A DNA stretch of 52,329 nt, from NCBI GenBank assembly GCA_002723085.1, contig PBNK01000017.1, forward strand, positions 1-52,329. Direction: 5' to 3'. The notes below the pieces were generated by a model that worked only from the letters and a program-made list of their open reading frames with translations, was not told where the DNA came from and did not search any database. The position numbers and the translations under genes are program-made. This DNA comes from Crocinitomicaceae bacterium. Lineage in GTDB: Bacteria > Bacteroidota > Bacteroidia > Flavobacteriales_D > Parvicellaceae. This document shows, one piece after another, positions 1 to 52,329 of the stretch; position 1 is the first letter of the stretch, and the number at the start of each line of letters is the position of its first letter.

Positions 1-1
1 A

Positions 2-580
2 GAACCATCATTAGGTTTAGGATACCCTATTGATGCTCTTCCAGCATTAAAAAGGATTAAAAGATACTTTGAGCCAGGAGATGAGGAAGCATTGAAATTT
101 AAATTTGATTTTATTGGACTACAAAACTACTTTAGGGTTGTTGGTAAAAAAAGCTTGTTTCCTCCTTTTTTATGGGCAAAACAAGTTGATGCTGAAAATA
201 GAAATGTTCCTATGAACGAGATGAAATTCGAAGTATATCCTGAGGGGATTTATAAAATCTTAAAACAATTTTCTAAATACAATATAAATAATATCATTAT
301 AACAGAAAATGGAGTATGTTATAAAGATGAGGTTAAAAACGGGAGGATTAATGATAAGCAAAGAATTCAGTTTTTTGAGAGTTATCTTTCTAATGTTTTA
401 AAAGCAAAGAATGAAGGTGTACCAGTTAATGGTTATTTCGTTTGGAGCTTAACTGATAATTTTGAGTGGAGTGAAGGCTATGATCCAAGATTTGGTTTGG
501 TACACATAGATTTTCAAACTCAGGAAAGAAAAATTAAAGATTCTGGTTACTGGTTTAAAGATTTTTTAAACTTGATTTGA
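2..580 (+). CDS. GH1 beta-glucosidase, C-terminal part (truncated by window edge)
   Basis: Glycoside hydrolase family 1 enzyme that cleaves beta-linked glucosides or related sugars by a retaining mechanism. The frame is open from base 2, so the start lies outside the window and only about 192 codons are seen. Visible family signatures are the DFIGLQNYF stretch of the barrel, the nucleophile motif ITENG (the Glu is the catalytic nucleophile in this family), and the C-terminal block with VNGYFVWSLTDNFEW and FGLVHIDF, which forms the sugar-binding -1 subsite. The reading frame continues unbroken to TGA at 578-580. An internal TTG at 92 is not a credible start because conserved barrel sequence precedes it. 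The exact substrate cannot be told from this part. Confidence 0.93.
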   Translation, partial: EPSLGLGYPIDALPALKRIKRYFEPGDEEALKFKFDFIGLQNYFRVVGKKSLFPPFLWAKQVDAENRNVPMNEMKFEVYPEGIYKILKQFSKYNINNIIITENGVCYKDEVKNGRINDKQRIQFFESYLSNVLKAKNEGVPVNGYFVWSLTDNFEWSEGYDPRFGLVHIDFQTQERKIKDSGYWFKDFLNLI

Positions 581-647
581 ATTCTGAACTGAAATTTAAA
601 TCAATAATAACTAACTCACCTGAACAAAGACTATGCAGTTTTTGATA

Positions 648-668
648 AGATAGTTTCTTAAACTGTCT
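648..668 (+). terminator. Weak hairpin after the GH1 gene
   Basis: A 9-bp stem with one G-U wobble (AGATAGTTT / AAACTGTCT) and a CTT loop lies 67 bp after the glucosidase stop. No good T-run follows, so it may be an inefficient terminator or chance. The rest of the 581-837 gap shows nothing I recognise. Confidence 0.25.
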
Positions 669-837
669 CTTAATATTGATGGTTATAAATAGAAATAGGA
701 TTAAAAAAAAAGGTAGGGTTCTTATACTTTTTGATGTGAATAAAATTTTCGATATATAAATGTATCAGAATAAATTAAAAGGGGTATTTAGCTTAAAGCC
801 ATTCAGTATAGAACTCTAGATAGAATAAATCTTTGAA

Positions 838-3015
838 TTAGTTAGAAACCTCTGATTTAGCACGTTGATCTTTCACATCATAAGCTTTATATAGCGAACC
901 ATAATAAGTTTGCTCAATTAGATTTCTTAAATAATTTTGATATTCATCTACTTTAGAACTGAAATCAGTAGTTTCATTTGTTTTTGCATTGTTTCTCATC
1001 AATACTTTAACAATGTATAGTCCAGATTCTCCTTCAATAATTGAAGACGTTTCATTTTCATTCATATGAAATATTTTGGCAATTAATTTTGGCTCAGGCA
1101 ATTGCTGGTAATTATTACCAATATTTCTGTCAGAATATTTAACATTCTTAAAATTAGATTTAAGATTCAAGGATTTAGCTATGGTATCCATGGAAGTTTT
1201 AGAATCTATTTTATTATTGTTTATAAAATATTCAGCTTTTAATTTGTTTTTAACTTCAGGTTCCATAATTGATTTTAGATTATTAAACCTAATGTCATTT
1301 TCAATTATTTTTTCTTTTAAAACTGCAATTGCAATTTGGTTTTCTGAAATATCTTCAGGTTCCATTATATGACCAACTTCATTATTAAAAGCCCATTTTG
1401 CAATGTTAATGTCTCTGTTCAGTTCATAGGGGCCATATAATCCTAAACTAGTATATTGAAGCCGTCCATTATTGTCAAATGTAACTTGAGGAAATTCTAG
1501 TTTTACATTTCCAGATTCTTTTACAATTAACCCGAACTCTTCAGCCGCTTCATTAAATGAAGTTTTTTTAGCTAAATCATAAAAACTTCTAGCTACCGAA
1601 TCATAAAATTCATTTCTTGTTGTTTCACTAACTTGAATATTTCTATCTTTAATTGCTAGTTTATTAAAAGCTCCCATTCTTTTCCCCAAAACTTGAATTA
1701 TATGATAACCATAAGTAGTTTTAACTACTCCAGATTTTCCAGCTGAATTGTTAAAGCTAAAATCTTCAAATTCTGGGACCATTTGACCTTTTGGAAACCA
1801 AGCGTATACTCCTCCGTTGGCTACAGAGGCTTGGTCATCTGAATATTTAGTAACAAGTGAGTTGAATTTACTAGAATCTAATCTTATAGCATATAAAATA
1901 CTATCTGCTAATTTTTTGTTTTTGGAGTCATTCAAGTCTCCTTCTCTAGAGTTTATTAAAATGTGTCTTACTTTAGCTTGCTCTCCTTGAACGCTATCAA
2001 GTACTTTAATTAGTTGAACTTTATCAATATTAACAAAAGGGCCAATAACATCACCTTTACTTGAGTTTTCAATTTTCTGGTCAATAAGGTTAGAAAATTT
2101 TCCACCCTTATAATTAGGCTCAAAGTATATGCCATAGCTTTGAGCAAAAGCAGAGTCATTTATAAACTTATTATCATTATTAGCATCTTCAAATATTGTT
2201 TTAACGTCATCTAAAACTTTTTTTGCTTCTTCTTTGTCTCCTTCAGAGGGCTTGATATTTAAAACAACATAGTCGTATTTTACAATATCATTTTTTAAAA
2301 GATATTCCCATTTTGCTTCATATCTATGATTTGTAAAATAGCTTTCTCTGTTTTCATCATTTAAATCCACTACCGAGTCAGGAATTTCTTGATATGGTTT
2401 AAAAATGTAACTGATTTCTGCATTGGTTTGCTCTTCAATGAAATTTCTTTTTCCTTCTTCATAAGTTCCTAAAACACCATACTTTATCATAGCCCTATAT
2501 TTATCCCTAGAACGACTTGTTTTCAAGTCATTTTCAATGAATATTTGTGTTCGAACATCTCGATTAGAAATTTGATTTTTCCAGTTTATGAAGTCATCAA
2601 TAGTATCTCCTTTTATATAGTTTTCTTTTTCTTTAGTAGGCAAGTGATGACTTTCATTTAGGATGCCGTCATTTAATTCAGCATTAGATACTGTAATTCC
2701 TATTTTTTTAGTTTCTAAAGATAAAATAGTGTCTACAATCATATTCTCGAATACATATGAATTGATATAATCATTTTCGACAACCTTTAGTACTTTGTCT
2801 TTTGCATTTTGTTCTTTAAAGTTAGAGATTCTCGCACTAAGATTCCAGTCTATTGCATTTTGTTCATTTCCATTAAATACAAAGTCAGATTTAGCAGTAG
2901 ATCCGCTAAATTGCTGAAGTATTTTATCTAGTGGAACAATAAAAAGAAATAAGCCTATTCCTACAATTGTTACAACAAGTCCTGATTTTTCTCTGATTTT
3001 ACCTATTATAGCCAT
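838..3015 (-). CDS. ppiD: PpiD/SurA-type peptidyl-prolyl cis-trans isomerase, membrane anchored
   Basis: Periplasmic folding helper for outer-membrane and secreted proteins. The 725-residue protein has a short cytoplasmic N-terminus (MAIIGKIREKSG), one transmembrane segment at about residues 12-28, and a SurA_N-like helical region. A PpiC/parvulin domain lies at about 346-446 (AKVRHILI ... FSFNNSAG ... YGYHIIQV), followed by a second, degenerate parvulin-like region and a long C-terminus. This is the usual layout in Bacteroidota, where the protein is about 700 residues. I place the start at the ATG at 3013-3015. The frame can be extended to a TTG at 3048, but family members begin with the M-A-x-I-x-x-I-R pattern seen here. 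It is transcribed divergently from the protoporphyrinogen oxidase gene. An orthologue of ppiD is the most likely identity; the name follows architecture. Confidence 0.88.
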   Translation of the reverse strand: MAIIGKIREKSGLVVTIVGIGLFLFIVPLDKILQQFSGSTAKSDFVFNGNEQNAIDWNLSARISNFKEQNAKDKVLKVVENDYINSYVFENMIVDTILSLETKKIGITVSNAELNDGILNESHHLPTKEKENYIKGDTIDDFINWKNQISNRDVRTQIFIENDLKTSRSRDKYRAMIKYGVLGTYEEGKRNFIEEQTNAEISYIFKPYQEIPDSVVDLNDENRESYFTNHRYEAKWEYLLKNDIVKYDYVVLNIKPSEGDKEEAKKVLDDVKTIFEDANNDNKFINDSAFAQSYGIYFEPNYKGGKFSNLIDQKIENSSKGDVIGPFVNIDKVQLIKVLDSVQGEQAKVRHILINSREGDLNDSKNKKLADSILYAIRLDSSKFNSLVTKYSDDQASVANGGVYAWFPKGQMVPEFEDFSFNNSAGKSGVVKTTYGYHIIQVLGKRMGAFNKLAIKDRNIQVSETTRNEFYDSVARSFYDLAKKTSFNEAAEEFGLIVKESGNVKLEFPQVTFDNNGRLQYTSLGLYGPYELNRDINIAKWAFNNEVGHIMEPEDISENQIAIAVLKEKIIENDIRFNNLKSIMEPEVKNKLKAEYFINNNKIDSKTSMDTIAKSLNLKSNFKNVKYSDRNIGNNYQQLPEPKLIAKIFHMNENETSSIIEGESGLYIVKVLMRNNAKTNETTDFSSKVDEYQNYLRNLIEQTYYGSLYKAYDVKDQRAKSEVSN

Positions 3016-3194
3016 AAAAGTTTGTCTTAAAAGTTCGCGAATATACAATTGAATAAGGATATATGAAAATTAGTTTTATTAATAAATATTTATAACGATT
3101 GATTGTTATTTTATGATTCAAATTAATTCTTGAGAAAATATTATTTTGTTTATTTATATTTCAGTTCAATTATGGATTTAAATAATGTTTTATT

Positions 3195-4514
3195 TTGAAT
3201 GAAATTAAAGTTAATACTGTCATTATTGGAGCAGGAATTTCAGGTTTAAGTGCAGCTCATTTTTTGTCTAAAAAAAGCAATGATTTTTTAATTTTAGAAT
3301 CTAAAAATCAAGTAGGAGGAATTATCCAAACAGTTATAAAAAATGATTTTATATGTGAAAATGGTCCTAATACTGTATTGCTAAATAATGAAGCAATTGT
3401 TGAAATTCTAAAAGATTGTGGGCTTTGGGATTCAATAAACTATCCCCAAGAATCAAGCAATAAAAACCGTTTTGTTTTAAATAATAATCAATTAATTAAT
3501 ATTCCCACAACATTTTTAAAATTTGTGAAATCTCCAATTCTTTCAATTAAAGGCAAATTGAGAATTTTAAAAGAACTATTTGTAAAGCAGCATAGAGAGA
3601 ATACCAATGTTAGTGAATTCATTACAAAAAGGTTTGGGAAAGAATTTCATGACAATCTAATTGTTCCTTTTGTTTCTGGAATATATGCAGGCGACACCTC
3701 AAAAATGAGTGTGAAACACACTCTTAAAATTTTATGGAATTTAGAACAAACTCATGGAAGTGTGATAAAAGGATTATTTAAAATGAAAAAAAAGAATATT
3801 CAATCTTTTAACCTACCAAATGGAATATCTCAATTAACATTTAAAATTGCTGAAAAACTTAATAAACATCTTAAATGCAATTTTGAAGTTGAACAAATCA
3901 TTAAAAAGAATGGCTTTTATGAAATAATAGGCAATAAAGAAGTTATAACATGTAATAATGTTATTGTAACGGTTCCTGCATATGTTTTGAAAAATATTTT
4001 TTCTAAAGATTATTTATTTAAGGCGTTGGATAAAGTTATTTATTCTGCTGTTGATGTTTTTCATTTTGGTTTTGAAAAGAAAAATATTGAGAATTTAAAA
4101 CAAGGGTTTGGTGTATTAACAAAACCATCAGATAAAAAAAGTTTTTTAGGAATACTTTTTAATTCACGAATATTTAATCATGTTTCTCCTAATGATAAAG
4201 AACTTTTTACTGTGTTAATTGGTGGAGAAAGACAGAAAGAGTTGTGTAAGTTAAGTAAAATAGAACTCAGAAATAAAGTTCTTGCTGAATTAGAGGATAT
4301 AATTCAACATAATGGAAATTTAATTTTTGAAAATCATTACAAATGGGAAAAAGGCATCCCTCAATATAACATGAATCAAGAAAATCTAATTATGGCTATA
4401 AATAAATTTGAATCCAATCATTCCAATTTGAAAATTTTAGGAAATTATTTCAATGGGGTTTCTGTCAGTGATTGCATTATGAAATCTAAACAATATATTG
4501 ATCGTTGTTTTTGA
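3195..4514 (+). CDS. hemY: Protoporphyrinogen/coproporphyrinogen oxidase (FAD dependent)
   Basis: Flavin amine-oxidase-fold enzyme of late haem synthesis that oxidises protoporphyrinogen IX (or coproporphyrinogen III in some bacteria) to the aromatic porphyrin. The 439-residue sequence opens with a Rossmann dinucleotide motif GAGISGLSA and the following ESKNQVGG segment that binds FAD. ENGPNT and the family-typical FVSGIYAGD block follow, and a C-terminal flavin-contact segment ends in NYFNGVSVSDCI. Many flavobacterial annotations call this gene hemG. The start must be the TTG at 3195: the Rossmann motif begins about 12 codons later and there is no ATG between. It is a single gene with about 165 bp before purH. 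The choice between proto- and coproporphyrinogen as substrate is not decided by the sequence. Confidence 0.9.
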   Translation: MNEIKVNTVIIGAGISGLSAAHFLSKKSNDFLILESKNQVGGIIQTVIKNDFICENGPNTVLLNNEAIVEILKDCGLWDSINYPQESSNKNRFVLNNNQLINIPTTFLKFVKSPILSIKGKLRILKELFVKQHRENTNVSEFITKRFGKEFHDNLIVPFVSGIYAGDTSKMSVKHTLKILWNLEQTHGSVIKGLFKMKKKNIQSFNLPNGISQLTFKIAEKLNKHLKCNFEVEQIIKKNGFYEIIGNKEVITCNNVIVTVPAYVLKNIFSKDYLFKALDKVIYSAVDVFHFGFEKKNIENLKQGFGVLTKPSDKKSFLGILFNSRIFNHVSPNDKELFTVLIGGERQKELCKLSKIELRNKVLAELEDIIQHNGNLIFENHYKWEKGIPQYNMNQENLIMAINKFESNHSNLKILGNYFNGVSVSDCIMKSKQYIDRCF

Positions 4515-4623
4515 TGGCTTTATCACATGAAAATTATACATATCAACCTGTTATATTTAATGTTCATAGAGTTGCAATTTTAAACAATAATGAAATAGTT
4601 ATTAACATCGTGAAAATAGGTTG

Positions 4624-4652
4624 TTGATTTTCCTAGAAACTTACTAAAATTG
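4624..4652 (+). promoter_or_regulatory. Candidate purH promoter
   Basis: TTG at 4624-4626, an 18-base spacer, and TAAAATTG at 4645-4652. This is one base away from the Bacteroidota -7 consensus TAnnTTTG and lies about 28 bp before the purH start. It would drive the purH-mre-rodA cluster. A 16-base segment just after it (4655-4670) recurs exactly upstream of secA. Confidence 0.35.
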
Positions 4653-4680
4653 TCGTTTTTTTAACCTAAAATTTATTCAA

Positions 4681-6210
4681 TTGTCAAAAGAACGAAAAAT
4701 AAAGAGTGCACTTATATCTGTTTTCTCCAAGGATGGGCTTGATGAAATAGTTCATAAACTCAATGATTTAGGGGTTTCAATATACTCAACTGGTGGTACC
4801 CAATCTCACATAGAAAAATTAGGGGTTGAGGTGAATGCTGTCGAATCATTAACTTCTTACCCTTCAATTCTAGGGGGAAGAGTTAAAACTTTGCATCCCA
4901 AGGTTTTTGGTGGGATTCTAAGCAGAAGGGAATTAGATAGTGATGTTTTACAACTTGAAGAGTATGAAATTCCAGAAATTGATTTAGTAATAGTAGATTT
5001 ATATCCATTTGAGGATACTGTAAAATCTGGTGCTGATCATCAAGATGTCATTGAAAAAATAGATATTGGCGGAATATCATTAATAAGAGCTGCAGCTAAA
5101 AATTATAAAGATGTTGTTATTGTGTCCTCAAAAGAAGAATATTCGAAATTTTCTTCTTTATTGACGGATAATAATGGCTCTACATCTTTAGAAGAAAGAA
5201 AATATTTTGCAAAAAAAGCATTTGAAGTTTCTTCAAATTATGACCAGCATATATTTAATTATTTTTCAGACAATAAAAATAATTCTATTTATCTTGATAT
5301 GAAAAAATCAACTCCACTTAGATATGGTGAAAATCCTCATCAAAAAGGGTGGTTTGCTGGAGATTTAGATGATTTATTCACTCAATTAAATGGGAAAGCA
5401 TTATCATACAATAATTTGCTAGATATTGATGCAGCAGTTATGTTAATGAAAGATTTTGCAAATGATGACCCTACATTTGCTATACTAAAGCATAATAATG
5501 CTTGTGGGTTAGCAACTAGAAAAACACTTTCAGAAGCATATTCTTCAGCTTTAGAAGCTGATCCTGTCTCAGCTTTTGGAGGCATACTAATTTCTAACAG
5601 GGAGATTGACATTGAAACGGCAAATAAAATAAATGAGCTTTTTTGTGAAGTAGTTATTGCTCCTTCTTATAGTGAAAACGCAATTGATTTGTTGAAAAGC
5701 AAAAAGAACAGAATTATTCTTGTTCAAAAGGATACATTGTTCCCAGATTCATTAATTAGAACTTGTTTAAATGGATTCTTAGTTCAGGATAAAGATTTAT
5801 CAATTGAAAATGAAAATGATTTTTCATTGGAAACTCTAAAAGAGCCCTCAAAAAATCAAATTCAAGATTTGTGCTTTGCTAATAAGATAGTTAAACATAC
5901 TAAGTCTAACACCATTGTACTAGCTAAAAATAGTCAGTTATTTGCAAGTGGGACTGGACAAACTTCAAGGGTTGATGCTTTAAAGCAAGCAATTCATAAG
6001 GCTAAAACTTTTGGTTTTGATTTGAAAGATTCTGTAATGGCGTCTGACGCATTTTTCCCATTTCCAGATTGTGTAGAAATTGCAGGAAAAGAAGGGGTAA
6101 GTGCTGTTGTTCAACCAGGAGGTTCAATTAAGGATAAATTATCAATTGATTATTGTAATGAAAATAACATAGCAATGGTTTTTACAGGAAAGAGGCATTT
6201 TAAACATTAA
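4681..6210 (+). CDS. purH: Bifunctional AICAR transformylase/IMP cyclohydrolase
   Basis: Catalyses the last two steps of de novo IMP synthesis in the cytoplasm: formylation of AICAR from 10-formyl-THF and ring closure to IMP. The 509-residue length is typical. The N-terminal MGS-like cyclohydrolase domain (about 1-135) shows the STGGT phosphate loop and the GGRVKTLHP motif. The C-terminal transformylase domain shows LRYGENPHQ, LKHNNACG (catalytic Lys-His) and the terminal SDAFFPFPD and VQPGGS segments. The start is TTG at 4681; no ATG offers itself before the conserved ALISVFSK strand. mreB begins 11 bp after the stop, so the two are probably co-transcribed, a linkage I know from other Bacteroidota. 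Confidence 0.97.
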   Translation: MSKERKIKSALISVFSKDGLDEIVHKLNDLGVSIYSTGGTQSHIEKLGVEVNAVESLTSYPSILGGRVKTLHPKVFGGILSRRELDSDVLQLEEYEIPEIDLVIVDLYPFEDTVKSGADHQDVIEKIDIGGISLIRAAAKNYKDVVIVSSKEEYSKFSSLLTDNNGSTSLEERKYFAKKAFEVSSNYDQHIFNYFSDNKNNSIYLDMKKSTPLRYGENPHQKGWFAGDLDDLFTQLNGKALSYNNLLDIDAAVMLMKDFANDDPTFAILKHNNACGLATRKTLSEAYSSALEADPVSAFGGILISNREIDIETANKINELFCEVVIAPSYSENAIDLLKSKKNRIILVQKDTLFPDSLIRTCLNGFLVQDKDLSIENENDFSLETLKEPSKNQIQDLCFANKIVKHTKSNTIVLAKNSQLFASGTGQTSRVDALKQAIHKAKTFGFDLKDSVMASDAFFPFPDCVEIAGKEGVSAVVQPGGSIKDKLSIDYCNENNIAMVFTGKRHFKH

Positions 6211-6221
6211 AAAATTAAAAA

Positions 6222-7247
6222 ATGGGAATATTCAATGTTTTTACACAAGAGATAGCTATTGATTTAGGGACAGCAAATACTTTAATCATTAATAACGATA
6301 AAGTAGTTGTTGATGAACCTTCAATTGTTGCTATTGATAGGACAACATCAAAGGTTATAGCAATTGGAAGAAGAGCTCAACAGATGCATGGTAAAACACA
6401 TGAGAATATAAAAACAGTTAGGCCATTAAAAGATGGTGTTATAGCTGATTTTCAAGCCGCTGAACATATGATTAGAGGAATGATTAAAATGATGAAAGGT
6501 GGAAGTAGGTTTATTCAGCCTTCTATGAGAATGGTTATTTGTATACCTTCTGGAATTACCGAAGTTGAAAAACGTGCCGTTCAGGATTCAGCAGAACATG
6601 CTGGCGGTAAAGAGGTATACCTTATTCATGAACCAATGGCTGCTGCTATTGGAATAGGTGTGGATGTTGAGGAGCCAATGGGGAACATGATAATTGATAT
6701 TGGGGGAGGAACTTCTGAAATTGCAGTCATAGCATTAGGAGGAATTGTGTGTGATAAATCCATTCGTGTTGCAGGAGATGATTTCACATCTGACATAGAA
6801 GAATACATGCGTAGACAACATAATATTTTAATTGGAGAAAGAACAGCAGAACAAATTAAAATTGAAGTTGGCGCAGCACTTGATGAATTAGAATCACCAC
6901 CAGAAGAATATGCTGTTAGAGGAAGAGATTTAATGACAGGAATTCCAAAAGAAATTTATGTGACCTACAAAGAGATTTCACATGCATTGGATAAATCAAT
7001 ATCTAAAATTGAAGAAGCCATTTTAAGCGCGTTAGAAATGACCCCTCCAGAATTATCTGCTGATATATACAAAACTGGAATTTATTTAGCGGGTGGTGGA
7101 TCAATGCTAAGGGGCTTAGATAAAAGAATATCTCAAAAAACTAAATTACCAGTTCATATTGCTGAAGATCCATTAAGAGCTGTTGCTAGAGGAACTGGAA
7201 TTGCACTAAAAAATATTGACAAGTATCAATTCTTAATTAAAGGTTAA
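6222..7247 (+). CDS. mreB: Rod-shape-determining actin homologue MreB
   Basis: Bacterial actin that forms membrane-associated filaments guiding lateral wall synthesis. The 341 residues carry the actin-superfamily ATP-binding elements: phosphate-1 loop DLGTANT at 14-20, phosphate-2 region IIDIGGGTSE, and adenosine motif YLAGGGSML near the C-terminus. The N-terminus has a short hydrophobic stretch that could contact the membrane. It heads the classic order mreB-mreC-mreD-pbp2-rodA, 11 bp after purH and 21 bp before mreC. Sequence conservation is high and no key residue is missing. Confidence 0.97.
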   Translation: MGIFNVFTQEIAIDLGTANTLIINNDKVVVDEPSIVAIDRTTSKVIAIGRRAQQMHGKTHENIKTVRPLKDGVIADFQAAEHMIRGMIKMMKGGSRFIQPSMRMVICIPSGITEVEKRAVQDSAEHAGGKEVYLIHEPMAAAIGIGVDVEEPMGNMIIDIGGGTSEIAVIALGGIVCDKSIRVAGDDFTSDIEEYMRRQHNILIGERTAEQIKIEVGAALDELESPPEEYAVRGRDLMTGIPKEIYVTYKEISHALDKSISKIEEAILSALEMTPPELSADIYKTGIYLAGGGSMLRGLDKRISQKTKLPVHIAEDPLRAVARGTGIALKNIDKYQFLIKG

Positions 7248-7268
7248 AGAGTAAAATAGAAAATTGTC

Positions 7269-8099
7269 ATGCGAAATATAATTCGAATCCTCCAGAAATA
7301 TAGAAATTTCTTTTTTTTTCTGGCTCTTGAATTAGTTTCTTTTCTATTTATTTTTAGTTGGAGAAATAGTTATCACCATAGCGCCTTTATTAGTGCTAGT
7401 AATTCTCTAACAGGGTTTGTTTATGAAACCAAATCTTCTGTTTTAAACTATTTTAATTTAAAAGCCATTAATGAAGAACTTCATTCTGAAAACCAATTAT
7501 TAAGAGAAAAATTACATAATCAAGAAATTAAACTTGGTAAAAAATTTCTTAAAATAAACGATTCGCTTTATTTGAGAAATTATAAATTTTTAAAGGTGGA
7601 AGTGATTAATTCTCAATTTAAATACGTAGAAAATTCTGTATTATTAAACAAAGGAATAAAGAATGGAGTAAATAAAAATATGGGAGTTATTGGAGTTAAT
7701 GGTGTTATAGGAATAATAAATAATGTAAGTTCTTATTATTCTTCAGTAACTCCAGTTATTAATCCAAAATTTACACTTTCAGTTGTTCATGAATCTTCTT
7801 CAACATGGGGGGATTTATATTGGGTTTCAAACGTTAATAATTATTTAACAGCAACAATTAATAATTTTCCAAATTATACTGATATAAATAAAGGAGATTA
7901 TTTTGTGACGACAGGTTCTGATGGGGTTTTTCCTAAAGGAATTCCAGTAGGAAAAGTTAAAAGTTTTTCAAAGAATACAGAAACACAAATGATGCAAATA
8001 GAAATCTCTCTTTCTGAAGATTTTTCTAATATAAAAAGAGGGTTTGTAGTCTTCAATAGCGTTAAAGAAGAACTATTTAATTACAAACAAAATGAGTAA
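7269..8099 (+). CDS. mreC: Rod-shape-determining protein MreC
   Basis: Inner-membrane elongasome scaffold that links MreB filaments to PBP2 in the periplasm. The 276-residue protein has one N-terminal transmembrane helix (about 14-30), a predicted coiled coil (about 62-92, rich in E/N/L heptads) and the two small beta-barrel domains. Recognisable family stretches are VLLNKGIKNGV, MGVIGVNGVIG and VTTGSDGVFPKGIPVG. Its last codons overlap the mreD start by 8 bp, which implies translational coupling. Its identity is supported both by motifs and by its place in the mre cluster. Confidence 0.93.
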   Translation: MRNIIRILQKYRNFFFFLALELVSFLFIFSWRNSYHHSAFISASNSLTGFVYETKSSVLNYFNLKAINEELHSENQLLREKLHNQEIKLGKKFLKINDSLYLRNYKFLKVEVINSQFKYVENSVLLNKGIKNGVNKNMGVIGVNGVIGIINNVSSYYSSVTPVINPKFTLSVVHESSSTWGDLYWVSNVNNYLTATINNFPNYTDINKGDYFVTTGSDGVFPKGIPVGKVKSFSKNTETQMMQIEISLSEDFSNIKRGFVVFNSVKEELFNYKQNE

Positions 8100-8607
8100 T
8101 CTAATTAAAAATATCAGTTGGTTTTTCGGATTGATTTTATTTCAGATTTTAATCTTAGATGAAATTGATATAGGGCCTTATTCTGTTTATTTTTCACCAA
8201 TGCTATTTTCATATCTTATTTTAAGATTAAAATTAGATATAAGTGTTTCAATTTTGTTGTTATATGCTTTTTTAATTGGGATAACAGTTGACATATTTAA
8301 AGACACTATTGGTTTAAATGCGGCTGCGTTATTGTTTGTTGCTATACTGAGAAAGTATTTTTTATCAATAATTTCTGAAAGAGATGAATTTGATTCAATG
8401 GTTGAATTAGATTTTTTTAATCTAGGATTTGTTCGTTATTTAATTTATTTCGGTTTGGGAATGATAACTCATCATTTTGTGTTTGCATTAATTGAGGGAT
8501 TTTCATTTAACGGTTTCTTATTTTTATTATACAAATCATTAATAAATACATTTTTTGCTTTAGCAATATTATTTTTCATTCAATACTTGATAATTAAGAA
8601 AAAGTAA
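8092..8607 (+). CDS. mreD: Rod-shape-determining protein MreD
   Basis: Small integral membrane partner of the elongasome. It has 171 residues that are almost entirely hydrophobic, with about five or six predicted transmembrane helices, and conserved features such as GPYSVYFSPM and a FLIGITVDIF stretch. It overlaps mreC by 8 bp, and the PBP2 gene starts on the next base after its stop. Sequence conservation in MreD is generally low, so the call rests on length, topology and position between mreC and PBP2. Confidence 0.9.
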   Translation: MSNLIKNISWFFGLILFQILILDEIDIGPYSVYFSPMLFSYLILRLKLDISVSILLLYAFLIGITVDIFKDTIGLNAAALLFVAILRKYFLSIISERDEFDSMVELDFFNLGFVRYLIYFGLGMITHHFVFALIEGFSFNGFLFLLYKSLINTFFALAILFFIQYLIIKKK

Positions 8608-10443
8608 ATGGATCCTTTTCAAAATAGAAGATGGGTTATCATGCTAATAATGATAGGTGTAGGTCTTATTTTTATTTTCAGATTGTTATTTATCCAAGTA
8701 ATTGATGAAACCTGGTCTAATAGGGCTAATCAAATCAATTCAACCATAAAAAACATACAGCCACCAAGAGGATGTATTTATGACCGTAATTATAAACTTT
8801 TGGCAGGGGCAGAGCAAGCTTACAACATAATGATATTACCAAAAGAAATTAAAGAAAAAGATTCATCAATTATATGTGATTTATTTAACATATCTATAAA
8901 TGAATTAAGATTGAAAATTAATAAAGCTTCTTCAGGCTATAATGTTTCATATAAACCATCAGTTTTTTATGAATCATTAACTAAAAGTGAATATGCTAAG
9001 ATTGCTCCTAATATTGGTCAAATTTCAGGACTTTATGGAGAAATTAAAGTGCAAAGAGGTTATCCTTTGCCAATAGCTGCTCATGCCTTAGGTTATATTA
9101 GAAAAATAAGCAAAGAACAATTTAATAAACCCCAAAATCAAGAAATTTATTCAAACAATGATTATATTGGGATAACTGGTTTAGAAAAAACATATGAATT
9201 AGAATTAAGAGGCAAAAGGGGGAATGAAAATTTTTTAAAAGATTATGCTGGAAATAAAGTTGAAACTATTGAAAAAAAACCTGCAAAACCAGGCAATGAT
9301 ATAATAACAACATTAGATTCAGATTTACAACTCTTAGGAGAAGAATTAATGCAGAACAAACTTGGTTGTATTGTTGCAATAGAACCCTCATCAGGTGAAA
9401 TTCTTTCAATGGTTTCTGCTCCCTCTTTTGACCCTTCCGTTTTAACTGGCAGAGATTTTCCAGAACAATATCAAAAACTATTATTAAATGATTCTTTAAA
9501 ACCATTAATTAATCGACCAATATATAATGACAAATATAGGCCTGGGTCTATCTTTAAGTTGGTTCATGCTTTAATTGCTCTTCAAGAAGGAGTAATACTG
9601 CCTTCAACTGGATTCTTATGTGATAAAAGTATAATTGGTTGCCATAATCATGAACCGCCAACTAATTTAAGTACTGCTATTAAGCACAGTTGTAATCCAT
9701 ATTTTTATCAAGTTTATAAGAAAATCATCCTTAAAGGAAGAAGTGATAATTATTTTGAAGATAGTAGATTGGGATTAGCTAGTTGGGAAGAAAAAGCAAA
9801 AAAATTTGGTTTTGGTGATTTATTAGGAGTTGATATTCCTGAAGAAAAAAAAGGATTTTTACCCAATGTAGATTTTTATGATAATTGGTATGGAAAAAAA
9901 AGATGGGCATTTAGTACAATTTACTCTAACAGTATTGGTGAAGGGGAAATAGGCGTTTCACCATTGCAAATGGCTAATCTTTCTGCAATTATTGCTAATA
10001 GAGGATATTATTACATTCCGCATTTGGTTAAAAAAATTGGAAAGAATAAAATTGATGAAAAATATAAGGTTAAGAAAAAAACACAAATAGATAGTGTTCA
10101 TTTTATACCTGTTATTGAGGCTATGGAGCAAGTAGTTTTAAGTGGAACTGGATTAAGCGCTAAATTAGACAGCATAAGTGTATGCGGAAAGACAGGGACC
10201 GTTGAAAATAAAAACTTTAATGATCATTCAGTATTTATTGCATTTGCTCCGAAAGAAAACCCTAAAATTGCAATTGCTGTATATGTTGAATTTGGTACAT
10301 GGGGCGGTACTTGGGCAGCTCCTATTGCTAGTTTAATGATAGATAAGTATGTAAATGGTAAACTATCTATAAAGAATAGAAAAAAGAAAGAAGAAATAAC
10401 AAGGGCAATTATTTTAAATAAAAACAGCGATTTTACATTTTAA
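8608..10443 (+). CDS. mrdA: Penicillin-binding protein 2 (elongation-specific transpeptidase)
   Basis: Class B PBP that cross-links peptidoglycan during cell elongation, working with the RodA polymerase. It has 611 residues: a membrane anchor at about 10-30, a dimerisation/pedestal domain with PPRGCIYDRN at 52-61, then the transpeptidase domain. All three active-site motifs are present: SxxK as SIFK (nucleophile Ser314), SxN as SCN (361-363) and KTG at 528-530. The ATG directly follows the mreD stop and the stop codon abuts the rodA start, so mreD, mrdA and rodA are packed without spacers. Confidence 0.96.
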   Translation: MDPFQNRRWVIMLIMIGVGLIFIFRLLFIQVIDETWSNRANQINSTIKNIQPPRGCIYDRNYKLLAGAEQAYNIMILPKEIKEKDSSIICDLFNISINELRLKINKASSGYNVSYKPSVFYESLTKSEYAKIAPNIGQISGLYGEIKVQRGYPLPIAAHALGYIRKISKEQFNKPQNQEIYSNNDYIGITGLEKTYELELRGKRGNENFLKDYAGNKVETIEKKPAKPGNDIITTLDSDLQLLGEELMQNKLGCIVAIEPSSGEILSMVSAPSFDPSVLTGRDFPEQYQKLLLNDSLKPLINRPIYNDKYRPGSIFKLVHALIALQEGVILPSTGFLCDKSIIGCHNHEPPTNLSTAIKHSCNPYFYQVYKKIILKGRSDNYFEDSRLGLASWEEKAKKFGFGDLLGVDIPEEKKGFLPNVDFYDNWYGKKRWAFSTIYSNSIGEGEIGVSPLQMANLSAIIANRGYYYIPHLVKKIGKNKIDEKYKVKKKTQIDSVHFIPVIEAMEQVVLSGTGLSAKLDSISVCGKTGTVENKNFNDHSVFIAFAPKENPKIAIAVYVEFGTWGGTWAAPIASLMIDKYVNGKLSIKNRKKKEEITRAIILNKNSDFTF

Positions 10444-11772
10444 TTGGCAAGAAGAATCTCCATATGGAAATATATTGATAAGTACCTTTTGGTTCTTTAT
10501 TTAATTCTTTTATTAGGAGGGTTTTTAACCATTTATTCAAGCAGTTACGATGGTTCAATTTCAGTAGATAAATTTTGGGGTTCAAGTACAGGTAAACAAT
10601 TAGTATGGGTTATAGTATCTATATTTTTAGGCTTTATTGTTTTACTTATTGAAGGAAGTTTTATTCATAATTCATCTTATATAGTTTATATAATTGTTTT
10701 ATTGTTGTTAGTTGGAGTTTTATTTATGCCCGCAATAAAAGGTGCAAAATCTTGGTTTCAGTTTGGGTCTTTTTCTATTCAACCCTCTGAGACAGCAAAG
10801 CTTTCATGCTCTTTAGCATTTGCTAGGTACTTGAGTTCAATTAATGTTAAGTTTCAAGATTTTAAGACAAGATTAAGTGTTGTTGTTCTTTTGTCTTTAC
10901 CTGCTTTCTTGATTGTTCTTCAACCTGATCCAGGAACAATGTTGGTTTTTATTTCTTTTATTTTTGTTATGTATAGAGAAGGCCTTTCCGGCAACATTTT
11001 ATTAATAGGTCTATTTGCTATTATTGTAACAGTTATAGGAGTTTTTTTAAAAGCTTCAGAAACAAGTTTTGATTTATTTGGCGCAAATTTTTCAGGAAAT
11101 ATTCTTTTTGGAATGGTTTTGTTATTAATATCAATTATTACTTTTTTTATAATCAAGTTTTTTGTTCTTCCTAGATATAGAAAAGAAAAATTTTATCGTC
11201 TAGCTATAGTTACAGTTATTGGTATTGTTATATCATTAGGTGTTAACCATGTTTATGATAATGTTTTTAAAGATCGTCATAGAAATAGATTTCAAATTAT
11301 GTTTGGCATTAAAGAAGATCGAACTGGAGATGGGTATAACATATATCAGGCATTATCTGCTATTGGATCTGGAGAAACAACTGGTAAAGGATATTTGAAA
11401 GGAACATTAAGTAATGATAAATACAAACATGTTCCAGAACAAAGTACTGACTTTATTTTTTGTAGTTGGGCTGAAGAATGGGGTTTTATAGGTAGCTTAT
11501 TATTTATTATAGTGTATTTAGCAACGTTAATTAGAATAGTTATGCTGTGCGAAAGACAAAGAAGTAAATTCACAAGAATATTTGGCTATTGTGTTGCCAG
11601 CATTTTGTTTTTTCATTTTATGATAAATATTGGGATGGTAACTGGGTTAGCTCCTGTTATTGGTATTCCATTGCCCTTTTTTAGTAAAGGAGGTTCAGCA
11701 ATTTTAACTTTTAGTCTGTTGATTTTTATATTGCTCCGTTTAGATGCAGAGCGTAAGGTTGTTTTAAGGTGA
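10444..11772 (+). CDS. rodA: Rod-shape SEDS glycosyltransferase RodA
   Basis: SEDS-family lipid II polymerase that builds glycan strands for PBP2. It has 442 residues with about ten transmembrane helices. Family signatures are FSIQPSETAKL, QPDPGT, the extracellular-loop motif PEQSTDFIF (catalytic Asp336 in this numbering) and GIPLPFFSKGGSA near the end. The start is TTG at 10444, immediately after the in-frame TAA that ends mrdA; no ATG precedes the first helix, so this start is forced. A loop of extra sequence around residues 205-250 makes it longer than the E. coli protein, as I would expect in this phylum. It is the last gene of the elongasome operon. Confidence 0.95.
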   Translation: MARRISIWKYIDKYLLVLYLILLLGGFLTIYSSSYDGSISVDKFWGSSTGKQLVWVIVSIFLGFIVLLIEGSFIHNSSYIVYIIVLLLLVGVLFMPAIKGAKSWFQFGSFSIQPSETAKLSCSLAFARYLSSINVKFQDFKTRLSVVVLLSLPAFLIVLQPDPGTMLVFISFIFVMYREGLSGNILLIGLFAIIVTVIGVFLKASETSFDLFGANFSGNILFGMVLLLISIITFFIIKFFVLPRYRKEKFYRLAIVTVIGIVISLGVNHVYDNVFKDRHRNRFQIMFGIKEDRTGDGYNIYQALSAIGSGETTGKGYLKGTLSNDKYKHVPEQSTDFIFCSWAEEWGFIGSLLFIIVYLATLIRIVMLCERQRSKFTRIFGYCVASILFFHFMINIGMVTGLAPVIGIPLPFFSKGGSAILTFSLLIFILLRLDAERKVVLR

Positions 11773-11789
11773 TTAGTTGTTTTGGATTT

Positions 11790-11809
11790 AAATAAAGAAT
11801 GCTTTATTT
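11790..11809. terminator. AT-rich hairpin at the end of the mre-rodA operon
   Basis: An 8-bp stem AAATAAAG/CTTTATTT with an AATG loop is followed on the plus strand by a T-rich run. It lies between the convergent rodA and nucleotidyltransferase genes and could terminate both. The stem is all A/T but for one pair, so efficiency is doubtful. Confidence 0.4.
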
Positions 11810-12229
11810 TTTATTTAGAAGCCAGCTTGAAGACTGGATTTTATCACCTAATCCATCAATAAGTGTTATCCCTAGTTTTTTACAAATAGGTTTTTCAGGA
11901 ATAGTATCGTTATTTTGATCGCCTCCATTAGCAAAAGATAGCTCATATTCTTTACTGAATTCTTTAGCAATCTTTTCAATAGTTTTACAAACTGTTCTGT
12001 CTTTATCAATAGATAATATGGCTTTATCTACACCTTTGATGCTGTCAACAATAATCATTCTTTCTTCTTCTTCTTGAAAAGCTTTACTTCCTTTTAACTC
12101 CCTTTGAAAATCAGAATTCACAATAACAAAAAGTTCATCTGCATTTTTTTTTGCATTTTGGAAATATTCTAAATGGCCTTTATGAATAGGATTAAAATAG
12201 CCACTTACAATAATTGCTTTTTTTTTCAT
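11804..12229 (-). CDS. Cytidylyltransferase-like nucleotidyltransferase
   Basis: Small HxGH-type nucleotidyltransferase of the TagD/CoaD superfamily, which transfers a nucleotidyl group to a phosphorylated substrate. The 141 residues start with a beta strand and the signature GYFNPIHKGHLEYF (HKGH is the nucleotide-binding HxGH motif). The C-terminal IQSSSWLL corresponds to the superfamily ISSSxLR-type motif. Family members act on glycerol 3-phosphate, ethanolamine phosphate, sugar phosphates or flavin. The GGDQNNDTIPE segment is also seen in stand-alone sugar-phosphate/ADP-heptose-type members, but I cannot assign a substrate. It stands alone, convergent with rodA. A gap of 245 bp (12230-12474) separates it from mlaE, and I see no RNA gene or ORF there. 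Confidence 0.8.
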   Translation of the reverse strand: MKKKAIIVSGYFNPIHKGHLEYFQNAKKNADELFVIVNSDFQRELKGSKAFQEEEERMIIVDSIKGVDKAILSIDKDRTVCKTIEKIAKEFSKEYELSFANGGDQNNDTIPEKPICKKLGITLIDGLGDKIQSSSWLLNKK

Positions 12230-12474
12230 GATTATTTTTAAACTAATGCTTTTACAACATTTTTTTGCTTTATTGTAGATTCAAATGGACAATCGCATTT
12301 CTTTTTTTTTAACAGATTACAGCTAGTGAAAGCAAAGTTGCAAAAACAAACTAAATAAAGGTAAAATAGAATTCTTAATTTCATTTTAATGAATTTCCAT
12401 GTTTAAAATTAATCATTACATCTATGGAATCACAATAATTATTGCTTATTTTGAACAATTAACAACATCATTAT

Positions 12475-13215
12475 ATGATAAATCATTTTGGAAGATATAT
12501 TCTAATGCTCATTTATATGTTTTCAAGACCTGAAAAATTCAGTGTGTATTGGAAACGGTTTATTGATGAAATTGTTCAGCTAGGGGTCAAATCCTTGTTT
12601 ATTGTAATCCTTATGTCTGCATTTATGGGTGCTGTTTTAGTTATACAAACAGCAAGTGCTATTGAGTCAGCTTGGATTCCTGATTATACTGTTGGGTTTA
12701 CGGTTAAACAATCTATGTTGTTAGAGTTTTGTCCAACTATAATTTCTCTAATTTTAGCAGGGAAAGTAGGTTCTAATATTGCTTCTGAATTAGGGACAAT
12801 GAGAGTTACTGAACAAATTGACGCATTAGAAGTTATGGGGGTGAATTCAATTGGTTATTTAATTGGGCCAAAGATTTTGGGTTCTTTATTTATTTTTCCA
12901 ATTATAATTATGTACAGCATGTTTTTTGGCTTTTTAGGGGGTGGCATTGTGTGTGAATTAACATCTATAATCCCTGTTGAGCAATATTTAGAAGGGATAA
13001 GGTCTTTTTCATATGAAAATTATGGACACATAAGATATGCGTTAATTAAGACATCAGTTTTTGCATTTTTAATTACTAGTATTTCAAGTTATTTTGGATA
13101 TTACCTTAAAGGAGGGGCCTTAGAAGTTGGAAAAGCTAGTACAAATGCTGTAGTATATAGCAGCATTTTTATATTATTTGCTAATTACATTTTAACTCAA
13201 TTATTATTAATTTGA
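12475..13215 (+). CDS. mlaE: MlaE-type ABC transporter permease
   Basis: Inner-membrane permease of a Mla-like ABC system that moves phospholipids or other lipids between the membranes. The 246-residue length and five to six hydrophobic helices fit the MlaE/YrbE family. Typical segments are FMGAVLVIQTA, the central LILAGKVGSNIASELGTM block and TEQIDALEVMG, the most conserved part of the family (it contacts the ATPase). The ATG at 12475 is well placed. The stop overlaps the start of the ATPase gene by 4 bp. No MlaD substrate-binding gene follows here, so it must be elsewhere if present. Confidence 0.93.
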   Translation: MINHFGRYILMLIYMFSRPEKFSVYWKRFIDEIVQLGVKSLFIVILMSAFMGAVLVIQTASAIESAWIPDYTVGFTVKQSMLLEFCPTIISLILAGKVGSNIASELGTMRVTEQIDALEVMGVNSIGYLIGPKILGSLFIFPIIIMYSMFFGFLGGGIVCELTSIIPVEQYLEGIRSFSYENYGHIRYALIKTSVFAFLITSISSYFGYYLKGGALEVGKASTNAVVYSSIFILFANYILTQLLLI

Positions 13216-13964
13216 TTTCAGTTAAAAACATATCTAAGTCGTTTAATAATGTGAAAATTTTAGATGATATTTCTTTTGATTTTCATAAAGGAAAAACCAA
13301 CTTAATCATTGGTAAAAGTGGATCTGGAAAATCAGTGTTAACAAAATGTATGGTAGGCTTATTAGAACCTGATAATGGAGATGTTTATTATCAAGAAACT
13401 AAGCTTTCGTCATTAAAAATCAAAGAAAAAAAACAAATTAGAAAACAATTAGGAATGTTATTTCAGGGTAGCGCTTTATTTGATTCTCTTAGCGTTGCTG
13501 ATAATGTGGCTTTTCCATTAAAAATGATTACATCTTTAAGTAGTAATGATATTTCTGAAAGAGTTAATTTTTGCCTTAATAGAGTAGATATTATTAATAA
13601 AAACGAATTATTCCCATCAGAACTTAGTGGTGGAATGCAGAAAAGAGTTGCAATTGCTAGAGCAATTTCAATGCAACCTCAATATCTTTTTTGTGATGAG
13701 CCTAATTCAGGTTTAGACCCAGTTACTGCAATAGTTATTGATGAGCTTATTAAGGAAATAACAGAAGAGTATAATATAACGACAGTTGTTATTACTCACG
13801 ATATGAATTCTGTTTTAGAAATTGGTGACAATATTTTGTTTATCGATTCTGGTAAAAATAAATGGCAAGGAAGTAAAGATGAAATTCTTGATTCTGATGT
13901 TAAGGAATTAAACGACTTTATTTATGTTTCTAAGTTTTTAAAACAATTAAAAAAGAACAGATAA
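13212..13964 (+). CDS. mlaF: MlaF-type ABC transporter ATP-binding protein
   Basis: ATPase that powers the MlaE permease encoded just upstream. In 250 residues it shows a full ABC ATPase: Walker A GKSGSGKS at 34-41, Q-loop Gln85, signature LSGGMQ at 138-143, Walker B LFCDEP, D-loop SGLDP, and H-loop His196. The start is a TTG at 13212 inside the overlap with the mlaE stop. The Walker A motif lies only 33 codons later and no ATG precedes it, so the TTG start is required. The operon ends with a strong hairpin at 13981-14011. Confidence 0.95.
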   Translation: MISVKNISKSFNNVKILDDISFDFHKGKTNLIIGKSGSGKSVLTKCMVGLLEPDNGDVYYQETKLSSLKIKEKKQIRKQLGMLFQGSALFDSLSVADNVAFPLKMITSLSSNDISERVNFCLNRVDIINKNELFPSELSGGMQKRVAIARAISMQPQYLFCDEPNSGLDPVTAIVIDELIKEITEEYNITTVVITHDMNSVLEIGDNILFIDSGKNKWQGSKDEILDSDVKELNDFIYVSKFLKQLKKNR

Positions 13965-13980
13965 ATTTTATTTTTCAAAT

Positions 13981-14011
13981 AAAAAAGGCCAATCAATGAT
14001 TGGCCTTTTTT
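13981..14011. terminator. Strong bidirectional terminator
   Basis: A perfect 14-bp stem (core GGCCAATC/GATTGGCC, flanked by A6 and T6) with a 3-base AAT loop. The A-run on one side and T-run on the other make it a rho-independent terminator in both directions. It separates the convergent mlaF and PA-domain T9SS genes. Confidence 0.93.
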
Positions 14012-14029
14012 ATTAAGTTTTAGAAAACT

Positions 14030-15757
14030 TTATTTAGTAATAACCACGTTAAATTTGCTAGTTTCACCATTAGCAAAAAGTAAGTTAAATACATAATTTC
14101 CGTTAGCAATATCAGTAACGTCAATTTCTATATTTCCAGTAGCATTATTAATGTTTTTAACTGAAATTGTTTTCCCAGTAACATCAACAATATTAAGAGT
14201 AGCTGAACTATTAATTCCATTTAAAGGAATAGTAATTGAGTTAGTAGCTGGGTTAGGGAATGGGTTAATTTCCATATTCTCTGATTGCTCTAAACCAAGA
14301 TTGGTACTCAACTCTACAGAAACACCCGCAGTAACTTCTGTTCCAAATCCAGTTGCATACCAAGTTCCAGAATTTTCTACTAAACTTACAGGTTGTCCAT
14401 AAATTGCATTTACATTTTGATTATAATCTATAGCATCATCAAATCCAAAATATACATCTGTATCAAAAGATTGTGCACAGAATAAATATCTTGTATTATC
14501 ATTTAGAGTCATAGGTTCAGTAAATGGAACGTATACATTTTGGTAAGCTGAATCTGTGTCATAAGTAATTTCACCAACACTTATTGTGTTTAATGTAACA
14601 ACTCCAGCAAAATTTGGATCGTTAAAATCAGTAAATGAATCAGCCCACTCATATCCATATGTGCTGAAGTATCTTCCAGCTAATGAACCGCCACTAACAA
14701 CAGCTGAGAAATTAATTCCCATTGCAGCCATTCTACTTGCATTAGGGTCCATAAAATGTGTACACACAGAAACGCTTCCAGTAGCACTATTTGGTCTATA
14801 ATAAGGGCTACAAACCGGAGCTCCAACAGAGTCAACAGTAGCAGTTGAGTATACGGTATTGCTAATGTAAAAAGTGGAACTAAAGCTATTGTCAACAGGG
14901 AATTCATCAACCATCCCAGCATCAGATACAGTATACGTTAGAGTGTATGCCCCAACACCATATGATGCTTGAGAAAATGTTGGTAAAGAAAAGTAAACAC
15001 TATCATTACTAGCAACAACAGCTTCAGCTGATGTTTGATCGTAAACAAGTGCCCCATTATATTCAATTTGTGCATTAACAACAACTGAATCTTGGTCTAG
15101 ATTCCCAGGGTTGCTAACAAATGCACCAAGTTGAACTTCATATTCAGTTTGGTCAGCAGCAAGAGCAGCAGGGATTGAAGCTGCTTCAGGAATAACAACG
15201 TCGGCAGCATTTACAGCTAAATTATTGTCATAGTTTCTTGTTCCAATAAACACTACAACAGGGCCGTTCGCCATTTCAGCTGTTATAATACCTCCGGTAG
15301 CATCTTCAATGAAAATGGCTGGAATTGTAACGTTTGCTCCGTCAGTTCCAGGAGCCATGTTTACTAATCCTGGTTCTCTGTTGATGATAATGGCAGCAAC
15401 CGCTCCTGCGTTTTCTGCGTTTAAAATTTTTGTTCCAAATTCACAAGTATTCCTGTAGATAACAGCTATTTTTCCTGTTAAATCATTAACTAAAGGGTTA
15501 CAGCCTTCAGCACTCATAGGATTTCCTTGTGGGTTAGTTCCTGCTGTTCCATCGTCAACAAACATTAGCGTGTCCATAACAGCATTAGCTGTGTCTAAAA
15601 GGTCAGGGCCTCCCCAACCTCCAGCAGGTTCTGTATATGTAAAGCCATAAGTTCCGAAAATAGAAGCAGGTGCTTCTACAGAAAAGACTACTTGTTGGGC
15701 AGTCATACTTATTGCTGACAGAACAATTAAATAAGTTCCTAGTAATAATTTTTTCAT
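14030..15757 (-). CDS. T9SS-secreted protein with PA domain
   Basis: Predicted cell-surface or secreted protein of 575 residues and unknown role. Visible parts: a signal peptide to about residue 20 (MKKLLLGTYLIVLSAIS...); a protease-associated (PA) domain at about 60-175 with GKIAVIYRNTCEFGTKILNAE and IPAIFIE; Ig-like/beta-rich middle segments; and a C-terminal type A T9SS sorting domain from about 500 (NPFPNPATNSI ... NGNYVFNL ... VVITK). The PA domain usually accompanies a peptidase domain, but no protease motif is seen, so it may only mediate protein binding. It is the last of three minus-strand cargo genes and ends at the bidirectional terminator. The function is not recognisable. Confidence 0.85.
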   Translation of the reverse strand: MKKLLLGTYLIVLSAISMTAQQVVFSVEAPASIFGTYGFTYTEPAGGWGGPDLLDTANAVMDTLMFVDDGTAGTNPQGNPMSAEGCNPLVNDLTGKIAVIYRNTCEFGTKILNAENAGAVAAIIINREPGLVNMAPGTDGANVTIPAIFIEDATGGIITAEMANGPVVVFIGTRNYDNNLAVNAADVVIPEAASIPAALAADQTEYEVQLGAFVSNPGNLDQDSVVVNAQIEYNGALVYDQTSAEAVVASNDSVYFSLPTFSQASYGVGAYTLTYTVSDAGMVDEFPVDNSFSSTFYISNTVYSTATVDSVGAPVCSPYYRPNSATGSVSVCTHFMDPNASRMAAMGINFSAVVSGGSLAGRYFSTYGYEWADSFTDFNDPNFAGVVTLNTISVGEITYDTDSAYQNVYVPFTEPMTLNDNTRYLFCAQSFDTDVYFGFDDAIDYNQNVNAIYGQPVSLVENSGTWYATGFGTEVTAGVSVELSTNLGLEQSENMEINPFPNPATNSITIPLNGINSSATLNIVDVTGKTISVKNINNATGNIEIDVTDIANGNYVFNLLFANGETSKFNVVITK

Positions 15758-15880
15758 GAATTTTAGTTTTAGTTATAGTAATAGTTAACGTAAAAATAAG
15801 AAATAATTAATCAATATAAAAAGATTCATATGAGCATAATTAATTTTTTATATAAATTTTACTTTTTTAATGAAATAAAA

Positions 15881-15909
15881 AAAGGCGAAACTGTTAAAGC
15901 TTCGCCTTT
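15881..15909 (-). terminator. Terminator of the 15934-17799 gene
   Basis: A 9-bp stem TTCGCCTTT/AAAGGCGAA with an 11-base loop. Read on the minus strand it is followed by a run of T, as in a rho-independent terminator. It lies 24 bp after the stop of the minus-strand T9SS cargo gene, so the PA-domain gene further on probably has its own promoter. Confidence 0.8.
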
Positions 15910-15933
15910 ATAAATAATATAAAGAATTGTTAT

Positions 15934-17799
15934 TTATTTAATAACAACTCTTTCAGAAATACTTCCTTTATCATTAGATATTTCAATGATATATACTCCA
16001 TTCCCATTTTCTGTTAAATCAATTGAAATTGAAGAACTTGAAACAGCATTATGAACAATTTTCCCTAATACATCATAAACAACAATAGTGTTTTCAGTAT
16101 TATTTAAATTTTCAATATTAATTATTCCATTTGAAGGGTTAGGGTAAATAGAAACATCTTCGTTTGTAGTCTCATTAACTCCTACAGACCAAGAATCTCC
16201 CATTAGCATTCTAATAGCAAAAGCATTACCATTAGTATATGATTGGTCATTTGGATAGTAAATTGCACTAGCCCAAGCAGGTTGTCCAACTGAGTTATCA
16301 TCTACAACTCTTATGTCATATGTGTTAGCTAAACTATTCATTTCAACAGCAGCATAATATACACCTGGATCAAGAGAAATGTTTCCCCAAATAGAAGTTT
16401 GGTTAACATCATCCCAGCCTAATTTTTCAACAAATGGGATATCGATATATCCATTAGAAATGTCAGTTGCAGATACAGTTAACAAATCAGAAGTGTAAAG
16501 TGCAGCAGAAAATATATTTCCAGCCATAAATTGTGAAGTGTCCATTATATGAGCAGTAACTTCAGCCCCAGCAACTGTTCCAGTTGCAAGCATAACTCTT
16601 AATCCAGAAACAACTTCAGATTGCTTAATAGTATAACAAGTAGCTAATATTGCCCCGTCAGCAAAACTTCCATCAGACCAAGAATTTGTCCCAAGTGATA
16701 CTAAGTTTTCATAAGCAGGAGGGTGAATTCCAATTCCATCCATTGAATAAATATCAGAAGTAATTTCAAAGTTTCTTTGATATACATTATCACCATCTGT
16801 AGATCCTCCAATAGTATCATTGTCTGAAGTTACTGTATATGTACCTTCATATAAACCAACAGAAAGAGAAAGTGTTTCATTAGTTTCTACAACATAAGAT
16901 GAGTCAGCTTCTATCAATGCAATTGTTGGATTACTTGAAAAAGAAACAAAGTCAGCGTCTACAGAAACATTTGTTTGATCATAAACACCATCATTTGCAA
17001 CTACAGCACCTATTGTCCAATCAGAATCAACTTGTGTTAATGGAGTTCTTCCATATTCTGTTCCACCATTATTAGTCCCTGAAATCCATGCGGTAACAGC
17101 TTCAACATTGTTAGCATCTTTTCTTGTGATTTTCACATCATCAACAGCCCAGTACCAAGCCCAGTAGTCGTTATCATCATAATAAAATTGAATTAAAACT
17201 TGAGATGAATTTCCACAAGTTGCAGAAACATCATAACTAGTTATTTCAGGATTCCCAGAATTTTGATCGTTAGGATATCCAGCATTATTTGTGATTTCAT
17301 ATTCAGTCCAGTTAGCACCATTGTCACCAGAAACTCTTACTCCTCTAGTATCTTGCCACCATCTGTAGTTATGAGAAAATGTTAAAACAACATTTGGTTC
17401 TGCAGACAAATCAATTGGCACAGTAAGCGTTGCTTGTGTAATGATTTGAGTACCATCACCATCACCACCACCTGAAGCATCAGAGTTAATAAATAAATAA
17501 CCGTTAGAAGCTGTAGCAGCATTAAAAGGTGCTAAAACTGAAACAGGTATTAAACCTGGATTAGTTTCAATTGTCCATTGATCTGGAATAGTACCTGTGC
17601 TTGTTATAGCCCAATCACTAGCCGTAGAAAAGTCATTTTCCCAAAGAGTAATTCCTTTTTGAGAAATATGATTAGTTGGTTTAACAACATTGTTATCAAC
17701 GTTGTGTTTTGTTAAGATTGGTGCTTTAATCTTTCCGCTTTGTGCAGAAACACCAGCCCCAACAGTTAATGAGATTAATAAAATGTATAATTTTTTCAT
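15934..17799 (-). CDS. T9SS-secreted protein with jelly-roll (MAM/lectin-like) domain
   Basis: Secreted protein of 621 residues, paralogous to its upstream neighbour. It has a signal peptide to about residue 19 (MKKLYILLISLTVGAGVSAQ). A beta-sandwich domain at about 50-230 follows, beginning LWENDFSTASDWAI and ending WAVDDVKITRK, a pattern of MAM/concanavalin-like domains in Bacteroidota surface proteins. A central beta-rich region with EYGRTPLTQVD comes next, then a conserved block with NSLANTYDIRVVDD and PAWASAIYYPN, and a T9SS type A sorting domain (IYPNPSNGIINIENL ... VYIIEISN). No catalytic motif is seen; adhesion or surface-layer roles are possible but unproven. Confidence 0.85.
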   Translation of the reverse strand: MKKLYILLISLTVGAGVSAQSGKIKAPILTKHNVDNNVVKPTNHISQKGITLWENDFSTASDWAITSTGTIPDQWTIETNPGLIPVSVLAPFNAATASNGYLFINSDASGGGDGDGTQIITQATLTVPIDLSAEPNVVLTFSHNYRWWQDTRGVRVSGDNGANWTEYEITNNAGYPNDQNSGNPEITSYDVSATCGNSSQVLIQFYYDDNDYWAWYWAVDDVKITRKDANNVEAVTAWISGTNNGGTEYGRTPLTQVDSDWTIGAVVANDGVYDQTNVSVDADFVSFSSNPTIALIEADSSYVVETNETLSLSVGLYEGTYTVTSDNDTIGGSTDGDNVYQRNFEITSDIYSMDGIGIHPPAYENLVSLGTNSWSDGSFADGAILATCYTIKQSEVVSGLRVMLATGTVAGAEVTAHIMDTSQFMAGNIFSAALYTSDLLTVSATDISNGYIDIPFVEKLGWDDVNQTSIWGNISLDPGVYYAAVEMNSLANTYDIRVVDDNSVGQPAWASAIYYPNDQSYTNGNAFAIRMLMGDSWSVGVNETTNEDVSIYPNPSNGIINIENLNNTENTIVVYDVLGKIVHNAVSSSSISIDLTENGNGVYIIEISNDKGSISERVVIK

Positions 17800-17829
17800 A
17801 TCTATATTTGATTTTTTTTGTGAGGATTA

Positions 17830-17837
17830 CAAAATTA
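17830..17837 (-). promoter_or_regulatory. -7 box upstream of the 15934-17799 gene
   Basis: The minus strand reads TAATTTTG, an exact match to TAnnTTTG, 31 bp before the ATG at 17799. A TTTG -33 box at the usual distance is not evident, so confidence is moderate. Confidence 0.45.
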
Positions 17838-17874
17838 ATAAAAAAAAACAATTTTTTATTATCTTATAATTAGG

Positions 17875-19767
17875 TTATTTTAAAATTACTTTTTCAGTAT
17901 AAATTTTATTGTTATTTAAAACTTCTACTATGTATGCTCCAGAATTAAAGTTGTTTAAATCTATAGATGCTTTTGCTGGGTAATTTTTAGAAAGCAAAAG
18001 TTTACCTGTTAAATCATAAATAGATACTATGCTGTTCAAATTATTTTCAGCATTAACATTAATTAAGCCATTAGAAGGATTAGGATAAATAGAAATGTTG
18101 TTAGCAACTTCTTTAACACCAACATTACCATCGCTTAATTTCATTCTTATAGCAAAAGCATTACCGTTTGTGTAAGATGTAGGGGGGCTTGATAATCCAA
18201 AATAAATTGCACTAGCCCATGCAGGTTGAGTAACAGTTTGATCATCAATAACTCCTATTGGGTAAGTGTTGGCTAAGCTATTTAATTCAATGGCTACATA
18301 ATATGCACCAGGGTTAATTTCAAATTCTTGCCATGTACTGCTATTTGTAGCTGGGTCCCATCCTGTATTAGTAACAGTTGGGATTTCTATGAATCCATTG
18401 GAAATATCCGAAGATTGTAAAGTGATTACATCAGAAGTATAAACATCATTAGTGTAAATTATACTATTCTTGAAACTAGCTGTATCTAAAATATGAACGA
18501 TTAATTCTGCCCCAGCCATAGAGCTTGATGATAGAAGTACTTGAACATTACTAATTGATGTGGGTTGTTGAATATCGTACATGCTAGCAACTATAAATCC
18601 ATCACTAGAAGAATTGTCAACAGATGTGGCCCAAGAAAAAGTTCCAGTGGAAGCTAAAGCCTCATACCCAGAAGGATGATTCCCAATCCCATCAATTGAA
18701 TAAACATCATTTGTGATTTCAAAGTTTCTTAAAAAAGAATTGTTGTTAAAATTAGTTGACCCTAAAGTATCAGCATCCGAAGAAGCAACAATATCTCCAT
18801 TGTATAAGCCAACACTTAAAGATAAACTTTCTAAATTTTCAACTGCTAAAGATGAATCGTTTTCAATTATTGCTGAAGTAGCTGTAGTAGAAAAACTTGA
18901 TGGACCAGTAAAAGTCCCATTTACAGTTACATTTGTTTGATCTAAAGCTCCATAATTGTAAATGTATGAACCAACATAATAGTTTTGTTCAACTTGAGAA
19001 ATAGGTGTTCTTCCATATTCTAGTCCATTGCTATTTTCTCCAAATATCCAAGATGATAAATTTTGAATATCATTATCAGGTAATACGGTAATTTTAACGT
19101 CATCAATCATCCATCCATATCCAGATCCATAGCTATCATCGTCACTTTGGTTTAACCATCTAAACCTTACTTTAGCATTAGAAGATCCACCAACATAATT
19201 TGAGATGTTTAGTGAATATACTTCTTGAATTGCTGGAGCATTAGTGACAACAGCATCATTTATTAAAACTTGTTGCCAAGTAACCCCGTTATCATTTGAA
19301 AACTCAATGTATGTTTCATCATAATTAAAAGCTCTATATCTTTGTTCAAATTCAATGGAAACACTTTGATACCCAGATAAATCAATAGAGCTAGCCATTT
19401 CAAGAGTAGCATCTTGAATATCTACAGTTGCGGTTAGTAAATATTGCACTGCATTAAAAACAGCAAAACCATCAGAAGCTGAAGTTGATGCCATAGCCCC
19501 CATGTATTGATCAACGTCACTAGGAGTAGAAGTAACTACTTGCCATTGTCCTTGAAGATTTGGGGCACTAATTGACCAGTTTGCAGCATTATCAAAACTA
19601 TCTGACCAAATTACAGTTGCAGATTTGTTTTGGTTTGTTTTTTTGCTTGGAGCAGTTTTAGTTTCAGTTAACTCTCCAATAAGACTTGGAAAATTAGTGT
19701 TTGCTTTTTGTCCCATAAAATTAATCGTAATAAGGGAACATAATAGTAAAGAGTAATATTTATTCAT
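17875..19767 (-). CDS. T9SS-secreted protein, tandem paralogue of the next gene
   Basis: 630-residue secreted protein with the same architecture as the gene at 15934-17799: signal peptide (MNKYYSLLLCSLITINFMGQ), a jelly-roll domain starting IWSDSFDNAANWSI and ending WMIDDVKITV, and a beta-rich centre with EYGRTPISQVE. The shared block with NSLANTYPIGVIDD and PAWASAIYFG follows, then a T9SS type A sorting domain (IYPNPSNGLINVNAE ... GAYIVEVLNN). The two genes are colinear and diverged, indicating an old tandem duplication. Translation starts at ATG 19765-19767. A promoter-like TTTG-N17-TATAATTG lies just upstream. No enzymatic motif was found. Confidence 0.85.
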   Translation of the reverse strand: MNKYYSLLLCSLITINFMGQKANTNFPSLIGELTETKTAPSKKTNQNKSATVIWSDSFDNAANWSISAPNLQGQWQVVTSTPSDVDQYMGAMASTSASDGFAVFNAVQYLLTATVDIQDATLEMASSIDLSGYQSVSIEFEQRYRAFNYDETYIEFSNDNGVTWQQVLINDAVVTNAPAIQEVYSLNISNYVGGSSNAKVRFRWLNQSDDDSYGSGYGWMIDDVKITVLPDNDIQNLSSWIFGENSNGLEYGRTPISQVEQNYYVGSYIYNYGALDQTNVTVNGTFTGPSSFSTTATSAIIENDSSLAVENLESLSLSVGLYNGDIVASSDADTLGSTNFNNNSFLRNFEITNDVYSIDGIGNHPSGYEALASTGTFSWATSVDNSSSDGFIVASMYDIQQPTSISNVQVLLSSSSMAGAELIVHILDTASFKNSIIYTNDVYTSDVITLQSSDISNGFIEIPTVTNTGWDPATNSSTWQEFEINPGAYYVAIELNSLANTYPIGVIDDQTVTQPAWASAIYFGLSSPPTSYTNGNAFAIRMKLSDGNVGVKEVANNISIYPNPSNGLINVNAENNLNSIVSIYDLTGKLLLSKNYPAKASIDLNNFNSGAYIVEVLNNNKIYTEKVILK

Positions 19768-19784
19768 TTTTATAATTTTTTGTG

Positions 19785-19813
19785 CAATTATACATTATTT
19801 AGTTTAAATCAAA
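19785..19813 (-). promoter_or_regulatory. Promoter of the 17875-19767 gene
   Basis: On the minus strand, TTTG (19813-19810), a 17-base spacer, then TATAATTG (19792-19785), one base off the Bacteroidota -7 consensus, 18 bp before the ATG. The -33 box overlaps the gcvP stop codon, so the cargo gene can be transcribed independently of gcvP. Confidence 0.5.
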
Positions 19814-22667
19814 CAACTTCAGCGCTTTTTTGATATGCTTCAAGAGGTAAACAGCTACATACTAGATTTCGATCTCCATATGCATTGTCAACTCTACTAA
19901 CCGGAGGCCAAAACTTAAAAGTGTATTGGAAATCAGTTGGAAATGCTGCTTTTTTTCTGGAGTAATTATGTGTCCAATTTTCTTCAATTAAAATTGAAGA
20001 AGTATGAGGTGAATTTTTTAAAACATTGTCATTTTTATCAGCTTTACCAGATGAAATTTCCTCAATTTCTTTTTTTATTGAAATCATGGCATTAGCAAAA
20101 CGATCCAACTCTTTAATAGATTCACTTTCAGTTGGTTCAATCATTAATGTTCCAGCAACTGGAAAACTTACAGTTGGGGCGTGAAATCCATAATCAATTA
20201 GCCTTTTAGCAATATCAGCAACCTCTACTCCAGCAGTTTTTTTAAAATCTCTACAGTCTAATATCATTTCATGCGCAACTCTCCCGTTATTTCCTGTGTA
20301 TAAGACGTCATAATGACCGGATAATTTTTCTTTTAAATAATTAGCATTAAGGATTGCATATTGTGTTGATTTTTTTAATCCATCACTTCCAAGCAATTTA
20401 TTATATCCATAAGAAATCAAAAGAATCAATGCGCTGCCCCATGGAGCACCATTTATAGGTTCAATAGCACTTTCACCTCCTGTTTTTATTATTGGATTAC
20501 CAGGTAAATAAGGCACAAGATGTTTAGCAACTCCGATAGGGCCCATTCCAGGTCCACCTCCACCATGAGGAATAGCAAAAGTTTTATGAAGGTTTAAGTG
20601 ACAAACATCAGCACCAATATTCCCAGGAGATGTTAACCCAACTTGAGCATTCATATTAGCACCATCCATATAAACTTGACCCCCATTTTCATGAATTATG
20701 CCAGTAATTTCAATAATGCTTTCTTCATAAACACCATGAGTAGATGGATAAGTAACCATTAATGCAGCAAGGTTTTCACTATGTTCTTCTGCTTTTGTCC
20801 TTAAATCATTAACATCAATATTTCCATTCTCATCACATTTTACAATTACAACATTCATTCCAGCCATAACAGCACTTGCAGGATTTGTTCCATGAGCACT
20901 ACTAGGGATTAAACATATTTTTCTGTTGAAATCATTGTTAGCTAAATGATAAGCCCTTATTACCATTAGACCAGCATATTCACCCTGAGCACCACTATTT
21001 GGTTGAAGTGACATTCCGCTAAAACCAGTAATGTTGCATAAGTCATTTTCAAGTTCTTTGAAAATTTGTTGATAACCTTGAGTTTGGTCAACAGGTGTGA
21101 AAGGATGAAGATTGGCAAATTCAGGCCATGTAATTGGCTCCATTTCTGTAGCTGCATTCAGTTTCATGGTGCATGAGCCTAAAGAAATCATAGCATGAGT
21201 TAAAGAAAGGTCTTTGTTTTCCAATCTTTTTATATACCTCATCATTTCAGTTTCAGAATGATAAGTATTGAAAACGTTTTGAGATAAAAAATTATCTTTT
21301 CTGTCGTTTTTAGTAAGGTCTATTTCATCTTTATTTATTTCAATAGAAACATTTAATGCTTTTCCTAATACATAACAAAGCTTCTCAAGCATTTCCCATG
21401 AAGTTGTTTCATCAATAGATATTATGGCATTGTTATCTATAAAACCTATATTAATTTCAGCTTTTTCAGTATGTTTTTTAATTAAATCAACATTTTCATT
21501 TAAACATATAGTATCAAAATGTTGATTATTTACAACATTAACTCCAGCCTTTTCAAAAGCCAACTTTAATTGATGAGTTTTATTTCTAATTTCTTTTGCA
21601 ATAAATTTTAATCCTTCTGGACCATGAAAAACAGCATACATGCTAGCCATTACAGCTAAAAGCGCTTGAGCAGTACAAATATTAGAAGTTGCTTTTGCTC
21701 TTTTAATATGTTGTTCTCTAGTTTGAAGGGCCATTCTAAGTGCTGGATTTCCTTCAGCATCCATTGAAACTCCGATAATTCTTCCTGGAATAAATCGTTT
21801 GTGACTTTCTTTACATGCGAAAAATGCTGCATGAGGACCTCCATAACCCATAGGAACACCAAATCGTTGACTAGAGCCAACAACTACATCTGCTCCCCAA
21901 CTTCCCGGGCTTGGTAAAAGCACAAGGCTCATAATATCGGCAATTACTGAAACAGGAAGGTCTATTCCATGAGATTTTTTAGTCCAAGAAGAATAATCTT
22001 CAACTTCACCAAAAGAGTTAGGGTATTGAACAATTGACCCAAAAAATTCATTAGTTAATTCAACTTCAGAAGGATTCCCAACAATGATTTCTATATCAAG
22101 AGGCTCAGCTCTTGCTATCATTACTTGTAAATTTTGTTTAAAAACTTTTTCAGAAATAAAAAACTTATTTGCATTGCTTTTAACCTGTGCTCTAGATCTC
22201 ATGTGAAAAAACATCAACATTGATTCAGCGGCAGCAGTTGCTTCGTCTAAAAGTGAAGCGTTAGCTAGTTCCATGCCAGTTAGTTCTGTAATAACAGTTT
22301 GAAAATTTAGCAATGCTTCAAGTCTTCCTTGAGCTATTTCAGCTTGATATGGTGTGTAAGCAGTATACCAACCTGGATTACAAAGAATATTTCTTTTAAT
22401 GACAGATGGGGTAATTGTTCCATAATATCCTTGACCTATGTAATTATCAAAACCTTTATTTTTTTTAGAAATTTCTTTAATATTCTTTAAATAATCAAAT
22501 TCACTTTGAGCAGCACCAACCTTTAGCTCCTCATTAAGTCGAATAGCTTTAGGTATAGTTTGGTCAATAAGTTCATCAATAGAATTAACATTTACTTTCT
22601 TAAGCATAGATTTGACATCGTTTTCATTAATGCCAATATGTCTATTTTCAAAGGAATTAGTATTCAT
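19809..22667 (-). CDS. gcvP: Glycine dehydrogenase (decarboxylating), P-protein
   Basis: PLP enzyme of the glycine cleavage system. It decarboxylates glycine and passes the aminomethyl group to the lipoyl H-protein, feeding one-carbon folate metabolism. The 952 residues comprise both halves of the fused P-protein, beginning FENRHIGINENDVKSML. The N-terminal half has GQGYYGTITPSVIKRN and the C-terminal half carries the PLP lysine in LHKTFAIPHGGGGPG (Lys695). I choose the ATG at 22665-22667. The frame extends to a TTG at 22694, but a perfect -7 box overlaps that position and the extra residues are not family-like. It stands alone; the T and H proteins are not in this window. Confidence 0.97.
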   Translation of the reverse strand: MNTNSFENRHIGINENDVKSMLKKVNVNSIDELIDQTIPKAIRLNEELKVGAAQSEFDYLKNIKEISKKNKGFDNYIGQGYYGTITPSVIKRNILCNPGWYTAYTPYQAEIAQGRLEALLNFQTVITELTGMELANASLLDEATAAAESMLMFFHMRSRAQVKSNANKFFISEKVFKQNLQVMIARAEPLDIEIIVGNPSEVELTNEFFGSIVQYPNSFGEVEDYSSWTKKSHGIDLPVSVIADIMSLVLLPSPGSWGADVVVGSSQRFGVPMGYGGPHAAFFACKESHKRFIPGRIIGVSMDAEGNPALRMALQTREQHIKRAKATSNICTAQALLAVMASMYAVFHGPEGLKFIAKEIRNKTHQLKLAFEKAGVNVVNNQHFDTICLNENVDLIKKHTEKAEINIGFIDNNAIISIDETTSWEMLEKLCYVLGKALNVSIEINKDEIDLTKNDRKDNFLSQNVFNTYHSETEMMRYIKRLENKDLSLTHAMISLGSCTMKLNAATEMEPITWPEFANLHPFTPVDQTQGYQQIFKELENDLCNITGFSGMSLQPNSGAQGEYAGLMVIRAYHLANNDFNRKICLIPSSAHGTNPASAVMAGMNVVIVKCDENGNIDVNDLRTKAEEHSENLAALMVTYPSTHGVYEESIIEITGIIHENGGQVYMDGANMNAQVGLTSPGNIGADVCHLNLHKTFAIPHGGGGPGMGPIGVAKHLVPYLPGNPIIKTGGESAIEPINGAPWGSALILLISYGYNKLLGSDGLKKSTQYAILNANYLKEKLSGHYDVLYTGNNGRVAHEMILDCRDFKKTAGVEVADIAKRLIDYGFHAPTVSFPVAGTLMIEPTESESIKELDRFANAMISIKKEIEEISSGKADKNDNVLKNSPHTSSILIEENWTHNYSRKKAAFPTDFQYTFKFWPPVSRVDNAYGDRNLVCSCLPLEAYQKSAEVV

Positions 22668-22691
22668 ATCAAAAAAATTAAAAATATGCCG

Positions 22692-22699
22692 CAAATATA
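22692..22699 (-). promoter_or_regulatory. gcvP -7 promoter box
   Basis: The minus strand reads TATATTTG, an exact TAnnTTTG match, 24 bp upstream of the gcvP ATG at 22667. The -33 TTTG is not clear. Its location supports the downstream ATG, rather than the TTG at 22694, as the start. Confidence 0.55.
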
Positions 22700-22771
22700 T
22701 TAATCTGATATTCAGAATTTATGTTTGTTAACGAATTGTTTATATTTATTTTTAACTCGACTTTAAAATCT

Positions 22772-23449
22772 ATGATTAATAGAATTGTCTTTATATTAAT
22801 TAGTTTTCTTTTTTGTCAAATTGTTTTTTGTCAAATAAATGAAACAAAAATGTCAACTATTTATTTTCTAAATGGTGATACATTGCAGGTTGTTGTTGAA
22901 GAAAAAAATGAATGGAACATAACAATTATTAAGTCCCAAAAAAAAGACAAAAGTAAGTACAAGATCATCAATAATGATCAAATTCTAATGATTACCAATG
23001 ACAAAGGTGAAAAAGATTTTGTGTATAAATATGATCCTTCAAAAGGTAATTTTATGGAGAAAAAAGAAATGGAGCAGTATGTTAAAGGTCGTATAAAAGC
23101 AAAATATTTTTATACCCCTAAAATTCCATTTTTTTCATCTTTTTTATTTGGGGTTACCATAGGTCTTATCGATACTTATAATTTTAGAGATCCAAAACAT
23201 GATATTGGCTTTCTAAATCATCCAGCAGGGTTAATCTCTTTAAGTGCTCCATTATTGAGCGCATCAATTTTTGGGAATAATAGAATTAGTTTTAATGATA
23301 GAAAAACCAAATCCGATGAAGAAATGCTAAATGAAAGCTTTGTTCATGGTTATGCCATTGAAAAGAAAAGTAAAATTAGTCGAGCAACATTTAGAGGAAG
23401 TGTTATTGGAGTTGTTTCAGTAATTTTGGTTCAAATTTTCATCAATTAA
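22772..23449 (+). CDS. Secreted/periplasmic protein of unknown function
   Basis: 225-residue protein I do not recognise. The ATG at 22772 begins a clear signal peptide (MINRIVFILISFLFCQIVFCQ). A frame extension to 22721 adds an unlikely leader. The mature part starts with a small beta-rich segment (STIYFLNGDTLQVVVEE) of the kind that recurs in Bacteroidota proteins with a 'DGDTIxG'-like repeat. Two hydrophobic stretches follow (FFSSFLFGVTIGLID and a C-terminal VIGVVSVILVQIFI), so it may be membrane associated. It lies 2 bp before the UbiA-like gene, which overlaps ansA, suggesting a three-gene operon. It is divergent from gcvP. Confidence 0.65.
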   Translation: MINRIVFILISFLFCQIVFCQINETKMSTIYFLNGDTLQVVVEEKNEWNITIIKSQKKDKSKYKIINNDQILMITNDKGEKDFVYKYDPSKGNFMEKKEMEQYVKGRIKAKYFYTPKIPFFSSFLFGVTIGLIDTYNFRDPKHDIGFLNHPAGLISLSAPLLSASIFGNNRISFNDRKTKSDEEMLNESFVHGYAIEKKSKISRATFRGSVIGVVSVILVQIFIN

Positions 23450-23451
23450 AA

Positions 23452-24246
23452 ATGATTAAAAAAGCGATTGATTTTTTGATTTTTTCTCATTTTTGGATTT
23501 CTATTGGCGCAGTTTCGTTGTTGATAGGAAATTACAAAACTTTAAATATTGAGATAAATTACGCCTATTTGTCTTTGGCTTTTTTTTCAACTTTATTTGG
23601 TTACTCTTTACAATACTCATCCCAAGAAAAGATAAATAACTTAAGACTCATACAATCTATATGGGTAGAAAAAAATAAGAGTTTTATTTTAGTTTGTAAA
23701 ATAGTTAGCCTTTTAGCTTCATTGTTTTTTGCTATGCTATTATTTGATATTAAACTCTTTTTTTTATCAATACCTTTTTTTTTAATTGTATTTTTTTATA
23801 AAACAAAAACAACTTTTTTAAAAGGGTTAAGAACATTTCCTTTTGTTAAAATTTTTTTAATTGCATCATGTTGGGCTTGGGTTTGTTCAATTATTCCACA
23901 GTACTTATGTTGTAATATCAATTTAGATTGGGGGAATGTGTTATATAATTTTATTTTCATTGTTGCCATTACGATTCCGTTTGATGTGAGAGACCTAAAT
24001 TATGACTTAAGTAATCTTCTGACCATTCCAACTGCGCTAGGTAAAAGAAAATCTATTTTCTTGGCTCAATTTCTAATTATTTCACTTTTAATTCCATGCA
24101 TTTTTTATGGATATTATGAAATAGCTTTTTATTTAATTTTTGTTTTTTTAGTCTTAATTCCAGCCTTTTTTACTAAAAATGAATATTATTATCTTTTTAT
24201 GTTAGATGGTGTATTGGTAGTTTTTCCAATATTTGCAGTATGGTAA
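23452..24246 (+). CDS. UbiA-superfamily-like membrane protein
   Basis: 264-residue integral membrane protein with seven to nine predicted helices. The segment PFDVRDLNYD resembles the second aspartate-rich motif (DxxxD with the preceding DVRD) of UbiA prenyltransferases, and LRTFPFVKIFLIASCWAW matches the helix before it in flavobacterial UbiA-like proteins. The first UbiA motif (NDxxDxxxD) is absent: the matching region reads YSSQEKINN. Prenyltransfer activity is therefore doubtful, and the protein may be a degenerate or repurposed member. It lies 2 bp after the secreted protein gene, and its end overlaps ansA by 7 bp. Confidence 0.6.
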   Translation: MIKKAIDFLIFSHFWISIGAVSLLIGNYKTLNIEINYAYLSLAFFSTLFGYSLQYSSQEKINNLRLIQSIWVEKNKSFILVCKIVSLLASLFFAMLLFDIKLFFLSIPFFLIVFFYKTKTTFLKGLRTFPFVKIFLIASCWAWVCSIIPQYLCCNINLDWGNVLYNFIFIVAITIPFDVRDLNYDLSNLLTIPTALGKRKSIFLAQFLIISLLIPCIFYGYYEIAFYLIFVFLVLIPAFFTKNEYYYLFMLDGVLVVFPIFAVW

Positions 24247-25295
24247 AACAATTACCTAAAATATTAATAGTTTATTCAGGTGGAACAATTGGAATGATTC
24301 ATGACCCTGAAAACAACATGCTTAAACCTTTTGATTTCAGTCAAATCACGGAAGAAGTCCCGGAGTTAAATAAAATTAAATGTGAAATCGATGCAATTTC
24401 TTTTGAAAACCCTATTGACTCTTCAAACATAAACACAACAATTTGGGAAAAAATAGGCAATTTAATTTGGGATAAATTTGAAAAATATGATGGATTTGTT
24501 GTATTACATGGTACCGATACCATGTCTTTTACAGCAAGCGCATTAAGTTTTATGTTTGTCAATTTAAATAAACCTATCATATTTACCGGATCTCAATTGC
24601 CTATAGGTACTGTTCGGACGGATGGCAAAGAAAATTTAATAACAGCTATTGAAATAGCTGCAGATAAAAAAAACGGCAATCCTGTTGTTCAAGAAGTAGC
24701 CATTTATTTTGAATATCAATTGTATAGAGCAAATAGAACTACGAAAATTAGTTCTGAACATTTTGATGCCTTTAAATCATTTAATTATCCTCCATTAGCT
24801 GAAGCTGGTATAAATATTAATTATAGTTATTCAAACCTTCTGGTTCCAATTGAAAAAAAAGTGGAATATTTTTCGGGTTTTGACGCCTCTATATCTACTA
24901 TTGTTTTTTTTCCAGGAATTACTATTGATCATTTAATTCATCAATTTAATAATCCGAAAATTAAAATATTAGTTTTATTAACATATGGCTCTGGTAATTT
25001 ACCTTTGAATAATCAGTTAATAAACGTTATTAGAAAACAAATAAAAAAAGGAAAAATTATAATTAATCTGAGCCAATGTGTTGCTGGTAAAGTAGATCAA
25101 AGTAAGTATGAAACGGGAAGGCAATTAGAATCCGCAGGGGTTATAGGAGCCGAGGATATGACATTTGAAGCATTAATAAGCAAATCCATGTTGCTTTTAA
25201 AAAAATATAAAAAAGTAGAACAAGTTTCAAAAATGATTTTAATGCCAATTTCAGGTGAAATTTCATCATTTGAGGCAGGATTTTTAAAAGAATAA
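24240..25295 (+). CDS. ansA: Type I L-asparaginase
   Basis: Hydrolyses asparagine to aspartate and ammonia. It has 351 residues; the absence of a signal peptide points to the cytoplasmic type I form. Both catalytic threonine motifs are present, SGGTIGM with Thr16 and HGTDTM with Thr92-Asp93, and the catalytic lysine is in NRTTKISSEHFDAF (Lys169). The start ATG overlaps the UbiA-like gene by 7 bp. About 107 bp separate it from the ExbB gene, with no convincing terminator there. Confidence 0.95.
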   Translation: MVKQLPKILIVYSGGTIGMIHDPENNMLKPFDFSQITEEVPELNKIKCEIDAISFENPIDSSNINTTIWEKIGNLIWDKFEKYDGFVVLHGTDTMSFTASALSFMFVNLNKPIIFTGSQLPIGTVRTDGKENLITAIEIAADKKNGNPVVQEVAIYFEYQLYRANRTTKISSEHFDAFKSFNYPPLAEAGININYSYSNLLVPIEKKVEYFSGFDASISTIVFFPGITIDHLIHQFNNPKIKILVLLTYGSGNLPLNNQLINVIRKQIKKGKIIINLSQCVAGKVDQSKYETGRQLESAGVIGAEDMTFEALISKSMLLLKKYKKVEQVSKMILMPISGEISSFEAGFLKE

Positions 25296-25402
25296 ATGAT
25301 AAAAGTAAACTGAGCTACATTTTTTTTGTAATTTGGCAACCACTTTTAAAAAGTTTAAAACATAAAATTCATAAAATAAAAGAAACAATCAATCATTCTA
25401 TC

Positions 25403-26284
25403 ATGAAAAAAACATTCATTTTATTCGGATTAACTAGTATGATGTTAACTGCTAATCCATTTAATGCACAAGAAAATTCAAACTCTAGTGAAGATCAAGT
25501 TGTTGAAAATATAGATTCAGCAGTTAGCGAAGAAATTATTGAAGATACTAATGAAGTTGAATCCAATAGTTCTGATGAAGCAATTGAACTAACAGATAAA
25601 TCAGAACTGGTGAATGATATGATTGAAGAAAGTTCTGATGATGGAGCTTCCGTATCTCAACAATTAAAACTTAAATTTATTGAGGGAGGACCATTATTTA
25701 TGTCGTTTGTAATAATAGCTTTAATTTTAGGTTTAGCTCTTTCAATTGAAAGAATAATTTACTTAAACTTAGCAACTACAAATACAAAAAAATTACTTGA
25801 TGAAATTGAAAGTGCACTTTCAAGTGGCGGAGTAGATGCAGCTAAAGAAGTTTGTAGAAATACTAGAGGTCCAGTAGCAAGTATTTTTTATCAAGGTTTA
25901 GACAGAAGTAGTGAAGGTGTAGAAATGGTTGAAAAGTCAGTAATTGCATATGGAGGAGTTCAAATGGGGTTATTAGAAAGAGGATTATCTTGGATTGGGT
26001 TATTTATTGCACTTGCTCCTATGTTAGGTTTTATGGGTACTGTTATCGGTATGATTCAGGCATTTGATATTATTGAACTTAAGGGAGAGGCTAAACCTGA
26101 CGAGCTTGCAGGAGGTATTAAAGTTGCATTAATTACAACAGTTTCTGGACTTATTGTAGCTATAATTCTACAAGTTTTTTACAATTACATTGTTTCAAAA
26201 ATTGATTCTTTAGTTAATCAAATGGAAGATGCATCAATTTCACTTATTGATGTATTGGTAAAGCACAAGTTAAGTTCAAAATAA
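25403..26284 (+). CDS. exbB: ExbB/TolQ/MotA-family proton channel protein
   Basis: Inner-membrane proton-channel subunit that, with ExbD, turns the proton gradient into mechanical work (for TonB-type transporters or other envelope machines). It has 293 residues: a signal-like N-terminus (MKKTFILFGLTSMMLTANPF), an acidic low-complexity stretch (about 24-90), and then three transmembrane helices. The MotA/TolQ/ExbB core includes GLLERGLSWIGLFIALAPMLGFMGTVIGM (in part) and KVALITTVSGLIVAI. It starts a four-gene set with an unknown membrane protein and two ExbD proteins. The acidic leader is typical of Bacteroidota versions. No TonB gene is nearby. Confidence 0.93.
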   Translation: MKKTFILFGLTSMMLTANPFNAQENSNSSEDQVVENIDSAVSEEIIEDTNEVESNSSDEAIELTDKSELVNDMIEESSDDGASVSQQLKLKFIEGGPLFMSFVIIALILGLALSIERIIYLNLATTNTKKLLDEIESALSSGGVDAAKEVCRNTRGPVASIFYQGLDRSSEGVEMVEKSVIAYGGVQMGLLERGLSWIGLFIALAPMLGFMGTVIGMIQAFDIIELKGEAKPDELAGGIKVALITTVSGLIVAIILQVFYNYIVSKIDSLVNQMEDASISLIDVLVKHKLSSK

Positions 26285-26305
26285 TTAATCCTTAATTATT
26301 AAATT

Positions 26306-27298
26306 ATGGAATCAAAAACACAAAATTTAGTCATAAAGATAGTTACTGGGCTTTCTATTTTGTTTGGTGTATTGTTTACTATTTGGGTAATGGGTGACGA
26401 TAATCCTAAGGAAATTTCTTTAGAAGATCAACAAAAATGGGCAAACTACAAATCTGAAAATGAAATTGCAGAGGATGTAATTATGTACATTATTGAAGGA
26501 AGATATAAATCCTTAATAAATGAAGAGACCCAAACCAAGAACGAAAAAGAAGCAAAGAAAAATTCTTTAGAAACCCCTTCAGATAAATTAATAGAAAAGG
26601 TAGGTGTTGAATACATAAATGCTGAACTTGAAGATATTAATTTATCAATTGAAAGCTCTATTAAATTAATTGAAGGTTTAAAAAAAGAGTATGATAGTGT
26701 AGTGAACCTTGATAAAGAGATAGTTGCTTTAAATTTTCTTCAAGAATCTTATCCTGAAACTTATGAATTTGTAAAGGATTCTATAAAAAAGAATGAAAAA
26801 TGGAAATGGCAAAAAGATCATTTTTTAGTTAGAAAAAAAGATACTTCAAACAAACAAATATTGGAGCATGTGATTTTACGAACTTCAGATGTTGCATCGT
26901 TTACAAATGAACTCACTTCTATCATTGCTTCTGAAAAACAAGAAACTCTTGATTCTGATGTTTCCATGTTGATTAACTTTTCTTTATTTATAATTTATTT
27001 AGGGGTAGGTTTAATTTTACTGGCGTTTATATATATTATGATAATTGATCTGAAAAAAGGCCTTAAAATATTAGCGGGGATAGGTGTTTTTGCCGTATTT
27101 GTTTACATAGTTTACCTCTCTTCAAAAAACGTTAGTATTGAGGAATTAAAATTTTACAACGATAAACTTCTTAATATCACTGTTTCAGAAAGTGATTTAG
27201 TTATTGCTAAAACTGCTATTACTTCGACACTTATACTTATAGCAGTTGCAACCGTTAGTTGGATTGGAAGTCCTGTTTTTAAATTTTTTAGAAAGTAA
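26306..27298 (+). CDS. Membrane protein of the ExbB/ExbD cluster, unknown function
   Basis: 330-residue protein I can describe but not name. It has an N-terminal transmembrane helix (about 9-28), a mostly charged middle rich in Glu and Lys with coiled-coil-like stretches (about 60-205), and three further helices (about 224-246, 252-271 and 305-323). It lies 21 bp after exbB and 3 bp before the first exbD, an arrangement known in Bacteroidota. That makes a structural or accessory part of the proton-driven complex likely. No enzymatic motif is seen. Confidence 0.7.
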   Translation: MESKTQNLVIKIVTGLSILFGVLFTIWVMGDDNPKEISLEDQQKWANYKSENEIAEDVIMYIIEGRYKSLINEETQTKNEKEAKKNSLETPSDKLIEKVGVEYINAELEDINLSIESSIKLIEGLKKEYDSVVNLDKEIVALNFLQESYPETYEFVKDSIKKNEKWKWQKDHFLVRKKDTSNKQILEHVILRTSDVASFTNELTSIIASEKQETLDSDVSMLINFSLFIIYLGVGLILLAFIYIMIIDLKKGLKILAGIGVFAVFVYIVYLSSKNVSIEELKFYNDKLLNITVSESDLVIAKTAITSTLILIAVATVSWIGSPVFKFFRK

Positions 27299-27301
27299 TA
27301 A

Positions 27302-28036
27302 ATGGCTAAGAGAGAAATTGAAGAAATAAATGCTGGTTCGATGGCAGATATTGCTTTCTTACTGCTTATTTTCTTTTTGATAACAACCACAATGAACTTG
27401 CCTCAAGTTCAAGAAGAAAGATTGCCTCAAAAAAGTGATGCAGAGTTTTTACTTAGTGACAGAAATGTTTTGCAAATTCTTGCCAACTCAAAAGATAACA
27501 TTGCTATTGAAGGAGAATTCATCAAGAAAATTAATGGAGTACAAGATTTCTCTATTATTAAGGAGTCTGTAAAAGACTTTTATTCTCATACTCAGGGAGC
27601 TGCAAATTTACCTCTTTATGATACTCTTGTAACTAGAGTAAGGTGTGAAGAGAAATTAAAAAACCTTAGTTTTCTTTTATCTGCCTATCCAGATGCTGCT
27701 TTGTATCAAATTGAACAAGGAATCTGGTCAAGAAGGCTTGATGCCTGTATTGAACTTGAAAAGGCTGGGAATAAAGGGGAATTTTTGGTGTTGCCACAAA
27801 ATGCAACTATCTCTATTGGGTTAGATAATTCCACCAAATATATTACCTATATGAGTGTTTTGGATCAAATTATGCAGGGATTAAATGAATTAAGAGAAGA
27901 ATATTGTGAAGAGAAATTCAAAAGAAAATTTTCGAGTTTAAATGATAAAGTAGAGGCGGATAAAAAAATAATATCTGCTATACGTCAAGTATATCCTAAA
28001 AAGATAATGAAAGAGAAAAATAGATCTGTTCAATAA
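27302..28036 (+). CDS. exbD: ExbD/TolR-family biopolymer transport protein
   Basis: Proton-channel partner of the ExbB in this operon. The N-terminal part carries the single membrane helix with the essential aspartate in GSMADIAFLLLIFFLITTT (Asp16), followed by a large periplasmic domain. At 244 residues it is much longer than E. coli ExbD (141), with an additional segment after residue 60 that I do not recognise. The gene begins 3 bp after the unknown membrane protein and is followed by a second, shorter exbD. Confidence 0.9.
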   Translation: MAKREIEEINAGSMADIAFLLLIFFLITTTMNLPQVQEERLPQKSDAEFLLSDRNVLQILANSKDNIAIEGEFIKKINGVQDFSIIKESVKDFYSHTQGAANLPLYDTLVTRVRCEEKLKNLSFLLSAYPDAALYQIEQGIWSRRLDACIELEKAGNKGEFLVLPQNATISIGLDNSTKYITYMSVLDQIMQGLNELREEYCEEKFKRKFSSLNDKVEADKKIISAIRQVYPKKIMKEKNRSVQ

Positions 28037-28051
28037 ATTTTTTAAGTTAAG

Positions 28052-28522
28052 ATGTCAAAATTTTCAAAAGGTAAAAAAAGAAAAGATCCAGCAATTTCAA
28101 CTGCTGCCTTACCTGATATTGTTTTCATGTTGTTGTTTTTCTTTATGGTAACAACTGTTTTTAAAGAAAAAGAATCTAATTTATTAGAGATTGATAAAGT
28201 AGCAATAAAAGAAACAATTGATTTAGAAAAAAACATTAAAGCCGCATATTTTTGGATTGGAAGAACAGGGGAGTTAGATAATGGAGAACCTGTATATGGT
28301 GTTCAATTGGATGATTATCTAATAAATGATTTTTCAGAAATCAAAGACTATTTAGAGGTATTAAAAAAGAACCCTGAATTTTCTCAAGTTTGGAACAGTA
28401 GCTTTTTTAATGTTTTTAAAGTTGATGAAAAAGCAAAAATGAGAACTGTTAAAAAAGTTCAAGATGAACTAAAGGCTGCTGAGGCATTTAAAGTAGTTTA
28501 TTCTGTAAATAAGGAAAAGTAA
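28052..28522 (+). CDS. exbD: ExbD/TolR-family protein, second copy
   Basis: 156-residue ExbD with the proton-carrying Asp in LPDIVFMLLFFFMVTT, near residue 22, and a periplasmic part of about 110 residues. It lies 15 bp after the first exbD, so the two may form a heteromeric channel with ExbB. It ends only 1 bp before the stop of the convergent CPBP protease gene, leaving no room for an intergenic terminator. Confidence 0.9.
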   Translation: MSKFSKGKKRKDPAISTAALPDIVFMLLFFFMVTTVFKEKESNLLEIDKVAIKETIDLEKNIKAAYFWIGRTGELDNGEPVYGVQLDDYLINDFSEIKDYLEVLKKNPEFSQVWNSSFFNVFKVDEKAKMRTVKKVQDELKAAEAFKVVYSVNKEK

Positions 28523-28523
28523 C

Positions 28524-29450
28524 TTATTTATTTTTAAAAAATCTATAGCAAAAAATAGATCCTAATCCTAAACCAATTGGAGTTAGCACATAATACATAA
28601 TCAATTCTACTCCACTTTCGCTCCATAATTTATTTTCTACCATGTGCATGAGCGCCAATGAAGTCGTATTGAATAACAAATGAATTATAATAGTATGTAA
28701 TAAATTCTTTTTTATTTCATACAGATATCCAAACAATACGCTAGCAAATACAATTGCCAAAAAGTTTTCAATTTGAAAATGAAGTGCCCCAAAAATTATT
28801 GAAGTAACAATAATGCCTATTGCTTTGTTTTTACTCCAGTTTATTAGTATAGGTTGTAATGTGCCTCTAAAAAAAAGTTCTTCACAAATGGCTGGAGTTA
28901 TGGCCATTATTATAAAGTTGATTGAAAAGTTTGGTAAAGAGTTGCCAATAAAATTTGATTGTATAGCTTCTTGAATTGTCTGTTGCTCTTTTAAAAATTC
29001 AGTCCAATTTTTTGGAAGAAAACTTAGGTCAAAATTTGCAGAAATGAAGGATAATATGTTAGTGAATGATAGAAGTATGACTAGAAAAACAATAATAATA
29101 TAAATGTCTTTATTATAAATTTTATTTATGTTAAGTTGATAATCTTTTGATATTTTAATTAGTACTAAACCTGGAATTAAAAAAGTGCCAATTTGATCAA
29201 TAAAACCTGTAAACTTTTGAGCATTAACATAATTGAAATTTTGATTTACGATATCACTAATTAAAATTTCTAGATTGATTTCCCAAATTAGATTAAGACA
29301 GAATTCGGAGATATGTAGAAAAATAAATTTTGAAACAAGAGTTATTCCAATTAACATAAAAAAGACTCCCATTGGATTTGTTGATATAGAAGAAATATTA
29401 TTTTTCATCATCGAAAGATATGAATTAGTATTAAACAAGTAACTTTGCAT
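28524..29450 (-). CDS. CPBP-family intramembrane metalloprotease (CAAX protease/Abi family)
   Basis: 308-residue multi-pass membrane protein of the CPBP/Rce1-like family. The conserved metal and catalytic motifs are present: EE-x3-R as CEELFFRG (Glu190, Glu191, Arg195), FGALHF (His224), and a third His in TIIIHLLFN (His257). About seven to eight helices are predicted. Bacterial members are implicated in peptide maturation, immunity or protein degradation; the substrate here is unknown. It is divergent from dusB with only 16 bp between starts, so their promoters must overlap. Confidence 0.88.
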   Translation of the reverse strand: MQSYLFNTNSYLSMMKNNISSISTNPMGVFFMLIGITLVSKFIFLHISEFCLNLIWEINLEILISDIVNQNFNYVNAQKFTGFIDQIGTFLIPGLVLIKISKDYQLNINKIYNKDIYIIIVFLVILLSFTNILSFISANFDLSFLPKNWTEFLKEQQTIQEAIQSNFIGNSLPNFSINFIIMAITPAICEELFFRGTLQPILINWSKNKAIGIIVTSIIFGALHFQIENFLAIVFASVLFGYLYEIKKNLLHTIIIHLLFNTTSLALMHMVENKLWSESGVELIMYYVLTPIGLGLGSIFCYRFFKNK

Positions 29451-29466
29451 TATATATAGAATCGTA

Positions 29467-30456
29467 ATGATAAAAATAGGCGATATAGAACTTTCTGATT
29501 TCCCTCTTCTTTTAGCGCCAATGGAAGATGTTAGTGACCCTCCATTCAGGGCTTTATGTAAAAAGTATGGAGCGGATGTAATGTATACAGAGTTTATATC
29601 ATCAGAAGGTCTTATCAGAGATGCTGTAAAAAGTGTGAAAAAACTTGATATTTTTGAATATGAAAGACCAGTTGGTATTCAAATTTTTGGATCAGATATT
29701 GACTCAATGAGACAAGCGGCTTCTTTATGTGAAGCAGTAAACCCTGACATTATTGATATTAATTACGGTTGTCCAGTAAAAAAAGTAGCTTGTAAAGGAG
29801 CTGGTGCAGGAATACTTCAAGATATTCCAAAAATGGTTGAAATGACTAAAGAAATTGTCAATTCTACAAATCTTCCTGTAACAGTTAAGACAAGATTAGG
29901 TTGGGATGAAAATACAAAATATATTGTAGAAACAGCTGAACGGTTACAGGATGTGGGTATTAAAGCAATATCTATTCATGGTAGGACAAGGTCTCAAATG
30001 TATAAAGGAGAAGCAGATTGGTCGCTAATTGGAGATGTTAAAAACAATTCAAGAATGCACATTCCAGTATTTGGAAATGGAGACATTAATACTCCACAAA
30101 AAGCTGTAGAATATAAAAATAAATTTGGTGTTGATGGCGTCATGATTGGCAGAGCAGCCATAGGAAATCCTTGGTTTTTTAACGAAGTAAAGCACTTTAT
30201 AAATACAGGAGAACTTATGTCAAGTCCATCTATTGATGAAAGAATAAAGGTAGTTAAAGAACATTTGGATTTTAGCATTAAGTGGAAAGGTGAAAAACTA
30301 GGTGTTTTAGAAATGAGAAGACATTATGGAAATTACTTTAAAGGTATACCAAACTTTAAACCAATAAGAACTCAGTTGGTTACTTTAGATTATTCAGAAG
30401 AAATTTTTGAAGTTTTAAAAAATGTAAGTATTCAATACAATAAAATAGAAGTATGA
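29467..30456 (+). CDS. dusB: tRNA-dihydrouridine synthase, DusB type
   Basis: FMN-dependent reductase that forms dihydrouridine in the D-loop of tRNAs. It has 329 residues: a TIM-barrel with APMEDVSDPPFR, the catalytic motif INYGCPVKK (Cys102 in this numbering), TVKTRLGWD, SIHGRTRSQMY and GVMIGRAAIGNPW, which are DusB-group features. It overlaps the next gene by 4 bp (ATGA), so the two are translationally coupled, although their functions seem unrelated. Confidence 0.95.
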   Translation: MIKIGDIELSDFPLLLAPMEDVSDPPFRALCKKYGADVMYTEFISSEGLIRDAVKSVKKLDIFEYERPVGIQIFGSDIDSMRQAASLCEAVNPDIIDINYGCPVKKVACKGAGAGILQDIPKMVEMTKEIVNSTNLPVTVKTRLGWDENTKYIVETAERLQDVGIKAISIHGRTRSQMYKGEADWSLIGDVKNNSRMHIPVFGNGDINTPQKAVEYKNKFGVDGVMIGRAAIGNPWFFNEVKHFINTGELMSSPSIDERIKVVKEHLDFSIKWKGEKLGVLEMRRHYGNYFKGIPNFKPIRTQLVTLDYSEEIFEVLKNVSIQYNKIEV

Positions 30457-31007
30457 AAATATATACTAAATCTGGCGATGAAGGTGAAACTTCTCTTTTT
30501 GGAGGTCAAAGGGTAAAAAAGCATCATATGAGTATTCAGTCATATGGAACAATTGATGAATTAAATTCTTGGTGTGGTTTGGTTAAAGACCATCTTTCAA
30601 ATTCTAACCAAATAGAACAACTTCAATATATACAAGATAATTTATTTGTTATTGGTTCTCATTTAGCTTCACAAGGAGATGAAAAGTTAATTTCAAAATT
30701 ACCTTCCATAAATATAAAAGCCATTAATTTTCTTGAAAATGCAATTGATGAAATGGAAAAAGAGCTTCCTCCTATGAAGAATTTTATTCTTCCTGGAGGT
30801 CATTTTGTTTCATCTTATTGTCATTTGTCAAGATGCGTTTGTAGAAGAGCAGAGCGTTTAATTATAGAACTAAACGAGACTGTAAAAGTGAATAAAATCA
30901 TCATTAAATACCTTAATAGGCTTTCAGATTATTTCTTTGTTTTGTCAAGGTATGTTTTGTTACAAAATGGTAAAAAAGAACAACCTTGGATACCTAAAAA
31001 AGATTGA
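30453..31007 (+). CDS. pduO: PduO-type cob(I)alamin adenosyltransferase
   Basis: Transfers the adenosyl group of ATP to cob(I)alamin, making coenzyme B12. The 184 residues show the family motifs TKSGDEGET (5-13, ATP loop), SYGTIDELNSW, RCVCRRAER (127-135) and NRLSDYFF (155-162), all in the expected order. The start codon overlaps the dusB stop. No cobalamin biosynthesis genes lie nearby, so the enzyme probably serves imported B12 for a mutase encoded elsewhere. Confidence 0.94.
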   Translation: MKIYTKSGDEGETSLFGGQRVKKHHMSIQSYGTIDELNSWCGLVKDHLSNSNQIEQLQYIQDNLFVIGSHLASQGDEKLISKLPSINIKAINFLENAIDEMEKELPPMKNFILPGGHFVSSYCHLSRCVCRRAERLIIELNETVKVNKIIIKYLNRLSDYFFVLSRYVLLQNGKKEQPWIPKKD

Positions 31008-31044
31008 GATATTATAAATAATGCATTAATTTTTTTATTTTTCC

Positions 31045-31074
31045 TTTGCAGTTTCAGGAAAAAAATTACTTTTG
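31045..31074 (+). promoter_or_regulatory. Bacteroidota-type promoter of the DUF2795 gene
   Basis: A full consensus match: TTTG at 31045-31048, an 18-base spacer, then TACTTTTG at 31067-31074. It is 27 bp upstream of the DUF2795 ATG. This is the clearest -33/-7 promoter in the window. Confidence 0.75.
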
Positions 31075-31101
31075 CGCCATCTTATCATTAACAATAAATA
31101 G

Positions 31102-31323
31102 ATGTACTGGACTTTAGAATTAGCCTCCTACTTAGAAGATGCACCTTGGCCTGCTTCAAAAGATGAATTAATCGACTTTGCTATGCGTACAGGTGCTCCT
31201 TTGGAAGTGGTTGAAAACCTACAAGCTCTTGAAGATGAGGGGGAGGTATACGATACAATAGAAGAAATTTGGCCGGATTATCCGACTAAAGAAGATTTCT
31301 TTTTTAATGAAGATGAATACTGA
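31102..31323 (+). CDS. DUF2795 small acidic protein
   Basis: 73-residue, strongly acidic soluble protein. The sequence ASYLEDAPWPASKDELIDFA and the EEIWPDYP segment match the DUF2795 family. Family members are small helical proteins of unknown role, common in Bacteroidota. It has its own strong promoter (31045-31074) and sits 126 bp before secA on the same strand. The proximity to secA may be incidental, and nothing in the protein resembles a secretion monitor. Confidence 0.85.
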   Translation: MYWTLELASYLEDAPWPASKDELIDFAMRTGAPLEVVENLQALEDEGEVYDTIEEIWPDYPTKEDFFFNEDEY

Positions 31324-31388
31324 TTTGCTCTTTAAGCATTAGTTATTATTTTTCTTTTTTAAATCTTATTTAATCTTTTGTTTTTTTA

Positions 31389-31408
31389 ACCTAAACTTAT
31401 TTTTAGGT
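31389..31408 (+). promoter_or_regulatory. Perfect inverted repeat in the secA promoter region
   Basis: ACCTAAA at 31389-31395, a 6-base spacer, and TTTAGGT at 31402-31408. It covers the place where the -33 element should be for the -7 box at 31423. It could be an operator or an RNA hairpin. The left arm is part of a 16-base sequence repeated exactly before purH. Confidence 0.4.
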
Positions 31409-31422
31409 ATCAACTATTAAAC

Positions 31423-31430
31423 TATTTTTG
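31423..31430 (+). promoter_or_regulatory. secA -7 promoter box
   Basis: TATTTTTG matches TAnnTTTG exactly, 19 bp upstream of the secA ATG. No TTTG is found at the normal -33 distance; that region is occupied by the inverted repeat 31389-31408. Confidence 0.45.
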
Positions 31431-31449
31431 TTTTCCCAAAATACAGTAA

Positions 31450-34400
31450 ATGTTTGATGTACTACTAAAAAAAATTTTTGGAGACAAATCCAAAAATGAT
31501 TTAAAAGAGCTTGCTCCAGTTGCTGAAGAAGTAAATACAGAACTCTTAGAAATTGAGAAATTAACAGATGATGAATTGCGTCATCAAACTTCCGTCTTTA
31601 AAAAACAAATTAAAGAAGCTACAGTTTCTATTCATGAAGAAATAGAGCAATTAAATACTGATTTAAAATCTTCAGAACTATCTATTTCTGAAAAGGAAGC
31701 AATTTTTATAAAAATAGAAGAATTAGAGAAAAGTGAAGACAAATTAATAGAAGATGTGCTTAAAGAAATTATGCCTAAAGCTTTTGCAGTTGTAAAAGAA
31801 ACTGCAAAGCGTTGGACTAATAATGGTATTCTTAAAGTAAAAGCTAATGATTATGACAAAGAATTAGCTTCTAAATTTTCAAATATTTCAATTTCAAATG
31901 ATTTTGCAGAATGGCACAATCAATGGGATGCTGCTGGGTCAGCTATTGAGTGGTCTATGATACATTATGATGTTCAACTTATGGGGGGAGCTGCTTTACA
32001 TAAAGGCAAAGTTGCTGAGATGATGACAGGTGAAGGAAAAACATTAGTGGCAACACTTCCCGTTTATTTAAATGCATTAGCAGGCAAGGGAGTTCATGTC
32101 ATTACAGTTAACGATTATTTAGCTAGACGTGATGCATTGTGGATGGGACCTTTGTATCAATTTCATGGGTTAACAGTAGATTGTATTGATTTACATACTC
32201 CTCATTCTCCTGAAAGAAAAGCTGCTTATAATGCAGACATTACATTTGGAACAAATAATGAATTTGGATTTGATTATCTTAGAGATAATATGGTTTCTGA
32301 ACCAGATGGAATGGTTCAAAGAAAGCATCATTATGCAATAATTGATGAGGTTGATTCTGTATTAATTGATGACGCAAGAACACCACTAATTATTTCTGGT
32401 CCAGTTCCAAAAGGAGATGAGCAAGAATACGTTGCTCTTAAACCCAAAGTTGAAAAATTAGTTGATCATCAAAGACGATTAATTAACGGATTGCTTACTG
32501 AAGCTAAGACTAAAATTGCTAAAGCAGGCAAAGACGATATAGATAAAAAAGAACAAAAAGTTCTTATGGATGAAGGTTGTTTAGCTTTGTTTAGATCATT
32601 TAGGGGATTGCCAAAAAACAAGGCACTTATTAAATATTTAAGTGAACCGGGAAATAAAATTTTATTACAAAAAACAGAAAATTTTCATCTTCAAGATAAT
32701 TCTAAAGAAATGCCTAAAGCTGATGAGGCTTTGTTTTTTGTTATTGATGAAAAGAGCAACACAATAGATTTAACAGAAAAAGGAATAGATCTTATTTCTG
32801 GAGCAAATGACCCAGAATTTTATATACTTCCAGATATTGGAGAAAAAGTTGCTGAAATAGAACAAAAAACAGAAAATTTAGACGAAAGAATAAAACAAAA
32901 GGATGAAATGATGGCCGATTATACCATTAAGGCTGAACGTATTCATTCAATGAATCAGCTGTTAAAAGCATATGCTTTATTTGAAAAAGACATTGAATAT
33001 GTATTGATGGATAATAAAGTTAAAATTGTTGATGAGCAGACAGGTAGAGTAATGGAAGGTAGAAGATATTCTGATGGTCTTCATCAAGCAATCGAAGCTA
33101 AAGAAAATGTAAAAGTAGAAGCTGCTTCACAAACTTATGCTACTATAACTTTACAAAACTATTTTAGAATGTACCATAAGTTGGCGGGTATGACTGGTAC
33201 AGCTGAAACTGAGGCAAAAGAATTATGGGATATTTATGAATTAGATGTTGTTGTGGTTCCTACAAATAAACCAGTAATAAGAAAAGATCAGAATGATTTG
33301 GTTTATAAAACAGCTAGAGAAAAATATCAAGCTATTATTTCTGAAGTTGAAAATCAACGATCAATGGGGAGACCTATTTTAGTAGGAACAACATCAGTAG
33401 AAGTTTCTGAACTTCTATCACGAATGCTTAAAATGAAAAAGCTTCCTCATCAAGTTTTGAATGCTAAATTACATCAAAAAGAAGCTGAAGTGGTTACCGA
33501 AGCTGGAAAACCAGGTACAGTTACTATTGCAACCAATATGGCGGGTAGAGGAACCGATATTAAGTTGGGAGAAGGAGTTAAGGAAAATGGTGGTTTAGCC
33601 ATAATTGGGACAGAACGTCATGACTCAAGAAGAGTTGATAGGCAATTAATGGGAAGATCTGGAAGACAAGGTGATCCAGGGTCATCACAGTTTTTTGTAT
33701 CACTTGAAGACAATTTAATGCGTCTTTTTGGTTCGGAAAGAATTGCTAAAATGATGGATAGAATGGGTCATAAAGAAGGGGAGGTTATTCAGCATGGAAT
33801 GATTACTAAATCAATTGAAAGAGCACAAAAGAAAGTTGAAGAAAACAATTTTGGAATTAGAAAAAGGTTGTTAGAGTTTGATGATGTAATGAACGCTCAA
33901 AGAACAGCCATTTATAATAGAAGAAAAAATGCTTTATTTGGAGATAAGTTAGATTTAGATATTGAAAATATGCTTTATGACATTTCAGAAAGCATTTTAT
34001 ATAATACTCAACCTGATTCTGATTTTGAAGGGTTTAAATATGATGTAATTTCAAATTTTGGAATTGAAACCCCTTTTACAGAAGCTGAATTTTTAGAAAA
34101 AGACATTAATTACCTTTCTGAAGAACTTTTCAAAAAAGCAAAAGAAAGGTACATTAGAAAATCAACTTATATTCAAGAAAAGGTATATCCTGTCATAAAG
34201 AAAGTATACGAAGAGCAGTCTGATAAAGTGGAAAATATTGTTATTCCTTTTACTGACGGAAGAAAGGCAATGAAAATTGTTGCCAAACTGGAAAAGGTTT
34301 ATGAAACAGAGGGCCTAGAAGCTTTAAAAGCACTTGAAAGAAACATCACTTTAGGTTTTATTGATAATGAATGGAAAGAGCATTTAAGAGAAATGGACTT

Positions 34401-34839
34401 CTTAAAGCAAAGTGTATACCATGCTCAATACGAACAAAAAGACCCTTTGTTAATTTATAAATTAGAAGGTTTTGAATTGTTTAAGGCCATGCTTGATAAA
34501 TTGAATAAAGAAATAATTTCATTTTTAATGAAAGCTCAGCTTCATGATAATGAAACTAGAACTGCTCCTTCTTTAAGCGATAGGCCAAAACAGGATTTAA
34601 GTAAATTAAAAACTGGAAGAGAAGACATTGCTCAATCTACTCAAATGAATCAGCAAGCAGCTGAAAGGTCTCAAGGTCAGCCAGTTAGGCATCAACCGGT
34701 TATGGTAGCTAAAAAACCTGGGAGGAATGATAGGGTTAAAGTACTTAATTTACAAAATGGGGAAACTAAAGAATTAAAGTATAAGCAAGCTGAGCCATTA
34801 ATTAATTCTGGAGCTTGGCAAATGATTGAAATGGATTAA
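31450..34839 (+). CDS. secA: Preprotein translocase ATPase SecA
   Basis: Motor ATPase that drives precursor proteins through SecYEG; here it also supplies the export step for the T9SS cargo, which carry Sec signal peptides. The 1129 residues include Walker A TGEGKT at 193-198, the DEVD box at 299-302, ARTPLIISGP, the MAGRGTDIKL helicase motif and ERHDSRRVDRQLMGRSGRQG. It is longer than the E. coli protein (901) because of N-terminal and NBD1 insertions normal for Bacteroidota. The C-terminus lacks the zinc-binding CxCxSGx tail: after GRNDRVKV it continues into a different segment ending in WQMIEMD. Its stop overlaps that of the convergent beta-helix gene. Confidence 0.98.
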   Translation: MFDVLLKKIFGDKSKNDLKELAPVAEEVNTELLEIEKLTDDELRHQTSVFKKQIKEATVSIHEEIEQLNTDLKSSELSISEKEAIFIKIEELEKSEDKLIEDVLKEIMPKAFAVVKETAKRWTNNGILKVKANDYDKELASKFSNISISNDFAEWHNQWDAAGSAIEWSMIHYDVQLMGGAALHKGKVAEMMTGEGKTLVATLPVYLNALAGKGVHVITVNDYLARRDALWMGPLYQFHGLTVDCIDLHTPHSPERKAAYNADITFGTNNEFGFDYLRDNMVSEPDGMVQRKHHYAIIDEVDSVLIDDARTPLIISGPVPKGDEQEYVALKPKVEKLVDHQRRLINGLLTEAKTKIAKAGKDDIDKKEQKVLMDEGCLALFRSFRGLPKNKALIKYLSEPGNKILLQKTENFHLQDNSKEMPKADEALFFVIDEKSNTIDLTEKGIDLISGANDPEFYILPDIGEKVAEIEQKTENLDERIKQKDEMMADYTIKAERIHSMNQLLKAYALFEKDIEYVLMDNKVKIVDEQTGRVMEGRRYSDGLHQAIEAKENVKVEAASQTYATITLQNYFRMYHKLAGMTGTAETEAKELWDIYELDVVVVPTNKPVIRKDQNDLVYKTAREKYQAIISEVENQRSMGRPILVGTTSVEVSELLSRMLKMKKLPHQVLNAKLHQKEAEVVTEAGKPGTVTIATNMAGRGTDIKLGEGVKENGGLAIIGTERHDSRRVDRQLMGRSGRQGDPGSSQFFVSLEDNLMRLFGSERIAKMMDRMGHKEGEVIQHGMITKSIERAQKKVEENNFGIRKRLLEFDDVMNAQRTAIYNRRKNALFGDKLDLDIENMLYDISESILYNTQPDSDFEGFKYDVISNFGIETPFTEAEFLEKDINYLSEELFKKAKERYIRKSTYIQEKVYPVIKKVYEEQSDKVENIVIPFTDGRKAMKIVAKLEKVYETEGLEALKALERNITLGFIDNEWKEHLREMDFLKQSVYHAQYEQKDPLLIYKLEGFELFKAMLDKLNKEIISFLMKAQLHDNETRTAPSLSDRPKQDLSKLKTGREDIAQSTQMNQQAAERSQGQPVRHQPVMVAKKPGRNDRVKVLNLQNGETKELKYKQAEPLINSGAWQMIEMD

Positions 34840-36737
34840 ATTTTAATGACCTTAATTTGGTCTGTGTTTTCTCCATAAATTATTTTAAAAATATATATCC
34901 CTTTTTTAAATTCCTTTAAAGAAATAAGATCGCCTTCAACTTTTTTCAAAAAAACACCATTTATATCGAATATTGATGTGGCAATTACTCCGCTATAATT
35001 TTTAATATATAATTTTACATTTAGTTTTGTTAGCGAAGGATATGCAATTATATTTTTTGAATATAATGATGAGTTATTTAGCAAGTTTAAATTAAATGCT
35101 CCAATATCTGGAGAATTGAAATTAGATACTAAATTCCCTAGATAATCCAACCCTCCATTATTATTTAAATAATCTATGGAGTCGTTACTTCCAGAAATTA
35201 ATTTTCCAGCACCTATGGCAATGCTGTTGTTTTGCAATTGATACATTAAAGGATCATCAATGCCATTAGAAGATGGATTAACAAGATTAGGGTCTGAAAA
35301 AATAGCATTGTTAATTAAATCATGATCTAATTCCATTCTTGCTGAATCATAAAAAAGATTATGACTAATGTTTAAGTTGTTTCCTGTGTTTTGAATTAGT
35401 GTAGGTATTTTATCCCCAACTGAGCCAACATAAATAAGATTGTTATAAACATGAACATCTCCAACATTTGGCCAAAAATATATTTCAGGATAAATAGTAT
35501 CATTTACAAATACAGTATTGTTATAGATAAAACTACCTATACTTGGACATCTTGGATTATTTGTTCCACAGTAATTAGAAACCCAAAAAATTTTTCCTTT
35601 TTTATCCCATGAATTTCCATCAGGATCAATTCTATACCCATCATTAACACTAACATTATATCTATACCCACAATTTATATTGTCACCAAGAATTTCTATA
35701 AACCCGCCTTCATTATTGTAACTGTAATTGTATTGAAATACTACATTTTCATTGCCGAAATCAATGTGAGAACCGTAAGAATCCTGAGGTCCATGAGCGT
35801 TCATAAAGTAATTGTGTTCAGAAACAACATTTTTGCAATCAAAAGGCCACATTCCACTTCCTCTTTTCCACATTCTCGAATCAATATTTGAACCTGAATG
35901 GTTAAATATGCAATTGTGAACTAAAATATTTTCACTTTTATTTGGAACAAAACCTGATCCTCCGGTATTTTCAAAAGAACAATCATAAATTTCGATATCA
36001 GCATTTTTAATGGAGTCTATTTTATTTAACCCTAAAGATTTGATCCATATTCCATAATGGCCAGTTTTAGTTACAGTACAATTAGAAATTATAACTTTTG
36101 AAATCGTATTTAGAAGTGAAATTGAAGTGTCCGACTGAGTTTCTAATTTAATTCCATATCCCTTATGGATGTGTTGAGCAAGGTCTGGCGTAGGAAACAC
36201 ATCATGAATAGTTAAGTTTTTTAGTTTAAATCCAGATAAAGACTTTGTGGTTCCAACAATTTTAATTCCAAAACGTACATTTTTTCCAGAGCCCCAGGTG
36301 TTTTCAACGCCTCCAAAACCAGCTAATTTTTTTGTATTCCCAAGAGAATCTAAATGACTAGTTTCGTTGGTAAGTTCCAGATTATTTATTTCAATATTTT
36401 CATTATTATATATTAATATACACGCTTGGTATCCACTTCCGTTAATTATGGGTTTTGCTCCATTTCCAAAGCTATTTACAACAATAGGATTAGAATTAGT
36501 CCCTGAACCTTTTAACCAAAACATTCCATCCCATATATCTCCGGATTTAAATAAAATTGAATCTCCAGATTGAAAGGTGATGCTATTTAATTTTTCAATT
36601 GATTTAAAAGGCTGATTAGAACTAAGTCCATTATTGTTATCATTTCCTAATGAATTGCTTATATAATATGTGTTAGCTTCAATATTTACTGATAAGCTTA
36701 AAAGCAAAAATATATGGAAACTAAATTTTAAAAACAT
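34836..36737 (-). CDS. T9SS-secreted parallel beta-helix protein
   Basis: 633-residue secreted protein. It has a signal peptide at about 1-21 (MFLKFSFHIFLLLSLSVNIEA) followed by the typical start of right-handed beta-helix proteins, YYISNSLGNDNNNGLS and QPFKSIEKLNS. Repeated PbH1-like rungs fill about 70-470 (for example NIEINNLELTN, NCTVTKTGHYGIWIKS, ILVHNCIFNHSGS, VYNNLIYVG). A C-terminal T9SS type A-like sorting domain begins near 555 (NIIAYPSLTKLNVKLYIKN ... KGIYIFKIIY). Such folds are often polysaccharide lyases or surface glycan-binding proteins; no catalytic residues can be assigned. It is convergent with secA, with stop codons overlapping. Confidence 0.85.
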   Translation of the reverse strand: MFLKFSFHIFLLLSLSVNIEANTYYISNSLGNDNNNGLSSNQPFKSIEKLNSITFQSGDSILFKSGDIWDGMFWLKGSGTNSNPIVVNSFGNGAKPIINGSGYQACILIYNNENIEINNLELTNETSHLDSLGNTKKLAGFGGVENTWGSGKNVRFGIKIVGTTKSLSGFKLKNLTIHDVFPTPDLAQHIHKGYGIKLETQSDTSISLLNTISKVIISNCTVTKTGHYGIWIKSLGLNKIDSIKNADIEIYDCSFENTGGSGFVPNKSENILVHNCIFNHSGSNIDSRMWKRGSGMWPFDCKNVVSEHNYFMNAHGPQDSYGSHIDFGNENVVFQYNYSYNNEGGFIEILGDNINCGYRYNVSVNDGYRIDPDGNSWDKKGKIFWVSNYCGTNNPRCPSIGSFIYNNTVFVNDTIYPEIYFWPNVGDVHVYNNLIYVGSVGDKIPTLIQNTGNNLNISHNLFYDSARMELDHDLINNAIFSDPNLVNPSSNGIDDPLMYQLQNNSIAIGAGKLISGSNDSIDYLNNNGGLDYLGNLVSNFNSPDIGAFNLNLLNNSSLYSKNIIAYPSLTKLNVKLYIKNYSGVIATSIFDINGVFLKKVEGDLISLKEFKKGIYIFKIIYGENTDQIKVIKI

Positions 36738-36800
36738 TTTCGAAAAAGTATTAAATTTAAAAATAATGATTATTATTCCATCCTCATTACTTTTTATGAC

Positions 36801-37205
36801 ATGAATACATTCGAAGTTACTTATGACGGCAAGTTAAGAACCACTGCCATTCACTTAGATTCAGGGAATAGCATTAGTACTGATGCCCCAAAAGATAATC
36901 ACGGATTGGGGGAATCTTTTTCACCAACAGATTTGGTTTGCACTTCACTAGCAAGCTGTATACTTACCATAATGGCAATTGCTGTTGAAAAGAAAGGAAT
37001 TAACATCAAAGGAACATCAATTCAAGTTAAAAAAATAATGAAAGATAATCCAAGAATGATAGAATCTATTGATGTTATGATTCACTTTCAAGAGAGCTAT
37101 GATAAAAAGATAAAAATCATTCTTGAAAGGTCGGCTCTTAATTGCCCGGTACACAGAAGCCTTTCAGAAAAGATTGAAAAAAACATTAAGTTTATTTATC
37201 CATAA
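36801..37205 (+). CDS. OsmC/Ohr-family peroxiredoxin-like protein
   Basis: 134-residue member of the OsmC family, which reduces organic hydroperoxides through a cysteine pair. Both conserved cysteines are visible: one in TSLASCILT (near residue 54) and one in NCPVHRSL (near 119). The FSPTDLVCTSL segment is the family's helix start. It lies between divergent and convergent neighbours with unrelated roles and ends 7 bp before the DUF5916 gene. The choice among OsmC, Ohr and YhfA subfamilies is not certain; the sequence looks most like the YhfA-type. Confidence 0.9.
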   Translation: MNTFEVTYDGKLRTTAIHLDSGNSISTDAPKDNHGLGESFSPTDLVCTSLASCILTIMAIAVEKKGINIKGTSIQVKKIMKDNPRMIESIDVMIHFQESYDKKIKIILERSALNCPVHRSLSEKIEKNIKFIYP

Positions 37206-37212
37206 TAATTAA

Positions 37213-39681
37213 TTATGGTTGAACAGCCTTTTTCTTTTTAAAATATCGCGCATCTAGCCAGTAAATTAATTTTAAAGAAATGGTATTCATTGGTCCATTT
37301 TGTAGAGTATTGTTTAGTGTTAACCAGTAATTTTCGTTTACATTTCCATCAGAAGTAAAAATAGAATTTTTCCATACTAAATTCAGCTCACTTCCAGGAA
37401 AAAACACCCACCTAAAAAGCATGTCAATGGTAAATGCATTATAATTGATATCATATGCTGAATTTCCATTAATATCATTCCCTGAATAATTTTCTAATTG
37501 GTATAGTCTTCCATCATCCAATAATTCTGAAAAATAATTGTAGCTAATTTTTGCGTTGTAGTGCCTCAACCTGAAAGTCATGCCAATTCTGTTGGTCATG
37601 GTATAATCTAAGCCTAAAGATTGTGTGGTTATAAAACGATCACGATTTCCAAATAATATTCCATCAAATTGATTTGCTGGTTCTCCAAAATCTACGGCAT
37701 ATCCTTCACTGTTGTATTGAAAGCTTTTTCTGAATCCATGAATTAAGTTAATTTGATTATTTATTCTAAATCTAAATTCTAAATCGTAATTCCATTCCCA
37801 CCAATCGTTTCGTTTAACCTCTATGTAATTAAATCCAACATCAACAGCAATTCTTTTTTGATAATTAGAAGAAAACCAAGCTCTTGAATTTATCCATACT
37901 GGTCTTATAAATTTATATTCTCCAATTACGTCTCCTCTTGGTTCAAAATAATCATTGCTTTCACCTAAAGTTCCATTAAAATTTAATCCTGCAGCATTAA
38001 AAGATTTTGTAACAAACATGCCATTAGCTTCCCAAAATGCACCTCCATATAAATTGGGCTTGTAAAGCTTTTCTGCGGAGATAGTTGCACTTGTCCTTAT
38101 TTTATTTAAGTTTTTATTTTTAGGATTAAAATCTCTAAATCTCAAATATACTTCTCCAACTCGGCTGTTATTGGCTCTCAGAAATCCTAAATCATTAGGG
38201 TCATAGGTGTCTGATTCTTCATAATATTCAATTCCATATGCTAGTTGACCTCTTTGTTTCCCAATTTCAGCACCCCAGCTATGACCTAAGTTCGAAGAAT
38301 CATCAATTATATTAGAAAGAATAAATTCACCATCAATAAAATAATCGTTGTTTTTACTGTTTATGCTTGTATTAACACTTGTTACATTGGCGTCATAAAA
38401 ATTACCTTGCCTCAATACATTCGTGTTAGTAAAGTTGATGTAGCTGTTGTTTTTTAAATTTTGGTCTAAAACAATAACATTGTAATTAGTTAAGGGGCTA
38501 ATGGTAATTTCTCTTTCTAAATTAATGGTATGATCAGGCTCATTTATTGTGCTTGAGGCAAATGCTTTTTGTTCAGCCGTTATTCCATTAAATAAGCCAA
38601 TTCCCAATCCATTTTCTAATCTTCCTGAAATTTTACTTGCATTTATAAGTGGAACTGAAGCTGGCAATTCTGAAATTTGTTCATCGTCCTCTAACTGATT
38701 TTGATATACTTTAGAATTGGTTTGAACGCCAATTCTTCGGCTGTAAAAAACATCAGCTTTATTGAATAATTCGGTTCCTTCAGTGAAAAATTGTCTATTC
38801 TCGTTAAACTGGATTTCAAATGGACTAATGTTCAATACTTGCTGATCAAAAACTACTTGCCCAAAATCAGGAAGAAGAGTTATATCTAAAGTAAATGCCT
38901 CATTAACTCCATATTTAACATCCATTCCCCCATTAAAAGTTGATATGGCAGTAGTGTTCTTAGAAAAGCTAGTATAATTTGAAAGAAATGGAATAAAAGC
39001 TAACCTTAATGGTGGAGTTATGTTTTTGATTCCTTTAACAACTCCACTTTCAAGCAGATAATTTTCAAGATCTGGTTTAACAGGGCTCCAAGTATTTTCT
39101 TCTCTAAATCTACTTATTTGTCTTGCAAAATTAATGTTCCATGACTGAACTTCTTTTTTAGGGAATCTAAGCGCAGAATAAGGGATTTTAATTTCTGCAA
39201 ACCACCCTTCATCATTTATTTGGGTTTTGCTTCGCCAAACAAGATTAAACAAATCATTAAAATCAGTATCGTATACCTTTGCGTCTAATTGAACCCCTCT
39301 ACTAGTTAAGCCGAAAAAAAAACCATTTTGTTTGTCCTGATAAGTATCAATAAAAATGGCAAAAACATCCAAATTAGGATTAAAATCGTCTCTTATTGAA
39401 AGAACTTTAGAAACAGAGTCAGGATGGTCAAAACATTTAGCCCCAATATAGATGGCTTCTTGATCGTAGAGAATAGCAACTTTTGTTGATTTAGTAGGTT
39501 TTTTACTTGGAACTGGTTTTAGTTGTGTAAACCCAGTAGCCCAGTTTGCTAGCTTCCAATCTTTTTCGTTTAATTGTCCATCAATAGTTATTTGACTGGT
39601 TTTTTTAAGGGCTGTAATCTCTAGTTGTCCATAATTGGAAAGAAAGCAAAAAATTGAAAGGGAAACGAAAATAGATTTCAT
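37213..39681 (-). CDS. DUF5916 outer-membrane protein with CBM9-like N-terminal domain
   Basis: 822-residue protein with a signal peptide (MKSIFVSLSIFCFLSNYGQ) and an N-terminal CBM9-like domain (about 20-215: ITIDGQLNEKDW, VAILYDQEAIYIGAKCFD, EIKIPYSALRF). A long C-terminal region then has alternating beta strands ending in an aromatic-rich segment (ELNLVWKNSIF), as in outer-membrane beta-barrels. This matches the DUF5916 family. Its role is unknown; handling of surface glycans has been suggested from the CBM9-like part. The ATG at 39679-39681 directly precedes the signal peptide; a TTG 12 bases upstream is less likely. Confidence 0.85.
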   Translation of the reverse strand: MKSIFVSLSIFCFLSNYGQLEITALKKTSQITIDGQLNEKDWKLANWATGFTQLKPVPSKKPTKSTKVAILYDQEAIYIGAKCFDHPDSVSKVLSIRDDFNPNLDVFAIFIDTYQDKQNGFFFGLTSRGVQLDAKVYDTDFNDLFNLVWRSKTQINDEGWFAEIKIPYSALRFPKKEVQSWNINFARQISRFREENTWSPVKPDLENYLLESGVVKGIKNITPPLRLAFIPFLSNYTSFSKNTTAISTFNGGMDVKYGVNEAFTLDITLLPDFGQVVFDQQVLNISPFEIQFNENRQFFTEGTELFNKADVFYSRRIGVQTNSKVYQNQLEDDEQISELPASVPLINASKISGRLENGLGIGLFNGITAEQKAFASSTINEPDHTINLEREITISPLTNYNVIVLDQNLKNNSYINFTNTNVLRQGNFYDANVTSVNTSINSKNNDYFIDGEFILSNIIDDSSNLGHSWGAEIGKQRGQLAYGIEYYEESDTYDPNDLGFLRANNSRVGEVYLRFRDFNPKNKNLNKIRTSATISAEKLYKPNLYGGAFWEANGMFVTKSFNAAGLNFNGTLGESNDYFEPRGDVIGEYKFIRPVWINSRAWFSSNYQKRIAVDVGFNYIEVKRNDWWEWNYDLEFRFRINNQINLIHGFRKSFQYNSEGYAVDFGEPANQFDGILFGNRDRFITTQSLGLDYTMTNRIGMTFRLRHYNAKISYNYFSELLDDGRLYQLENYSGNDINGNSAYDINYNAFTIDMLFRWVFFPGSELNLVWKNSIFTSDGNVNENYWLTLNNTLQNGPMNTISLKLIYWLDARYFKKKKAVQP

Positions 39682-39845
39682 TTTTAAAAGCAAAACAAGT
39701 TAATGATTAGTAATAAAAATAAAATCATAGTCTTTAATCAAGTTCGAGTTAAAAATATGTATTTTTTTTAATTGTGTTGCTTATGTTTATTCTTAATGGT
39801 TCATGCCAAGCTATAGTCTTGTGAATTATAACAAATAGAAAAAAT

Positions 39846-40949
39846 TTAGTTGTTGAAAAGGGATGAAAACCACCTTTTTTCCTTTGTAATTACCACTTGT
39901 GATTCATTAAAAACGAGTGCTTTATAATACTTATTTGCCTTATGTTTGTGTTTAATAAAAAAATCATCAACAGATTTGGCAATCCTTGACGTTTGATCTA
40001 AAGGCTCCCCTGAAAAATCATAATTTTTTATTATATAATTTGTAAAATCTGAACTCGGGAAATTTGCTTCAACTGCTTTAATAAAAGATTCATTCCATGA
40101 TTTAGTATATGTTTTTCCATCTCTTATTCCTTTGGATTCAATTAGGTAAAAAGTTAACCTTTTAAAAAAATCAAAATTTTGCTTTATAAATTTTTTGTTT
40201 TCCATACAAAATTCAAAAAAACACCACTTTGCACAATAAGGAACTACATGATTGTATTTATCTTTAATAAAGGAAATTTTAAGTTTTTTATGACGTTCAT
40301 TTAAATTGTTAAAGTTTTTAAGTCCATGGGCATACAATTCAACATCTAATTGATTGTGTTCCATAATTAAATCTCTAATTTCAGTAGAAATTTCTTTTGC
40401 TTTTGGCCTCTTGAAAGTCATTCTTTTCACCTCAATGTTTTTCTTCCATTTAATTCCAGTTTTTTCTCCAAAATAATATAAAGATTCAGCAAATTGTTCA
40501 AAGATTCCAGTGTGTATAGGGGTGTTGTCAATTACATGTATTACTTCGTTTAAATCTTCCTGTTTAGCAGCATGAAGGTCATACATTCTTCTGCCTCTTA
40601 AAAAGTTAACTACTGCATTTTGAGTTTGTCTATTCTTAATATAAGCTTCAAAATTTTTTGGTTTGTTTTTTAACAAGTCAATAAACTCTTGTCTTTCTTT
40701 AATAAAGTAATACTCTGAAATCAATCTATCAACCGGATCTCTTAACATCATAAAAATGACATACTCTTTATATTTATTTATGTTTTTTGAATCAAATATA
40801 TCTCCAGAATTGGATTTTTTATTTGGAAGAATGTGACGGTAATTAAAACCCACTTCAGTTTGCCAAAACGTATTGTTCATGGCAGAATTTATGGTTGTCC
40901 CACCAGTTTTGGGAATATGAATAAATATGACTTTATCTTTATTTTCCAT
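39846..40949 (-). CDS. Sulfotransferase-family protein
   Basis: 367-residue protein of the sulfotransferase-2/P-loop family that transfers sulfate from PAPS to sugars or other acceptors. The 5'-phosphosulfate loop HIPKTGGTT is at residues 11-19. The 3'-phosphate binding motif is at about 70-80 (RDPVDRLISEY, with Arg70 and Ser78). The C-terminal half (about 215-367) is not a known sulfotransferase part to me and may bind the acceptor. It has no signal peptide and so is cytoplasmic. It is divergent from a small T9SS cargo gene with only 47 bp between them. Sulfated surface glycans would fit a marine bacterium, but the acceptor is unknown. Confidence 0.85.
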   Translation of the reverse strand: MENKDKVIFIHIPKTGGTTINSAMNNTFWQTEVGFNYRHILPNKKSNSGDIFDSKNINKYKEYVIFMMLRDPVDRLISEYYFIKERQEFIDLLKNKPKNFEAYIKNRQTQNAVVNFLRGRRMYDLHAAKQEDLNEVIHVIDNTPIHTGIFEQFAESLYYFGEKTGIKWKKNIEVKRMTFKRPKAKEISTEIRDLIMEHNQLDVELYAHGLKNFNNLNERHKKLKISFIKDKYNHVVPYCAKWCFFEFCMENKKFIKQNFDFFKRLTFYLIESKGIRDGKTYTKSWNESFIKAVEANFPSSDFTNYIIKNYDFSGEPLDQTSRIAKSVDDFFIKHKHKANKYYKALVFNESQVVITKEKRWFSSLFNN

Positions 40950-40996
40950 TCATTTTAGCTTTATAAGCAATCTAGATATTTCATAAATTTACAATT

Positions 40997-41635
40997 ATGA
41001 AAAAAATAGGCATTGTTTTATTATGTTTCTTTTTTATGAACTTTACTTATTGTCAGGGAATAACTAACATTTCTATCTCTCCACCATACCCTACAGAAAA
41101 CGATTCCATAATTATTTCTGTATTTCAAACGTATAATTCATCAGGGTGTCCATTGTATAGTAAAGATATTAGTATTAGTAATAATGAAATTGTATCCTCA
41201 TCTCTTCATTGTATGGGGATGCTTTCAGCTTTATGCGATGAGGTAGATACTTTTCATTTGGCTCCTTTAAACTCAGGTATTTATTCTTATGTACATACTA
41301 TGACTTCAGGATTTGGAATGCTAGATTGTACACCTGGAGTTGTTCCAGATGATGTGGATTCTATTTTTTTTGAAGTAATATCATTAAGTGGCGATGATTT
41401 AATTCATAATAATAAAGAGATATCAATTTACCCTAACCCTTCAAGTGATATTGTGAATATAGATATTGATGGGTATTCAGGCAATTTTCAAATTGAGTTA
41501 TATGATTTTAAAGCTAAGCTTTTACTAACTTCCACAAATAATAAAATCTCAATTAAAGATTTCCCTAAAGGATTATATTTTATGAAAATAACTTATGGAA
41601 ATAAGGAGAAAAAAATAAAATTAACTAAAAACTAA
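40997..41635 (+). CDS. Small T9SS-secreted protein with cysteine-rich Ig-like domain
   Basis: 212-residue secreted protein. It has a signal peptide at 1-20 (MKKIGIVLLCFFFMNFTYCQ). A beta-sandwich-like domain (about 22-130) follows, starting ISISPPYPTENDSIIISV and containing four cysteines (SSGCPLY, LHCMGM, ALCDEVD, MLDCTPG) that could form two disulfides. A T9SS type A sorting domain ends the protein (ISIYPNPSSDIVNIDI ... KGLYFMKITYG). The function of the Ig-like domain, which recurs in Bacteroidota cargo, is unknown. It ends 5 bp before the stop of the convergent transporter gene. Confidence 0.82.
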   Translation: MKKIGIVLLCFFFMNFTYCQGITNISISPPYPTENDSIIISVFQTYNSSGCPLYSKDISISNNEIVSSSLHCMGMLSALCDEVDTFHLAPLNSGIYSYVHTMTSGFGMLDCTPGVVPDDVDSIFFEVISLSGDDLIHNNKEISIYPNPSSDIVNIDIDGYSGNFQIELYDFKAKLLLTSTNNKISIKDFPKGLYFMKITYGNKEKKIKLTKN

Positions 41636-41640
41636 TTTTT

Positions 41641-43071
41641 TTAAGCCCATACAACCGGCAATAAGAAATAGGTGGCCAATAGAATAAGAATTATTGAAAA
41701 TACATTAATTAATAATCCTGCTTTAACCATATCAGAAATCTTTAGCATTTTAGATCCAAAAACTACGGCATTCGGAGGAGTGGCTACTGGCAACATAAAT
41801 GCACATGAAGCAGCTAAAGTTGCGCCAGTAAGTAATACAAAAGGGTCAACTCCCATGCTTTTACCTAATGGCAGGATGACTGGTAGCAACATAGCTGTAG
41901 TAGCCATATTTGAAGAGATTTCTGTTAAAAAGTTTACGGTAGTAATAATTAAAGCTAACACTAAAAATAAACTCAAGGACTGAAATAAATCAAATTGCAT
42001 GCCCAACCAATTGGCAAGACCAGTAGCTTCAAACCCTTTTGCTATAGAAAGTCCACCTCCAAAAAGGATTAAAATTCCCCAAGGGATACTTACAGCATCT
42101 TTCCAATTCATAAGTTTGTCTTTTTTATTGGCTGATGGAATTATGAAAAGTAAAATAGCACTTGCTATAGCAATCATAGAATCGTCTAAATTGGGCAGTA
42201 AAGGTTCAATGAGGGAAGACCTTGTTATCCAACAAAAAACAGTTGCTCCAAATAGAAATAGGATTCTTTTTTCTTCTTTTTTCATCGGCCCCATCTCCAT
42301 TAATAATCCTTTAATTTCTTGTTTGCCACCTGGGAATGAAGTCTTTTCAAGCTTGAATGAAACTTTTGTTAAATAGAACCAAATAAAAAATAACAATACA
42401 ATTGATATTGGCAGTCCAATTTTAAGCCACTGAAAAAAACTAATTTCCACATCAAAATTATCAGTTATAAACCCTGCTAAAATCATGTTTGGAGGTGTCC
42501 CAATTAATGTTGCTATGCCTCCAGCTGACGCACTGTATGCTATGCCTAACATTAGTGCCTTCCCAAATATTTTGTTTTCATTTTTAACAGTATCTGGATG
42601 ATCATTTAATTGAGCAATTACTGAAAGCCCAATGGGCAGCATCATTACTGTAGTAGCAGTATTTGATATCCACATTGAAAGGAAAGCAGTAGCCATCATA
42701 AATCCTAGAATTATGCGTTCTGTACTGCTCCCTAGTATACGGATAATAGTTAGGGCAATTCTTCTGTGAAGATTCCATTTTTGAATGGCGTTAGCAATCA
42801 TAAAACCACCGATAAATAAAAAAATATATTTATGGCCATAATTAGCTCCTGTATCCTCAATAGATAAAACACCAGCAGTTGGGAACAGTACAATAGGAAG
42901 CAAAGCCGTAACCGCTATAGGTACCACTTCAGCAATCCACCAAATGGCCATCCATATGGTAATGCCTATTAGTCGAAAAGCTTCAATTTCCATTTTTTCA
43001 GGAGCCTCTGTGAATAAGGTTAATGTAAAAAATGCAGGTCCTAAAATTTTAAATATTAAATTTTTATTCAT
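41641..43071 (-). CDS. SLC13/DASS-family sodium:anion symporter
   Basis: 476-residue transporter with about eleven helices, in the divalent anion:Na+ symporter family, whose members import dicarboxylates, tricarboxylates, sulfate or similar anions. Two inverted-repeat signature motifs are seen, SNTATTVMMLPIGLS and SNMATTAMLLPVILP, plus GTPPNMILAGF and TPPNAVVFGS. These form the Na+/substrate sites. It lies 15 bp downstream of the deoxyhypusine-synthase-like gene on the same strand and is probably the last gene of the polyamine operon. What it transports cannot be told from sequence. Confidence 0.9.
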   Translation of the reverse strand: MNKNLIFKILGPAFFTLTLFTEAPEKMEIEAFRLIGITIWMAIWWIAEVVPIAVTALLPIVLFPTAGVLSIEDTGANYGHKYIFLFIGGFMIANAIQKWNLHRRIALTIIRILGSSTERIILGFMMATAFLSMWISNTATTVMMLPIGLSVIAQLNDHPDTVKNENKIFGKALMLGIAYSASAGGIATLIGTPPNMILAGFITDNFDVEISFFQWLKIGLPISIVLLFFIWFYLTKVSFKLEKTSFPGGKQEIKGLLMEMGPMKKEEKRILFLFGATVFCWITRSSLIEPLLPNLDDSMIAIASAILLFIIPSANKKDKLMNWKDAVSIPWGILILFGGGLSIAKGFEATGLANWLGMQFDLFQSLSLFLVLALIITTVNFLTEISSNMATTAMLLPVILPLGKSMGVDPFVLLTGATLAASCAFMLPVATPPNAVVFGSKMLKISDMVKAGLLINVFSIILILLATYFLLPVVWA

Positions 43072-43086
43072 GTGATAATTTAGATT

Positions 43087-44052
43087 TTACCAATTTAAAA
43101 GATATGCAAAAATTAAGGGGGCTACTATTGTTGCGTCCGATTCAATAATAAATTTTGGAGTATCAATATCTAATTTTCCCCATGTTATTTTTTCATTTGG
43201 AACAGCACCTGAGTAGGAGCCATAACTAGTAGTTGAATCGCTTATTTGGCAAAAATAACTCCAAAAAGGAGTGTCTGTTTTCTCTAAATCTTGATACAAC
43301 ATAGGAACTACGCAAATAGGGAAATCTCCGGCAATTCCTCCTCCAATTTGAAAAAATCCAATGCCATTGCTGCCTGAACTTTGCGTGTAATAATCGGCTA
43401 AATACATCATATACTCAATGCCGCTTTTCATTGTATCAGGTTTAAGCTCACCTTTTATGCAATAGGAGGTAAAAATATTTCCTAATGTAGAGTCTTCCCA
43501 ACCAGGAACTACCATAGGCAGCTTTTGCTTGGCTGCAGCAATCATCCAACTGTCTTTTTCAGGTATTTCGTAGTATTTTTCCAATTCATCTGAAAGAATT
43601 AATTCATATAGAAATTCGTGAGGAAAAAACCTTTTGCCGTCATTTTCGGCTTGCTTCCAAATTTTAAAAATGTGCTTTTCTAGTTTTCTAAAAGCTTCTT
43701 CTTCAGGAATACAAGTGTCTGTTACTCTGTTTAATCCTTGATATAACAATTCTCTTTCTTGCTTTGGTGTCAAATCACGGTATTCTGGTACTCGTTTGTA
43801 TTGGCTATGAGCCACTAAATTCATGACATCTTCTTCTAAATTTGCACCAGTACATGATATTATATGCACTTTTTTTTGTCGAATCATTTCCGCTAAAGAT
43901 TTTCCAAGTTCTGCCGTGCTCATGGCCCCAGCAAGAGAAATAAGCATTTTTTTACCTTCTTTTAAATGCTTTTCATATGCTTTTGCAGCATCAACCAATG
44001 ATGCAGCATTAAAATGCTTGTAATGTTCAGTTATGAAATTTTTGACACTCAT
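43087..44052 (-). CDS. Deoxyhypusine synthase-like protein
   Basis: 321-residue NAD-dependent enzyme of the deoxyhypusine synthase (DHS) fold. In eukaryotes and archaea DHS transfers an aminobutyl group from spermidine to a lysine of eIF5A, a protein bacteria lack. Family motifs are seen: SLAGAMSTAELG, ISCTGANLEED, VVPGWEDSTLG, GGGIAGDFPI and the catalytic lysine region ITWGKLDID (Lys293, equivalent to the imine-forming Lys of DHS). The gene overlaps the agmatinase stop by 4 bp and follows arginine decarboxylase. It is likely to act on polyamines made by them, for example homospermidine-type transfer, but this is inference. The active-site lysine is intact. Confidence 0.88.
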   Translation of the reverse strand: MSVKNFITEHYKHFNAASLVDAAKAYEKHLKEGKKMLISLAGAMSTAELGKSLAEMIRQKKVHIISCTGANLEEDVMNLVAHSQYKRVPEYRDLTPKQERELLYQGLNRVTDTCIPEEEAFRKLEKHIFKIWKQAENDGKRFFPHEFLYELILSDELEKYYEIPEKDSWMIAAAKQKLPMVVPGWEDSTLGNIFTSYCIKGELKPDTMKSGIEYMMYLADYYTQSSGSNGIGFFQIGGGIAGDFPICVVPMLYQDLEKTDTPFWSYFCQISDSTTSYGSYSGAVPNEKITWGKLDIDTPKFIIESDATIVAPLIFAYLLNW

Positions 44053-44897
44053 GAATAGTTAAATTTATAAGATAGCATCTTATAATACAGCTTGGCAGCT
44101 AAAAAGTTTGATGAATGATGATTTTTAATCGGAGCCAACTCTACAATGTCAAATCCAACTACATTTTTATTTTTAAAAACCTTATTTAAATATTTAATCA
44201 TATCGTTCCATAGTATACCTCCTGGTTCTGGGGTCCCTGTTGCAGGCATAATTGAAGGGTCAAAAACATCAAGATCTAAGGTGATGTAAACGTTATTGGT
44301 CATTTTAGAAATGCTTTTAACCATCCAATGGTCTTTTCCATACATGTCTTCAGCAAAAAATACATTTGATAAATTCATGTTTTCTTTTTCAGAAACATCC
44401 ATTGAACGAATTCCAACCTGAATTAAGTTGGTGCTTTTACTGGCATCATAAAGTGAACAAGCGTGATTAAAAGGACTTCCTAAATATGAAGGTCTTAAAT
44501 CAGCATGAGCATCCAGTTGAAGAACAGTTAAATCTTTAAATTTTTCATAATGCGCTTTAATTATCCCTATACTGATAGAATGTTCTCCTCCAAAAAACGT
44601 TAAAAATTTATTTGATGTTAATAGGTTTTTTGTTTGGGTATACACTTCGTTAACCATTTTTTCAGGAGAAGAATTTTCTGAAATTTCATTTAAAATGTGT
44701 ATGCCTTTTTTGTATACTTCAGAATCTGTTTCAATATCGTACAACTCCATGTTTGCAGCAGCCTCTAAAAAAGCATCGAATCCTTTGTCAGCTCCTTTTC
44801 TCCAAGTACTTGTCCCATCGTAGGGAATGGATTGAAGCAATATGTTAGCTTTTTCATAGCCAGCAAAGTGTTCAGGTATATCTCCAAAATATTTCAT
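44049..44897 (-). CDS. speB: Agmatinase (ureohydrolase family)
   Basis: Hydrolyses agmatine to putrescine and urea using a binuclear manganese site. The 282 residues hold the metal ligands: His106 in FFGGEHSIS, Asp129/His131/Asp133 in LDAHADLRPS, and Asp208/Asp210 in LDLDVFDPSIMPAT. The C-terminal GFDIVELAP is also family-typical. Its start overlaps the arginine decarboxylase stop by 4 bp and its stop overlaps the DHS-like start by 4 bp. Together this gives arginine to agmatine to putrescine. Confidence 0.95.
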   Translation of the reverse strand: MKYFGDIPEHFAGYEKANILLQSIPYDGTSTWRKGADKGFDAFLEAAANMELYDIETDSEVYKKGIHILNEISENSSPEKMVNEVYTQTKNLLTSNKFLTFFGGEHSISIGIIKAHYEKFKDLTVLQLDAHADLRPSYLGSPFNHACSLYDASKSTNLIQVGIRSMDVSEKENMNLSNVFFAEDMYGKDHWMVKSISKMTNNVYITLDLDVFDPSIMPATGTPEPGGILWNDMIKYLNKVFKNKNVVGFDIVELAPIKNHHSSNFLAAKLYYKMLSYKFNYS

Positions 44898-46303
44898 TTG
44901 TAACCTAATAATTTAAACATTTCTTCTGCCGATTGTTCGTTTCGATACACGTAATCAATCAAATTCCCCTCTTCATCTTTTTCTATGATAATTTGTTTTG
45001 GAGATGGAATTAAACAATGTTTAATTCCTCCATATCCGCTTATTGCATCTTGGTAGGCGCCAGTATGGAAAAACCCAAGGTAAAGGGGCTCATTGTCTTT
45101 TTTAGAATAGGAGGGAAGCAAAACTTCTTGATTAAAATCTTCAGAATTGTAATAATCGGAATGGTCGCAACTTATTCCACCAATATTGGCTCTTTTATAA
45201 TCGTTATCCCACTTGTTAACTGGAAGAAGAATAAATTTTTCTTTTATTGACCATGCGTCTGGAATGGTGTTCATTAAACTGTTGTTGATTAAATACCAGT
45301 TTTCGTTATCATTTTGCTGTTTTTGCTCCAATACTTTAAATACAATAGCTCCGCTTTCACCAACTGTATATTTGCCATATTCTGTAAAAATGTTAGGATC
45401 AATAACTTTATTAGCCTCACAACTTTCTTTAATGTTTTTTATGATTGAATCGGCAATATGTTCGTAGTCATAATCAAATCCTAAATTATTTCTAATGGGG
45501 AAACCACCTCCAATATTAAACGAGTTTAAAGAAGAAGATTGTTTATTCAAATCAACATATAGTTTTAGTGCCTTTTTAAATTCTCCCCAAAAATATAAGC
45601 TGTCTTTTATGCCTGAATCAATATAAAAATGTAACATTTTTAACTCAACCGACTTGTTATTTTTAATGTTTAGGTTGTGAAAATCAATTATTTCAGAATG
45701 TCTTATTCCCATTCTAGAAGTATAGTACGAAGATTGAGCTTCTTCATTAATGGCCATTCGGATTCCAATTTTAATTTTTTTATGGCTTCCTTTTAACAAA
45801 TTAGTTAATCTATCTAACTCAGATTTATTATCTAAAACCACAATGACATTTTCAAATCCAAAGTCGTGCAATGAAATTATTTTTTTTAGATATTCTGTGG
45901 TTTTGTATCCGTTGTTGATGACAATCAGTTTGTTGTTAATTTTTTTTTCTTTGAAAAGGTTCAATATTAAGTCTATATCAAAACTTGATGAGGTTTCTAA
46001 GTGAACATTTTCATTAAGCGCAGCATTAACCACATGTGAAAAATGATTGGATTTGGTGCAGTAGCAATAGTGGTAAGCTCCTTTGTAGTTATACTTTGAT
46101 ATGGCTTGGTTAAATATTTTTTTTGCGCTATTTATTTTTTCTCCAATGTTTGGAAGGTAGAAAAGCCTAAATGGAGTTCCGTATTTTTCAATGAGATTCT
46201 TTAAAGAAACGCCATGAAAGGTTAAAAAATTATCCTCGACCTTAAACCCTTCTTGGGGGAATTTAAAACTTTGCTCAATAAGTTTATAATAGGTGTTTTT
46301 CAT
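44894..46303 (-). CDS. speA: Arginine decarboxylase (PLP fold III, SpeA-like)
   Basis: PLP-dependent decarboxylase making agmatine from arginine, the first step of putrescine synthesis. The 469-residue protein has the PLP lysine in YCYCTKSNHFSH (Lys84), a phosphate-binding glycine loop NIGGGFP, and the active-site cysteine motif GGISCDHSDYY (Cys379). It is shorter than E. coli SpeA (about 650) but typical for Bacteroidota. Substrate assignment as arginine follows from the adjacent agmatinase gene; an ornithine or diaminopimelate substrate is excluded only by context. It heads the polyamine operon. Confidence 0.88.
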   Translation of the reverse strand: MKNTYYKLIEQSFKFPQEGFKVEDNFLTFHGVSLKNLIEKYGTPFRLFYLPNIGEKINSAKKIFNQAISKYNYKGAYHYCYCTKSNHFSHVVNAALNENVHLETSSSFDIDLILNLFKEKKINNKLIVINNGYKTTEYLKKIISLHDFGFENVIVVLDNKSELDRLTNLLKGSHKKIKIGIRMAINEEAQSSYYTSRMGIRHSEIIDFHNLNIKNNKSVELKMLHFYIDSGIKDSLYFWGEFKKALKLYVDLNKQSSSLNSFNIGGGFPIRNNLGFDYDYEHIADSIIKNIKESCEANKVIDPNIFTEYGKYTVGESGAIVFKVLEQKQQNDNENWYLINNSLMNTIPDAWSIKEKFILLPVNKWDNDYKRANIGGISCDHSDYYNSEDFNQEVLLPSYSKKDNEPLYLGFFHTGAYQDAISGYGGIKHCLIPSPKQIIIEKDEEGNLIDYVYRNEQSAEEMFKLLGYK

Positions 46304-46411
46304 GATAAGCCAAACGAATTTATTTTAAAAATGAATCAAATAAACATTTAAAAGGCTTTTTTAACAGTAAAAAAACTTTTTTGACTTGTATGGATTGTAT
46401 ATTGCCGTAAA

Positions 46412-47422
46412 ATGGATTCGTTAACTCAAATTGTACTAGGAGCTTCTGTTGGTGAAGCAGTTTTAGGGAAAAAGGTAGGAAATAGAGCCATGCTTTGGGG
46501 AGCTATTGGAGGAACAATTCCCGATTTAGATGTGTTTTTAAAATATTTTGTAGATGACATTACATCAACAGAAATGCACAGGGGTTTTTCTCATTCTTTG
46601 GTTTTTGCCATTTTAATAGCTCCAGTTTTAGGATGGATAGCTAAAAAAATTCATAAAAAGTTTAAAGGTGTGACATTCAAAAATTGGTCTTGGATGTTTT
46701 TTTGGATTGTGGTCACTCATCCGCTTTTAGATGCGCACACCAGCTGGGGAACTCAGTTTTTTTGGCCATTTGAATATCGTTTAGCCTATCAAAATATTTT
46801 TGTGGTGGACCCTCTTTATACTGTTCCTTTTTTGATTCTTGTGGCAATAGCCATGTTTCATAAAAAAGAAAACCCAAGAAGAAATAAGTTTAATAAAGCG
46901 GCATTAATTGTAAGTTCATCGTACATGTTGCTCACCCTAGTTTTTAAAGGAGTTTCTCATTCAGCTTTTCACAATGAATTGGAGAACCAAAACATTGAAT
47001 ACGTTGAACTAGACACAAAACCAACGCCACTTAACACCATTTTATGGAACGCTTTTATTGAAACAGAGACAGGGTACAGAACCGCTTATTTTTCTTTATT
47101 TGATTCTCAGAAAATTCAATTTTCAGACGAGTTTAAAAAAAATCATGAATTGTTAAATCCCTACATTGATCAAAAAGTTGTGCAGCAATTGATAAAGATT
47201 TCTGCAGGATGGTATTTTGTAGAAAAAGAAGAAAATAGTTTTTTGTTTTGGGACATTAGGTTTGGGCAAGTAGGAATTGATTTAAATAATTCTCCTTTCA
47301 TATGGTGTTACAAACTTACTCCAAACGAAAATGGTCAAATTGGGGTGGAAAGATTAAGGCCTGATTTTAAAAACATGAAAGGCATGTTAACCACACTTTT
47401 TAATAGAGCAAAAGGAAACTAA
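46412..47422 (+). CDS. YdjM/DUF457-family membrane-bound metal-dependent hydrolase-like protein
   Basis: 336-residue membrane protein with an N-terminal YdjM-like (DUF457) domain: MDSLTQIVLGASVGEAVLG, GTIPDLDVF (acidic pair), HRGFSHSLVFA (His pair) and THPLLDAHTSWGTQ (His/Asp). These are the conserved putative metal ligands. About four helices occupy the first 200 residues, followed by a soluble C-terminal part. The family is annotated as membrane-bound hydrolase but its substrate is unknown. It is divergent from the polyamine operon and convergent with the GldN-like gene. Confidence 0.85.
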   Translation: MDSLTQIVLGASVGEAVLGKKVGNRAMLWGAIGGTIPDLDVFLKYFVDDITSTEMHRGFSHSLVFAILIAPVLGWIAKKIHKKFKGVTFKNWSWMFFWIVVTHPLLDAHTSWGTQFFWPFEYRLAYQNIFVVDPLYTVPFLILVAIAMFHKKENPRRNKFNKAALIVSSSYMLLTLVFKGVSHSAFHNELENQNIEYVELDTKPTPLNTILWNAFIETETGYRTAYFSLFDSQKIQFSDEFKKNHELLNPYIDQKVVQQLIKISAGWYFVEKEENSFLFWDIRFGQVGIDLNNSPFIWCYKLTPNENGQIGVERLRPDFKNMKGMLTTLFNRAKGN

Positions 47423-47484
47423 AAATTTAATTTTTTAAGGTTGTGTTTTATGAACTTATTTCGATACATATTAATTGAATGGTT

Positions 47485-48762
47485 TCAATATTTAATGCAA
47501 AAAAATGGAATTAACCCTTCAATTTCTTCACTTTCTGGGTTTCTTGCAAAAACCGTAGGCATAAGTCCCTTTACCCTTTTTTGAATAGAAAGTGTTTTTT
47601 CATCAAATAGCCAATCTTCAACAAATCCTAATGCAATAATCTCATCAACTGAGTATGGTACCATAAATTCAAGACGAATATTATAACCATTAGAATCATA
47701 TACAGGATAATCATTTTCATCTAAACTATCTCTAAAAATTTTAAAGGAACTGTTTTTTTTAATGTCTTCGTTAGATAATTCTTTAGAGAAAGGAAAGCCG
47801 TCTTTGTCAGGATTATATCCCCAACCAGCATCATAAATTCCTTTTACCTTCCAAAATCGGAGATGTCTTTTAGAATCTTCAGCTAGGTAGATAAGTTCTT
47901 GACAAAAATGGAACCTGAAATCAGCACTTAAATTGTTTGAGTACCAATTATTTTCTATAGTTTCTTCATTTTTTCTTCTAAAAATATGCCATGGCATATT
48001 TATTCTAGTGGACGTGCAAATGTTTTCTTTAATTGTGGTCATTTTAGCCTCATTGGCTTCTTTAGCACATGGTATGTAAATAAGGTCTTTAATACCCTCT
48101 ATTTCTCCTGATTCAGGATTTTCAAAAGGAACATTTAATGTGTAACCAATAACTTGTTTTTGAATTGGTGTAAACTCTCCAGTTTCATTATTTACATCGA
48201 ATGACCAATTTTCATAAAAGGTTATGGAAGTAACATCCTCTGGTTTGTAATCAATATAAATATCAATAGTAATAGGATTTCCGTTATCATCGTATTCAGG
48301 CTCACCGTATTCATCAATTTTAACCTCACTATATGCATATTGCAAATGAGGTTCATAAAATGATCCGTCTTCCTTTCTCTCCAAAGCCATAGCATTGAAA
48401 TTAGACATTCCAGGATCCATATTAAATAAACCATTAATTGGATTACAATCGTAGGCAGTTACCTCACCTGTACGCACTTTTTCAAAAACAGTTTTTACCA
48501 ACTTTAATCTTTCGTTTTCAGTCAGCCTTTCATTTTCTAATTTTTGAAGTTTCTCAGCATTAATTTGCATGTTTTCACCATTAATTTTACCAAACATATC
48601 GGTAGTAGTTTTAAGGGCAATTGGGATGGTGTAGCTTATGAACTGTTTGGTTGAAAACACAGGGTGTATAATGTTTTCGTGTAGTTCAACTTTAGGTTTG
48701 TTTTGAGTAAATGCACTACTAATAAAAAATAGCGAAAGGCATATCAGGATTGTTTTTTTCAT
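47485..48762 (-). CDS. GldN/PorN-like secreted protein with internal duplication
   Basis: 425-residue protein with a signal peptide to about residue 20 (MKKTILICLSLFFISSAFTQ). GldN/PorN proteins form the periplasmic ring of the T9SS with GldK/PorK. Features resembling them here are VRTGEVTAYDCNP (98-108) and the pattern ExWxFD with a conserved hydrophobic ending. That ending occurs twice: 158-232 (YENWSFD ... IGYTLNVPFENPESGEIEG) and 355-425 (VEDWLFDEK ... VFARNPESEEIEG), so the domain is duplicated in tandem. Canonical GldN is about 300 residues and has one copy. The neighbouring genes are not gldKLM, so this is a GldN-related paralogue rather than certainly GldN itself. Confidence 0.6.
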   Translation of the reverse strand: MKKTILICLSLFFISSAFTQNKPKVELHENIIHPVFSTKQFISYTIPIALKTTTDMFGKINGENMQINAEKLQKLENERLTENERLKLVKTVFEKVRTGEVTAYDCNPINGLFNMDPGMSNFNAMALERKEDGSFYEPHLQYAYSEVKIDEYGEPEYDDNGNPITIDIYIDYKPEDVTSITFYENWSFDVNNETGEFTPIQKQVIGYTLNVPFENPESGEIEGIKDLIYIPCAKEANEAKMTTIKENICTSTRINMPWHIFRRKNEETIENNWYSNNLSADFRFHFCQELIYLAEDSKRHLRFWKVKGIYDAGWGYNPDKDGFPFSKELSNEDIKKNSSFKIFRDSLDENDYPVYDSNGYNIRLEFMVPYSVDEIIALGFVEDWLFDEKTLSIQKRVKGLMPTVFARNPESEEIEGLIPFFCIKY

Positions 48763-48819
48763 GTCTATATAACTCTTTATTTTTAAATAAGGTACAAAAA
48801 AATAGCTATTCTTCTTTTT

Positions 48820-49158
48820 TTAAGGTGTTTTATAATGCTTGAGTAAATGGCTAATGCCTATAAAAAGAAGAGCAATACCAACAATCATAACTAGTTGTGT
48901 TATAAGGACACCGTTAGTTGCGCTCTCCATATCACTAACTGATCTGGCTTTTTTAAGTTTTTGATACAAAATAAACAATAAAAATAAACCACAAAATAAG
49001 GAGTAGGCGGTTAATTTCAACCAATTTATAGCTAGTTTTTTGAGTTCAGAATTAGAAAAATTTGACGACTCCAGTTCCTTGGGTTTAAATATATAAGTGT
49101 AAGCTTTAAAAATTGACATCTCACTATCAGGAGATTTAGGTTTTTCTTCAATATCCAT
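48820..49158 (-). CDS. Small two-helix membrane protein, unknown
   Basis: 112-residue protein with a charged N-terminal tail (MDIEEKPKSPDSEMSIFKAY) and two predicted transmembrane helices (about 53-68 and 87-104) separated by a short basic loop. I do not recognise a family. It lies 57 bp upstream of the GldN-like gene and 51 bp downstream of the lipoprotein gene on the same strand. Confidence 0.6.
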   Translation of the reverse strand: MDIEEKPKSPDSEMSIFKAYTYIFKPKELESSNFSNSELKKLAINWLKLTAYSLFCGLFLLFILYQKLKKARSVSDMESATNGVLITQLVMIVGIALLFIGISHLLKHYKTP

Positions 49159-49209
49159 TTTGTTTATTTTATACTAATATAAAAAATTGATTTAATTAAA
49201 AAAGATGTG

Positions 49210-49668
49210 CTATTTAACTCTAGTATAATTTAAAGAATTTCCTCTTCCCATATATGATAATGTCAGGTTGTTTTCATCTAAACTAACGATATACCAACAC
49301 ATATCAGAATTTAAACACGATATGAAACGTAATTCTTCGGTTTTAATGTTGTTTTCCTTGTCTGAAACATTTAAGCATGAATTTGATAAAACATATTCTT
49401 CTTCATCCCAATTTTTTGCTTCACCCGCAATTTCCTTTCTTAGGCCATCTTCAAATACTAAGTAATTAGATTTGTCTTCAATGTCTTGCCATTTTCCTTT
49501 AAGAAGCTCAGTTATTATAGAATCATTATGAACGGCCTTTTCTTTTTCAGAGTTTTTTTCTTCAGGTTGAATGGTTCCAACGCTGATATTAGAATTTTCA
49601 GGGCTGTTTGATGAATGGTTACAACTAAGTAAAACGATAAAAAAAAATGATTTTATAATGTTTTTCAT
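49210..49668 (-). CDS. Small lipoprotein of unknown function
   Basis: 152-residue protein with a type II signal peptide (MKNIIKSFFFIVLLSCNHSS; lipobox LLSC, Cys16). The mature part begins Asn/Ser-rich and then has a compact beta-rich domain (LKGKWQDIEDKSNYLVFEDG ... LNSDMCWYIVSLDENNLTLSYMGRG). It resembles small lipocalin-like lipoproteins of Bacteroidota, but I cannot name it. It is the first gene after the attC-like repeat copy at 49735-49788, so it could be the body of a third cassette. Confidence 0.65.
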   Translation of the reverse strand: MKNIIKSFFFIVLLSCNHSSNSPENSNISVGTIQPEEKNSEKEKAVHNDSIITELLKGKWQDIEDKSNYLVFEDGLRKEIAGEAKNWDEEEYVLSNSCLNVSDKENNIKTEELRFISCLNSDMCWYIVSLDENNLTLSYMGRGNSLNYTRVK

Positions 49669-49734
49669 GTTAATTTTTTCTCTTCTAATTTAACTATTCG
49701 TGGATTCATTTATTTTGTAGTGTTTTCCAGCTTT

Positions 49735-49788
49735 ACCTAACGTTATGGCTAAATCAAGTTATATAATTTGGTTTAGGTATTGTTGTAG
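49735..49788 (-). repeat. attC-like palindromic repeat, copy 1
   Basis: Read on the minus strand: outer box CTACAAC (49788-49782), spacer AATA, inner arm CCTAAACCAA (49777-49768), 10-base loop, inner arm TTGATTTAGC (49757-49748), spacer CATAAC, outer box GTTAGGT (49741-49735). The inner arms pair at 8 of 10 positions. The final GTTAGGT fits the integron core consensus GTTRRRY. Over the aligned 50 bases it differs from copy 2 at 5 positions. The stop codon of the small gene at 49754-49987 lies inside this repeat. Confidence 0.7.
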
Positions 49789-49987
49789 AAATGTTTTTTA
49801 ACTCAGGAGCTTGTATAATAGAAAGCTCTTGATTAATTGAATTGAAGTCATGTAGTAAAAAGGAAATTCCAATTGTAGGTGATTTGGCTAAGTTGAATTT
49901 TACTGTGGAATCTTTATTATATATAGGGTCTTGAGCAATAAAAAATAATGATTTAAAAATTATAATAGATACTAATAGTTTTTTCAT
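49754..49987 (-). CDS. Short secreted protein ending in the repeat; possibly truncated
   Basis: 77-residue protein with a signal peptide (MKKLLVSIIIFKSLFFIAQ) and a short mature part (FNLAKSPTIGISFLLHDFNS). That part recalls the start of longer Bacteroidota outer-membrane proteins. The last residues (PKPNYIT) and the TGA are encoded by repeat copy 1. Either this is a natural short cassette protein or a longer gene cut off by the repeat. A good -7 box (TATCTTTG, 50011-50018) lies 24 bp upstream. It is the only gene between the two repeat copies. Confidence 0.55.
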   Translation of the reverse strand: MKKLLVSIIIFKSLFFIAQDPIYNKDSTVKFNLAKSPTIGISFLLHDFNSINQELSIIQAPELKNISTTIPKPNYIT

Positions 49988-50010
49988 AATTATTGATATT
50001 TGTGTTTGTA

Positions 50011-50037
50011 CAAAGATAAGTTTTTAATTTTCTACAA
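50011..50037 (-). promoter_or_regulatory. Promoter of the small cassette-like gene
   Basis: The minus strand reads TTG (50037-50035), a 16-base spacer, then TATCTTTG (50018-50011), an exact -7 consensus. The -33 TTG lies within the outer box of repeat copy 2, so the promoter straddles the proposed recombination site. Confidence 0.6.
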
Positions 50038-50085
50038 CGTTACGGCTAAACCAAGTTATGCAATTTGGTTTAGCTATTGTTGTAG
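50032..50085 (-). repeat. attC-like palindromic repeat, copy 2
   Basis: Read on the minus strand: CTACAAC (50085-50079), AATA, GCTAAACCAA (50074-50065), 10-base loop, TTGGTTTAGC (50054-50045), CGTAAC, GTTGTAG (50038-50032). The inner arms pair perfectly over 10 bp and the outer boxes over 7 bp, separated by unpaired spacers of 4 and 6 bases. It starts 10 bp after the stop of the 512-residue lipoprotein gene. The structure resembles attC (R-box, unpaired spacer, L-box, loop), but the core GTTGTAG departs from GTTRRRY and no extrahelical bases are seen. Confidence 0.75.
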
Positions 50086-50095
50086 GTATTTAAAT

Positions 50096-51634
50096 TCATT
50101 CATTATCAAATGACCATTGTAACCATGGACTATTATCGTTACTAAGGTTTTCAACATGGATTTTTAATTTTTTGTTTTCACTTTCGGTTAACACATTAGC
50201 TGCTAAAATCTGATTAAGCTCTTCAATAACTTCATTTTTATTACAACATATTCCCATATCATCCTCTTTTCTTGGGTCGTAGAATATATAGTCTATTGCA
50301 TCATCATGAATTTTTTCTATAATTTTTTTTAAATCTTTAATGTGTTCAGTACTTAACTCATTAAATTCTTCATTATATATTTTATGTTTTTTAACTAAAG
50401 AAGTTTCTTTTTTGAAATAATTTAAAAAAGCCCCTTTACCTAAAAACCATGTCCTGTAAAAGTCAGCACCTGCCATCCATGCACCGAATTTATCATTGTC
50501 ATGTAGCGCTCCTTCACTGTGAGCAGACAAGAAGTCAAAAAAATCATCATCTGCTTTTCCAGAAGTTGCTGATGCTCGATCCGAATACATATTAAAAGAA
50601 ATTGTAAAGCCACATTGGTAGTAAGAATATAAATGACAATTTTTAAACCCAATACCACTTTTCTCCAATGATATTGATTCGATTCCGAATTCCTCATCTT
50701 CATCCTTGGCCAATATATTTAAACTATCTTTTATAGCTGCTAATTCAATAAAAGATTGAATGACTTCCCAATCTTTGTCAGTACTGTAAAGAGTTTTTAA
50801 TGCATGCTCCATTTTAATTATGGATGATTCAGATAGGAGATTGCTTAACTTGGTTCTTTCCTCAGAGATAAACTGAACTTCACTGCTAATTATGGTGTCA
50901 CTAATTGAAGCTTTTTCATCAGATGTGCTGTCTCCTGGAATGATATTTTTGTTGAGCTCACCAGAATAATATAAATCCAACAAACGTTTGAGGTATATCA
51001 ATTCAGGTCCCATTATACTATAATATTCTCTATCTAAATTTAAGTATAACTCACTCACGTCTTTGAGTGTTTTTTTCATAGGATATTGTTGATGAATTTG
51101 CAATTTAAGGAGTTCACACAATACATTATGGTTCACTAGGAATTCTCCCACATCATCCAATAAACAGTCTGAATAATAAAGGACACTTCTTAATGCAGCC
51201 TCCTTTTCTTTTCCGAAAGATAATTCTGATAATCTTTCATAATAATCTGAAATGGGGCAATGATATTGGTAATAATCTGAAGCATCCCCCAATTCTTCCG
51301 GCCATGAATTTTTAATACTATCAATGCTCTTTAATACCTTATTTTTGTCTTGTTCTATTTTTCTCAGTTCGTCATGGCTAGGTATTTCGACATCGTTAAA
51401 AAATAAATAGATTGCAGAATCTACGGAGGCTATTAGAGAATCCTTATCTGCATTTGGAAAAAACAAAATTATCAATGAATCTAATGTGTCTGTTTTTTGA
51501 ACTGGTGTTTTAGATGCATGTTCATTAATGTCTATTATTTTAGAATCTTTATCTACCTTGTTGTTAGTTAAATCATTTTTACAAGAAAATAGGATGGAAA
51601 ATATTACTATGTAAATTATTTTATTTTTTTTCAT
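50096..51634 (-). CDS. Large lipoprotein of unknown function
   Basis: 512-residue protein with a lipoprotein signal peptide (MKKNKIIYIVIFSILFSCKN; Cys18). The rest is predicted mostly helical and acidic, with repeated Leu/Asp-rich stretches (for example LLKLQIHQQYPMKK, YSGELNKNIIPGDS). No family is recognised. It follows the 216-residue lipoprotein gene after only 2 bases, so they are one operon, and its stop is 10 bp before repeat copy 2. The 42 bases upstream of the operon reach the window edge. Confidence 0.7.
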   Translation of the reverse strand: MKKNKIIYIVIFSILFSCKNDLTNNKVDKDSKIIDINEHASKTPVQKTDTLDSLIILFFPNADKDSLIASVDSAIYLFFNDVEIPSHDELRKIEQDKNKVLKSIDSIKNSWPEELGDASDYYQYHCPISDYYERLSELSFGKEKEAALRSVLYYSDCLLDDVGEFLVNHNVLCELLKLQIHQQYPMKKTLKDVSELYLNLDREYYSIMGPELIYLKRLLDLYYSGELNKNIIPGDSTSDEKASISDTIISSEVQFISEERTKLSNLLSESSIIKMEHALKTLYSTDKDWEVIQSFIELAAIKDSLNILAKDEDEEFGIESISLEKSGIGFKNCHLYSYYQCGFTISFNMYSDRASATSGKADDDFFDFLSAHSEGALHDNDKFGAWMAGADFYRTWFLGKGAFLNYFKKETSLVKKHKIYNEEFNELSTEHIKDLKKIIEKIHDDAIDYIFYDPRKEDDMGICCNKNEVIEELNQILAANVLTESENKKLKIHVENLSNDNSPWLQWSFDNE

Positions 51635-51636
51635 AA

Positions 51637-52287
51637 TTATTCAAAATACTTGCACTCGAATTTTTTAGTGCGGTAAAGTTTATTTTTGTCCATATCATAA
51701 ATCAATTTCTCAACATATCCAATACCATATCCAATATCAATTAATCGCTGAGGACATTTAGGTTTATTTGCTTCTTTTTTAATTTCTACCTGATTAAAAA
51801 AATGAATTTGATTGTTTACTACTTTCAATTCATCCACATATCCGTTTTCGAAAATTATTTTTTGATTACTGAGATCATAAATTGTTAAATCTCTCATTTG
51901 TCCAGTACCCTGATCTATAATCATGTAATTATCAATCAACCCTTTAAAATAACGCCCCCAATCTTCTCCAATAGTGAATGTTGATTGATCTTTTACATTA
52001 ACAATAGTTATTACATGTCCATTGGTTTCTTTATGTGTAGTTGTGGTTATTTGGTAAGATTGGTAATCATAAATTTTGTTCTCTTCATTAATTGTCAATT
52101 CATAAAGATCTGTCTTCATAAGTGTATTCCCTTTTAGCATAAGTGCTTTTTCATCTGCATCCATCTTTAGTTCACTACCTTCAGTTTTAGGATTATCAAC
52201 TTTTAATAGACTATTATTTATGGATGTATTACATGAAAAAAAGACCATAGAGGCAATAAAAAATAGGATCTTAAATGAATTACTCAT
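51637..52287 (-). CDS. Lipoprotein of unknown function
   Basis: 216-residue protein with a lipoprotein signal peptide (MSNSFKILFFIASMVFFSCN; Cys19). The mature part looks beta-rich, with repeated short strands (YDYQSYQITTTTHKETNG, GRYFKGLIDNYMIIDQG, QMRDLTIYDLSNQKIIFENG) that could form a small beta-propeller or lipocalin-like fold. I do not recognise a family. It precedes the 512-residue lipoprotein gene with a 2-base gap. The start ATG at 52285-52287 is the first in frame, and its promoter region is cut by the window edge. Confidence 0.7.
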   Translation of the reverse strand: MSNSFKILFFIASMVFFSCNTSINNSLLKVDNPKTEGSELKMDADEKALMLKGNTLMKTDLYELTINEENKIYDYQSYQITTTTHKETNGHVITIVNVKDQSTFTIGEDWGRYFKGLIDNYMIIDQGTGQMRDLTIYDLSNQKIIFENGYVDELKVVNNQIHFFNQVEIKKEANKPKCPQRLIDIGYGIGYVEKLIYDMDKNKLYRTKKFECKYFE

Positions 52288-52329
52288 ATACTAAATTTAA
52301 GGATTATATTATAAATAATAAAACTGTAA

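Follow-up and report, generated by a model that had tools for sequence, protein, structure and literature searches.

The question raised by this locus is whether two similar palindromes, each at the 3' end of a minus-strand gene, are attC sites that bound a mobile gene cassette, and which recombinase could have placed it there. The window, i.e., the whole stretch of DNA that was analyzed (52,329 nucleotides), is an entire contig (C17) of a Flavobacteriales MAG with a size of 2.43 Mb (46 contigs, 95% complete), among whose relatives is a MAG of Crocinitomicaceae.

Two palindromes and the 297-bp segment between them

The palindromes lie at 49735-49788 and 50032-50085 in the same orientation and were identical at 45 of 50 bases (90%, over 49739-49788 and 50036-50085). 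On the minus strand, which is the coding strand of the adjacent ORFs, the first reads CTACAAC-AATAC-CTAAACCAA-ATTATATAAC-TTGATTTAG-CCATAAC-GTTAGGT, thus ending in GTTAGGT, and the second reads CTACAAC-AATA-GCTAAACCAA-ATTGCATAAC (loop)-TTGGTTTAGC-CGTAAC-GTTGTAG. Both follow a plan of an outer 7-bp box, spacers of 4 and 6 bases, inner arms of about 10 bases and a loop of 10 bases. Sequence comparison confirmed the coordinates, orientation and identity given in the original prediction, and the arrangement of boxes, spacers, arms and loop was as described there. Its placement of both sites at the 3' ends of minus-strand genes also held, with a 512-aa ORF stopping 11 bp before the site at 50032-50085 and the stop of a 77-aa ORF (49754) falling inside the site at 49735-49788. 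As a DNA query, the repeat had significant matches in the genome only to this pair (E 1.5e-26 and 2.7e-13; next best E 0.46). With a covariance model (R1), the site at 50032..50085 (minus strand; attC site 2) scored 70.1 bits (E 7e-12, own genome), and the site at 49735..49788 (minus strand; attC site 1), which forms the 3' end of the 297-bp segment, scored 65.6 bits. Site 2 folded far better than shuffled sequences (DNA z -5.3 and -4.1 for the two strands), and site 1 had a fold of -5.8 kcal/mol on the bottom strand versus -1.3 kcal/mol on the top strand.

Integron cassettes are inserted from a circular form that is cut at G^TT. As a consequence, the R' and R'' boxes at the two ends of a cassette are complementary, even though each belongs to a different attC site. 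In the window, the R' box GTTGTAG at the 5' end (50032..50038, minus strand) has its reverse complement in the R'' box CTACAAC at the 3' end (49782..49788, minus strand), and such exact complementarity is, as far as sequence alone can tell, what the insertion of a circular cassette at G^TT leaves behind. The complementary boxes and the site spacing of 297 bp delimit a complete gene cassette of 297 bp at 49741..50037 (minus strand), which begins with the TT that follows the cut at G^TT in site 2 and closes with the G of GTT in site 1. Site 2 is accordingly read as the end of the preceding cassette, and the sequence from its GTT onward as the start of the 297-bp cassette.

The cassette encodes the 77-aa ORF with a signal-peptide-like start (49754..49987, minus strand), whose stop lies inside site 1 and for which no protein family was found. 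Between R' and this ORF, the sequence TATCTTTG (50011..50018, minus strand) fits TAnnTTTG, the consensus of the Bacteroidota -7 promoter, and is by inference a possible cassette promoter. The ORF call for the preceding cassette gave the 512-aa ORF with a lipoprotein-like start (50096..51634, minus strand), for which no protein family and only one weak homologue in 59 relatives were found. A 216-aa ORF (51637..52287, minus strand) lies 2 bp before it with no attC site in between, and the two probably form one two-gene cassette whose 5' end is beyond the contig end.

A GldN-like gene (47485-48762) is located just beyond the array. It served as a query for a syntenic empty site and had a close homologue (72%) only in genome G026; weaker ones occur in other places, among them a second copy on contig C31. 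An empty site left intact was not found for the window cassette. Elsewhere in the window, diverged direct-repeat blocks at 16099-16777 and 18040-18730, about 1.95 kb apart and 74-79% identical, are probably paralogous genes.

Distribution and end-complementarity of the sites

The covariance model was built from a 23-site alignment in which sites had been picked by a TAAA/TTTA seed; it has a bias toward one clade, and the stretches of array under study had been selected for containing sites. In the own genome the model identified nine attC sites, all 3' of unrelated ORFs and in the same direction as these: two in the window (C17:50032 and 49735), six on contig C5 (29441, 27238, 26864, 26168, 24548 and 22747) and one on contig C26 (48141). 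The six C5 sites lie on one strand, in the direction of a tyrosine recombinase gene and within 8 kb of its 3' end. The genome-wide search by covariance model that the original prediction had proposed thus gave the expected picture of copies following unrelated ORFs, six of them by a tyrosine recombinase. At least one site was present in 51 of the 150 genomes searched (own genome included), with a maximum of 20 per genome.

Among 63 pairs of neighboring sites drawn from the own genome, relatives and one related locus, the R' box matched the R'' box of the next site at all four variable bases in 31 pairs, whereas 10,000 shuffles gave 2.4 such pairs on average and never more than 10; the window cassette is among the matches. 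Matching of the outer boxes within a site was rare (6/92). End-complementarity was also found in 5 of 7 cases for an independent attC type of 132 bp in the Flavobacteriaceae Winogradskyella, Lacinutrix, Psychroserpens and Xanthomarina. We regard this R' to R'' complementarity, a sequence signature, as the strongest evidence for present or past mobile cassettes.

Compensatory changes occurred in 6 of 10 inner-stem pairs of the 23-site alignment, where the invariant pairs are so by construction because of the TAAA/TTTA seed. The core read GTTR in all 70 sites examined (GTT being required), followed by G/T, A/C/G and any base. Across all arrays, the start of a cassette showed an extended motif in which, numbered from the G of GTT, position +11 is A in 93% and position +12 is T in 84%; the flank after the window site at 49735 is without this motif, and the array may therefore end there.

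Other search strategies were less informative. In the related loci, scanning for strict palindromes (outer 6/7, inner 9) gave no sites, and a relaxed scan performed no better than reversed controls. These scans had wrongly presumed R''/R' pairing within a site and were for that reason replaced by direct-repeat evidence and the covariance model. Matches to the simple pattern ACAACG-N-GTTGT were mostly due to chance, and a plasmid search gave nothing useful.

The recombinase gene and the palindromes beside it

The original prediction stated that no integrase was in view, which is correct for the window but not for the genome, where an IntI/XerA-like tyrosine recombinase gene (L013:8307-9141) lies on C5 directly upstream of the attC array and in the same direction. 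A frameshift within a run of A interrupts this copy, and an assembly error cannot be distinguished from a real mutation; in the same-genus genome G001 the gene is intact and encodes 277 aa. The recombinases matched the integron integrase profile TIGR02249 in two blocks (about 2-180 and 238-315) with 197-238 bits against a cut-off of 265, and true IntIs in the same search (L102 and L103) gave unbroken alignments of 382-384 bits. Profile positions of about 180-238, i.e., the IntI-specific I2 or additional domain, are missing, and a MAFFT alignment displayed the gap directly. Most recombinase members tested scored above the cut-off of NF040815 (XerA), and the catalytic residues R132, K157/K160, H221, R224, H247 and Y256 were invariant in alignment A3. 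A tree separated the family from the two other Xer-type enzymes of the genome (C41 and C13) and left its place relative to IntI unresolved. The nearest solved proteins by sequence were XerA and VchIntIA, and the match to VchIntIA was in two stretches; for an AlphaFold2 model (pLDDT 83.7), XerA was closest by E-value and VchIntIA (2A3V) by TM-score (0.76). Judged by these profile and alignment data, the enzyme does not belong to IntI sensu stricto.

The upstream neighbors of the recombinase (aroQ-, maf-, UbiA- and HAD-like genes and others, named from sequence) are syntenic in six genomes (G000, G001, G004, G014, G019, and G021 as far as its contig reaches). Of the genomes with downstream sequence, no two have an ORF in common on that side; this holds even for G007 and G014, despite a recombinase identity of 97%. 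A conserved palindrome, AATAAACGTAATACGTTTATT, directly follows the recombinase stop and is succeeded by a few bases, GTT and then unrelated sequence. Identity across this junction was 0.73 before, 1.0 in GTT and 0.38-0.42 after it, so that genomes with a common platform diverge exactly at G^TT, as the original prediction had anticipated for a comparison of strains. We interpret the near-perfect palindrome with GTT 3' of the recombinase as attI, an assignment made from sequence.

Other palindromes with a GTT junction were observed in eight Flavobacteriaceae loci (Winogradskyella-type), Tenacibaculum, Algoriphagus/Roseivirga and Labilibaculum. In Marinimicrobia (L043, L044, L048, L052, L063, L065, L075, L076 and L085), an attC-like palindrome with GTT lies on the divergent side of the recombinase, as in the classical integron layout. 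Several Flavobacterium and other loci had no clear palindrome plus GTT at the corresponding place.

Copies of the attI palindrome numbered four in G007, three in G014 and G021, and two in the own genome, G001, G004, G012 and G016; the reversed control pattern had none. Copies away from the recombinase (L195:8785-8804, equal to C26:48784-48803, and L240-L260) were almost all followed by GTT, in either direction. Most of these dispersed copies have GTT and a cassette after them, amounting to several landing sites per genome. The C26 copy carries one cassette with matching ends (GTTATGGG...CCCATAAC); the stretch common to it and the C5 copy is only about 38 bp long, and this gives the rough limits of attI. 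There is no attI in the window, and its array probably hangs on a further one beyond the contig end; this is an inference, which predicts that attI (AATAAACGTAATACGT..C^GTT) or a further attC site follows position 52329 of C17.

Contigs ended within 300 bp beyond the recombinase in 12 of 39 minus-strand matches. Contigs of isolates and MAGs often end less than 300 bp 3' of the recombinase (L030-L109), and arrays therefore appear to break short-read assembly and to be under-sampled. Co-occurrence of the recombinase with this attC type over the 150 genomes was modest (p 0.05 for any site, 2.5e-4 for at least three sites), because attC types differ between clades.

Mechanism, alternatives and implications

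The copies of the sites, the R-box complementarity and the divergence at G^TT support the attC/integron reading of the original prediction. We conclude with high confidence that the window contains a complete cassette and two attC sites of a chromosomal array that belongs to an integron-type system with an I2-less recombinase; recombination activity is untested. In this proposed system, an IntI/XerA-related recombinase without the I2 helix would excise circular cassettes and insert them at G^TT, its catalysis being inferred. An attC hairpin, probably the folded bottom strand, would be joined to the palindromic attI or to another attC, and the single-stranded substrate is likewise inferred. Insertion would split the R box, which would explain both the complementary R' and R'' ends of a cassette and the origin of the outer 3' half of an attC site from its neighbor. 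The recombinase would act from C5, beside attI and six attC sites, on arrays that include the one in the window, elsewhere in the genome. The window itself has neither recombinase nor attI, and its tie to the enzyme is via homologous sites only. The frameshift in the own copy of the recombinase and its modest co-occurrence with this attC type also count against the explanation.

The main open alternative is a sub-variant of this explanation and differs only in the form of the substrate: real cassettes would be moved by the same I2-less enzyme through duplex recombination of the Xer/Cre type, with the attC palindrome providing paired binding sites. The recombinase is XerA-like and without I2, attI is a near-perfect palindrome, and the sites are without extrahelical bases, all of which would suit a duplex substrate. 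The absence of extrahelical bases had been claimed in the original prediction and is borne out for the short type only, as 56 of 64 short sites had no asymmetric bulge in the bottom-strand fold. According to published work, I2 is needed for single-strand recombination (PMC4792948, PMC7790495) and IntI cannot function without it (PMC8138268, PMC7790495); this speaks against attC reacting as a single strand in the present system. However, thermodynamic prediction for ssDNA gave a more stable bottom strand in 58 of 69 sites (Wilcoxon p 8e-10, inner cores) and in 10 of 11 long (132-bp) sites. The loop opposition, A.C on the top strand and a G.T pair on the bottom strand, was invariant in the 23-site alignment and favors a strand-specific hairpin, and outer-box pairing within sites is mostly absent. 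We therefore consider a duplex substrate unlikely, though a serious competitor to the folded bottom strand.

It is very improbable that these are classical cassettes moved by a canonical, I2-bearing IntI that is absent from the assembly or was active in the past. The attC plan and the R-box complementarity are as in classical cassettes, and the MAG is fragmented and incomplete. Nevertheless, the own genome had no IntI match over the cut-off, arrays lie directly behind the I2-less recombinase in several genomes, and the short sites do not have the extrahelical bases. None of the 150 relatives had a TIGR02249 match at E<=1e-50, but the positive control was likewise silent, making this weak evidence of absence. 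A MITE or dispersed REP-like palindromic repeat with no tie to cassettes, the alternative that the original prediction had left standing, would account for short palindromes in several copies and is scarcely credible, as the mere nine copies are clustered cassette ends in tandem after ORFs, in the same direction, with the R'/R'' signature between neighbors and attI junctions at GTT, and are not dispersed away from gene ends. Intrinsic transcription terminators conserved by chance would likewise place hairpins at gene 3' ends and were rejected as no more plausible, since conserved GTT/AAC boxes, strand bias and end-complementarity are not expected of them.

The preferred integron-type system resembles chromosomal (sedentary) integrons (IntI/attI/attC) in its tandem, same-direction cassettes with each ORF ending in an attC palindrome, its GTT core, complementary R boxes and bottom-strand fold bias, and its platform-linked recombinase with hypervariable cargo. 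On C5 and in relatives, not in the window, it also has attI beside the recombinase and insertion at G^TT. In contrast to chromosomal integrons, the recombinase is without I2, the short attC sites are without extrahelical bases, attI is palindromic and sits at the 3' end of a recombinase gene that points the same way, and extra attI copies lie elsewhere. Given the missing IntI-specific domain and extrahelical bases, the system is a variant and not a textbook integron. The recombinase shares the absence of I2 and the domains with XerA (5HXY, 4A8E; NF040815); unlike XerA, it adjoins attI and cassette arrays, in a genome with two other Xer-type recombinases. The window array without an adjacent integrase resembles a CALIN (attC cluster without integrase), from which it differs by the I2-less recombinase and the attI copies elsewhere in the genome. 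A subgroup of tyrosine recombinases described as "integron-like" (Smyshlyaev et al, 2021, PMC8138268) likewise falls between Xer and IntI by sequence. In the parts of that study we could consult, the insertion is not conserved across the whole subgroup; it is nonetheless called essential for integron function, and insertion-less members are not tied to cassettes.

I2 recognizes extrahelical bases, both have coevolved, and the unclear order of their origin has been termed a "chicken-egg paradox" (Escudero et al, PMC4792948). Integron surveys define integrases through the IntI-specific domain (PMC9668308, PMC2426708), and surveys that depend on an I2 profile cannot see the present system because its recombinase is without I2. 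With IntegronFinder 2.0, a complete integron in Bacteroidetes proper was found only for Salinibacter ruber, and the absence of integrons from some clades was called intriguing (PMC9024848). We found no description of I2-less integrons in the open-access literature, although an earlier one is not excluded. In the sequences at hand, I2 and extrahelical bases, the pair said to define integrons, are missing together. Only tentatively, and with slightly less than even confidence, do we propose a primitive type of integron in which an I2-less recombinase acts on attC hairpins that have no extrahelical bases and serves several attI sites of one genome in trans; it would be a missing intermediate or a lineage that lost both features, widespread in Bacteroidota and Marinimicrobia and overlooked as surveys require the I2 profile. 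Whether the absence of I2 and bulges is ancestral or derived is not settled; a system without both fits the chicken-egg problem.

The finding would mean that marine Bacteroidota and Marinimicrobia have a large gene-capture system built on a recombinase without the IntI-specific domain. Its arrays, with neither I2 nor extrahelical bases, would be natural material for testing the model of coevolution between the two, and represent a large unread pool of cassette genes.
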